IMG/VR virus record: IMGVR_UViG_3300021964_000008
Coordinates: 1-36,626 of that record
Source: a virus
Reading direction: 5' to 3' (one strand)
Length of the DNA stretch: 36,626 nt
The notes beneath the pieces were generated by a model. It was not told the origin of the DNA. It searched no databases and saw only the letters and a program-made list of their open reading frames with translations. This document shows, in pieces, positions 1 to 36,626 of the stretch (position 1 is its first letter; every line of letters begins with the position of its first letter). The position numbers and the translations under genes are program-made.

Positions 1-76
1 GTAACGGCGAGTCTTCGGTATTAATACCTTTGAATGCCGGAGCAGCTAGGTTAATACTTTGAAGTTGTTGTGCCAT
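1..76 (-). CDS. Tail nozzle protein, 5' fragment (duplicate of 36500-36575)
   Basis: This is the first 25 codons or so of the nozzle gene whose full copy lies at 35052-36575, present here only because of the terminal overlap. It starts with the peptide MAQQLQS on the minus strand, two bases after the stop of the adaptor gene. It is not a separate gene. Confidence 0.95.
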   Translation of the reverse strand, partial: MAQQLQSINLAAPAFKGINTEDSPL

Positions 77-127
77 ATTATGAGTACCACACCATTTCTT
101 CTGGATGTTTAGCAGCGTCAAGTGCAA
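1..127. repeat. Terminal direct repeat, left copy (circle junction)
   Basis: These 127 bases are identical to bases 36500-36626. The copy covers the first 76 bases of the nozzle gene (its ATG is the complement of 74-76) and the end of the adaptor gene. Both genes read through the junction intact, so the molecule or assembly is circular and the unique length is 36,499 bases. The length equals a common largest assembly k-mer, which favours a contig-closure overlap over a physical terminal repeat. Confidence 0.97.
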
Positions 128-722
128 TAGCGTCTGACAAATACTTATCCGCAATGCCAAAGTATTCTGCTGCGCTTGTACCGCCAGTTTCACCACGCTC
201 ACGAGCAGCCAGTGCTACAGCCATGTGAACCACAGGCATGTGAGGAACAAGCAGCGTATCTGTATCTTCTGTCAAGTCCCCCTGTGGGATAACCATGTTA
301 AAGTTTAACGTGTACGCTGCATCTGGGATGGGGTACAGGTCTACTTGCGTATCGCCACTGCTGTTGACACCGTTGAAGCTGTAGTTCTTAGGTGAACCAG
401 AGATAGGATTGCTGTTTAAAAACTGATTGTTGTACCAGTGTGCTGTCTGATACTCCATGAAGTGATTAGACGTATCGTTAACAACGTCAAGAATCTTACC
501 TCTGTTCTGTGTGCCAGTAAGAACGTAGTTAAAGATGTCTGCTGTGGTAGTTACAACAAGCGTTCTACGCAACGCAGACCAATCAGTTGAGTCTTCGACA
601 ATACGCTTTGCATCGTTAACAAAGTCGCCCACCAGTGCGCTGTACGTGTTCTCCGATACGGTAGTTACCGTGTCTTCACGGAGCCTACGAAGTACGTTGT
701 TTACTAGATTTAAGTATGTCAT
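78..722 (-). CDS. Tail adaptor / tail tubular protein A-like
   Basis: A 214-residue protein beginning MTYLNLVNNVLRRLRE, a helical opening typical of podovirus adaptor (gatekeeper) proteins that join portal to tail nozzle. The middle contains the WYNNQF and DLYPIPD segments, and the C-terminal third is helical (AVALAARERGE). Such proteins form a ring under the portal. Position supports this: the nozzle gene starts two bases downstream across the circle junction. Length is close to T7 gp11 (about 196 residues). Assignment rests on architecture and synteny; direct similarity to T7 gp11 was not tested. Confidence 0.75.
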   Translation of the reverse strand: MTYLNLVNNVLRRLREDTVTTVSENTYSALVGDFVNDAKRIVEDSTDWSALRRTLVVTTTADIFNYVLTGTQNRGKILDVVNDTSNHFMEYQTAHWYNNQFLNSNPISGSPKNYSFNGVNSSGDTQVDLYPIPDAAYTLNFNMVIPQGDLTEDTDTLLVPHMPVVHMAVALAARERGETGGTSAAEYFGIADKYLSDAIALDAAKHPEEMVWYS

Positions 723-737
723 GTAAGCCTACCGTAA

Positions 738-1883
738 TTATGCAAAGTATTTTGAAAAAAGACCGGGTACAGTCGATGGTGTAGACAAGGTTGGTACTTG
801 TAACGGAGCGTCTGGTGCCCATGTGATTCTGTACATATAATCTTCAAAAGAGGGTGTTTGTCGTGGCGTAGAGTAACCCAGCCCTCCTCCAGTAGCCGCA
901 GCAGTTCCTCCGGTTAAAAGACCGCCAATAACCTCTTCTTGGTTTGTAAACTCTCCTGAGTCTACTTGGCCTCCTAGAACAACGTCAGGCTGTTGGTCAT
1001 CATAACCACCAATAGCTAAACCGCCGACATCTTCTACTGACGGCTCAGGAGCAACTACTGGGGTTCCGCCAGAAGAGCCGTTGCCAGTAACAGCATCAAC
1101 AATAGCACCACCTAGAATAACATTGCCAGCATCATCTACAGATACTGACCCGCCAATAGCGTCTACGGCGCTCTCAATGGCTCCTGCTGGGTCAGAAACA
1201 ATGTCCCCTATAGTGTCCCCTATGTCTGACAAAACGCTGCCAGGATCGCTTATAGCGTCTTCTATTTGACCTGCTATTTCGTCTACAGTACCTATAATCG
1301 TATTAGGACTTGTAGAAGGTAAGCCGGGAATACCGGGTACATAGACGCTCCAATCACCCGGATCAAAAGTACCCGGAGATACACCACCACTAGGAGAGAT
1401 AACTCCAACGCCGGGGCCTAAAATGTCCGCAATAGTGTCCTCTGGGCTAGGAGTAATCGTAGGCAAATCAATAGAAATGTTTCCTACTATGTCTCCTAGA
1501 GTGTCTCCAACAGAAGATACAAAGTCTCCTATAGTCGGTTCTTCGTCTGCGGTAGTGTCAGCAGCAACGTCTACAACTTCTTCTTGAGGAGTTTCAGTGC
1601 TTTCAGAAGCAAACAAATCTGAATATTCATATCCAAATTGATTCATTAACGATGAAGCTACTTCTTGCCCATATAGCTCATTGACCTGTTGAAACAAAGG
1701 CTCTAAAACATCAGGCTGTAAAGTTACAATACCTGAAGGGTCCCTGCTTATAAAACGAGAATATTGAGGGTCCCAAGCATAATCAGCTTGAATATAAGAA
1801 TTTAATAATGCTTCAAACTCATCATAATCTTCTGGAGATAAAGAAGATACGTCTATACTTTCATAATAAGCATTGCTTGGCAT
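738..1883 (-). CDS. Acidic Gly/Pro-rich protein of unknown function
   Basis: A 381-residue protein with two parts. Residues 1-100 form a globular acidic region (repeated SPEDYDEFEALL-type helices). The rest is low complexity, rich in Gly, Pro, Asp, Ser and Ile, with recurring IGD and ISDPGS units. No signal peptide or catalytic motif is visible. The ATG overlaps the holin stop by one base (TAATG), so translation is probably coupled. Its place between the lysis genes and the adaptor suggests a virion or tail-associated protein, but that is inference only. Confidence 0.7.
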   Translation of the reverse strand: MPSNAYYESIDVSSLSPEDYDEFEALLNSYIQADYAWDPQYSRFISRDPSGIVTLQPDVLEPLFQQVNELYGQEVASSLMNQFGYEYSDLFASESTETPQEEVVDVAADTTADEEPTIGDFVSSVGDTLGDIVGNISIDLPTITPSPEDTIADILGPGVGVISPSGGVSPGTFDPGDWSVYVPGIPGLPSTSPNTIIGTVDEIAGQIEDAISDPGSVLSDIGDTIGDIVSDPAGAIESAVDAIGGSVSVDDAGNVILGGAIVDAVTGNGSSGGTPVVAPEPSVEDVGGLAIGGYDDQQPDVVLGGQVDSGEFTNQEEVIGGLLTGGTAAATGGGLGYSTPRQTPSFEDYMYRITWAPDAPLQVPTLSTPSTVPGLFSKYFA

Positions 1884-2281
1884 TACTGTCCCCTCGCTAC
1901 ATTACGAGTACGTTCATAACTACGCAAACCACCTAAGCCCAGCATACCTAACAGCACTGGCATCATCGTAGACAAATCCAGAGTAGGTAACACTACGTCA
2001 CTACCTGACACTGCTAAAGCGAAGTTACCGAGCGGAGATATAACGAAGTTAAAAGATAGACCCAACACGCAAGACCAACCAGCAGCAGGTCTCCATCCGC
2101 TAACAAATAGGGACTGGCTTTGCGCTTCTTCTTTGTTGACTTGGATTTGAGCTTTGGCAATTTCATGTGCCTGTCTCTCGGCCAGAGTTGCAATTTCATG
2201 TGCTAACCTCGCTTTCTCGTCTGCGTCTGGAATAAACTTATCGAGCAGAGAAGAGACGCTTGTAATAAGCAGTTCTATCAT
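1883..2281 (-). CDS. Holin-like protein (GTA 3TM holin type)
   Basis: A 132-residue protein with a hydrophobic N-terminus (MIELLITSVSSLLDKFIPD), a charged amphipathic helix rich in Ala, Glu and Lys (residues 20-58), then hydrophobic segments around 62-88 (WRPAAGWSCVLGLSFNF) and 105-120 (MMPVLLGMLGLGGL), ending in a basic tail. The WRPxxGW motif and this order are typical of the three-TM holin family of gene-transfer agents and podoviruses. It would permeabilise the inner membrane for the endolysin. It follows an XhlA-like gene, making a two-gene lysis block. Confidence 0.8.
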   Translation of the reverse strand: MIELLITSVSSLLDKFIPDADEKARLAHEIATLAERQAHEIAKAQIQVNKEEAQSQSLFVSGWRPAAGWSCVLGLSFNFVISPLGNFALAVSGSDVVLPTLDLSTMMPVLLGMLGLGGLRSYERTRNVARGQ

Positions 2282-2283
2282 TC

Positions 2284-2571
2284 TTACCTCAAGTAGTATG
2301 TAGTAGCAGCGACTAGCGCACTAACAACAATCCAAACTAATCGTTCCATGTTTTTAACGTGCTGTTGGTTGTAGCCAACAATCCCTTTAATAGCGTCTGT
2401 GTCACGCTCTTGTTCATCAGCCCTGTACTCAAGTCGATCAATACGACCATTCGCTGAGTGTATCTTCTCTTCTACACGGGCAAGCAAAGACAACGCTTCG
2501 GACAGCTTGTCGATCTTTACCTCTAGACGATCTAAGCGTAAATCAATGTCCATGTAAATATCCTTAGCCAT
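2284..2571 (-). CDS. XhlA-like coiled-coil protein with C-terminal membrane anchor
   Basis: A 95-residue protein. Residues 5-70 are a charged coiled coil (RLDRLEVKIDKLSEAL, then RIDRLEYRADEQERD), and residues 76-93 form one membrane helix (MERLVWIVVSALVAATTYYL). This is the architecture of haemolysin XhlA family proteins, which assist holins. The next gene, two bases downstream, is the 3TM holin. A spanin-like role is possible but there is no lipobox. Its ATG overlaps the upstream small gene by eight bases. Confidence 0.7.
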   Translation of the reverse strand: MAKDIYMDIDLRLDRLEVKIDKLSEALSLLARVEEKIHSANGRIDRLEYRADEQERDTDAIKGIVGYNQQHVKNMERLVWIVVSALVAATTYYLR

Positions 2572-2740
2572 TACTCATTTGTTGTTGTAGCTCTAAAACC
2601 TGAACAATATAGGTTTCTGTTACTTCAATTGTTTCAAGCAAAGGTGTTGACCAAGTTCCAGACTCTACTCCATCAATAAAGTAAACGCCTTCAAGTCTTG
2701 TGTCTTCAGGAGCCGGTTGATTGTAAGTTACTGTAATCAT
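2564..2740 (-). CDS. Small protein at the end of the tail-fibre block
   Basis: A 58-residue reading frame starting MITVTYNQPAPEDTR and ending LELQQQMSNG, with an acidic middle (YFIDGVESGTWS). It fills the gap between the fibre gene ending at 2742 and the XhlA-like gene, with one base of spacing on one side and an eight-base overlap on the other, the tight packing of a real gene here. No family recognised. It could be a tail-fibre accessory or chaperone. Confidence 0.65.
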   Translation of the reverse strand: MITVTYNQPAPEDTRLEGVYFIDGVESGTWSTPLLETIEVTETYIVQVLELQQQMSNG

Positions 2741-2741
2741 A

Positions 2742-3308
2742 TTAAGCGTCCGTTATTACAACGTCTGAAGTGCCTGATCCGTTCCATTGCGTTGCTACAG
2801 CAGTTCTGTCTCCAGAAGCAATAGGGAATTTCCAATACCTTCTTTCTGTTCCGTCTGTAGCTGTAGTTGCACCAGAAACATCTAACTGTAAAGTCCCACC
2901 GTTTACATCTATTGTGGCAGAAGTAAATACATCTGCTGGAGGATTTGTACCATTTCCTGTGTTTTCTAAACGGACAAAAAAGTCCCAAATAGACGTAGTG
3001 TCTGTTACATAATCAAGCTCTACAATAGTGTATCCTTTATAAGTTGTTGGTGACCTAGACCCTATAGCACTAGTATCGTTATAACCGTATAGATCTAGGA
3101 AACCTAAAACTTGAGCATAACCTTCAGTAACAGTAACGGTTGTTTCAGTAACAGCAGACGTACCATAAAAGTCAGTAAGCGAAATAACGCCACTAGCAGG
3201 AACACCAGTATCAGCGTCATAATACTCAGACAGAGAAATAGGATTAGTTCCTCCAAACTCTGTTTGAATCTCTGACAGCTTTATTGCACCACTAGCCTGA
3301 AGAGCCAT
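2742..3308 (-). CDS. Tail fibre / receptor-contact protein
   Basis: A 188-residue protein. The N-terminus holds two related segments (SGAIKLSEIQTEFGG, then SGVISLTDFYG), a short repeat common at the start of phage tail-tip proteins. The rest is a beta-rich domain (residues 60-188) with aromatic positions such as SIWDFFVRLEN and RRYWKFPI, plausibly carbohydrate-binding. The ATG overlaps the previous fibre gene's stop as TAATG. A tail appendage role is inferred from context and composition. Confidence 0.7.
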   Translation of the reverse strand: MALQASGAIKLSEIQTEFGGTNPISLSEYYDADTGVPASGVISLTDFYGTSAVTETTVTVTEGYAQVLGFLDLYGYNDTSAIGSRSPTTYKGYTIVELDYVTDTTSIWDFFVRLENTGNGTNPPADVFTSATIDVNGGTLQLDVSGATTATDGTERRYWKFPIASGDRTAVATQWNGSGTSDVVITDA

Positions 3309-4105
3309 TAGACTGTACCAAATGCAGTGATATCGTTAGCAGAAACAACTTCGCCTGTAGTCTTCAGCTTAAATACATCCGTACCGTTATAATCAAATAC
3401 AAGTTCGTTAGCAATTACGCTAATAGTCCAAAGACCTAGAACAACACTTGTTGCTGTAGCCGTAGTAAACGTACCAGCAGCAGCACTAGCAGCACCAATT
3501 GTTGTGCCGTCAATTGCACCTGCGTTAATGTCTACGGTAGGCGCAGTCACTGTTCCTGTAAACGTAGGAGACGCAGTAGGTGCATAACCAGCACTAGCGT
3601 GATCACCCCAGCCGTACGCCGTGTCCCACTGTGTTTGCTTTGCTGTAGTAGGAATAGCGTAGCCAGTAGCATAAGTAACAGCCAAAGTTCCTGACGTAGT
3701 AATTGGCGTACCTGCAACAGACAGGCCTGTAGGAACCGTCATAGCAACGCTTGTTACTGAGCCGTCACCTGTACCAAGACCATCAATCTGAGTTTGAATG
3801 TTAGACGTAACACCATCAAGGTAATTAATCTCAGCAGTCGTAGCAGTAACGCCATCGAGCAAGTTAAGCTCAGAAGCAGTAGAAGTAACAGCAACACCAC
3901 CAAGGTTTAACGTAGTAATAGAAGCAGTAGGAATTGTAGCCGTACCAGTAAACGTAGGACTAGCCTTGTTAGCTTTAGTGGCAATAGCAGTTGCAATGTT
4001 ATCAAATTCTACTTCAAACTCAGAACCACGGACAACCTTGTTAGTGTCGCCTGACGGTAAGCTGTCTTTAGCTTCAAAGTCTGTTGTCTTAGTATAGTCA
4101 GTCAT
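3308..4105 (-). CDS. Tail fibre protein with phage fibre repeats
   Basis: A 265-residue, Thr/Ala/Gly-rich protein. It opens with a short charged helix (residues 12-45), followed by the repeats familiar from phage fibres: SPTFTGTATIPTAS and SPTFTGTVTAPTVD, ASELNLLDGVTATTAEINYL, and the WGDHASAGY motif, which often ends a shaft. The C-terminus is a small beta domain. It likely forms a trimeric shaft. It lies between a probable fibre-assembly chaperone gene and another fibre gene. Confidence 0.82.
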   Translation of the reverse strand: MTDYTKTTDFEAKDSLPSGDTNKVVRGSEFEVEFDNIATAIATKANKASPTFTGTATIPTASITTLNLGGVAVTSTASELNLLDGVTATTAEINYLDGVTSNIQTQIDGLGTGDGSVTSVAMTVPTGLSVAGTPITTSGTLAVTYATGYAIPTTAKQTQWDTAYGWGDHASAGYAPTASPTFTGTVTAPTVDINAGAIDGTTIGAASAAAGTFTTATATSVVLGLWTISVIANELVFDYNGTDVFKLKTTGEVVSANDITAFGTV

Positions 4106-4116
4106 TTGTTATACCT

Positions 4117-4518
4117 TTATTCAATGTCATCCGGGTGTGTGGGCCAAGTGATCGTGTGTGGAAACCCAACCTGTTGTGGTACGTCTCTAAGCTCTTGGCG
4201 GTACGTTTGAATTTCTGGACTCATGGGTACGTCTGACAAGCCAAAAACGTCCGTATCGGATAGCAGAGTATCCCTAACGTCTCGCCAGTATTGAGCTATG
4301 CGATCATCAGCCCAGTCAGCAACAACCCACTCTGAGCCACTCCACACAACGTCCTGAAACTGCGTTGACGCAGGTCTGTCAGCGACAGCAACGTACCCCG
4401 CATCAGCAATCTCATCCGCAGTAAACGTACTGGCGTCAGTCTTGGTTGTCCCGTCTGACAGTCTGATTCTGTCTGGTAGCTCTGCCGGATAGCTTCCGTC
4501 TTTTGTGTATAGAGTCAT
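4117..4518 (-). CDS. Tail fibre assembly chaperone-like protein
   Basis: A 133-residue protein. The N-terminal half is a small beta domain. The C-terminal half contains a Trp-rich segment and the pattern YRQELRDVPQQVGFPHTITWP, which resembles the conserved end of tail-fibre assembly or adhesin-attachment chaperone domains (YRQxLRDxPxQ ... xWPxxP). Such proteins fold or fix adhesins at the fibre tip. It sits among fibre genes, consistent with that role. Confidence 0.7.
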   Translation of the reverse strand: MTLYTKDGSYPAELPDRIRLSDGTTKTDASTFTADEIADAGYVAVADRPASTQFQDVVWSGSEWVVADWADDRIAQYWRDVRDTLLSDTDVFGLSDVPMSPEIQTYRQELRDVPQQVGFPHTITWPTHPDDIE

Positions 4519-4521
4519 CGT

Positions 4522-5289
4522 TTACTCCAAATCTATGTAAAACACCGACAGCGACTGCCGACCCGTATCGTTTGCTGTGACCGTATGCGATGCTGGTGTA
4601 CCGCTATTGTAAATCACATAACCTAACGAGCGCGTACCGCCAGTGGTCGTGTCTGTTTTAATCGTTGCACCACCCCATGTCATTGTCGGTGACTGCGTTG
4701 TGCGTCCAGCAAGCATTGCAACCGCTATGGTTGGCACTGTCGCATTGGTAGAGCTTAGTGATGCGCTCAATGCCGAAACACCTTTGTCGTTAGCAAAATT
4801 GCGAGTAGTGAATGACGTTATTCCGTCAGCCTTCCTAAACGAGCCAGCGATAATCATGTTGGCTTCTGCGTCTTGTGTTGCGCTAAATCCAGTGTCGCCA
4901 GATTGAATGATTCGCCCATAAACAAACGAGCGCGGGTATTCGTTGGTGTCACCGTTGCCAATAAGAGTCCAGCCTGTTGGGGTAGTGACAGCAACAGTCT
5001 TATTGTCTAAAAACACAGCGACGATACAAAAGTCTCCGGTCTGAGTGCCTGTCGGCAGAGACACACTTGCTGTTGTTGTGTTACTGCTAGACATCGAGCC
5101 GCTAACAGCAACAAACGAAATATCTGACGGCTCCTCTGTTGGCGGCCACGCACCGACGCGCTTCGCCTGACTATGAGAACGCAGTCCAGTAATTCCTCCC
5201 GCGCCTTCGACCAAATCAACAAAAGGCACATCCGAACCTGCCAGTGCGTTTTTGATGTTCTGTCGAAATTTGCGGATATGTTTACGCAT
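4522..5289 (-). CDS. Tail appendage protein with beta-sandwich domain
   Basis: A 255-residue protein starting MRKHIRKFRQNIKNAL. I chose the ATG at 5289 because it overlaps the preceding stop as TAATG, the junction seen at many late genes here; an upstream ATG at 5313 would add eight residues and a 25-base overlap. Residues 1-60 are a basic N-terminal region. Residues 60-255 form a Ser/Thr-rich beta domain with the pattern GDFCIVAVFLDN ... PTGWTLIG, which resembles domains in the upstream gene. Receptor binding is an inference. Confidence 0.7.
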   Translation of the reverse strand: MRKHIRKFRQNIKNALAGSDVPFVDLVEGAGGITGLRSHSQAKRVGAWPPTEEPSDISFVAVSGSMSSSNTTTASVSLPTGTQTGDFCIVAVFLDNKTVAVTTPTGWTLIGNGDTNEYPRSFVYGRIIQSGDTGFSATQDAEANMIIAGSFRKADGITSFTTRNFANDKGVSALSASLSSTNATVPTIAVAMLAGRTTQSPTMTWGGATIKTDTTTGGTRSLGYVIYNSGTPASHTVTANDTGRQSLSVFYIDLE

Positions 5290-6710
5290 TACGTTTCTCT
5301 TATACTTATGCAAGAGCTTAGTGCAAAGTTTGCAGATGAATAAGATGCAGAAACTGACCGAGTTTCTGTAGCCAACGCCCGTACACTAGCCGCAGACATT
5401 TCTCTTGTTGTGCCACCGGATGCAGTTGGATTTACTTCGTCATCAAGTGTTACGCCTGACCAAGTAATATCATAGTTTCCTGCACCAGCAGTAGATTCCA
5501 CGTTGTACGCCATCGCAAGAACTACGCTTGGGTTTACTGTGTCTACATCTAACGTGTGAGGGCTTGAGTTTGTGTTTGCTGTTGCCGTGTCTTGTACGGT
5601 CAAGCCGTTACCATAAACAGCCCACACCGCAATTTCGCATCTCGATGACGTGCCGCTAAAAGCAACTGACACGGTTCCGCTTGTACCAGATGAGAGTGCG
5701 ACTGTGTAAAATACAATTCCCGAATGGACAGAGCTTACTGCTGGGTTATAAGCCGCGCTACCTGTAACAATGGAAGCAGAAGAACCGGCGACAGAAACAC
5801 TGCTTACATCAACGTTTGGATTTGCGCCGTGCGTTACCGCAACCACAATGGTTCTGTTTGATTTTGCTGTCCCAAGCGGAGTGCTTGTGAAATTGTAGGT
5901 CGTTGCGTCTGCTTCATTCTCTTGTATTGAAAGAAACTCATAAGATAATGGCTGTAAAAGCTCATAAACAGCATCCATACTCCAGATGCCTGAGTTTTTG
6001 TAGTTTCCGTAGGTAACCGAGGCTGTTGGCCCGAATTCTAAAGTCACCGCCCACTTTGAATCGCTTGAAGACCACACCAGAGTGCTCGGGTCTTCTGTTC
6101 CAGCAGAGACTCCGGTTTTGTACATAATAGCGTTAGAGCCGCCCAATCGTCCGTCTTGTACTGCTGTTGTGTAACCTGTCGGTGGAGATGAGATTGTTGA
6201 GTTGTCGTCATCAATAGCCGCTAAAACCAAAACAATTGAATCGTCAGACGCAACTGTCACAGATGGTGGGTCGATAGACGTACCAAAACTTGATGTCGTA
6301 CTAGCACCGCTGAGATACTCTACATCACTCATTGCAATAACGGTTATTGCATCAACTACAGAAGTGATTCCAATGCTTGTATCAACAGTTGCGCCCATAA
6401 CTTTGTAGGCAATGGTAGTGTTAATACTTGCACTAAACACATTGTCTGAAATTGCCGTCCACCCGCTTGATGTAATCGTGGTGTTTTCAGTTGATTCGTC
6501 AGATGTAATGCAAACAAGAACCAAGTCGCCCTCAGCCAGTCCTGTAATACCTGTCAAGCTAACTGAGTTGGCTCCGCTTGCGCTCGCTGTGCCTACAATC
6601 GATGGGGTACCGCCTGTTGAGCTAAGAATATATTGTTCAGTCGAGCCAAGGTCTAGCGTCGCACCAATCATGCCGCCATTATCGTAAAGCGATGCGACAT
6701 TACTAGCCAT
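5289..6710 (-). CDS. Large tail appendage protein with two related beta domains
   Basis: A 473-residue protein, almost entirely beta-rich and Ser/Thr/Val-rich. Two similar halves are visible: residues about 35-230 (LAEGDLVLVCITSDEST ... SSGWTAIS) and about 260-473 (SNRTIVVAVTHGANP ... SVVLAMAYNVES). The same design recurs in the next gene, suggesting internal and tandem duplication. No catalytic motif is seen. Its place in a run of fibre genes supports an adhesin or fibre-decoration role. It ends one base into the next ATG. Confidence 0.72.
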   Translation of the reverse strand: MASNVASLYDNGGMIGATLDLGSTEQYILSSTGGTPSIVGTASASGANSVSLTGITGLAEGDLVLVCITSDESTENTTITSSGWTAISDNVFSASINTTIAYKVMGATVDTSIGITSVVDAITVIAMSDVEYLSGASTTSSFGTSIDPPSVTVASDDSIVLVLAAIDDDNSTISSPPTGYTTAVQDGRLGGSNAIMYKTGVSAGTEDPSTLVWSSSDSKWAVTLEFGPTASVTYGNYKNSGIWSMDAVYELLQPLSYEFLSIQENEADATTYNFTSTPLGTAKSNRTIVVAVTHGANPNVDVSSVSVAGSSASIVTGSAAYNPAVSSVHSGIVFYTVALSSGTSGTVSVAFSGTSSRCEIAVWAVYGNGLTVQDTATANTNSSPHTLDVDTVNPSVVLAMAYNVESTAGAGNYDITWSGVTLDDEVNPTASGGTTREMSAASVRALATETRSVSASYSSANFALSSCISIRET

Positions 6711-7069
6711 CAGCTAATCTCTTCGTAACTGCACACTGCTTCAAGGTCAGACGCCGCGCTAGCCGTCAGACGAATTGACTCGCCTTCCTGTAGATAAATC
6801 TGCGTTTCTTTGGAGATAACAACCAAAGAAGCATCGGCAGGGACAGTGATTGTCTTTGCCAAGTGATACGCTGTTGTTCCGTTGTAGTGGTCAACAGTGA
6901 TGTCGGCGTTATTCGTACCGTCGACGTTGGCAACCATCAGCGTGTTGACTTTAAACACCTTACCGCTTGACGCTGCGTTGCTAACAATAGCCGTGGCAGA
7001 TGTACCGACTGCCTGTGTTGCTGTTTTGCCGGTGACTGTAGTCAGTCCAGCGATGTTTGGAGCCGCCAT
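6710..7069 (-). CDS. Small beta-sandwich structural protein (paralogue of 15713-16066)
   Basis: A 119-residue protein, Thr/Ala-rich, with a pattern of beta strands ending ITVPADASLVVISKETQIYL ... SYEEIS. The C-terminal 65 residues resemble those of the protein at 15713-16066: both share VTVD/ITVD, a basic AK(T/N) turn, an aspartate-rich strand and a closing SYE motif. The fold is plausibly a trimeric decoration or fibre-tip domain. Its stop overlaps the next ATG as TGATG. Confidence 0.65.
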   Translation of the reverse strand: MAAPNIAGLTTVTGKTATQAVGTSATAIVSNAASSGKVFKVNTLMVANVDGTNNADITVDHYNGTTAYHLAKTITVPADASLVVISKETQIYLQEGESIRLTASAASDLEAVCSYEEIS

Positions 7070-7075
7070 ATTAAA

Positions 7076-7276
7076 TCACCCGAATACTAGTGTGATCGCA
7101 GTGGCTTGGGCGCGAGTCAAACCACCGCCACCGCCGCCACCACCGATTTCTTTGATTGTACCGCTATCGTTGATGTAGAGCTTCTGCGCGGATGTATCAA
7201 TAGCAACCTCCCCGCTGACGATGTTACTCGTCGTTGGGGTAGTTGTTCCGCGCTTTAGCTTTATGGTTTGAGCCAT
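7076..7276 (-). CDS. Short tail-fibre N-terminal domain protein
   Basis: A 66-residue protein starting MAQTIKLKRGTTTPT, closely matching the N-terminus of the large fibre just upstream (MAQTIKIKRSTGSAAPS). It continues with GEVAIDTSAQKLYINDSG, equivalent to GELAYSKGSDTLYVGD there, then a run of eight glycines and a short tail. This domain is common at the start of phage fibres and receptor-binding proteins. It may be a recombination leftover of a fibre module or a short collar protein. Its ATG overlaps the previous stop as TAATG. Confidence 0.7.
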   Translation of the reverse strand: MAQTIKLKRGTTTPTTSNIVSGEVAIDTSAQKLYINDSGTIKEIGGGGGGGGLTRAQATAITLVFG

Positions 7277-9030
7277 TAATATGTTCCACCGTCAATGGTT
7301 CCTACTTCAAGGTCAAACGATATCGCACCAGTGGAGCCAGTGCCAGTGCCAGTAATTGAGCCATCAGTTGAAGATATTTGCACTGAAGTGATGTCGCCAA
7401 AGTCACTCAGATTATAAGTCACCGGAGTGCCTGATACGTCTTCCGTGAAAACAAAGCCATTGGTATCCGTGTACTCAATCTTCGCAGTAGTGGTCTGAAT
7501 GAGCATGTGTCCGCTTTCTGCGACTGACGTCGTACCACCATCAGAAACAAGATGCAGTGCGTTGCTACCAGTACCAGAGCCAAAGCCAGCGCCGTATCCT
7601 AACAGCGTATTGAACTGACCTGTCGAAGAGACACCTGAGTTGTTACCGATTGCAATACTGTATTGAGCACGAGCGTCAGAGTAAGAACCAATTGCGATGC
7701 CATTTACGCCGCCAGCAACCGTTGCGTCCAAGCCAATAGCAACTGAGCCTGACGTACTTGCGTTTGCTTGGTCGCCGATTGCAACGCCCTGAGCGTTTGC
7801 GTAGCTATTCGCGCCAATAGCAACAGGTGTTGTACCACCAGCAGTCGCTCCACCACCAATTACAATTTTGTCTAATGACGTATCGAAAACGTCAACGTAG
7901 GTTGTGCCGTCCGTGGTGAATTCCCAGACGTCATCCGTCTCGTTCCACCGAAGTGATACGTTTGTGCTTGTACCACGCTCAACCTCGATACCAGCGTTCT
8001 CAGTTGGAGCGCCAGTCTCGTTGCTATTTAACGTGATGATGTTGTCAGCAAGGTTAATGGTTTCTGTGTTGACCGTTGTGGTTGTACCGCTGACAGTCAA
8101 GTCACCGCTGATTGTAACGTCAGCAGAGAATGTAACGTCTGCGCTTGCACCCGTGCCAAAGTTTGTTGCTGTGCTGATTTCACTAAGACGGGTCTGTAGG
8201 TTTGCCACAGAAACATCGTTGTCAGTAACAGAGATGGTTGACCAGCTAAACGAACCGTCTCCATCAGACACAAGAGCCTGACCGGATGTGCCGTTTCCAG
8301 AGACGTTAAGCTCTGCCGCACCGACCGAGTTGTCAGTAATGGTTGACGCATTAACAGAGCTAAGTGTTGCAAGAGCGCCAAGACCTGAGACTGAAGCGTT
8401 TGGCAGTGAGCCAGTAACATCGGTAGATAGGTCGATAGCGTTACGAGTAATGGTCTGACCTGAGATGGTCAGGTAGTCGAGTGTCCCGCCTAGTGTGACA
8501 TCTGTGGAGTTGTCAGTGCCAGCAGGGTCAACACCAAGGTTGCTTTGGATGGTTGTTTTATCTCCTGCGGAAATAGCAGTCGCCGCAACGAGACTTGACG
8601 TTACGTTTGTTGCATCAGTAACGTCTGCTGACGCTTCAACTCCGTCCAACTTGGTTTTGTCTGATGCGGTCATGACACCCGCAAGACTAGTTGTAGCCGC
8701 CGCGATTGAGTCATCAGTGCCGGTAGATGATGCAATCGTAACGGTAGACGCACCCTCGGTGACCGTAATGTTTGTGCCAGCCGAGTTGTCAGTACCCGCT
8801 TGGTCGACGTCAATCAGTGTGCGAATCTCAGCCGCTGTAACACCTGTTGCAAGAACCGGAGAGCCAGCGTTGTTTTTGATTGCGCCACCAACAGCAATTG
8901 GAGTGTTCGCCGCTGCCGGGTCACCAACGTAAAGGGTGTCAGAGCCTTTAGAATAGGCTAATTCACCTTGTGCAAGAGTAGAAGGGGCCGCTGACCCCGT
9001 AGATCGTTTGATCTTGATTGTTTGGGCCAT
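7276..9030 (-). CDS. Large tail fibre with YadA-like head repeats
   Basis: A 584-residue fibre. Residues 1-50 are the MAQTIKIKR attachment domain. Residues 60-370 hold shaft repeats (DVTDATNVTSSL, DGVEASADV, VDPAGTDNS and similar). Residues about 395-480 contain repeated AIG units (PVAIGANSYANAQGVAIGDQ, GSVAIGLDA, NGIAIGSYS, YSIAIGNNS), the left-handed beta-roll motif of trimeric autotransporter heads. A final domain ends in TIDGGTY. It would be the main host-recognition fibre. The ATG overlaps the upstream stop as TAATG. Confidence 0.85.
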   Translation of the reverse strand: MAQTIKIKRSTGSAAPSTLAQGELAYSKGSDTLYVGDPAAANTPIAVGGAIKNNAGSPVLATGVTAAEIRTLIDVDQAGTDNSAGTNITVTEGASTVTIASSTGTDDSIAAATTSLAGVMTASDKTKLDGVEASADVTDATNVTSSLVAATAISAGDKTTIQSNLGVDPAGTDNSTDVTLGGTLDYLTISGQTITRNAIDLSTDVTGSLPNASVSGLGALATLSSVNASTITDNSVGAAELNVSGNGTSGQALVSDGDGSFSWSTISVTDNDVSVANLQTRLSEISTATNFGTGASADVTFSADVTISGDLTVSGTTTTVNTETINLADNIITLNSNETGAPTENAGIEVERGTSTNVSLRWNETDDVWEFTTDGTTYVDVFDTSLDKIVIGGGATAGGTTPVAIGANSYANAQGVAIGDQANASTSGSVAIGLDATVAGGVNGIAIGSYSDARAQYSIAIGNNSGVSSTGQFNTLLGYGAGFGSGTGSNALHLVSDGGTTSVAESGHMLIQTTTAKIEYTDTNGFVFTEDVSGTPVTYNLSDFGDITSVQISSTDGSITGTGTGSTGAISFDLEVGTIDGGTY

Positions 9031-9413
9031 TAGTAGGAGCCTCCATCTAGTGTGTCGGAGTTGTCAGTAGCCGTACTTAACAACACCCAACTATATACGT
9101 TTGTTGAAACTTCTCTGTAAAAGTATAAATCTTCGTCGTCTGTTTTGTACCACATATCGCCCTCACGATAAGTACCGCCACTAGGCTGAGTAGCCTGACG
9201 GTAAAATGTCATTCGGTTTATTGTGGCAATAAGGGGTTCGTATAGAGTGTCTGCGGTACTTTGAGTTAAGTACCCAGCTTCTTGAATAGAGTTTGCCGAT
9301 GCTTCTGCTGCGGCGGCTGATGCAGCGGCATCTTGAGCGTAGCCAGAAATAGTAGAAGCGTAGACATCTGTCGTTGCTTCACCACTACCACCGCTACCAC
9401 GAAATATGCCCAT
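9030..9413 (-). CDS. Tail fibre N-terminal / collar protein
   Basis: A 127-residue protein. A Gly/Ser-rich start is followed by an Ala-rich helix (DAAASAAAAEASANSIQ, a fibre coiled-coil signature), then a domain with QPSGGTYREGDMWYKTDDED, a pattern typical of fibre proteins (GDxWY). It ends TLDGGSY. It is the first gene after the capsid-associated terminator and likely links the large fibre to the tail or forms a short fibre. Confidence 0.75.
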   Translation of the reverse strand: MGIFRGSGGSGEATTDVYASTISGYAQDAAASAAAAEASANSIQEAGYLTQSTADTLYEPLIATINRMTFYRQATQPSGGTYREGDMWYKTDDEDLYFYREVSTNVYSWVLLSTATDNSDTLDGGSY

Positions 9414-9433
9414 AGTTACCCGCCAGTATCCAC

Positions 9434-9470
9434 AAAAGAAGAGAAAGGAAAGGGGGCCATGAAGACCCCC
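9434..9470 (-). terminator. Terminator after the major capsid gene
   Basis: Read on the minus strand just after the capsid stop: a GGGGGT / GCCCCC stem (plus-strand 9452-9470) with a seven-base loop, followed by the T-rich tract TTTCCTTTCTCTTCTTTT. The tract is interrupted by C residues, so it may be leaky, letting some transcription into the fibre genes. Confidence 0.65.
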
Positions 9471-9478
9471 AGAGGTTC

Positions 9479-10468
9479 TTACTCGTCAGCTACAGCGAGG
9501 ATAAATCCAGCTTCAGGACGGTAAGTCTCTACGCCGTACAGAGTGTCGGCAGTGTAGAGAGTTGACAGGTACTCTTGCTTGTACTGAGTCTGTGAACGTA
9601 CAGAAAGTTGCTCTGCAAGGATCAGTGCTTCGTTGTGGAAGAACAAGCAACCACGTACAGCAATTGAACCGCCAGCGTTCTGAGCAGCAGTCTCAAGTAC
9701 AGGAGCGTTGCTAGAAACATATACGTCAACGCCGTACAGGTTACCAATCAAGCCTGACTCAACACCACGACCGCCTACGAAGTCAGAAGACACGTAACGA
9801 TCAACACCCATGATAGACTTACGAACAGCCGGAGGAATAACAATCACTCGTCCTTCCATCGGTACGTCAGCGTCGTCCATCAACTTGATAGCTTCACGGA
9901 AACCAAGGTCCGTAAAGTTATCGCCAGTAGCTACAGTGTCAGCAGCAAATGTGGCAAGACCTGAAGAAGCGTTGAAGTAGTAAGCGTTGCTGTTAACCCA
10001 AGATGAAGCATCCGTAGGTGAAGCAGTTCGCGTACCGTTACCAAAGCCAGTACCAGCATTGATGAGGTCAGTGTCTACTTGCTTAGCAAGAGCATAACCA
10101 GCATCTGACGTGTAGAACTGACGGAGGCTTGAGAGAGCCTGTACTTCAACGATGTCTTCAATGAGTCGTGAGTACTCAAAGTGACGGTTAATAGTTACTT
10201 GCAACTCTTCTTCAAGGTTTGCTTGAATTGTTACCGCAGCGGCTTCGTTTTTTGCAGACGCAGAACCACGAGTAGGCTTAGGGATGTGAATTACATCGCC
10301 TTTCTTGCCAGACATTGACAACTTCTTGACAAGAGGAGCCATTTTTAATGTTTTTTGATAAGCAGCAATGATCTCATCACTCCAAATTTCTGGAATAAAA
10401 GTACCTGCTGCTACTTTGTCTACTACAGCGTTAGCTGTAAAAAACGCACCGGAAGTTTCGTTAGCCAT
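9479..10468 (-). CDS. Major capsid protein (HK97 fold)
   Basis: A 329-residue protein immediately downstream of the scaffold gene. Its features match T7-like and marine podovirus capsids: an early segment (FIPEIWSDEIIAAYQKTL), the hinge KKGDVIHIPKPTRGSASAKN, a long spine-helix region (EYSRLIEDIVEVQALSSL), the EGRVIVIPPAVRKSI strand, and a C-terminal domain with YGVDVYVSSNAPV. It would self-assemble around the scaffold. The upstream leader ends in AGGAGATTA before the ATG. A terminator follows the gene. Confidence 0.93.
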   Translation of the reverse strand: MANETSGAFFTANAVVDKVAAGTFIPEIWSDEIIAAYQKTLKMAPLVKKLSMSGKKGDVIHIPKPTRGSASAKNEAAAVTIQANLEEELQVTINRHFEYSRLIEDIVEVQALSSLRQFYTSDAGYALAKQVDTDLINAGTGFGNGTRTASPTDASSWVNSNAYYFNASSGLATFAADTVATGDNFTDLGFREAIKLMDDADVPMEGRVIVIPPAVRKSIMGVDRYVSSDFVGGRGVESGLIGNLYGVDVYVSSNAPVLETAAQNAGGSIAVRGCLFFHNEALILAEQLSVRSQTQYKQEYLSTLYTADTLYGVETYRPEAGFILAVADE

Positions 10469-10485
10469 ATTAATCTCCTAAAGGA

Positions 10486-11268
10486 TTATTTAACACGACC
10501 CTGCGAATATGCAGCTAAGATTTCGTCTGATAATGCAGCATACCGATCAGGGTCAGTTTTCATTAGTTTAATAATGTCGGCCCTACGATAGACTTTCTTG
10601 CGTGATCCTTCGGCTGTACCACGAGCGTTACCTGTACTAGCAGACTTAACACTTTCTTTCCGCGCTTGTCTTTCAACATTAGCTGTTTGATTAACAAGTC
10701 CCTGACGTTCTTTCCATGTGCTGAATAGCTCGTCAGCCGCTTCGTGATCGTATCCTTGGTCTGCCGCTACAAATAATTGAGTCCTAATCTTAGATCCTTT
10801 AATCCACTCAGCAAACTTAGGATCTTGCAAAATAGTTTGCATGTCCGGATGTCGCTGCTGTAGATTAGCCAAAGCTGCTTGCTTACGGTGTTCCGAAGCG
10901 TACTGCTCTGCTTCCCTAATCTTAGGATGGTTCTCGATTGCTCGGTTTACTGCCTTTTGTGGGTCAGTAAAGTAGTCTATATCGTCTTCAGGCTCAACAG
11001 TTTGTTGTTGAGGTGCTTGTGAGAGTTGTGTCTGAATGTAATCGTCTACGACTTTACGAAGTTCACCTACCTCAGAAGACTGACGACCAAGGAGCTTTTC
11101 AGCCTCTTGGTGCATCTGAACAATTTCCTCTAGGGACTTGTTCTGGTACTTCTCTGGTAACTGTGGTTCTTCTGGAGGTTGTTCAACAAATTCTTCTTGT
11201 TGGGCCTCTGTGATGTCGTCTGCGTTTTCCTCTTCAGGACGCTCGTCAAGTAGTGTAGCTCTCGCCAT
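10486..11268 (-). CDS. Capsid scaffolding protein
   Basis: A 260-residue, highly charged helical protein. Residues 1-45 are very acidic (EEENADDITEAQQEEFVEQ), residues 40-80 and 100-190 are helical, and the C-terminus is basic (SRKKVYRRADIIKLM ... YSQGRVK), as expected for the capsid-binding tail of podovirus scaffolds. It lies directly upstream of the capsid gene with an 18-base gap. A GGAG ribosome-binding site precedes the ATG. Confidence 0.88.
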   Translation of the reverse strand: MARATLLDERPEEENADDITEAQQEEFVEQPPEEPQLPEKYQNKSLEEIVQMHQEAEKLLGRQSSEVGELRKVVDDYIQTQLSQAPQQQTVEPEDDIDYFTDPQKAVNRAIENHPKIREAEQYASEHRKQAALANLQQRHPDMQTILQDPKFAEWIKGSKIRTQLFVAADQGYDHEAADELFSTWKERQGLVNQTANVERQARKESVKSASTGNARGTAEGSRKKVYRRADIIKLMKTDPDRYAALSDEILAAYSQGRVK

Positions 11269-11334
11269 TATTAAACTCCGTGGTTATTATTATCCATTAT
11301 GGAGATTGTTGTTATAGGGTTGGCCTACGATAGC

Positions 11335-11556
11335 TTACGGCTCCCTGCGTTGTTTTCCTGCCCTCTCGTGTTCGCGTACCCATTTCATGTGCTGTCCCGG
11401 AAAGTCTCCCGAAGCACCGTCAAGGATACATTGAGTTGCGGATATAATCTTTGTAGCGTTAGCACCACAACCGCACCTACTGGTTGTAACACTACCATCT
11501 ACAAAGGATTCAAAGACGTGCCCATTAGAGCACTTAAAGTCAAACACTTTGAGCAT
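11335..11556 (-). CDS. Small zinc-ribbon protein (FmdB-like)
   Basis: A 73-residue protein starting MLKVFDFKCSNGHVFE. Cysteines form C-x3-H ... C-x-C (FKCSNGH and SRCGCGAN), a compact zinc ribbon like the FmdB regulatory-protein family. The second half is basic and ends EHERAGKQRREP. It overlaps the upstream gene by 17 bases and precedes scaffold by about 65. Role unknown; similar proteins often sit near capsid genes in podoviruses. Confidence 0.75.
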   Translation of the reverse strand: MLKVFDFKCSNGHVFESFVDGSVTTSRCGCGANATKIISATQCILDGASGDFPGQHMKWVREHERAGKQRREP

Positions 11557-11794
11557 CTTTATCTTCTTCTACAGCTTGCTCATACGAAGCGTTTACAGTA
11601 GCTTCTAAGTTCAAAAGGTTAGCAATTACTGCTAATTGCCCTTTGCGAAAGTAAAGATCCTCAGAATCTTTGGTGTTTTGTACATCGTTAGTATGTACTG
11701 CTGTATTCTTAAGTTCCTCAACTAGCTGAGTCCAACCTTCGTTGCGGAATAAAGAATGATAATTATTGAAATACTTCTCTAGTTCAGGAGCCAT
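11540..11794 (-). CDS. Small acidic helical protein
   Basis: An 84-residue protein beginning MAPELEKYFNNYHSLF and ending in an acidic tail (QAVEEDKDAQSV). It looks fully helical. It is the first gene behind the minus-strand promoter at 11824-11852, with AGAGGA upstream of the ATG. No family is recognised with confidence; proteins of similar size and position occur between portal and scaffold in marine podoviruses. Confidence 0.75.
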   Translation of the reverse strand: MAPELEKYFNNYHSLFRNEGWTQLVEELKNTAVHTNDVQNTKDSEDLYFRKGQLAVIANLLNLEATVNASYEQAVEEDKDAQSV

Positions 11795-11823
11795 TGTTTT
11801 CCTCTGGTTGTTCCTATGTATTT

Positions 11824-11852
11824 ATTATATCACATTTTTAAGCAAAAGTCAA
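11824..11852 (-). promoter_or_regulatory. Sigma70 promoter for the capsid cassette
   Basis: On the minus strand: TTGACT, a 17-base spacer, then a perfect TATAAT preceded by TGA (extended -10). The -35 overlaps the stop codon of the 40-residue gene at 11849-11971. Transcription would begin near 11817 and serve the genes from 11794 down to the capsid gene. Confidence 0.85.
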
Positions 11853-11971
11853 GCCTTTTTAGTCTTCTTTTTGCCGTACTGTACCTTAGTGCCTTTCTTT
11901 TTAGCCGCAGCTTTGGCTTTAGCCATACCTTCCTTGGTATAGGCGTAGTGTTTTCCGTCAACTTTTGGCAT
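11849..11971 (-). CDS. Tiny Lys-rich basic protein (40 residues)
   Basis: A 40-residue protein starting MPKVDGKHYAYTKEGMAKAK and ending in a poly-basic tail (GKKKTKKA). The opening pattern with a Lys/Ala-rich remainder recurs in small proteins of marine phages near capsid genes. It probably binds nucleic acid; the exact role is unknown. Its ATG overlaps the upstream gene's stop as TAATG, and its stop codon lies inside the -35 of the next promoter. Confidence 0.8.
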   Translation of the reverse strand: MPKVDGKHYAYTKEGMAKAKAAAKKKGTKVQYGKKKTKKA

Positions 11972-12123
11972 TATTTCTTCCCCTTGGCTGTTTTTGCTGC
12001 CTTCTTGAACGCTTTTGCCGTAGGCGCTCCCTTAGAGCCGGGTTTACGCATACGTTCTCCCGATCCTTCTTTGATTCGTTTACGCTTGGCGTGAATGTTC
12101 GCATAGAGGCCTTGTTTAGCCAT
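11971..12123 (-). CDS. Small basic protein (50 residues)
   Basis: A 50-residue protein: MAKQGLYANIHAKRKRIK, then GSGERMRKPGSKGAPTAKAF and a Lys/Ala-rich end. The GLYANIHAKRxRI and MRKPGxKGAP patterns are recurrent in small basic phage proteins near structural genes. It is probably a DNA- or capsid-binding minor protein. It is tightly packed, five bases after the 94-residue gene and with one base shared with the next. Confidence 0.82.
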   Translation of the reverse strand: MAKQGLYANIHAKRKRIKEGSGERMRKPGSKGAPTAKAFKKAAKTAKGKK

Positions 12124-12128
12124 CTACT

Positions 12129-12413
12129 TCACCACTTGACTTTATCAGCCCAGTAAGCTGCGGACATCTTTCCTTTACTAATGTTTCCAGCGTGTCGAGC
12201 CTTGAAAGACTTTCGTCTAGCCTTCTCTTTAGCTGTAGTAGGATTCTTTCCAGCACCTGAAACTCCTTGTTGTCCAAATCTGATTGTTTTTACCTTGTCA
12301 CCTTCTTTAGCTACAACAACGTGGCTTTTAGTTGGATGATTAGGCGTTCTCTTGGGTTTGTTGAACCCGCTTACTCCCGCTCGCTTTAGCCTTGGGTCCT
12401 TCTCCTTTGGCAT
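12129..12413 (-). CDS. Small basic protein (94 residues)
   Basis: A 94-residue, strongly basic protein: MPKEKDPRLKRAGVSGFNKPKR, a middle with VKTIRFGQQGVSGAGKNPTT, and an end with RHAGNISKGKMSAAYWADKVKW. The RHxxNISKGKMSAAYWAxKVKW ending recurs in small proteins of podoviruses near the portal gene. It is probably virion-associated; the function is not established. The ATG overlaps the portal stop as TAATG. Its first 74 bases also overlap the 60-residue gene in another frame. Confidence 0.85.
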   Translation of the reverse strand: MPKEKDPRLKRAGVSGFNKPKRTPNHPTKSHVVVAKEGDKVKTIRFGQQGVSGAGKNPTTAKEKARRKSFKARHAGNISKGKMSAAYWADKVKW

Positions 12414-12522
12414 TAGATAGCTCCTCCACCTTGGCCTCCAAAGCCTCGATTCTGTCGAATTGGGCTTGGAATCTGTTGTTGATTTGGTTGACCAAACTGT
12501 CCAGTTCTCTGGCGGTTAACAT
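12340..12522 (-). CDS. Overlapping small coiled-coil gene in the portal 3' end
   Basis: A 60-residue protein starting MLTARELDSLVNQINNRFQ with a heptad-like coiled coil (residues 5-37: IEALEAKVEELSN) and a polar tail. A strong AAGGAAG site lies nine bases before its ATG, inside portal. It overlaps the last 110 bases of portal and the first 74 bases of the next gene in a third frame. The well-formed start site and protein-like sequence argue for a real gene; it could still be a shadow. Confidence 0.6.
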   Translation of the reverse strand: MLTARELDSLVNQINNRFQAQFDRIEALEAKVEELSNAKGEGPKAKASGSKRVQQTQENA

Positions 12523-14464
12523 TCATATCTTCCTTTGTTTTGTCTTCTTTAATGATTACTTCTCGCTCTTTAAGCATCGCTTCGGCAATTCTCATGCGGC
12601 GCTCAAACTCTTTGTCGTCTTGGTCTCCTTCCTTGAGATTACGTGTAATTGCACTAATTTTCTCAATCTCAAGCTCTTGTGGAGCCAACTGTCCGTCAAT
12701 GATGTACTTCTGAGCACGTGCAGCAGATTCTTGAGCCTGAGCCTGTAGAGCCGCTGTTTGACTCTGCTGGAACTCAAGCTGTGCCTGTTGTTGTTGCATG
12801 GCCATCTGCTGTGCTTGAGGATCAGGCTGTGACGCTTGTTGCAACGTAGCGAGAAGCTCTTCACGGTTAGACAAGTTCATGTTGTCAACAATAGACTGAA
12901 TCAGAGCAGGGTACAGCGGTGAGTCAGGTGACATTGTTTGTAACAACTGCGTAAGTTGAGTTACCTCGTACTCACGTGCAATGATACCTAGCGATGACGA
13001 AGCATTAAACTTGTAGTCAGCGACTGGATAGTTCTCAGGGTCAAACTGCATGTACCGATAAGCAGCTTTCTTAACAAACGGAATCAAGAAAGATTGTTGG
13101 AAGTTAATAAGTGTCCGCTTATGGCGTTTGATAATAGCGCCCAGAGACATAGATATCCCAGCAGCAGTAGCCTCTCCGTTAACTTGTCCTGCGATGCCAG
13201 CGGAGTCAACCGCACCTGTAGCTTGTTGTACCATTTGCTGAAGCGCACCAGCTTGTGCAAACGTAATTTGTCCAACTTGTCCAAAGTTGAACGGTTGAAG
13301 AACTTCACGCGGGTCTCCGTTAGTTAGAATCATCTTGCCGGGGCGCACTTCAGGTTTAGCACCTCTAGGCAGTCTTGTTGCGTCAATGGCAAGCATAGGA
13401 TGAATAGTAAGAGAAAGAGCATCAATACGCGCTCGAAGCTCCGTATCAAGAGCCTTTTGAGAATTGTAACCTTTCTCACAAACACCTCTCCCCCAGAAAC
13501 GACCGGGAACAACGTCCCAAGGAAATGCAACAACCGGACGGTCCTGCATCATGTACGGGTTTTCTTCAGCTTTAAGAAGAATACCGCCGTTAGCGACCAC
13601 AACGATAGCCTCAACGTATTCTGACTCTGACCCTTGGTCCTCCCCTACCTCTTCGCTATCGTCGTTCATAGCGCGTTTGAGAAGCTCTCGTGGGACTTTA
13701 CCGTAGTACTTGGTCAGACGAACCTTGTCGTCGTTGTAAACCGTAAGGTCTTGGTCAGGCTCTAGGTCGGTGTCTGGAGCAGCGTTACCTACGTATACGT
13801 CTCTGTACACGCCTTTCTCCTGTAGCTCCTCTACGGCGTAACGAGAGACAAACTCGTCAATAGCTACACCACAAGCGTCCTCAATGGACGTTGCTACAGG
13901 CTCGATTAGGAAGTTCTGAGGCATTACAGGCTTTAGCTTGACTACAGTACGGTCTGTAATGTTTACGCCTACAGCAGTTAACTGACCGTCCATAACAGGC
14001 TGTGTAGCCGGAGCCATTTCTTTTACTTCTTCAAGGACAACTTCACCAATGCCTACACCAAACACAGCAGCGTTGATAAGACACTCAGCTACCGCTTGAC
14101 GTATCTTACAGGACTCAAAATCTTCTGTTAGCTTGTTGCGTAGGAACTGTACGTCTTGGCGGTCTGTGTCACCCATGTTGTCTGAGATGTCAAACCACTT
14201 ACCCCGTCCAAAGGTAGCTTCTTCTAGCTCTGCTACGTTAGACTCAACGGCCTGTTGCAAAGCAGGAGAGATAATCCGTGAACGCTCAGAGTTACGCTGG
14301 CTGTCCGCTGGGTCCCAAATACCCCGCCAGAGGCGATAGTACTCATCAAACTTACTCTCGTAGTTAGACTCGTAGTAGTCACGCCAGTTCTCACACTTTG
14401 TCATTACCCAATCTTCAAGAGTTTCTTGAATCATCAATGGGTCTACTTCATAAAGGTCTGCCAT
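12413..14464 (-). CDS. Portal (head-tail connector) protein
   Basis: A 683-residue portal, longer than T7 gp8 (536). The N-terminal region (residues 1-60: WVMTKCENWRDYYESNYESKFDEYYRLW in pieces) and the core PYMMQDRPVVAFPWDVVPGRF resemble podovirus portals, as does GRGVCEKGYNSQKALDTELR. The C-terminal 170 residues are Gln/Ala/Glu-rich coiled coil (a barrel-like extension), ending in a Gly/Gln-rich tail. It forms the dodecameric DNA channel at the capsid vertex and is encoded just after TerL. Confidence 0.93.
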   Translation of the reverse strand: MADLYEVDPLMIQETLEDWVMTKCENWRDYYESNYESKFDEYYRLWRGIWDPADSQRNSERSRIISPALQQAVESNVAELEEATFGRGKWFDISDNMGDTDRQDVQFLRNKLTEDFESCKIRQAVAECLINAAVFGVGIGEVVLEEVKEMAPATQPVMDGQLTAVGVNITDRTVVKLKPVMPQNFLIEPVATSIEDACGVAIDEFVSRYAVEELQEKGVYRDVYVGNAAPDTDLEPDQDLTVYNDDKVRLTKYYGKVPRELLKRAMNDDSEEVGEDQGSESEYVEAIVVVANGGILLKAEENPYMMQDRPVVAFPWDVVPGRFWGRGVCEKGYNSQKALDTELRARIDALSLTIHPMLAIDATRLPRGAKPEVRPGKMILTNGDPREVLQPFNFGQVGQITFAQAGALQQMVQQATGAVDSAGIAGQVNGEATAAGISMSLGAIIKRHKRTLINFQQSFLIPFVKKAAYRYMQFDPENYPVADYKFNASSSLGIIAREYEVTQLTQLLQTMSPDSPLYPALIQSIVDNMNLSNREELLATLQQASQPDPQAQQMAMQQQQAQLEFQQSQTAALQAQAQESAARAQKYIIDGQLAPQELEIEKISAITRNLKEGDQDDKEFERRMRIAEAMLKEREVIIKEDKTKEDMNVNRQRTGQFGQPNQQQIPSPIRQNRGFGGQGGGAI

Positions 14465-14465
14465 A

Positions 14466-15716
14466 TCAATATCCCGCCACTACGTCTAAGATTTCGTGGT
14501 CATCAATTTCAAAATCATAATGGTAAGCTACGTTAGCAAGCTGATCTACATAAGCCAGTGCGTCAACCAAGTCGTCATGCGTTAAAGCGTCAGGGAACTG
14601 GAACAACTGGTCAAGAAACCTTGAGTTCCACTCCCCTTTGTTTAGCGTTACAAAGCCGTTCTCAAAACGACCTTGAAGCGCCCACATCACACGATCCGTC
14701 TTCTTTTTGTTGCCGTGTGTTAACTCTTCTACCCTAAAGAACTGTCCGTAACGCTTCTGCAAGTCCGTCAATGGAGACATTACGGCTTGCTTTGCAATCC
14801 CTCGTTCAATGCCGACACTGACTGGCCTGTAATCTCTAACGGCTTGAAATATCTTGGCGGCAGTCTCATCAAGGCTCCACCGCCCGTATATAATATTATC
14901 AACGTACCAACCATCAGGACTAACCTTGACCACTGCGATTGCTGTTTCATCTAGCTTACTATTCTTAGTTTTCTTCTTGTTAACTTCTTCAAAACCAGCC
15001 AAGTCAACAGCAATGTAGTAGTCTCCTACTTCTGGCTCTTCTCCGAACTGAACCCAATCTTCGCGAAACATTTCGCTGCCCCGCGCTTCAAACGAAGCCA
15101 TGAACTCTTGACGAAATGCATAGCTTGACATACTGCGCTTCGCAATGTCGATTTCACTTGAATCCAATAGCGGGTTATCGTAGCTCGTAAAGTGCCAAGC
15201 CTTGTACGTAGGGTCGTCATCCAGTTCCGCATATTTGTACAACTCATAAAAATGATTCCTTCCCATTGGGGTTCCAATAAACATAGCACCGCCTTTCTGG
15301 TCAGCCAGAGCAGGTCTGAGAATCTGCTCAAATACCTCTGGCTTCATGTCGGCGTACTCGTCCATAACAAGAAACTTCAAGGACACACCACGCATTGTCT
15401 CAGGTCTGTCTGCACCTTTAAGACTTATCGTAGCCCCGTTGACCAGCTTTATCTGCAAGTTATTAATATGAGAACCTGAGATAACTGGGTGTCCTAGCTC
15501 CAACAAAGTCTGCCACATAATGTCTCTGGCCTGACCCTGAGTGGGCGCAACGTAAAACACATGGCCTTTGTTAGCCTGTAAAGCATTTACAATTAACAAC
15601 CAAGCTGCTAGCCTAGACTTACCTGTCCGTCTACCAGCAGCAACAATCTTAAAACGAGTCTCGTCTGCCCATACTTCCTGTTGCCAAGGAAGCAGTTCAA
15701 TGTTAAGATCCGTCAT
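14466..15716 (-). CDS. terL: Terminase large subunit
   Basis: A 416-residue ATP-driven DNA packaging motor. Walker A is AGRRTGKS (residues 27-34), Walker B is FLVMDEYAD (about 116-124), and the coupling motif is the IGTP segment. The C-terminal nuclease has YIAVDLAG with the metal-binding Asp, a later GIERG segment and a final DDLVDALAY with acidic residues. Its ATG overlaps the previous stop by four bases (ATGA). It is somewhat short for the family but has all core motifs. Confidence 0.95.
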   Translation of the reverse strand: MTDLNIELLPWQQEVWADETRFKIVAAGRRTGKSRLAAWLLIVNALQANKGHVFYVAPTQGQARDIMWQTLLELGHPVISGSHINNLQIKLVNGATISLKGADRPETMRGVSLKFLVMDEYADMKPEVFEQILRPALADQKGGAMFIGTPMGRNHFYELYKYAELDDDPTYKAWHFTSYDNPLLDSSEIDIAKRSMSSYAFRQEFMASFEARGSEMFREDWVQFGEEPEVGDYYIAVDLAGFEEVNKKKTKNSKLDETAIAVVKVSPDGWYVDNIIYGRWSLDETAAKIFQAVRDYRPVSVGIERGIAKQAVMSPLTDLQKRYGQFFRVEELTHGNKKKTDRVMWALQGRFENGFVTLNKGEWNSRFLDQLFQFPDALTHDDLVDALAYVDQLANVAYHYDFEIDDHEILDVVAGY

Positions 15717-16066
15717 AGGACGATATTAGATCCTTGATGTGGAAATAATTCGTAAGACATAATGACTGTAGCATCAGCAGCAGAGCATTTTACTTGAATA
15801 GTGTCTTGGTCGGTAAGAATAAGGAACTTACCCTCTGCGCCACCAAACTCAACAAAGTCTCCTGCGCTCATGTTCTTAGCGTGTAGGAACGTAACGTCTG
15901 TACCGTTCTTAGTCCACTTAGCGTCTACTGTGACAGCACCTGTTGCTGCTACCAGAAAATACATAACTTTGACATGGAAACCAGAAGGTGCTGTTATTAC
16001 TTCAACAAACGTACCGTTGTCGCCAGCAGCAGCTACGTAACCCTTGGAGCCTTCAAATCTTTGCAT
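15713..16066 (-). CDS. Small beta-rich structural protein
   Basis: A 117-residue beta protein: MQRFEGSKGYVAAAGDNGTF, AVTVDAKWTKNG, FVEFGGAEGKFLILTD and VIMSYELFP. The pattern of the C-terminal half parallels the protein at 6710-7069, suggesting a shared fold and possible duplication. A capsid decoration or tail role is plausible. It starts with TAATG coupling to the endolysin gene and overlaps TerL by four bases. Confidence 0.65.
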   Translation of the reverse strand: MQRFEGSKGYVAAAGDNGTFVEVITAPSGFHVKVMYFLVAATGAVTVDAKWTKNGTDVTFLHAKNMSAGDFVEFGGAEGKFLILTDQDTIQVKCSAADATVIMSYELFPHQGSNIVL

Positions 16067-16413
16067 TAGTAAGTCCAGATAACAGGTGGAGTACCACGGG
16101 TGTCAACGTGTACGAACGTCTCTGCAATGCCAATGCCTGTAAAGCCTAGCTCTAATGCACGTTCAACGATGGTATAACGAGCGCTGCCGTTTGTTATTTT
16201 TATGTCGGCAGCAATGCCCTGACTATGTGTGCCCGGCTTGTCTTTTTTTGCTTCTTGCGGGTGCGTTGCGCTACGATAGCCAGAGGTGATTACGAAGGGA
16301 AAGCCACATTCGTGGCGTAATTGGTCTAACTTCTCAAGAAACTCTGCCTCCATACGGTTTTCACCAGTAAATTGGCAGTCAAATTCGTCCACATCGAAGT
16401 ACTTTAGGTTCAT
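16066..16413 (-). CDS. Endolysin, peptidase M15 family
   Basis: A 115-residue compact zinc peptidase. Metal ligands fit H63, D70 and H102 within THSQGIAADI and FVHVDTRG, the M15 (D-Ala-D-Ala / L-Ala-D-Glu carboxypeptidase-like) signature; the substrate-side TSGYRSATHP segment precedes them. It has no signal peptide, so it would need the holin near 2 kb to reach peptidoglycan. It is unusual in lying between the terminase subunits, far from the holin. ATGA overlap with TerS. Confidence 0.9.
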   Translation of the reverse strand: MNLKYFDVDEFDCQFTGENRMEAEFLEKLDQLRHECGFPFVITSGYRSATHPQEAKKDKPGTHSQGIAADIKITNGSARYTIVERALELGFTGIGIAETFVHVDTRGTPPVIWTY

Positions 16414-16799
16414 TCTACAAGCTCACCTTCAATTATGTCACTTTCTTGGTTAGAACCTACGATTTCAGCCGCACCTACACCAGTAATGTTGATTTGGATA
16501 GCGTTTCTACCCGCACCTTGGATAACTTCCTTCTCAAAAGCACCCACGGGTAGTATTCTGTCCATCACTAGCTTCCAAGCAGCAGCCTGATTCTTGTGGT
16601 CGTTGTCCAAAGCCGCATCAAATATCGTCTCAAGTACCTTACGTGACTTCGGAGAAGCCAACATACGTGCCTTGTAGTCATTGATGATCGCTGCGTCACC
16701 CTTGGGTCGGCCTACGACACCCTTGTTACCCGGCTTTACTGCGGCTACTTCAGACTTCTTGGGCCTACCACGGCCTCTTCTTTTTATTTCTTCGGTCAT
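16410..16799 (-). CDS. Putative terminase small subunit
   Basis: A 129-residue basic protein from the ATG at 16799 (MTEEIKRRGRGRPKK). I prefer this start to an ATG at 16838, which would lie before the likely transcription start. It has AT-hook motifs (RGRGRPKK, VGRPKG), a helical core (IINDYKARMLASPKSRKVLE, then KNQAAAWKLVMDRILP) and an acidic tail. First gene of the late operon and two genes before TerL, it likely recognises packaging sites. The family match is by pattern, not proof. Confidence 0.75.
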   Translation of the reverse strand: MTEEIKRRGRGRPKKSEVAAVKPGNKGVVGRPKGDAAIINDYKARMLASPKSRKVLETIFDAALDNDHKNQAAAWKLVMDRILPVGAFEKEVIQGAGRNAIQINITGVGAAEIVGSNQESDIIEGELVE

Positions 16800-16828
16800 A
16801 AATAATATGATTACCCTAGTATGTCTAT

Positions 16829-16857
16829 AGTATAACATAAAAGCTCCTGAAAGTCAA
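16829..16857 (-). promoter_or_regulatory. Late-operon sigma70 promoter
   Basis: On the minus strand: TTGACT, a 17-base spacer, then TATACT preceded by TGT (extended -10), followed by ATAGACA. Transcription would start near 16822, about 22 bases before the TerS ATG. Spacing and motif are near consensus, so host RNA polymerase should use it. Confidence 0.85.
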
Positions 16858-17316
16858 GCTATTTTTAACTAGGATTTAAAATAATAGTTTTACTTGTGTA
16901 ATCAAATGGTTACTTGTTGTTAATTTTTAACCATTTTTCTTAATTTTACCTCTTGCAAACTTAAGTGGCTACTCCCATGTCGCCTTAAGTCAATCCCCCT
17001 CCCCGGGGCCATAAAAAACTTTGGATCAGGGGTTGAAAACATTTGAAAACTATGGTAGGCCACAGGGGTTGACACAGGTGGCGAATCTGTGGTAAGCGCT
17101 TGTAAAAATAAATGTTGACATGTGTGTGCCTATGTAGTAGCCACTGGACACCACCAGCACCACATCGCCCTAGCACAGAAACCAATAGACAGCAATAGTA
17201 AATAGTACCACAAATGGGGTATGTATTTCTGGGGTCAAACTGTGGTTATAATAAGCCATCGGCAACGGGGGCACCCCAGCGCTGGTCAAAAATTAACCAA
17301 TACGAGGAACTACATT
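16858..17316. promoter_or_regulatory. Divergent control region between the two operons
   Basis: About 460 bases without a convincing gene. It holds an AT-rich stretch (16860-16960), a 9-base inverted repeat AAATGGTTA/TAACCATTT (16904-16936), an ACTTAAG/CTTAAGT inverted repeat (16959-16990), the palindrome CCCCGGGG (17001-17008), direct repeats CAGGGGTTGA (17027, 17063) and TTGAAAAC (17033, 17043), TTGACA boxes (17069, 17115) and a TATAAT (17247-17252). No -35/-10 pair is well spaced. It likely holds the early rightward promoter(s) and may hold a replication origin; both are inference. Confidence 0.6.
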
Positions 17317-17628
17317 ATGACAACTAACCACAGCCAATTTGCAGTAACCACACTGCGCGAACCCTCTGCCTACTCAGCAGAGACATATCAGGACTTGCAT
17401 ACGTACCAGTTGAACCTCGAGGAACTGGACAATATGGTGTCAGCCAGTAATAAGCTAACAGCTGTACAGGGCTTGTTAAACAGTGCCAACGAGCAACGCA
17501 TCATTGACGTTGTGCTGGACTCTATAAATGAGCGCTACAACGAGCTATTGGCTCACGTTAAATGGTCAGGCTACGAACTACAGCTGGCAGTGTGGCGCGA
17601 GGAAAAAACCATGGGACAGGAGGGCTAA
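17317..17628 (+). CDS. Early small protein of unknown function
   Basis: A 103-residue protein from the ATG at 17317 (MTTNHSQFAVTT), chosen because AGGA lies eight bases upstream; the longer frame from 17221 would overlap the -10-like box. It is helical, with central ELDNMVSASNKLTAVQGLL and VVLDSINERYNELLAHVKW. It is the first gene of the rightward operon and ends three bases before the antirestriction gene, so it may act early with it. No family recognised. Confidence 0.8.
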   Translation: MTTNHSQFAVTTLREPSAYSAETYQDLHTYQLNLEELDNMVSASNKLTAVQGLLNSANEQRIIDVVLDSINERYNELLAHVKWSGYELQLAVWREEKTMGQEG

Positions 17629-17631
17629 ACA

Positions 17632-18480
17632 ATGGCTAAATTCGACGCATACCAAACGGTTACTAATAAAGTGATCGAACTAATGGAAACCCACGGCACC
17701 AACTGGTCACGGCCGTGGGCTGTAATGGGTCGGCACGTTGGGCTACAACATGCCCACGAGACCCAGAGGCCGTACGAGGGCCTCAACCAGTTGCTACTAA
17801 TGTGGTCAGGCTATGGTGATAACCGCTGGGGTACCTATAAAGCATGGCAACGCGTGGGCGGTCAGGTGCGTGGAGGTGAGAAGGGTACAGCCATTCTAAA
17901 GCCCAATTTCAAAACAGAGATTTTGGACGACGGCTCTGAGCACGAAAAAATGTGGTTCACCACAATACACGTGTTCAATGCTGAGCAGTGCGACGGGGTG
18001 CCTGAGGTAGAGACCGTGGAACTGCCTGAGATTGAAAAACAGTTGAGGGCTGAGCACTTTGTCAAAAACACCGGCGCAGTAATCCGCCACGGTCAGGACA
18101 GCGCATTCTATAGCCCTGCTCTAGACTACATCGGGATGCCTAACAGCAACCTGTTTAAAACGCCACAGGGCTACTACTCTACTCTGCTACATGAGCTGAC
18201 CCACTGGACACTGCACAAAGATCGTTGCAACCGTGACGCCTCTGGTAGCTTTGGTTCAGCCGAATACGCATTCGAGGAACTGGTGGCGGAACTGGGTGCT
18301 ACGTTTGCCTGTGTTGCTCTGGGTATCGAGTCAGAGCCACGTGAGGACCACGCGCAGTACCTCAACAGCTGGATTCGACGGCTAAAGGATGATAAAACCG
18401 CGATCACTCGCGCGTCATCTCAAGCCAAAAAAGCATTTCAGTTCTTAGAGGGTCTACAGCCCTCTGCACAGGTAGCTTGA
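17632..18480 (+). CDS. ArdC-like antirestriction protein
   Basis: A 282-residue protein with the two ArdC parts. The N-terminal ssDNA-binding domain (residues 1-105) has RPYEGLNQLLLMW, WGTYKAWQRVGGQVRGGEKGT. The C-terminal zincin domain (about 150-250) has the metalloprotease motif LLHELTHW with a downstream glutamate in FEELVAELGATF. ArdC proteins protect incoming DNA from host restriction. Being second in the early operon fits that job. The ribosome site AGGAGGGCTAAAC is repeated before the gene at 18570. Confidence 0.88.
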   Translation: MAKFDAYQTVTNKVIELMETHGTNWSRPWAVMGRHVGLQHAHETQRPYEGLNQLLLMWSGYGDNRWGTYKAWQRVGGQVRGGEKGTAILKPNFKTEILDDGSEHEKMWFTTIHVFNAEQCDGVPEVETVELPEIEKQLRAEHFVKNTGAVIRHGQDSAFYSPALDYIGMPNSNLFKTPQGYYSTLLHELTHWTLHKDRCNRDASGSFGSAEYAFEELVAELGATFACVALGIESEPREDHAQYLNSWIRRLKDDKTAITRASSQAKKAFQFLEGLQPSAQVA

Positions 18481-18569
18481 CACTGGTTCAGCCTGTAGGG
18501 TACCCTCTGGGTATCCTATGGGGTGCATCAGCACCTACTAAACACAACAGCCTATAGGAGGGCTAAACC
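18481..18569 (+). promoter_or_regulatory. Leader with short palindromes before the 75-residue gene
   Basis: This gap contains GTACCC/GGGTA palindromic bases near 18500 and the hairpin GGTGC-ATCA-GCACC near 18521-18534, then AGGAGGGCTAAAC before the ATG. A TTGACA at the ArdC stop lacks a good -10. Possibly an RNA-structured leader. Confidence 0.35.
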
Positions 18570-18797
18570 ATGAAACTGAAACCAATTGCAACCAATCAAA
18601 CCGAAATTATTTACAGCCACGGGCTACGCCTATTTTTCAGCTACGAAACGCCTGTGGCATGTCAAATGCCCTCTGGCAGGTACCACGTGACCGACAAAAA
18701 GTGGTCACAGACTACCACGCGCCATATTAATAAATGGCTAAACGGTGCAACTGCTGAGGAAATGCCACAACTGTTTTTTGACGGCATAGCGGAGTAG
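18570..18797 (+). CDS. Small conserved phage protein (DUF8033-like)
   Basis: A 75-residue protein: MKLKPIATNQTEIIYSHG, FFSYETPVACQMPSGRYH and a C-terminal WSQTTTRHINKWLNGATAEE. The pattern of a short beta sheet binding something then a THKHINKW-like helix is common in small early phage proteins often listed under a domain of unknown function. No catalytic residues are obvious. It has a strong AGGAGG site. Confidence 0.75.
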   Translation: MKLKPIATNQTEIIYSHGLRLFFSYETPVACQMPSGRYHVTDKKWSQTTTRHINKWLNGATAEEMPQLFFDGIAE

Positions 18798-18835
18798 TGT
18801 TACCATGAGATACCACAGACTAGAGAGGGAATACC

Positions 18836-19306
18836 ATGAACATATTTTACCTAGACAGAGACCCAGTAAAATCAGCACAGGCACAGTGCGACCGTCATGT
18901 AGTGAAAATGATACTAGAGACGGCTCAGCTATTATCTACGGCTCACCACGAGCTAGACGGTACTTCACCGGCTTACAAGCCCACCCATAGGAACCACCCT
19001 AGCGCTGTCTGGGTGCGCTCTAACACCATGTGTTACCGCTGGGCATGGGAGCACCTGAAAGCCCTAGGCGATGAATACAGGGAGCGATACGGTAAAACAC
19101 ATAAAACCATAGCGGAGCACCTAGACACACTAGAGCGCTACCCTGACGGTCTAGCGTACGGTGAATTCACAGACCCACCGCAGTGTATGCCTGACGTTTG
19201 CAAACGTGACGACGCTGTGCTAGCATACCAAACGTATTACAATTACAAGGCCGACGAGTGGCTTAAACTAGGTAGACCAATGAAATTCAGAGGGATAGAA
19301 CTATGA
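18836..19306 (+). CDS. Conserved phage protein, unknown function
   Basis: A 156-residue protein starting MNIFYLDRDPVKSAQAQCDR with conserved-looking HVVKMILETAQLLSTAHH, THRNHPSAVWVRSN and WEHLKALGDEYRERYGKTH. This family is widespread in T4-like and marine phages near nucleotide and repair genes, but its activity is not established to my knowledge. His, Cys and Asp residues in the N-terminal half could form an active site. It overlaps the next gene by four bases (ATGA). Confidence 0.82.
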   Translation: MNIFYLDRDPVKSAQAQCDRHVVKMILETAQLLSTAHHELDGTSPAYKPTHRNHPSAVWVRSNTMCYRWAWEHLKALGDEYRERYGKTHKTIAEHLDTLERYPDGLAYGEFTDPPQCMPDVCKRDDAVLAYQTYYNYKADEWLKLGRPMKFRGIEL

Positions 19307-19701
19307 GACGTTACAGCACTATAGCAGAATACAATTCAACAGGGGTTTGCTGGGTACCAGTGGACATTGTAAAGGACGGTGACAACCTAGCAGCTTTCAG
19401 TTGCTTTGGCCGTATCACTGACAAGGAATCGCTAGATGCTCTCAGGGAGGCTATAGAACTAGACCCTTCAGTGCTAGAGGGGTTAGATTCATTCCCTGTA
19501 GACTTCGACGTGTGGGTTGAGGTAGAGACAGCTGAGAACGAAGTGAGCGATATTTACATTTTAAACAGCGAGGGCAAACGGGAGTCTATCTATAGCCAGC
19601 TACCGTCTGACGCTGAGGACATCGTAATTTTCAATATGCAAGATGACCCTCCAGAAAACTATGATCGCGACCTGTGCTGGGCCGACGTAATGGAGTGTTG
19701 A
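19303..19701 (+). CDS. Acidic early protein, unknown function
   Basis: A 132-residue, strongly acidic protein (pieces: YSTIAEYNSTGVCWVPVDIV, LDALREAIELDPSVLEG, DEDIVIFNMQDDPPENYD-like). The fold appears alpha/beta. The charge would suit a DNA mimic or protein inhibitor, but nothing specific supports that. It is translationally coupled to the preceding gene and followed at once by three membrane miniproteins. Confidence 0.75.
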   Translation: MRRYSTIAEYNSTGVCWVPVDIVKDGDNLAAFSCFGRITDKESLDALREAIELDPSVLEGLDSFPVDFDVWVEVETAENEVSDIYILNSEGKRESIYSQLPSDAEDIVIFNMQDDPPENYDRDLCWADVMEC

Positions 19702-19703
19702 AT

Positions 19704-19784
19704 ATGACCATAGGAGAATTACTTTTATTGGTGGCTGTGTGTGGTGTAATTGTGCTTTGGAGTGAGGTAAAAAACCGTGATTAA
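19704..19784 (+). CDS. Membrane miniprotein 1 (26 residues)
   Basis: The reading frame MTIGELLLLVAVCGVIVLWS ends EVKNRD. It is almost entirely one hydrophobic helix with a charged C-terminus. It starts two bases after the preceding stop and overlaps the next frame by eight bases. Such tiny genes are often missed. Expression is not proven; tight packing and the hydrophobic-then-charged pattern support it. Confidence 0.5.
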   Translation: MTIGELLLLVAVCGVIVLWSEVKNRD

Positions 19785-19902
19785 TCTACTTTGGGGCTTC
19801 CTAGCCCTCGCTATAGTCTTTATAGGACTGCCCTTGTTTACTGCTTTAGGCCTCTTTGGACCAGAGGACACCATGCCAAAAGACGAGGATTATTATGATT
19901 GA
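19777..19902 (+). CDS. Membrane miniprotein 2 (41 residues), GTG start
   Basis: Starts with GTG at 19777 after a GTGAGG site about nine bases upstream. The protein is MINLLWGFLALAIVFIGLPL followed by FTALGLFG and an acidic tail (PEDTMPKDEDYYD). One membrane helix (residues 3-27), probably with the acidic end outside it. It overlaps both neighbours by eight bases (including their start or stop codons). Confidence 0.55.
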   Translation: MINLLWGFLALAIVFIGLPLFTALGLFGPEDTMPKDEDYYD

Positions 19903-20017
19903 CTTGTTTTGTATTATTGTGCTGGGTGCTTTGTTGTTTCTAATGCTAGAATGGGCAGACCCCAAGCGAACGATTGAAAAAGACCAAAAGCGGAGACAAA
20001 AGAATGGACAACGGTAG
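19895..20017 (+). CDS. Membrane miniprotein 3 (40 residues)
   Basis: MIDLFCIIVLGALLFLMLEW is a single membrane helix, followed by a basic tail (ADPKRTIEKDQKRRQKNGQR). By the positive-inside rule the tail would be cytoplasmic, opposite in charge to miniprotein 2. It overlaps miniprotein 2 by eight bases and the next gene by 14. Possible roles are superinfection exclusion, antiholin or membrane targeting; none is shown. Confidence 0.6.
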   Translation: MIDLFCIIVLGALLFLMLEWADPKRTIEKDQKRRQKNGQR

Positions 20018-20231
20018 TATTTTTATTGACCTAGAGCCTGACATCGTAGGCTATCAGGAGAGGGAAACAATGGCTAGAGACCTAGCTGAGTACGAGTTTC
20101 AGTTCCTAGGCTATCAGGAGGTAGTAAAACAGGCCAAGCTAGCCCTAGAACAGCGCTACAAGGCCTATTCTGAGGACGACCTGCGGAAGGTTTACAGTCA
20201 GGTCTTTGGGGAGGACTACAATGCGCTGTAG
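20004..20231 (+). CDS. Small helical protein, unknown function
   Basis: A 75-residue protein from the ATG at 20004 (MDNGSIFIDLEPDIVGYQE), chosen because GCGGAGA lies about ten bases upstream. Mostly helical and acidic (ERETMARDLAEYEFQFLGY, then AYSEDDLRKVYSQVFGED). It overlaps miniprotein 3 by 14 bases and the zinc-ribbon gene by 11. No family recognised. Confidence 0.72.
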   Translation: MDNGSIFIDLEPDIVGYQERETMARDLAEYEFQFLGYQEVVKQAKLALEQRYKAYSEDDLRKVYSQVFGEDYNAL

Positions 20232-20403
20232 AGCCTGTGATCGCATACTAGAAGACGCTGAGTTGACTAAAAAAGACAACTATGGTAATTTCCTAGACCT
20301 CTGTGGCTACTGCTTAGACGCAGTTACACGACTAGAGGCTGAGGACAACTTTTTTGTCTCTGATAGCAATTTTAGCTTGACAAATGACGACAACGAGATA
20401 TAA
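20221..20403 (+). CDS. Small zinc-ribbon protein
   Basis: A 60-residue protein from the ATG at 20221 (MRCRACDRILEDAELTKK), preceded by GGGGAGG. Cysteine pairs CRAC and CGYC with 25-30 residues between form a zinc ribbon or knuckle; the tail is acidic (DSNFSLTNDDNEI). It may bind nucleic acid or RNA polymerase. Its last codons overlap the -35/-10 of the promoter at 20377-20404. Confidence 0.75.
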   Translation: MRCRACDRILEDAELTKKDNYGNFLDLCGYCLDAVTRLEAEDNFFVSDSNFSLTNDDNEI

Positions 20404-20404
20404 T
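20377..20404 (+). promoter_or_regulatory. Strong sigma70 promoter inside the zinc-ribbon gene end
   Basis: Perfect TTGACA and perfect TATAAT separated by 16 bases, over the last codons and stop of the zinc-ribbon gene. Transcription should start near 20411, at the edge of the palindrome/repeat array. It would drive the 124-residue gene and possibly the replication genes. Confidence 0.85.
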
Positions 20405-20407
20405 AAC

Positions 20408-20489
20408 TTAAGTAGTACCTAAGTAGTTAAACTAAAGTAATTAATTATTAGTAATACTACTTAGGTTACTACCTAAGTTACTACCTAAG
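20408..20489. repeat. Palindrome and direct-repeat array (operator or leader structure)
   Basis: AT-rich. ACCTAAGTAG (20417-20426) is the inverse of CTACTTAGGT (20457-20466). ACTTAGGT-TACT-ACCTAAGT (20459-20478) is a perfect 8-base hairpin. TTACTACCTAAG repeats in tandem at 20466 and 20478, with a partial third copy. TTAAGTAG and CTAAGTAG also recur at 20408 and 20419. It lies just after a strong promoter: operator, RNA leader or origin iterons are all possible. Confidence 0.8.
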
Positions 20490-20541
20490 TTACTAACAGG
20501 GGCTGGAGAAACCTCCCCCAATACCCGTAAGGATTATTATC

Positions 20542-20916
20542 ATGGCCTATCCTGAGAACACATTAGAAGACGTAAGAGACAACATTGAGAGCTTCCAGAA
20601 GTACATACAGCAGGTGTTAGACCACAGCGACTGCACAGAGGTAGACAACACCTTAGTCAACCTACTAGAGTCATTAGGTGAGGCTCTAGAAGACACAGAG
20701 GACACAACGTACAAATTCAAGCTACGTGTGCCGGTAGACTTACCCTTTGAAATCACAGCACCAAAAGAGGTCAGGGAGGACGTACTGCAATTCCTAATGG
20801 AGGAAAAAGTCCACCAGTTGCTGGAACCGTACGGCATCAAAGAATACAGGCTTGACTATCTTCCTTGTCGTGATTATCAGTTAGTTTTATGTGCCCCAGA
20901 TAACAAACAGGCTTGA
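20542..20916 (+). CDS. Acidic protein of unknown function
   Basis: A 124-residue protein: a helical, acidic N-half (MAYPENTLEDVRDNIESF ... LLESLGEALEDTEDTTY), then a beta-alpha segment with FKLRVPVDLPFEITAPKEVRED and a helical end. No motif recognised. It is the sole gene between the repeat-array promoter (20377) and the SSB promoter (20913), so it may be regulated through the array. A GTAAGGA-like site precedes the ATG. Confidence 0.75.
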   Translation: MAYPENTLEDVRDNIESFQKYIQQVLDHSDCTEVDNTLVNLLESLGEALEDTEDTTYKFKLRVPVDLPFEITAPKEVREDVLQFLMEEKVHQLLEPYGIKEYRLDYLPCRDYQLVLCAPDNKQA

Positions 20917-20941
20917 CACAAACCGAAACCTGTGAGATACT
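20913..20941 (+). promoter_or_regulatory. Promoter for the replication genes
   Basis: TTGACA, 17-base spacer, then GATACT with TGA just before it (extended -10), followed by ATTAGTG. It ends about 60 bases before the SSB ATG; the leader contains a CCCCTGTAGTTCTAGGGG partial hairpin (20951-20968). ATACTATTAG is shared with 26193-26202 and 26424-26433. Confidence 0.8.
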
Positions 20942-21003
20942 ATTAGTGTCCCCTGTAGTTCTAGGGGACAAAACCAAAGACGTTAAACGGAGACTATTCC
21001 AAT

Positions 21004-21375
21004 ATGGCTAGTACAATCGAAGGTATCGTTAACTTCAGCAACATCACCGCCCACGACGTTTACAATGGGCAGTCTACTGGTAAGTTCAGCATGACCATCA
21101 CGCTGTCAGAAGAGGACGCGGCACAACTTGCGGCTTCTGGCGTGAAGATCAAGGACTACAACGGCGCTAAACAGCGCAAGTTTTCCACGCAGTACGAAGT
21201 GGGCAACTATGACGCTGAGGGTGACCGACGCGTGGGAGAAGTACCGTACAACTCCCGTGTGCGCCTCCAGTACGACCTAGGTAAACCACATCCGGTTCAC
21301 GGTGTGTCTACCTACCTCAAGGCTGTCAAGGTTCTTGAGGAAGCAGAGTTCTCAGCACAAGCCGCTGAGTTCTAA
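21004..21375 (+). CDS. Single-stranded DNA-binding protein
   Basis: A 123-residue OB-fold-like protein: MASTIEGIVNFSNITAHDVY, GKFSMTITLSEEDAAQL, YEVGNYDAEG and a C-terminal tail VLEEAEFSAQAAEF, acidic with a terminal Phe as in T7 gp2.5-type proteins (the tail docks polymerase and helicase). It coats ssDNA during replication. Located directly before the primase-helicase, under its own promoter. Confidence 0.85.
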   Translation: MASTIEGIVNFSNITAHDVYNGQSTGKFSMTITLSEEDAAQLAASGVKIKDYNGAKQRKFSTQYEVGNYDAEGDRRVGEVPYNSRVRLQYDLGKPHPVHGVSTYLKAVKVLEEAEFSAQAAEF

Positions 21376-21378
21376 ACA

Positions 21379-22998
21379 ATGGAGAAGGCCAAGTTCCTTC
21401 GCCATGAGGGCTGTCCGAAGTGTAATTCTTCGGACTCCCTCGCTATCTATGACGACAACGGTCAACACTGCTTCAGTGCTGGCTGTGGGTACCACGTAAG
21501 CGGAGACGGTAAAGTGACAACAGTTACACCATCATTACCAAAGGCCAAAGCCCTTGAGATGTTCGGGGTTGTTGCCGCCATTCCTACCCGCAAGATATCC
21601 TCCGACACCTGCGCTCACTACGGCGTGACAGTGGAGTACAGCAACACCGGAGGCATCAGCAAACACCACTACCCTTATTACCATCCCGACACTAGTGAGA
21701 TGTGCGCCACCAAGGTGCGCCAAGTGGACACCAAGAACTTTTATGCTACTGGTGACCTCGCCAAGGCAGGACTCTTTGGTCAAACCGTGTGTCGTGGCTC
21801 TGGTAAGTTCGTGACCATCACAGAGGGTGAGCTTGACGCTCTGGCAGTGTACGAGATGTTCGGCAAGTCCTATGACGTTGTGTCGCTGAAGTGTGGTGCG
21901 TCCAACGCAGAGCGTGAGATCAAGCAGTCCCTTGAGTGGCTCGAAGGGTACGACAACGTAGTCCTGTGCTTTGACAACGACAAGGCAGGACAAGCGGCAG
22001 TTGACTCAGTGAAGGACCTATTCAGTCCCAACAAGCTGAAGATCTGCAAGCTACCTGTGAAGGACGCTTCGGACATGCTCATGGCTAACCGGATCAAGGA
22101 CTTCACTACAGCATGGTGGAACGCCAAAGTTTACCGGCCTGACGGCATTGTTGCAGGGACGGACACTTGGGACGCTCTGGTCAAAAAGAGACAGGTAAAG
22201 TCCATCCCTTACCCTTGGGAAGGCCTGAACCGCATCACACGAGGACACAGACCCTATGAGCTTGTCACGATTACCAGCGGTAGTGGAATGGGGAAATCAC
22301 AATTCATTCGCGAAATTGAGTACGATCTACTACAGCGATGCGAAGGAAATATTGGAGTCCTTGCTCTTGAGGAAGATCTGGCCCGAACTAGTCTTGGGAT
22401 CATGTCGGTGGCGGCAAATAGACCGCTACACTTGGAAGAGGACACGCCTGTGGACGAACTTCGCCCCTTCTGGGATGCCACACTGGGTAGTGGAAGGTAC
22501 TACCTATTCGACCACTGGGGGTCAACTTCAACCGACAATCTCTTGGCCCGTGTACGCTACATGGCAAAGGCCTTGGACTGCCGGTACGTTATACTTGACC
22601 ACCTGTCCATCGTCGTGTCTTCCCAAGAAAGCGGAGATGAGCGCAAAGCAATCGACGAGATTATGACCAAGTTGCGAACCCTTGTCGCTGAGACTGGCAT
22701 CAGTCTGTTCCTCGTGTCACACCTACGCCGGTCACAAGGCAAGGCACACGAGGACGGTGCTCAGATCAGCTTGGGTGAGCTTCGGGGTTCTCAGGCTATC
22801 GCCCAGTTGTCCGACATTGTGATCGGCATGGAACGTGACCAGCAGAACCCAGACGACTCGATCCGTAACACCACTACAGTCCGTGTGTTGAAGAACCGTT
22901 ACACCGGAGAAACAGGCCCCGCTTGTTGGCTCCAGTACGACCGTAACACCGGACGGATGGCAGAAGTACCTAACCCAGAAGTAGGGGGTGACTTTTGA
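21379..22998 (+). CDS. Fused DNA primase-helicase
   Basis: A 539-residue T7 gp4-type protein. A zinc-binding domain has C12, C15, C31 and C36. The TOPRIM primase core has EGELDALAVYEMF (about 149) and CFDNDKAGQ (about 197). The DnaB-like helicase has Walker A SGSGMGKS (about 300), Walker B VILDHLS (about 406), an SHLRRSQGK segment and an ARG-finger-like NRYTGETG. It unwinds and primes at the fork with the polymerase that follows. Confidence 0.95.
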   Translation: MEKAKFLRHEGCPKCNSSDSLAIYDDNGQHCFSAGCGYHVSGDGKVTTVTPSLPKAKALEMFGVVAAIPTRKISSDTCAHYGVTVEYSNTGGISKHHYPYYHPDTSEMCATKVRQVDTKNFYATGDLAKAGLFGQTVCRGSGKFVTITEGELDALAVYEMFGKSYDVVSLKCGASNAEREIKQSLEWLEGYDNVVLCFDNDKAGQAAVDSVKDLFSPNKLKICKLPVKDASDMLMANRIKDFTTAWWNAKVYRPDGIVAGTDTWDALVKKRQVKSIPYPWEGLNRITRGHRPYELVTITSGSGMGKSQFIREIEYDLLQRCEGNIGVLALEEDLARTSLGIMSVAANRPLHLEEDTPVDELRPFWDATLGSGRYYLFDHWGSTSTDNLLARVRYMAKALDCRYVILDHLSIVVSSQESGDERKAIDEIMTKLRTLVAETGISLFLVSHLRRSQGKAHEDGAQISLGELRGSQAIAQLSDIVIGMERDQQNPDDSIRNTTTVRVLKNRYTGETGPACWLQYDRNTGRMAEVPNPEVGGDF

Positions 22999-23156
22999 TT
23001 TGCTGGACCTGTAAAGACGACCTGATCTGGAACGTAGACCATTCAGAACAGGACGACCAAGGCAACGAGGTACTGGTTAGTTACTTCCATTGCCCTACCT
23101 GCAACGCTGAGGTTGTTTTTTACCACGGAGAGTCAAAAGATAGTGATTTATCTTGA
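22995..23156 (+). CDS. Small zinc-ribbon protein with TTG start
   Basis: A 53-residue protein read from TTG at 22995, overlapping the helicase stop (TTGA), with AGGGGGTGAC immediately upstream. Sequence MICWTCKDDLIWNVDHSEQD, then YFHCPTCNAEVVFYHGE. CWTC and CPTC form a four-Cys zinc ribbon. Its end overlaps the polymerase start by 14 bases. Likely a small replication or transcription accessory; role unknown. Confidence 0.72.
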   Translation: MICWTCKDDLIWNVDHSEQDDQGNEVLVSYFHCPTCNAEVVFYHGESKDSDLS

Positions 23157-24849
23157 CATTGAGACAGACGGACTTTCACCGACAGTGATCTGGTGTGCTG
23201 TTACCCGTGAAAACGGGGTAAATACCGTACACACTACCCCAGACACCCTCTGTGAGGCTCTCAGTGGCTCTCAGAGCGTGATTGGGCACAACCTAATAGG
23301 GTACGACCTCCCAGCCTTAGAGCGCCTCTGGGGCGTTTCTGTGGCCTCTGAGAGGGTGTTAGACACGCTCATTTTGTCCCGTCTGGCAGACCCAAGTCGG
23401 TCTGGTGGGCACTCTCTGGCGGCTTGGGGTAATCGTCTGGGCTACCAAAAGGGTGACTACAACGACTGGTCACACCTGAATGACGAGATGATCGAGTACT
23501 GCAAACGTGACACAGAAGTCACAGAAAAGGTTTACCAAGCCTTGACAAATGAACTGGCTGAGTTTTCAGAGGACTCAATTCAGCTAGAGCACAAGGTGGC
23601 TTGGGTTATCACACAGCAGGAGCGCAACGGCTGGTTGTTAGATCAAAAGATGGCGCATGAACTAATAGCAGAACTAAAGGAGAAGCAATATGAGCTTCAA
23701 GAGCGAGTGCAACAGACTTTCTATCCGTTGCCTGTATATGTTAAGAGTGTTTCGCCAAGGTTTAAAAAGGACGGCACGTTATCTTCCGTGGGCCTCAAGT
23801 TCCTTGGTGACCGCTGGACGCAAGTCGCGGGTGACTTCTCGCGGATTGACTTCCCAGAGTTCAACCTAGGCTCTAGGCAACAGATCGGGAAGTACCTAAT
23901 GCACTTCGGGTGGAAGCCTGAGAAGTTCACTGAAACAGGACAGCCAATCGTAGACGAGAGCGTCCTGTCAGGAGTCTCAGGTATACCCGAAGCGCAGATG
24001 ATCGCTGAGTACCTACTGGTGCAGAAGCGTATCGCTCAGGTACAGTCTTGGCTTGAGCATGTTGAGAACGACGGTAGAGTTCATGGTCAGGTAGTCACCA
24101 ATGGTGCCGTCACTGGACGCATGACCCACCGAACGCCCAACATGGCTCAAGTCCCAGCAAGCTACAGCCCTTACGGCAAGCAGTGTCGCCAGTGCTGGAC
24201 TGTGCCACAGGGTAAATCACTAGTCGGCTTTGACGCTTCTGGGCTGGAACTCAGGATGCTGGCTCACTACATGAACGACAAGGAGTACACTAATGTCCTG
24301 CTCAGAGAAGACATTCATACTAGAAACCAAATGGCTACGGGACTTGAAACTCGTGCTCAGGCAAAAACTTTCATCTATGCTTTCCTCTACGGGGCAGGAG
24401 ACGCCAAAATTGGAGCTATCGTCGGAGGAAATGCTAAAGTTGGCTCAGAACTCAAAGAGCGATTTCTACGAAATACACCTGCTCTTGCAGACCTTCGAGA
24501 TCGTGTTGGACGAGCGGCTGAGCGAGGCTACGTTAAAGGTCTTGACGGAAGGAAGCTCTGGGTTAGATCCAATCATAGTGCATTAAACACACTGCTACAG
24601 GGTGCTGGGGCCATAGTTATGAAACAGGCGTTGGTAACACTGGACGACTATGCCCAGCAGTGGGACTTAGACTACAAGTTTGTGGGGAACGTACATGACG
24701 AAGTACAATCGGAGGTGGTTACAGAACAAGCAGAGAAGTTCGGTTGGCTTGCTGTCGAGTGCCTCAAGGCGGCTGGCGTACACTTTGGACTGCGGTGCCC
24801 CCTCGACGGAGAGTTCAAAGTTGGAAGAACATGGGAGGAAACTCACTGA
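23143..24849 (+). CDS. Family A DNA polymerase with 3'-5' exonuclease
   Basis: From GTG at 23143 (MIYLDIETDGLSP), with GGAGAG about ten bases upstream; 568 residues. The exonuclease domain has DIE (residues 5-7), a GHNLIGYDLPAL segment and the YCKRDTEVT motif. Polymerase motif A is DASGLELRM (about 364), motif B RAQAKTFIYAFLYG (about 402-415) and motif C VHDE (about 518). The residue matching E. coli Phe762 is Tyr, as in T7. It would copy the genome with the primase-helicase. Confidence 0.95.
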   Translation: MIYLDIETDGLSPTVIWCAVTRENGVNTVHTTPDTLCEALSGSQSVIGHNLIGYDLPALERLWGVSVASERVLDTLILSRLADPSRSGGHSLAAWGNRLGYQKGDYNDWSHLNDEMIEYCKRDTEVTEKVYQALTNELAEFSEDSIQLEHKVAWVITQQERNGWLLDQKMAHELIAELKEKQYELQERVQQTFYPLPVYVKSVSPRFKKDGTLSSVGLKFLGDRWTQVAGDFSRIDFPEFNLGSRQQIGKYLMHFGWKPEKFTETGQPIVDESVLSGVSGIPEAQMIAEYLLVQKRIAQVQSWLEHVENDGRVHGQVVTNGAVTGRMTHRTPNMAQVPASYSPYGKQCRQCWTVPQGKSLVGFDASGLELRMLAHYMNDKEYTNVLLREDIHTRNQMATGLETRAQAKTFIYAFLYGAGDAKIGAIVGGNAKVGSELKERFLRNTPALADLRDRVGRAAERGYVKGLDGRKLWVRSNHSALNTLLQGAGAIVMKQALVTLDDYAQQWDLDYKFVGNVHDEVQSEVVTEQAEKFGWLAVECLKAAGVHFGLRCPLDGEFKVGRTWEETH

Positions 24850-25286
24850 TGTTCCAGATAGACTTCCTAGAGGATGACCATTTTGATCTAGGAGGAGACA
24901 CAAAGGAGTGCAGTAAGTGCAAGACTACGCTTCCCTTGTCGTCCTTCTCCAGACACTCAGGAGGCAACTACCTTAGACCAGAGTGCAAGAAGTGCAACAA
25001 CGAACTGTCCAAAGTAAGGGAGAAACTAAAGCAAGAGTACGGGATGCCAGAGTCGGGATACAACTGTCCTATCTGCCTTAATGACGAAGATTCCGTCAGG
25101 GGCAAGGGCAACACGAAGAACGGTTCTTGGGTTATAGACCACTGTCACGAAACTGAGGAGTTTAGAGGCTGGTTATGTCATAAATGTAATAGATCACTAG
25201 GAGGGTTTGACGACAGTGTTGACACGTTGTTGAGAGCCGTCACTTATTTGAGGGAAGCTAATGAAAAATCTGTACACACTGGTTGA
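24849..25286 (+). CDS. Recombination endonuclease VII-like
   Basis: A 145-residue protein starting at ATG 24849 (TGATG overlap with the polymerase stop; a longer frame would sit inside polymerase). Residues 20-55 hold a zinc-binding region (CSKCKTT ... CKKCNN). The nuclease domain has CPICLND, then VIDHCHETEEFRGWLCHKCN and LGGFDDSVDTL, the HNH/Endo VII hallmark. It resolves branched DNA before packaging and may help degrade host DNA. Confidence 0.92.
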   Translation: MFQIDFLEDDHFDLGGDTKECSKCKTTLPLSSFSRHSGGNYLRPECKKCNNELSKVREKLKQEYGMPESGYNCPICLNDEDSVRGKGNTKNGSWVIDHCHETEEFRGWLCHKCNRSLGGFDDSVDTLLRAVTYLREANEKSVHTG

Positions 25287-26124
25287 CGACATCTACAAGT
25301 TGGTGTCCACAAAGGAACCGACTGAGGGTGTTGACGTAGAAGCCTGTATTGAGTTGTTTGGCGAGAACGTCAAGGACCTGATGCGTAAAGAGTTCACACA
25401 GGAGCGTGACGGTAGAAAGCTGCGAATGTCTAACATTGGGCGCGAAGACCGTTACCTGTGGAACCTCTACAATGACGTAGAAGGGACTGACGACATACAG
25501 CCGCACACTTACGTTAAGTTTCTGTACGGGCATTTGATTGAAGAACTGTTGCTGTTCCTGACGCGAATGGCTGGGCACGAGGTAACTGATGAGCAAAAGC
25601 GGTGTGAAGTCAACGGTATTAAAGGTAGTATGGACTGCAAAATTGACGGTGTTGTCACTGATGTCAAGTCTGTATCGTCTTACGGGTTTAGAAAGTTTAA
25701 AGATGGAAGTCTGGCTTTTGACGACCCGTTTGGATACGTTGCTCAAATTAAAGGCTATGCGCACTCAGAAGGAGAGACAAAGTTCGGATGGCTAGCAATG
25801 GACAAGCAGAACGGACACCTGACGTACCTCCTGTACGACACGGAAGACACTCAGGCTCCTATCTATGACCTGATTAGCTATGACATTGAGGAGCGAATTG
25901 AACACGTAAAAAAGCTAGTGGAGCAACCTACGCCCCCAGACGTTTGCTACGAAACTATCGAAGATGGAAAGAGTGGAAACCTGAAACTCGCCGTAGGATG
26001 CTCCTACTGTTCTTACAAAAAACAATGCTGGCCTACCGTTCGCGCCTTCGCGTACTCTGGCGGTCCTAGATTTCTCGTGGAGGTACACAATGAGCCGAAG
26101 GTTCAAGAAATCAAACTTTCGTAG
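25261..26124 (+). CDS. PD-(D/E)XK exonuclease, RecB/Cas4-like
   Basis: A 287-residue nuclease. The core has KGSMDCKIDGVVTDVKSVSS (about 121-140) giving the D ... (D)xK motif, then GYVAQIKGYA (QxxxY-like). Near the C-terminus cysteines C-x18-C-x2-C-x5-C (ending CSYCSYKKQCW) match the iron-sulfur-like cluster of Cas4/AddB nucleases. It would be a recombination or host-DNA-degrading exonuclease. Overlaps Endo VII by 26 bases and the next gene by 35. Confidence 0.85.
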   Translation: MKNLYTLVDDIYKLVSTKEPTEGVDVEACIELFGENVKDLMRKEFTQERDGRKLRMSNIGREDRYLWNLYNDVEGTDDIQPHTYVKFLYGHLIEELLLFLTRMAGHEVTDEQKRCEVNGIKGSMDCKIDGVVTDVKSVSSYGFRKFKDGSLAFDDPFGYVAQIKGYAHSEGETKFGWLAMDKQNGHLTYLLYDTEDTQAPIYDLISYDIEERIEHVKKLVEQPTPPDVCYETIEDGKSGNLKLAVGCSYCSYKKQCWPTVRAFAYSGGPRFLVEVHNEPKVQEIKLS

Positions 26125-26476
26125 TATTTTTGAAGAAGACGTTGCCAAGATTCTAAAAGGAGACTTTGACTATGAACCCTATAGTATACCTTATACTATT
26201 AGCCGCAGTTACCGTCCTGACTTCGTTCATCACGCTTCTGGTGTTCTCGTGGAGTGTAAGGGATTCTTTAGAGAAGGAGACACCAAGAAGTACACCAGCA
26301 TCAGAGACAGTCTCCCAGAAGACCAGCAACTCGTCTTCGTCCTGATGAGTCCCAACAAGAAAATACGAAAAGGTGCCAAAATGACTATGGCTGAATGGTG
26401 TGACAAAGAGCGTTTTTTGTGGTATACTATTAGTACACTTGAGGAGTTGGTTGACCATGCTTTATCTAACACTTGA
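26090..26476 (+). CDS. T7 endonuclease I-like Holliday junction resolvase
   Basis: A 128-residue protein (T7 gp3 is 149). The catalytic set is visible: E15/E16 in SIFEEDVAKIL, D44 in YRPDF, and E55 and K57 in VLVECKGFF, matching Glu20, Asp55, Glu65, Lys67 of T7 gp3. It cuts four-way junctions and debranches DNA for packaging. The gene contains a 19-base palindrome (26181-26199) and the promoter at 26400-26428. Confidence 0.92.
   Translation: MSRRFKKSNFRSIFEEDVAKILKGDFDYEPYSIPYTISRSYRPDFVHHASGVLVECKGFFREGDTKKYTSIRDSLPEDQQLVFVLMSPNKKIRKGAKMTMAEWCDKERFLWYTISTLEELVDHALSNT
26181..26199. promoter_or_regulatory. Palindrome ATAGTATACCTTATACTAT
   Basis: Perfect 8-base arms around CCT, inside the endonuclease I-like gene (codons for PYSIPYTI). 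The right arm is followed by TAG, giving TATACTATTAG, also present at the promoter near 26423. No good -35 is seen for either strand. It could be an operator. Confidence 0.5.
26400..26428 (+). promoter_or_regulatory. Internal promoter near the end of the endonuclease gene
   Basis: GTGACA, 17-base spacer, TATACT with TGG before it (extended -10), then ATTAGT. Transcription would start near 26435, about 22 bases before the ATG at 26457. It would add expression of the small genes and the ribonucleotide reductase. Confidence 0.82.
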
Positions 26477-26645
26477 TGAGCTACGGGACAAGTTGCTAGA
26501 CCAGTACGACCCTGATGACCTGATTGAACTGCTTCAGATATCAGCAGAGGAACTTCTAGACCGCTTTGAGGACAAACTAATCAACCGTTTTGAAACATTA
26601 CAAGACGAGTTTCTTGAGGAAGTTGAGGACGACGATGAGTATTGA
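26457..26645 (+). CDS. Small acidic coiled-coil protein
   Basis: A 62-residue protein from ATG 26457 (MLYLTLDELRDKLLDQYD), with GAGGAG about ten bases upstream. Helical and acidic throughout, ending FLEEVEDDDEY. I prefer this start to the upstream one at 26400, which lies in the promoter. Overlaps the resolvase gene by 20 bases and the next by 11. Function unknown. Confidence 0.75.
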   Translation: MLYLTLDELRDKLLDQYDPDDLIELLQISAEELLDRFEDKLINRFETLQDEFLEEVEDDDEY

Positions 26646-26898
26646 TGACGCAACGCCAGACGAGTGGGACGCAGTAAGTAAGCCACAGCACTACAACACA
26701 GGTAAAGTAGAGTGCATCGACGCAATGAGAGCCGCTAGCCGCAACGCAGAGCTAGAGCCGTTTCAAGGCTACCTGTGGCTCAACGCCTTTAAGTACCTGT
26801 GGCGCTGGCCCTACAAGCGTAAACCAATCGAGGACCTACGCAAGGCCCGTTGGTACATTGATCGACTTATACAGGAGCACAACAATGGAGATAATTAA
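26635..26898 (+). CDS. DUF3310 protein (nucleotide kinase-like)
   Basis: An 87-residue protein: MSIDDATPDEWDAVSKPQHYN, then VECIDAMRA, a helical FQGYLWLNAFKYLWRW and KPIEDLRKARWYIDRLI. The PxHY, ECID and FKYLWR pattern is that of DUF3310, widespread in phages and sometimes called nucleotide kinase, with unclear activity. Its place before a ribonucleotide reductase fits nucleotide metabolism. Confidence 0.9.
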   Translation: MSIDDATPDEWDAVSKPQHYNTGKVECIDAMRAASRNAELEPFQGYLWLNAFKYLWRWPYKRKPIEDLRKARWYIDRLIQEHNNGDN

Positions 26899-27142
26899 GG
26901 GAAACTTTGACAAGAAGAAGGAGGAAGAGCCTGTAAACAAACAGGAGCAGATACGAGAGGCGTTGAAAGCCCTACTGTACAACACAGACCTCAGCCCTTA
27001 TGACGAGATGGTGTTGATACTGAACAGCACAGCTGGAGAAGGCACCAGTATCTCAACAAACTGCCAGCTGGCTGATACTCATTTTCTGCTTTGCTTTGCC
27101 GCACAGACGCTTTTAGACGGCTCGATTACATTAGGAGAATAA
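26885..27142 (+). CDS. Small protein before the reductase, unknown function
   Basis: An 85-residue protein from ATG 26885 (MEIIKGNFDKKKEEE), with a charged N-terminus followed by helical REALKALLYNTDLSPYDEMV and a C-terminal HFLLCFAAQTLLDGSI. No family identified. It overlaps the DUF3310 gene by 14 bases and ends one base before the reductase start. Confidence 0.75.
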   Translation: MEIIKGNFDKKKEEEPVNKQEQIREALKALLYNTDLSPYDEMVLILNSTAGEGTSISTNCQLADTHFLLCFAAQTLLDGSITLGE

Positions 27143-27143
27143 C

Positions 27144-29015
27144 TTGGACGCATATCAACAGTACATACACAAGTCACGTTACGCACGTTACCTGCCAGAG
27201 CAGCAACGGCGTGAGACTTGGAAAGAAACAGTAGGGCGGTACGTGGACTACTGGGGTGACAAGCTAGACGACAAGGAGCGCAAAGAAGTCTTCTGGGCTA
27301 TCCATGACCTTGATGTTATGCCGTCTATGCGAGCACTGATGACGGCAGGTAAGGCTCTTGATCGTGACAACGTAGCTGGTTTTAACTGTAGTTATATGCC
27401 TATTGACCATCCTAAAGCATTTGATGAGATGATGTACGTCCTCATGTGCGGTACAGGTGTTGGCTTCAGTGTTGAACGTCAGTACATTAACAAACTACCT
27501 GAAGTCGCGGAGGACTTCCATGAAACCGATACAGTTATTCACGTTGCCGACAGCAAAATTGGTTGGGCTAAAGCGTACAGAGAGCTTATCAGCTTGCTCT
27601 ATTCAGGCCAACTTCCAAAGTGGGACGTATCTACAGTTAGACCTGCTGGGGCAACCCTTAATACTTTCGGGGGTCGAGCAAGTGGTCCGGAACCTCTTGT
27701 TGACTTGTTTAAGTTCACCACTGAAGTCTTTCGCTCCGCTGCTGGAAGAAAACTTAGCTCCATCGAGTGTCACGATATCTGCTGTAAGATTGCACAGATC
27801 GTCGTCGTGGGCGGGGTCAGACGAAGTGCTCTCATCAGTCTCAGTAATCTCACGGACGATCGCATCCGACGATGCAAGTCAGGACAATGGTGGGTAGATA
27901 ATCCTCAACGTGGTCTAGCTAACAACAGTGCTTGTTACACTGAGAAGCCAGACTTCCAAGCCTTCCTTAACGAGTGGACTAGTTTATATGAATCACGATC
28001 TGGTGAACGAGGTGTCTTTAGTCGAGTGGCAAGTCAAAAGCAAGCTGAGAAGAACGGCAGACGAGATGCTACCTATGATTTTGGAACTAATCCATGTAGT
28101 GAGATCATCCTCCGACCCTACCAATTCTGTAACCTATCGGAAGTTGTTGTCAGGTCAACCGATACGCTCAAAGACCTCAAACGAAAAGTACGAATTGCGA
28201 CTATCCTTGGAACTCTCCAAGCTACCCTGACGGACTTTCGTTATCTGCGTAAGGTGTGGAAGGACAACACTGAGGAAGAAGCCCTGCTAGGCGTGTCCCT
28301 GACAGGTATCATGGATCACCCTGTTATGTCTGGGAGGACAGGAGATGAGTATAAGACGCTCAAGAAATGGCTGGATGATTTACGACAAGAAGCTATCGAC
28401 TGTAATAAGAGATTTGCTAGCCGGTTGGGGATTAATGTGTCTACTGCTATCACTGCTGTCAAGCCTTCCGGAACCGTTAGCCAACTGGTTGATTCGGCCT
28501 CTGGGATACACCCTCGCTATTCTGCTCAATACATCCGCAGGGTAAGGGCAGACTCGCGTGATCCTCTGTGTGCCGTCTTAGAGGCCTCTGGAGTGCCTGT
28601 AGAGGACGACGTTATGTCACCCACTACCAAGGTATTCAGCTTCCCCATTAAAGCGCCTGACGGGGCTGTGACGGCCTCTGAGATGTCTGCGATGGAGCAG
28701 GTGAAGCTGTGGGAGGTGTATCAGGATCACTGGTGTGAGCACAAGCCGTCAATGACCTGTTACTATCGTGACCATGAGTTTCTGGAGGTGGGACAGTGGC
28801 TGTACAACAAGTTTGACAAGGTAAGCGGCATCAGCTTCCTGCCTTACTCAGACCACACGTATCAGCAAGCGCCCTACGAGCCGATAGACCTGAAAACGTA
28901 CAAGGCATTAGCCAAGGCATTTCCAGAGTCTATCGACTGGGACATCTCTGAAGGGAGTGACATGACCGAAGGGTCCCAGCAGTTAGCCTGTACCGGCAAC
29001 AACTGCGAACTGTGA
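27144..29015 (+). CDS. nrdJ: Class II (B12-dependent) ribonucleoside-triphosphate reductase
   Basis: A 623-residue monomeric reductase like that of Lactobacillus leichmannii. The TTG start follows TTAGGAGAATAAC. Key residues: C82 (in NCSYMP) and C329 as the redox pair, thiyl C318 in NPCSEI with N316 and E320 alongside; PSGTVSQL in the barrel; C616 and C621 in the tail CTGNNC, which re-reduces the active site. It is shorter than the bacterial enzyme (739) and lacks an ATP cone. It makes dNTPs from host nucleotides using adenosylcobalamin. Confidence 0.95.
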   Translation: MDAYQQYIHKSRYARYLPEQQRRETWKETVGRYVDYWGDKLDDKERKEVFWAIHDLDVMPSMRALMTAGKALDRDNVAGFNCSYMPIDHPKAFDEMMYVLMCGTGVGFSVERQYINKLPEVAEDFHETDTVIHVADSKIGWAKAYRELISLLYSGQLPKWDVSTVRPAGATLNTFGGRASGPEPLVDLFKFTTEVFRSAAGRKLSSIECHDICCKIAQIVVVGGVRRSALISLSNLTDDRIRRCKSGQWWVDNPQRGLANNSACYTEKPDFQAFLNEWTSLYESRSGERGVFSRVASQKQAEKNGRRDATYDFGTNPCSEIILRPYQFCNLSEVVVRSTDTLKDLKRKVRIATILGTLQATLTDFRYLRKVWKDNTEEEALLGVSLTGIMDHPVMSGRTGDEYKTLKKWLDDLRQEAIDCNKRFASRLGINVSTAITAVKPSGTVSQLVDSASGIHPRYSAQYIRRVRADSRDPLCAVLEASGVPVEDDVMSPTTKVFSFPIKAPDGAVTASEMSAMEQVKLWEVYQDHWCEHKPSMTCYYRDHEFLEVGQWLYNKFDKVSGISFLPYSDHTYQQAPYEPIDLKTYKALAKAFPESIDWDISEGSDMTEGSQQLACTGNNCEL

Positions 29016-29044
29016 CGCTAAGTGAGTTTATTGTTCTGCTATTT

Positions 29045-29063
29045 TGTATAGAATGACTATACA
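29045..29063. repeat. Inverted repeat TGTATAG/CTATACA
   Basis: A perfect 7-base inverted repeat with a five-base spacer between the reductase stop and the terminator. It may form a transcript hairpin or be an operator-like site; its ATG overlaps the 16-codon frame. Confidence 0.45.
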
Positions 29064-29103
29064 TAAAGGCGGTAAATTAAACCAGCTAGAGCGCATCCTT
29101 TAG
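29053..29103 (+). pseudogene. 16-codon remnant resembling an HTH protein start
   Basis: ATG to TAG encodes MTIHKGGKLNQLERIL, which looks like the first helix of small phage helix-turn-helix proteins (pattern HKGGxLNQLExIL). The expected recognition helix does not follow; a stop and then the terminator come instead. It is most likely a truncated gene remnant or a chance frame. Confidence 0.4.
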
Positions 29104-29108
29104 TTTTG

Positions 29109-29128
29109 GGGGCTTCGGCCCCTTTTTT
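29109..29128 (+). terminator. Rho-independent terminator with UUCG loop
   Basis: Stem GGGGC / GCCCC (29109-29122) with the very stable TTCG loop, followed by six T. It terminates the rightward operon between converging genes. On the minus strand the hairpin lacks a U-tract, so it would not act as a classical terminator for the late operon. Confidence 0.9.
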
Positions 29129-30758
29129 ATTCTCTGTTGTTTGTTGCAACAGCAGACCCAACCAACATTCCTGCCCCTGCTTGTCTAGCTTCTTCTGCCG
29201 CAATAGCTTCAGAACTAGGATTAACTGCAACTGCGTCCTCTAAAATACTACGCCAAGTTTCTGTCTGCTTTCTGTCGTAATTAGGGTTAGGAGCTGAGGT
29301 TGTGCTCTGTACGCCCCTTGCTGTGCTTCTTGCTCTGTCAAGTGTTCTAACATTTGTTACCATTGGTGGGGTCACAGCAACCAGACGATTCGGAATGACT
29401 CTTTTCATAATGTCTAGTGTTGGTAATTTAGTTTTAGACTGTATGCGTTGAGCTAGTTGTTCATATAAGTTATGCTCATCAGACATTACACCTAACATCC
29501 TACCGTCAGGACGTACATTAACTAACAAGTTAATACCGCCTTCTGTTACCGCAGATCCGGGCCTCGAACCTGTTATCCAAACTCCGTTCTCTGGGCTTGA
29601 TAGACTATCAATAACATGAAAAGGCATACGAGCATTTGTGTTTTTATCTGCGGCTGTTCTCAGCCCGTCTACAAGCTCATCATAAGGAACATTTGTCCTG
29701 TCTCTGAATAGTTTCTTCAAAGGTGCGACATAAGAAGCACTATACAAAACATCATTAAAATGCTGTCCTGTTGTTCCTGAAGGAGCTTTAATAACAAGCC
29801 TTGCATTGTTTCCTTGTTGTGCTGTGTCAGCGAAACCAACATTAGCTCCTGACACATTAGGCTCTGTCCAAACACGACCAAAATGCTGCTCAATGATGTT
29901 TAATTCATTGTCAGTAACATTTATTCTTCTAGTGTTTCCTGTCGTTGGGTTAACACTTCTTGGAAGAAGATCCTTTTCTTTAATAGCTTGTCTATAGTCA
30001 CCTACTTGATAAACTTGGGCTGGTACAAAATCAGAAAGGTTTTCTATTTTTAGTAATGCGTCTGCTACCTCTCCTTCTCTACCAGCTTGCGCTGCAATTC
30101 TCGTCATGTACTGAGCAATAGCAACCCCGTTGTGGATGTTGCCTTCTTCAGCAGCAGCAGCCATTAAGTCTTGCCCACCTCTGGTCATTCCAGCTTCTTT
30201 ATACAAAGCCCTAGATTGAGGTGACGCTAGGTCTCTTACCGTCCTAATTAAATTTTCTGGAGTCCATTTAGCAGTAGCTAGTGCTTGACTTCCACTGTAA
30301 AAACCGGGTATAAAGTTATCTAAACTACTTAATATCATGCCCCTTGCTGCATTGGGGTCAGTAATGGCGTTGATAACCTTGTTACCTGCTTTTATAAGGC
30401 CGCCGCCAATGTAGTTTGCAGGAGTCATGGCTTCGTTTGCTACGAAGTTAAGAACTCCTTGCGCGTCTCCAACACGCTGATACTGAGGCTCCTGTGGTGA
30501 GGTTAAAAGCCCTTGTGGTTCCCCGTACATACGGTCAACACGAAGATCAATAGGTTGCGACCCAAAGTCAGCCTCAATCACTGGATTCAACAGAGGGTCG
30601 TTTTCGAGAGCACGACCAAGAAAAGCACCGCCAAGAGCTAAGTTTCTTTTAATGTCGTCACCTAGATAATTACCAACAAGACCTAAAACGTCTCCAGCAA
30701 GGGAAGACGCCCCGGCCATACCTTCAGTGCTTTCAGGATAAAACAAACTACCGGCCAT
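29127..30758 (-). CDS. Probable virion protein, last gene of the late operon
   Basis: A 543-residue protein starting MAGSLFYPESTEGMAGASSLAGD. The N-terminal 110 residues are Gly/Ala/Leu-rich and partly hydrophobic, as in ejection proteins. The remainder is mixed alpha/beta with segments such as VWITGSRPGSAVTEGGINLL and LPTLDIMKRVIPNRLV, unlike a simple helical core protein, so a domain of its own may be present. Function unknown; ejection cargo is an inference from its place after three internal-protein genes. Confidence 0.65.
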   Translation of the reverse strand: MAGSLFYPESTEGMAGASSLAGDVLGLVGNYLGDDIKRNLALGGAFLGRALENDPLLNPVIEADFGSQPIDLRVDRMYGEPQGLLTSPQEPQYQRVGDAQGVLNFVANEAMTPANYIGGGLIKAGNKVINAITDPNAARGMILSSLDNFIPGFYSGSQALATAKWTPENLIRTVRDLASPQSRALYKEAGMTRGGQDLMAAAAEEGNIHNGVAIAQYMTRIAAQAGREGEVADALLKIENLSDFVPAQVYQVGDYRQAIKEKDLLPRSVNPTTGNTRRINVTDNELNIIEQHFGRVWTEPNVSGANVGFADTAQQGNNARLVIKAPSGTTGQHFNDVLYSASYVAPLKKLFRDRTNVPYDELVDGLRTAADKNTNARMPFHVIDSLSSPENGVWITGSRPGSAVTEGGINLLVNVRPDGRMLGVMSDEHNLYEQLAQRIQSKTKLPTLDIMKRVIPNRLVAVTPPMVTNVRTLDRARSTARGVQSTTSAPNPNYDRKQTETWRSILEDAVAVNPSSEAIAAEEARQAGAGMLVGSAVATNNRE

Positions 30759-30760
30759 AG

Positions 30761-32740
30761 TTATCGTCTCTGTTCTCTTTCTTGAGTCTGCTGTTGTCTG
30801 ATACTCTCAAGTTGAACCCTCTGCAATCTCTCAAGCTCAGCACGAACCTCAGCTTGGTCTTCGTCAGGCAAACTTGTCATCAAATCAAACACTAAGTCAC
30901 CGGCGGCTATCTCCATTGCTGTTGCGTTTCTGAAAGTAGTGTTTTCAAAAGCAAGGAGTTTATTTACATTTCTTGGGTTGTAAGCTATTTTTGCTAAAAA
31001 GATAGGAAGCCCTAAAACCGCACCTGCTCCTGCCACACCAGCCGCTGACGTACTAAGAGCACCAGCAGCAAGAAGCTGACCTGCAGCCTGATATTCCTTT
31101 GATCTAAACATCAGAGAAAAAACATTGCCACCCGGTTTTGCAGAAGCCTCTGCCATCATGTTTAAAAGCTGAGTAAACTGCGGTGCTTTGTCTCCCATGA
31201 TTAGCGCTAGTCTTTTTTTGTTAGCAGGGGTTGACCACTGTGCTGCTAATTTTCTGTAGTTAGAGATGTCAAAGCCTTCTTGTGTTACGTCTGGGAGAAG
31301 TTTTTGCACAAACCCTGTACGAATAGCAGCAAGAGCTTCGTCCCAAGTACCTACTGGAAGTTCTACTCCTTCTTTTTTTGCTAAATCAAATGCTTCTTTT
31401 GCTGACGCAATGAACTGTCTAGCCTGAGAAATATTTCCGGTGGTTGATAAAACATTACCTATTCCTTGGTAGCTTCCTTTGTTTGCTTGAGTAATAAAAC
31501 CTTTATTAATATCAGGAAGAATACCGCTTAAGGCTGTAGAGTACGCCTCATTAATGCCAGAAAAACGCTGTGCTAATGCAGGATCAAGACGGTTTATTTC
31601 TCTACCAATGGCACCACGAATAACATTAGAAAGCTCAGCTAGTTCAGAGGACGCTGTTGGGTTGTAACCGGGATTACCAAACGTACCTACTTCGCTGATT
31701 CTGTTCATTAAAACTTTTTGAAACCTAATTAGGTCAGAGGCTTTTAGTGTAGGTAGTTCTTCAATGCCGCCTAGGGCTTGCTTAAGGATTTGTATTGTTG
31801 CGTCACTATATTCTGTTCCTGTAGGCAAGTTACCTTTGTTAACAAAACGCATAAGAACTTGGTTTAATCCACGAGTGTTTACCGTTCTGTTTCCAAGGTC
31901 TTTCATTAAAGAGTTAGAAGCTGTTTCATAGGCTTGTCCTGCTGCTTGACGACCAGCATCAATAATACCATGAATAGCCATACCTACAGCTTCTGGGTCT
32001 GAACCTAACTCACTAACAGGAAGATCATCAAGCAAACGAGTTACTTCTTGAGAAATAACTTCATTTGCTCTTTGTGCGTTTCTTTCACCAATTGCACTAG
32101 AAAAGAAACCAAGATCAGCAATACGCTGAGTAATTGTTTGTGTTCCTCTTGCTCCTGCTTGGTACGGAGTTAAAGTGGCACCCCCTTGGTTTAACAACCC
32201 CTGAGTCATTCGCAAAGACTCTTCGCTTCCTGCTGTCAGAGGCTCTTCTAGTCCTTCAAAAAGCTGCCTTGTTTCTTCAGGAGTAAAACCAGCTGCTCGA
32301 CGAGATTTAATGAAGTTACCAATAGATTCAAACGCCTGTGCGCCCACCAAGTCTATACCAAAAGAAATACCACCTTCTTTTACTGCGTTCCAGTAGTCTA
32401 AGTCTTTTCCGTCCAGAGCGTCTTCAATAAGCTCACCCGCAGCAGTAAATAAGCCGCTTCCTGTAGCAGATCCAACTTTAATACCCGCAGGACCGCCTCT
32501 TGCGCCGATTACACCACCAATAACAGAACCCACCGTTCCTGTGGCAATGTCAATATTGTCTCTCCACCAAGAGTTTGCGCTTTGGTCTGCACCAACAAAG
32601 TCTTCTGGTGCAAATTCCCCCCTACGCACAAGCTCCTCACGTATTTGTGGCAGGGTCATTTCTCCTGCTCCACGAAGAGCAACCCTTTCTCCTGTACGAG
32701 GGATGATAACTTCAACAGTTTCTTGATTATTCTCAGGCAT
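30761..32740 (-). CDS. Internal virion / DNA ejection protein with membrane segments
   Basis: A 659-residue protein. The N-terminal region (residues 1-50) has an IPRTGERVAL beta start. A glycine-zipper segment (about 67-100: GTVGSVIGGVIGARGGPAG) and a C-terminal hydrophobic run (about 560-590: AAGALSTSAAGVAGAGAVLG) look membrane-active; the middle is long helical repeats. Such proteins leave the capsid at infection and form a trans-envelope channel for DNA (T7 gp15/gp16 analogue). It ends in a Gln/Arg/Glu-rich helix. Confidence 0.75.
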   Translation of the reverse strand: MPENNQETVEVIIPRTGERVALRGAGEMTLPQIREELVRRGEFAPEDFVGADQSANSWWRDNIDIATGTVGSVIGGVIGARGGPAGIKVGSATGSGLFTAAGELIEDALDGKDLDYWNAVKEGGISFGIDLVGAQAFESIGNFIKSRRAAGFTPEETRQLFEGLEEPLTAGSEESLRMTQGLLNQGGATLTPYQAGARGTQTITQRIADLGFFSSAIGERNAQRANEVISQEVTRLLDDLPVSELGSDPEAVGMAIHGIIDAGRQAAGQAYETASNSLMKDLGNRTVNTRGLNQVLMRFVNKGNLPTGTEYSDATIQILKQALGGIEELPTLKASDLIRFQKVLMNRISEVGTFGNPGYNPTASSELAELSNVIRGAIGREINRLDPALAQRFSGINEAYSTALSGILPDINKGFITQANKGSYQGIGNVLSTTGNISQARQFIASAKEAFDLAKKEGVELPVGTWDEALAAIRTGFVQKLLPDVTQEGFDISNYRKLAAQWSTPANKKRLALIMGDKAPQFTQLLNMMAEASAKPGGNVFSLMFRSKEYQAAGQLLAAGALSTSAAGVAGAGAVLGLPIFLAKIAYNPRNVNKLLAFENTTFRNATAMEIAAGDLVFDLMTSLPDEDQAEVRAELERLQRVQLESIRQQQTQEREQRR

Positions 32741-32755
32741 TGTTGGTTCCTTCGT

Positions 32756-33985
32756 TTATTTTACTCTAAGATCAATTTCTCGCGGCGTTTCTGTTGCCCC
32801 TCTTCCTTCGACATAACCAAAAAGAGCATTAGAATAATTAATGTAGGCTGCTCTTTGTCTTAGAAAATCCCCATCAAATTTTGATGCCGGGTTATCGACT
32901 AACCACTGCTCTAACTGAAGTTTTTTATCTATCATACTAAGTGCATTAGTAACTATGGTTTCGTTAATTTGAAGTGGGTTTTCTAAAGAAGCTAGTGTTT
33001 TGGCAAAAGCCTGTCTTTCCCCGTCTGAAAGTTGAGCACCAAAAGCCTCCCTTAAACCGTTTGTTATTTGCTGATTGATTGCTATTTGTAATTCTCTATA
33101 ATCGTTGTACTGCTCAAAACCTGTACCTGCAAGCATGTCTTTTATAGGTCCTTCAAAAGTGCCTGTTTCTCCTCCTGCTGTTTTAATGCTAGTTAAAAGG
33201 TTTCTCATTTGCGTAAGTCTTGGCAACTGTTTTCTTGCTTCAGACGCATCAGCATAAACTTCTTCTCGTTGGCCTCCCCACGCTTCTATGTCTTGTCGTT
33301 CCGCCTCTACTGCGGTAATACCACCAGAAGTTAGGCCGGGAGTGTCTGCACCACGGCTAACAAGCTGAAGTTTTCCTTTAGCTGGAGTCTGAGGACCAGC
33401 AGGGTCTACTGGAGCGTAAGAAACACCGAAAGTTGCTCCTGACGTTGGGGTTGCGGCATAAAACTGATTGCCGTCTACGTCTTCCCAAATATCAGCCCTT
33501 GGGAAAGAAGGAGAAGTAGCGCCTCTTGTTGAAGCAAAGGCATCTCCAGACGTTTCTCCAGTAAGGTACTTAACAAGAGCTTCTTCTGGCATAGACTCAG
33601 CAGCAATAGACAATGCTGTTTGTCCTCTGCTACGGGCAAGCTCAGAAACCTGCCTAGCAAGACGCTTACGGTTTACTTCTTTTTCTATCTCTTGTTGTCC
33701 TGTCTCCAGAGTTTGCATACCTGTACTTAAGCGTTGTCGCGCTTGTTCTGCGTACTTAGTAGCGTTTGCAACGTCACCCTTGGCTTGGTAGAAAGCCGCA
33801 AGTTGGCGAAGACCCTGTACAGTATTAGGGTCAATACTAGCCAAGAGTTGTCGCTCTCGTTCTGCTTGTTGTTGCGCCCTCATCTGCCTAGGGATTTGAC
33901 CAACATTCTGAGCAGCGGTGAACAACCCACGACCGTAAGTCGGACTTGTAAGCGCCCTAATTAAACTTTCACTGTATCGTGCCAT
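32756..33985 (-). CDS. Internal virion protein, helical
   Basis: A 409-residue protein. Its N-terminus (SLIRALTSPTYGRGLFTAAQ) is followed by a Gln/Ala/Arg-rich coiled coil with tetratricopeptide-like repeats (residues 35-120: LRQLAAFYQAKGDVANATKY), a Gly/Pro-rich linker (150-225) and a second helical region. This fits a T7 gp14/gp15-type core protein, in the run of ejection genes after the nozzle. Assignment is by context and composition. Confidence 0.7.
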   Translation of the reverse strand: MARYSESLIRALTSPTYGRGLFTAAQNVGQIPRQMRAQQQAERERQLLASIDPNTVQGLRQLAAFYQAKGDVANATKYAEQARQRLSTGMQTLETGQQEIEKEVNRKRLARQVSELARSRGQTALSIAAESMPEEALVKYLTGETSGDAFASTRGATSPSFPRADIWEDVDGNQFYAATPTSGATFGVSYAPVDPAGPQTPAKGKLQLVSRGADTPGLTSGGITAVEAERQDIEAWGGQREEVYADASEARKQLPRLTQMRNLLTSIKTAGGETGTFEGPIKDMLAGTGFEQYNDYRELQIAINQQITNGLREAFGAQLSDGERQAFAKTLASLENPLQINETIVTNALSMIDKKLQLEQWLVDNPASKFDGDFLRQRAAYINYSNALFGYVEGRGATETPREIDLRVK

Positions 33986-33996
33986 TGTTGTTCTCC

Positions 33997-35055
33997 TTAA
34001 GGACTGGCAGTGCTGCTAGTTGAACCGGGAACTGTTACTCCGAGAGTAGACAGAAGATTTGTTATGTCTCCAATTACACTACTTCCTCCCGTGTTCCCTA
34101 ACAAAGAAGACAGTAGGCCTGAACCAGCTTCTCCCATCAAGTTAGCGCGTCCCAGAGCAGAAGCCAAGTAAGCGTCAATTCCAGACATAGTAGCTTCACC
34201 GAACAAATTAGCACCATACAGGTCTGCTTGTTGCTTCGCAGCCGCCGAAGTAAGTCCGGGAGCAAGAGCGTTAATAAGCTGCTGCTGTGGCAAGTACCCA
34301 AGTCCAAAGAACTGGCTTCCAAGACCAGCTTGTTGTGCTTGTTCTGCTTGCGCCTGTTGTACAGCTTGGAAGTAAGCGTTGTTCATGGCTTCTTGTTGTG
34401 CTTTGTTCATCTGGAATGTTTCAGGAGCCATACCACCAAACATATTACTGCTTACGCCTAAGCGACCTTGGGCCGCCAGACGTTCTTCATTCATAAGCTG
34501 CTGACGCTGCATCTCAGGCTGCATTGCTGTTAACATATTGCCGTAGATGTTCTGAGTGCGTTGAGCAGGATCTACCATAGCCTGATTAAAGAAGTTTTGT
34601 GCTCCTCCAAACAGGAGTTGGGTCATGGCTGACTCTTCTGGAGACACGCTCATGGTTGTCTGGAGACCGTCAGGCCCCAGAGAGACACCGTACTGACCGC
34701 CAGTAGCGGACGTAATGGTATAGGGTTTAAAAGCCGTTTGCTCTAGCTGTGTGTTCGCTAAGTCAGTAGCATAACCACGAGCGCTTGTTCCTATGTCTCC
34801 CAAGTCTCCGTAGGCTGTGCCTAGCAAACCTAGGGCAGCCGCACCCGTTGCTATGTCACCGTAGTTTGTAAAAAAGTCTTTGATTCCACCAAAGAGCGAG
34901 TCCAGCGGGTTTGTTGCTGGCGGAGAAGCCGACATAGGAGTAGCTGGAGCAGCTGGTTTAGTCGCGGCAGTAGCACCTGTAACCATATTAAATGACGGAG
35001 GAGCTGATTGAGTCGCAGCTGGCATAATTAACTGTTGCTGGTAAGGATTTATCAT
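33997..35055 (-). CDS. Internal virion protein, Ala/Gln-rich
   Basis: A 352-residue protein starting MINPYQQQLIMPAATQSAPP. It has a Pro/Ala-rich N-terminus, a hydrophobic helix around 68-85 (IATGAAALGLLGTAYG), a Gln/Ala-rich helical middle (YFQAVQQAQAEQAQQAG) and a Ser/Gly-rich end. It resembles small core proteins such as T7 gp14, which enter the outer membrane early in ejection. Its ATG overlaps the nozzle stop by four bases (ATGA). Confidence 0.72.
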   Translation of the reverse strand: MINPYQQQLIMPAATQSAPPSFNMVTGATAATKPAAPATPMSASPPATNPLDSLFGGIKDFFTNYGDIATGAAALGLLGTAYGDLGDIGTSARGYATDLANTQLEQTAFKPYTITSATGGQYGVSLGPDGLQTTMSVSPEESAMTQLLFGGAQNFFNQAMVDPAQRTQNIYGNMLTAMQPEMQRQQLMNEERLAAQGRLGVSSNMFGGMAPETFQMNKAQQEAMNNAYFQAVQQAQAEQAQQAGLGSQFFGLGYLPQQQLINALAPGLTSAAAKQQADLYGANLFGEATMSGIDAYLASALGRANLMGEAGSGLLSSLLGNTGGSSVIGDITNLLSTLGVTVPGSTSSTASP

Positions 35056-36575
35056 AGTATCTTTCCTAGTAGTGCTAAAACATTAATTTCTTGTACAGAA
35101 AACTCAGTCCCGTCGATGTCAGCTTCAAGGCCAATAGTGACAACATTACCAAAGCCAGTAGTGTTACTGTTAATCCTGTTAGTAAGTATTCCAGAACTGT
35201 ATTCATCGACGTTATACTCAGCCACCCCAAAGTAAGCAGGGCTTTGGCTTCCTGATATTGTTATCTCTTGCGTCTTATACGCGCCTGAAAAATCATAAGC
35301 CCACTTCAAAAACATCTGTGCGTTGTTACCACCAACAACAGTTGGCTTAATCTTCTTTAGCATCTTAGTTCTTGACGCATCACCAAATGTTAAACTAGGA
35401 CTGTAATACTTGAAGCGATAAGTTTCGCCGTTGTCCTGATATCCTGTGTACGTGCTGATACCGTCAACTGTTCCAATGTACAACGTACCGTCTTCTGCTC
35501 GTTCATAAGACTTAAACGTAGACGCTGGCCATCGAGTAACACGATAAGAACCATTCTCTACTGTGCCTCTAACATCAAAGCAGTACGTTGTTGTTTGCCC
35601 TGTAAACGTCAACAAGTAAAAGTTATTCTCTGGGCTATAGACTGAACGAAACGAAACAGTCTCTGTGTCAATCAAGTTAATAATGTCTCTGCTAATACTA
35701 GCACTCAGGTTCTGAATAGGCATTGACTTTTGTTGTAATGTACGAGAAAACGCACGTAGACCTGAGTGTGACAGGAACAATACATCAGTACCTGTGTACT
35801 GAACAGTGTCTCTGTCAACACAGCCTACGCCCGATACAGTATCTACTAATGCCATCGTAGCTGGTGACTCAGCACCACCATAAACAACAATGCTATGCTG
35901 TCCAAAGATAATTAAGTATCCGTTGTGCGCCGCTAAAGCTACAATCTCATCATAACCATCAGGCCATACTTTTGAAAGATCAATAGAGCCTGACGTACCA
36001 CCTGAGAAGTCATGACCAATTAACAAGTCAGACCAGTAAACAGTAGACTTATCCGTACCAAAGTCAGCTACCCAAAGACGACCATAAGCCGCCAGAACTT
36101 CATGTCCGTGTACGTTAGCAGTGCCAGCAGCGCCACTAATGGAACTAAGGGTTTCAACAGCGCCTGAGCTAGTGCTGTACACAAGTGGCTCATAGCTTCT
36201 TTGAAAGAAGTAGATTTTGTCATTAAAGTTTACCGCCTTCCAGTTGTTAGCTGTAATTGAGTAAGCAACAGGAGTCTCGTCAACAAGCGTTGTAGTCCCT
36301 GACAGTATCTTGTTGTTACCAGCAGAGAATACTTTTGTGTTACCTGCTTCGTCACGGAACTCTTTAATCAACGTAATAGCAGCAGAACCAAGCTCAGTCT
36401 TGTCTGTTGTAATAACACTATGGCCCTTGCGAGCAGCAATTCGACCGCGCTTGTCAATGACAGCGTTGTCTGCAACGTCAGCAAAGGCTGTGTCCTGCTG
36501 TAACGGCGAGTCTTCGGTATTAATACCTTTGAATGCCGGAGCAGCTAGGTTAATACTTTGAAGTTGTTGTGCCAT
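35052..36575 (-). CDS. Tail nozzle / tail tubular protein B-like
   Basis: A 507-residue protein from the ATG at 36575 (MAQQLQSINLAAPAFKGINT); an upstream in-frame ATG at the window edge is inside the adaptor gene and not used. Residues 20-60 have VADNAVIDKRGRIAARKGHS, the marker of podovirus nozzle proteins, followed by many repeated beta blades (YSTSSGAVETLSS, GYLIIFGQHSIVVYGGA, NNFYLLTFTGQTTTY). It should form the hexameric DNA-delivery nozzle beneath the adaptor. Its start is split across the contig ends. Confidence 0.85.
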   Translation of the reverse strand: MAQQLQSINLAAPAFKGINTEDSPLQQDTAFADVADNAVIDKRGRIAARKGHSVITTDKTELGSAAITLIKEFRDEAGNTKVFSAGNNKILSGTTTLVDETPVAYSITANNWKAVNFNDKIYFFQRSYEPLVYSTSSGAVETLSSISGAAGTANVHGHEVLAAYGRLWVADFGTDKSTVYWSDLLIGHDFSGGTSGSIDLSKVWPDGYDEIVALAAHNGYLIIFGQHSIVVYGGAESPATMALVDTVSGVGCVDRDTVQYTGTDVLFLSHSGLRAFSRTLQQKSMPIQNLSASISRDIINLIDTETVSFRSVYSPENNFYLLTFTGQTTTYCFDVRGTVENGSYRVTRWPASTFKSYERAEDGTLYIGTVDGISTYTGYQDNGETYRFKYYSPSLTFGDASRTKMLKKIKPTVVGGNNAQMFLKWAYDFSGAYKTQEITISGSQSPAYFGVAEYNVDEYSSGILTNRINSNTTGFGNVVTIGLEADIDGTEFSVQEINVLALLGKIL

Positions 36576-36626
36576 ATTATGAGTACCACACCATTTCTTC
36601 TGGATGTTTAGCAGCGTCAAGTGCAA
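36500..36626. repeat. Terminal direct repeat, right copy
   Basis: Exact second copy of bases 1-127. The nozzle coding region begins inside it (ATG complement at 36573-36575), and it also contains the last codons of the adaptor gene. Because it is internal to coding sequence and does not flank the genome as in T7, I read it as the overlap of a circular contig. Confidence 0.97.

Follow-up and report, generated by a model that had tools for sequence, protein, structure and literature searches.

An overlapping trio of one-helix miniprotein genes in the early operon of an uncultured marine podovirus-like lineage, and its shifting relatives

In the early region of an uncultured virus, three very short ORFs follow one another with overlapping ends, and each is predicted to encode little more than a single hydrophobic helix. 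An initial annotation regarded them as a set that might act as a membrane complex. This raises three questions: whether frames of this size are genes, whether they are kept together as a unit in related viruses, and what their products might do.

Genomic setting and anatomy of the three ORFs

The window, by which we mean the complete 36.6 kb virus record analysed here, was read as deriving from an uncultured, marine, podovirus-like lineage. Pfam and PHROG matches in the window include a terminase, an SU10-type portal, a family A polymerase, a phage endonuclease I and a B12-type ribonucleotide reductase. A T7-type RNA polymerase ORF is not evident in its ORF list. The trio lies on the + strand in the rightward (early) gene set, in agreement with its initial assignment to the early operon. 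It is preceded by genes for an ArdC-like antirestriction protein and then a pyrimidine-dimer-glycosylase-like protein, and is followed, in order, by g75, g60, a Gp2.5-like single-stranded DNA-binding protein (SSB) and a primase. The features needed below are as follows.

1883-2281, strand opposite to the trio: holin-like gene (PF11351)
16066-16413, strand opposite to the trio: peptidase M15, endolysin-like
17632-18480, same direction as the trio: ArdC-like antirestriction protein (ArdcN and zincin-like MPTase-PolyVal domains; Pfam/PHROG matches)
18836-19306, +: g156, pyrimidine-dimer glycosylase-like protein (phrog_624; PHROG 624, E 8e-51)
19303-19701, +: g132, upstream neighbour of the trio
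19704-19784, +: ORF1, one-helix miniprotein, 26 aa, ATG start, MTIGELLLLVAVCGVIVLWSEVKNRD
19777-19902, +: ORF2, one-helix miniprotein, 41 aa, GTG start, acidic tail containing DTMP
19895-20017, +: ORF3, one-helix miniprotein, 40 aa, ATG start, basic tail, in the slot directly upstream of g75
20004-20231, +: g75, conserved small soluble helical protein, the syntenic anchor 3' of the trio (alignment)
20221-20403, +: g60, small protein with CxxC pairs (MRCRACDRILED), the next anchor after g75

The two anchors are well represented in related viruses. g75 was recovered in 191 loci, and its predicted structure consists of three helices at moderate confidence (pLDDT 69); a search of isolate phages with g75 gave no match. 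The homologous start motif of g60, MRC[KRS]AC, was present in 108 loci. On the upstream side, g132 retrieved no relatives when used as a query. Proteins of the g156 type (PHROG 624) are widespread in marine and other phages.

The frames of 26, 41 and 40 residues are present exactly as initially described, with 8-base overlaps between ORF1 and ORF2 (19777-19784) and between ORF2 and ORF3 (19895-19902). ORF3 in turn overlaps g75 by 14 bases. A single hydrophobic helix had been proposed for each product, and the maximum 19-residue Kyte-Doolittle means (2.37, 2.46 and 2.46 for ORF1, ORF2 and ORF3, respectively) bear this out. The hydrophobic core of ORF1 is short, about 14 residues after E5, and in ORF2 a single helix is predicted at residues 2-26. 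None of the three carries a net charge ahead of the hydrophobic stretch. The tails differ as had been noted (mixed, acidic and basic), with C-terminal net charges of 0 in ORF1, -5 in ORF2 and +5 in ORF3. ORF1, ORF2 and ORF3 are each preceded by a Shine-Dalgarno-like match, of 4, 5 and 4 nt, respectively; that of ORF2 is GAGGT, located 8 nt upstream of the GTG codon, and is the good ribosome site pointed out for this start.

The lysis-type genes occupy 1883-2571 and 16066-16413 on the opposite strand, about 17 kb (holin-like) and about 3.3 kb (endolysin-like) from the trio. The trio is thus far from the lysis genes, and its reported distance from the holin is correct. On the other side, a perfect TTGACA-N16-TATAAT promoter-like site at 20377-20404 straddles the g60 stop codon, and the region 20377-20495 continues with clustered direct and inverted repeats of the TACTACCTAAGT type. 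By sequence, the arrangement resembles an operator region that would separate the trio genes from those for replication. A conserved promoter after g60 was considered and found to be unsupported; a 12-of-12 match to the site occurred in only 2 of 111 loci.

Coding potential of the ORFs

Gene tiling that scored length, start codon, Shine-Dalgarno match and spacing picked ORF1, ORF2 and ORF3, placing all three between g132 and g75. Strict criteria for one-helix mini-ORFs were then applied to the + strand of 17200-29015 (20-45 aa, 17-residue mean of at least 2.4, Shine-Dalgarno match of at least 4). The trio provided the only qualifying mini-ORFs, in one chain of three. In 400 second-order Markov sequences of the same composition, the mean number of qualifying ORFs was 0.0075, and a chain of two never occurred.

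Coding constraint was examined on codon alignments of nine one-helix families from relatives rather than on the ORFs of the window itself. The pN/pS ratios, calculated from sequence pairs that are non-independent, were 0.15-0.45 in the coding frame. In the same columns, they were 0.46-1.18 in the +1 frame and 1.01-3.09 in the +2 frame. One family was an exception, its ratio in the +1 frame (0.46) being about equal to that in the coding frame (0.45). Judged from these alignments, the one-helix families of the relatives show purifying selection, which shows that genes of this sort in the lineage are real. The initial annotation had named broken frames in relatives and a lack of constraint as outcomes that would speak against coding; neither was seen in the related families.

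It could be argued that the trio consists of chance open frames between g132 and g75, as the ORFs are very short and constraint was measured on related families, not on these exact sequences. The Markov simulation, the Shine-Dalgarno-like sites and the overlaps stand against this, as do the relatives found for two of the three ORFs (see below) and the constraint within the relatives' families. We consider chance frames hardly credible; ORF1, ORF2 and ORF3 are very probably genes.

Relatives in uncultured viruses

With the primase and g156 as queries, 160 loci of uncultured viruses were recovered; the g75 alignment yielded 78 loci, some of which were additional. At the DNA level, neither megablast nor blastn gave a match in phages. 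No isolate phage is close, the nearest isolate-phage primase match being 49% identical. In many of the relatives, the interval between g156 and g75 contains one to three one-helix mini-ORFs.

ORF1 was the first of the 562 window ORFs (E 2.7e-5) when scored with a two-sequence HMM built from locus L149 (4066-4143, MTLAELTIYATFLVVMIIWSEVRED) and locus L088 (223-309). A blastp match to the L149 protein was also obtained (E 0.001, 42% over 26 aa). ORF1 fits a one-helix family defined here and designated WSEV, whose members are 25-28 aa in length and end the helix with W-[SV]-E-[VI]-[KR].

ORF2 likewise ranked first of the 562 ORFs (E 5.4e-4) with an HMM of 11 DT[VM]P-type relatives, and matched L123 4491-4643 in blastp (E 4.9e-5). 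It fits the DT[VM]P family, also defined here, in which a helix with a central proline is followed by D-T-[MV]-P and an acidic tail. The curated set of 11 sequences was used in place of an automatic iterative HMM for ORF2, which had drifted to unrelated helices. Searches of isolate phages with a DT[VM]P family sequence returned chance matches only, no locus was confirmed in a search with the ORF2 alignment, and the back-translated GPEDTMPK pattern matched nothing. No relative of the ORF2 family was found among solved structures.

ORF3 shares its position, its basic tail and the 14-base overlap with proteins of five loci (L064, L065, L067, L068 and L069); MTEIANYFALFVSVVVSVWFVLAIIDALLWPFGTQLQDRERKELLRNRKNDDR is an example of the slot proteins that resemble it in these respects. 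Against a profile of the slot proteins, ORF3 scored E 0.041 and ranked second behind a chance ORF. As this score is not significant, we make no claim of homology for ORF3. On sequence comparison, ORF1 and ORF2 thus have recognisable relatives in uncultured marine phages, and ORF3 fits a positional slot directly before g75.

The initial annotation knew of no described family for the trio. In agreement with this, scans of 36 minis (the trio and 33 representatives) against Pfam, PHROGs, NCBIfam and PADLOC gave nothing convincing.

Distribution among related early regions

One-helix minis accounted for 298 of the 1874 tiled genes in 161 early regions, window included. The 235 distinct mini sequences fell into at least 25 clusters and 25 singletons. 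Among 113 distinct tiled loci, a mini lay directly upstream of g75 in 51 and was absent there in 62, and 77 had at least one mini among the three genes upstream of g75. The enrichment directly before g75 is moderate: in the same tiling, a mini occupies 45% of these positions, versus about 25% of the remaining upstream ones.

Runs directly upstream of g75 in the same 113 loci consisted of two minis in 11 loci and of three in 2. The runs of three are those of the window and of L083, whose members differ in order and kind. The mini families of the relatives occur singly, in other orders and on either side of the glycosylase-like gene; ORF1-like and ORF2-like genes are also found upstream of g156 (L149, L088, L115, L118 and L123). 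A conserved trio is ruled out by the presence of three in a row in only 2 of 113 loci and by the separate occurrence of the families. Since the families are separate and reordered in the relatives, we regard the trio as one arrangement of exchangeable parts, not as a conserved complex. Of the initial proposal, what stands is that these are real small one-helix early genes with differing tails and no described family; the conserved set or complex is not supported.

The density of minis averaged 2.36 per 3.6 kb over 72 complete regions, with up to six different minis per 3.6 kb. By the same method, T7 and five isolates, only six controls in all, gave 0.45-1.35 per 3.6 kb. As judged from these tiled sequences, the early operon of this lineage carries interchangeable one-helix miniproteins, often just upstream of g75.

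Comparison with known phage miniproteins

One-helix early proteins have precedents in phage T7. gp0.5, gp1.4, gp1.5 and gp6.3 are 29-51 aa long with 17-residue Kyte-Doolittle means of 2.1-2.6, and the trio is similarly small and strongly hydrophobic. The T7 proteins are encoded by small genes among early and replication genes, like the trio, and gp1.5 combines a helix with an acidic tail, as does ORF2. T7 differs in having no overlapping chain of three and a lower density. These proteins constitute a loose kind rather than a homologous family, and the likeness is one of anatomy and position: each member of the trio has at most about 50 residues and one strongly hydrophobic stretch, and the genes are located with early and replication genes, at a distance from those for lysis. 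T7 gp0.5 is described in the literature as a class I gene that is still uncharacterised and has a putative transmembrane helix (PMC12798971).

Another precedent is found in Rhizobium phage Pasto, in which gp024 and gp025 (L242 6913-7145) are abutting genes of 39 and 37 codons, encode one transmembrane helix each and lie shortly upstream of the primase gene, as the trio does. Their sequences are different, they are annotated as N-out/C-in and they do not display the acidic/basic tail pattern. Taking the T7 and Pasto precedents into account, the trio represents new members of a known but poorly understood kind. The best-studied precedent found for takeover of the host at its membrane is Gp11 of the Staphylococcus phage PhiNM1, which we use as a functional model. 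This small membrane protein is made early, binds the host envelope enzymes MurG and DivIC, and blocks division (PMC11237401). Here the host type is different and a single gene is involved, and we point to a likeness without claiming homology.

Possible functions

From the features described above, we infer that the trio would be translated in vivo, probably with translational coupling, from the early (rightward) operon, and that each product would insert into the inner membrane as an independent single-pass protein. The three would belong to a shifting set of accessory genes of this uncultured marine podovirus-like lineage. Each helix would most likely dock onto a host inner-membrane protein and modulate or block it early in infection. 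Rapid turnover next to conserved replication genes is a common mark of accessory genes involved in host interaction. We favour a host-directed accessory role because the genes turn over in a mosaic manner, lie early and have an antirestriction gene as a neighbour; that these independent miniproteins serve accessory host takeover in the wide sense, counter-defence included, seems to us about evenly balanced between right and wrong. More tentatively, and with a distinctly smaller chance of being correct, the one-helix miniproteins of the lineage might make up a modular cassette whose unrelated members are swapped one gene at a time in the early operon. Such a cassette would serve as an exchangeable toolkit directed at complexes of the host inner membrane or at membrane-borne defences, and the trio would be one loadout of it.

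Other functions can be considered for small membrane proteins of the early operon. Exclusion proteins are often of this type, and one or more of the miniproteins, predicted to lie in the inner membrane, might keep the DNA of a second phage from entering. One or two dedicated exclusion proteins are the usual number in known phages, whereas this lineage has up to six different minis per 3.6 kb, and these match no described family; we therefore consider superinfection exclusion unlikely. Slightly more doubtful is a role in replication, in which the basic tail of ORF3 might bind DNA or a replication protein and tether it to the membrane, as phi29 p16.7 does. The genes for SSB and primase do lie downstream of the trio, and the slot ahead of g75 is repeatedly occupied by one-helix proteins with a basic tail. 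On the other hand, that slot lacks a mini in 62 of 113 tiled loci, even though those found through primase or SSB carry replication genes, and in the window the perfect promoter-like site separates the trio from the replication genes.

We find it improbable that the miniproteins act in lysis timing or as membrane-depolarising toxins, although their length and one-helix anatomy resemble those of small antiholins and of type I toxins such as TisB and Hok. The lysis-type genes are distant and on the opposite strand, and the trio is not clustered with endolysin or spanin genes in the manner of holins and antiholins. Some antiholins, for example T4 RI, are also unlinked to lysis genes, so that this lowers the antiholin reading rather than dismissing it. 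As for a toxin, Rfam gave no match anywhere in the window and hence no known antisense antitoxin RNA, although unfamiliar RNAs would escape Rfam. Just as improbable is a single hetero-oligomeric membrane complex of the three proteins. The gene overlaps suggest co-translation in a fixed ratio, and the tails of ORF2 and ORF3 are oppositely charged, but the three genes are not kept together in the relatives, and counterparts of ORF1 and of ORF2 are found there on their own, in some cases upstream of g156.

Minis such as these are smaller than many annotation cut-offs allow and are not covered by the family libraries searched. Their coding constraint and unusual density in this uncultured marine phage lineage make them a concrete and limited group of candidate host-membrane effectors that can be tested. 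Should any one of them act on a host membrane complex or on a membrane-borne defence, others could be sought in the variable slot; the main value lies in the density and turnover of the cassette more than in the trio itself.

Further one-helix families were observed in the same operon, at L013 3482-4430 and similar loci. Those exemplified by MIEQWQPWFDVLLLLGVCGILTPLFIYIDKKERDK and METSVLFLLWFCCILGAVWIVIKGDNDA are well conserved and under coding constraint.
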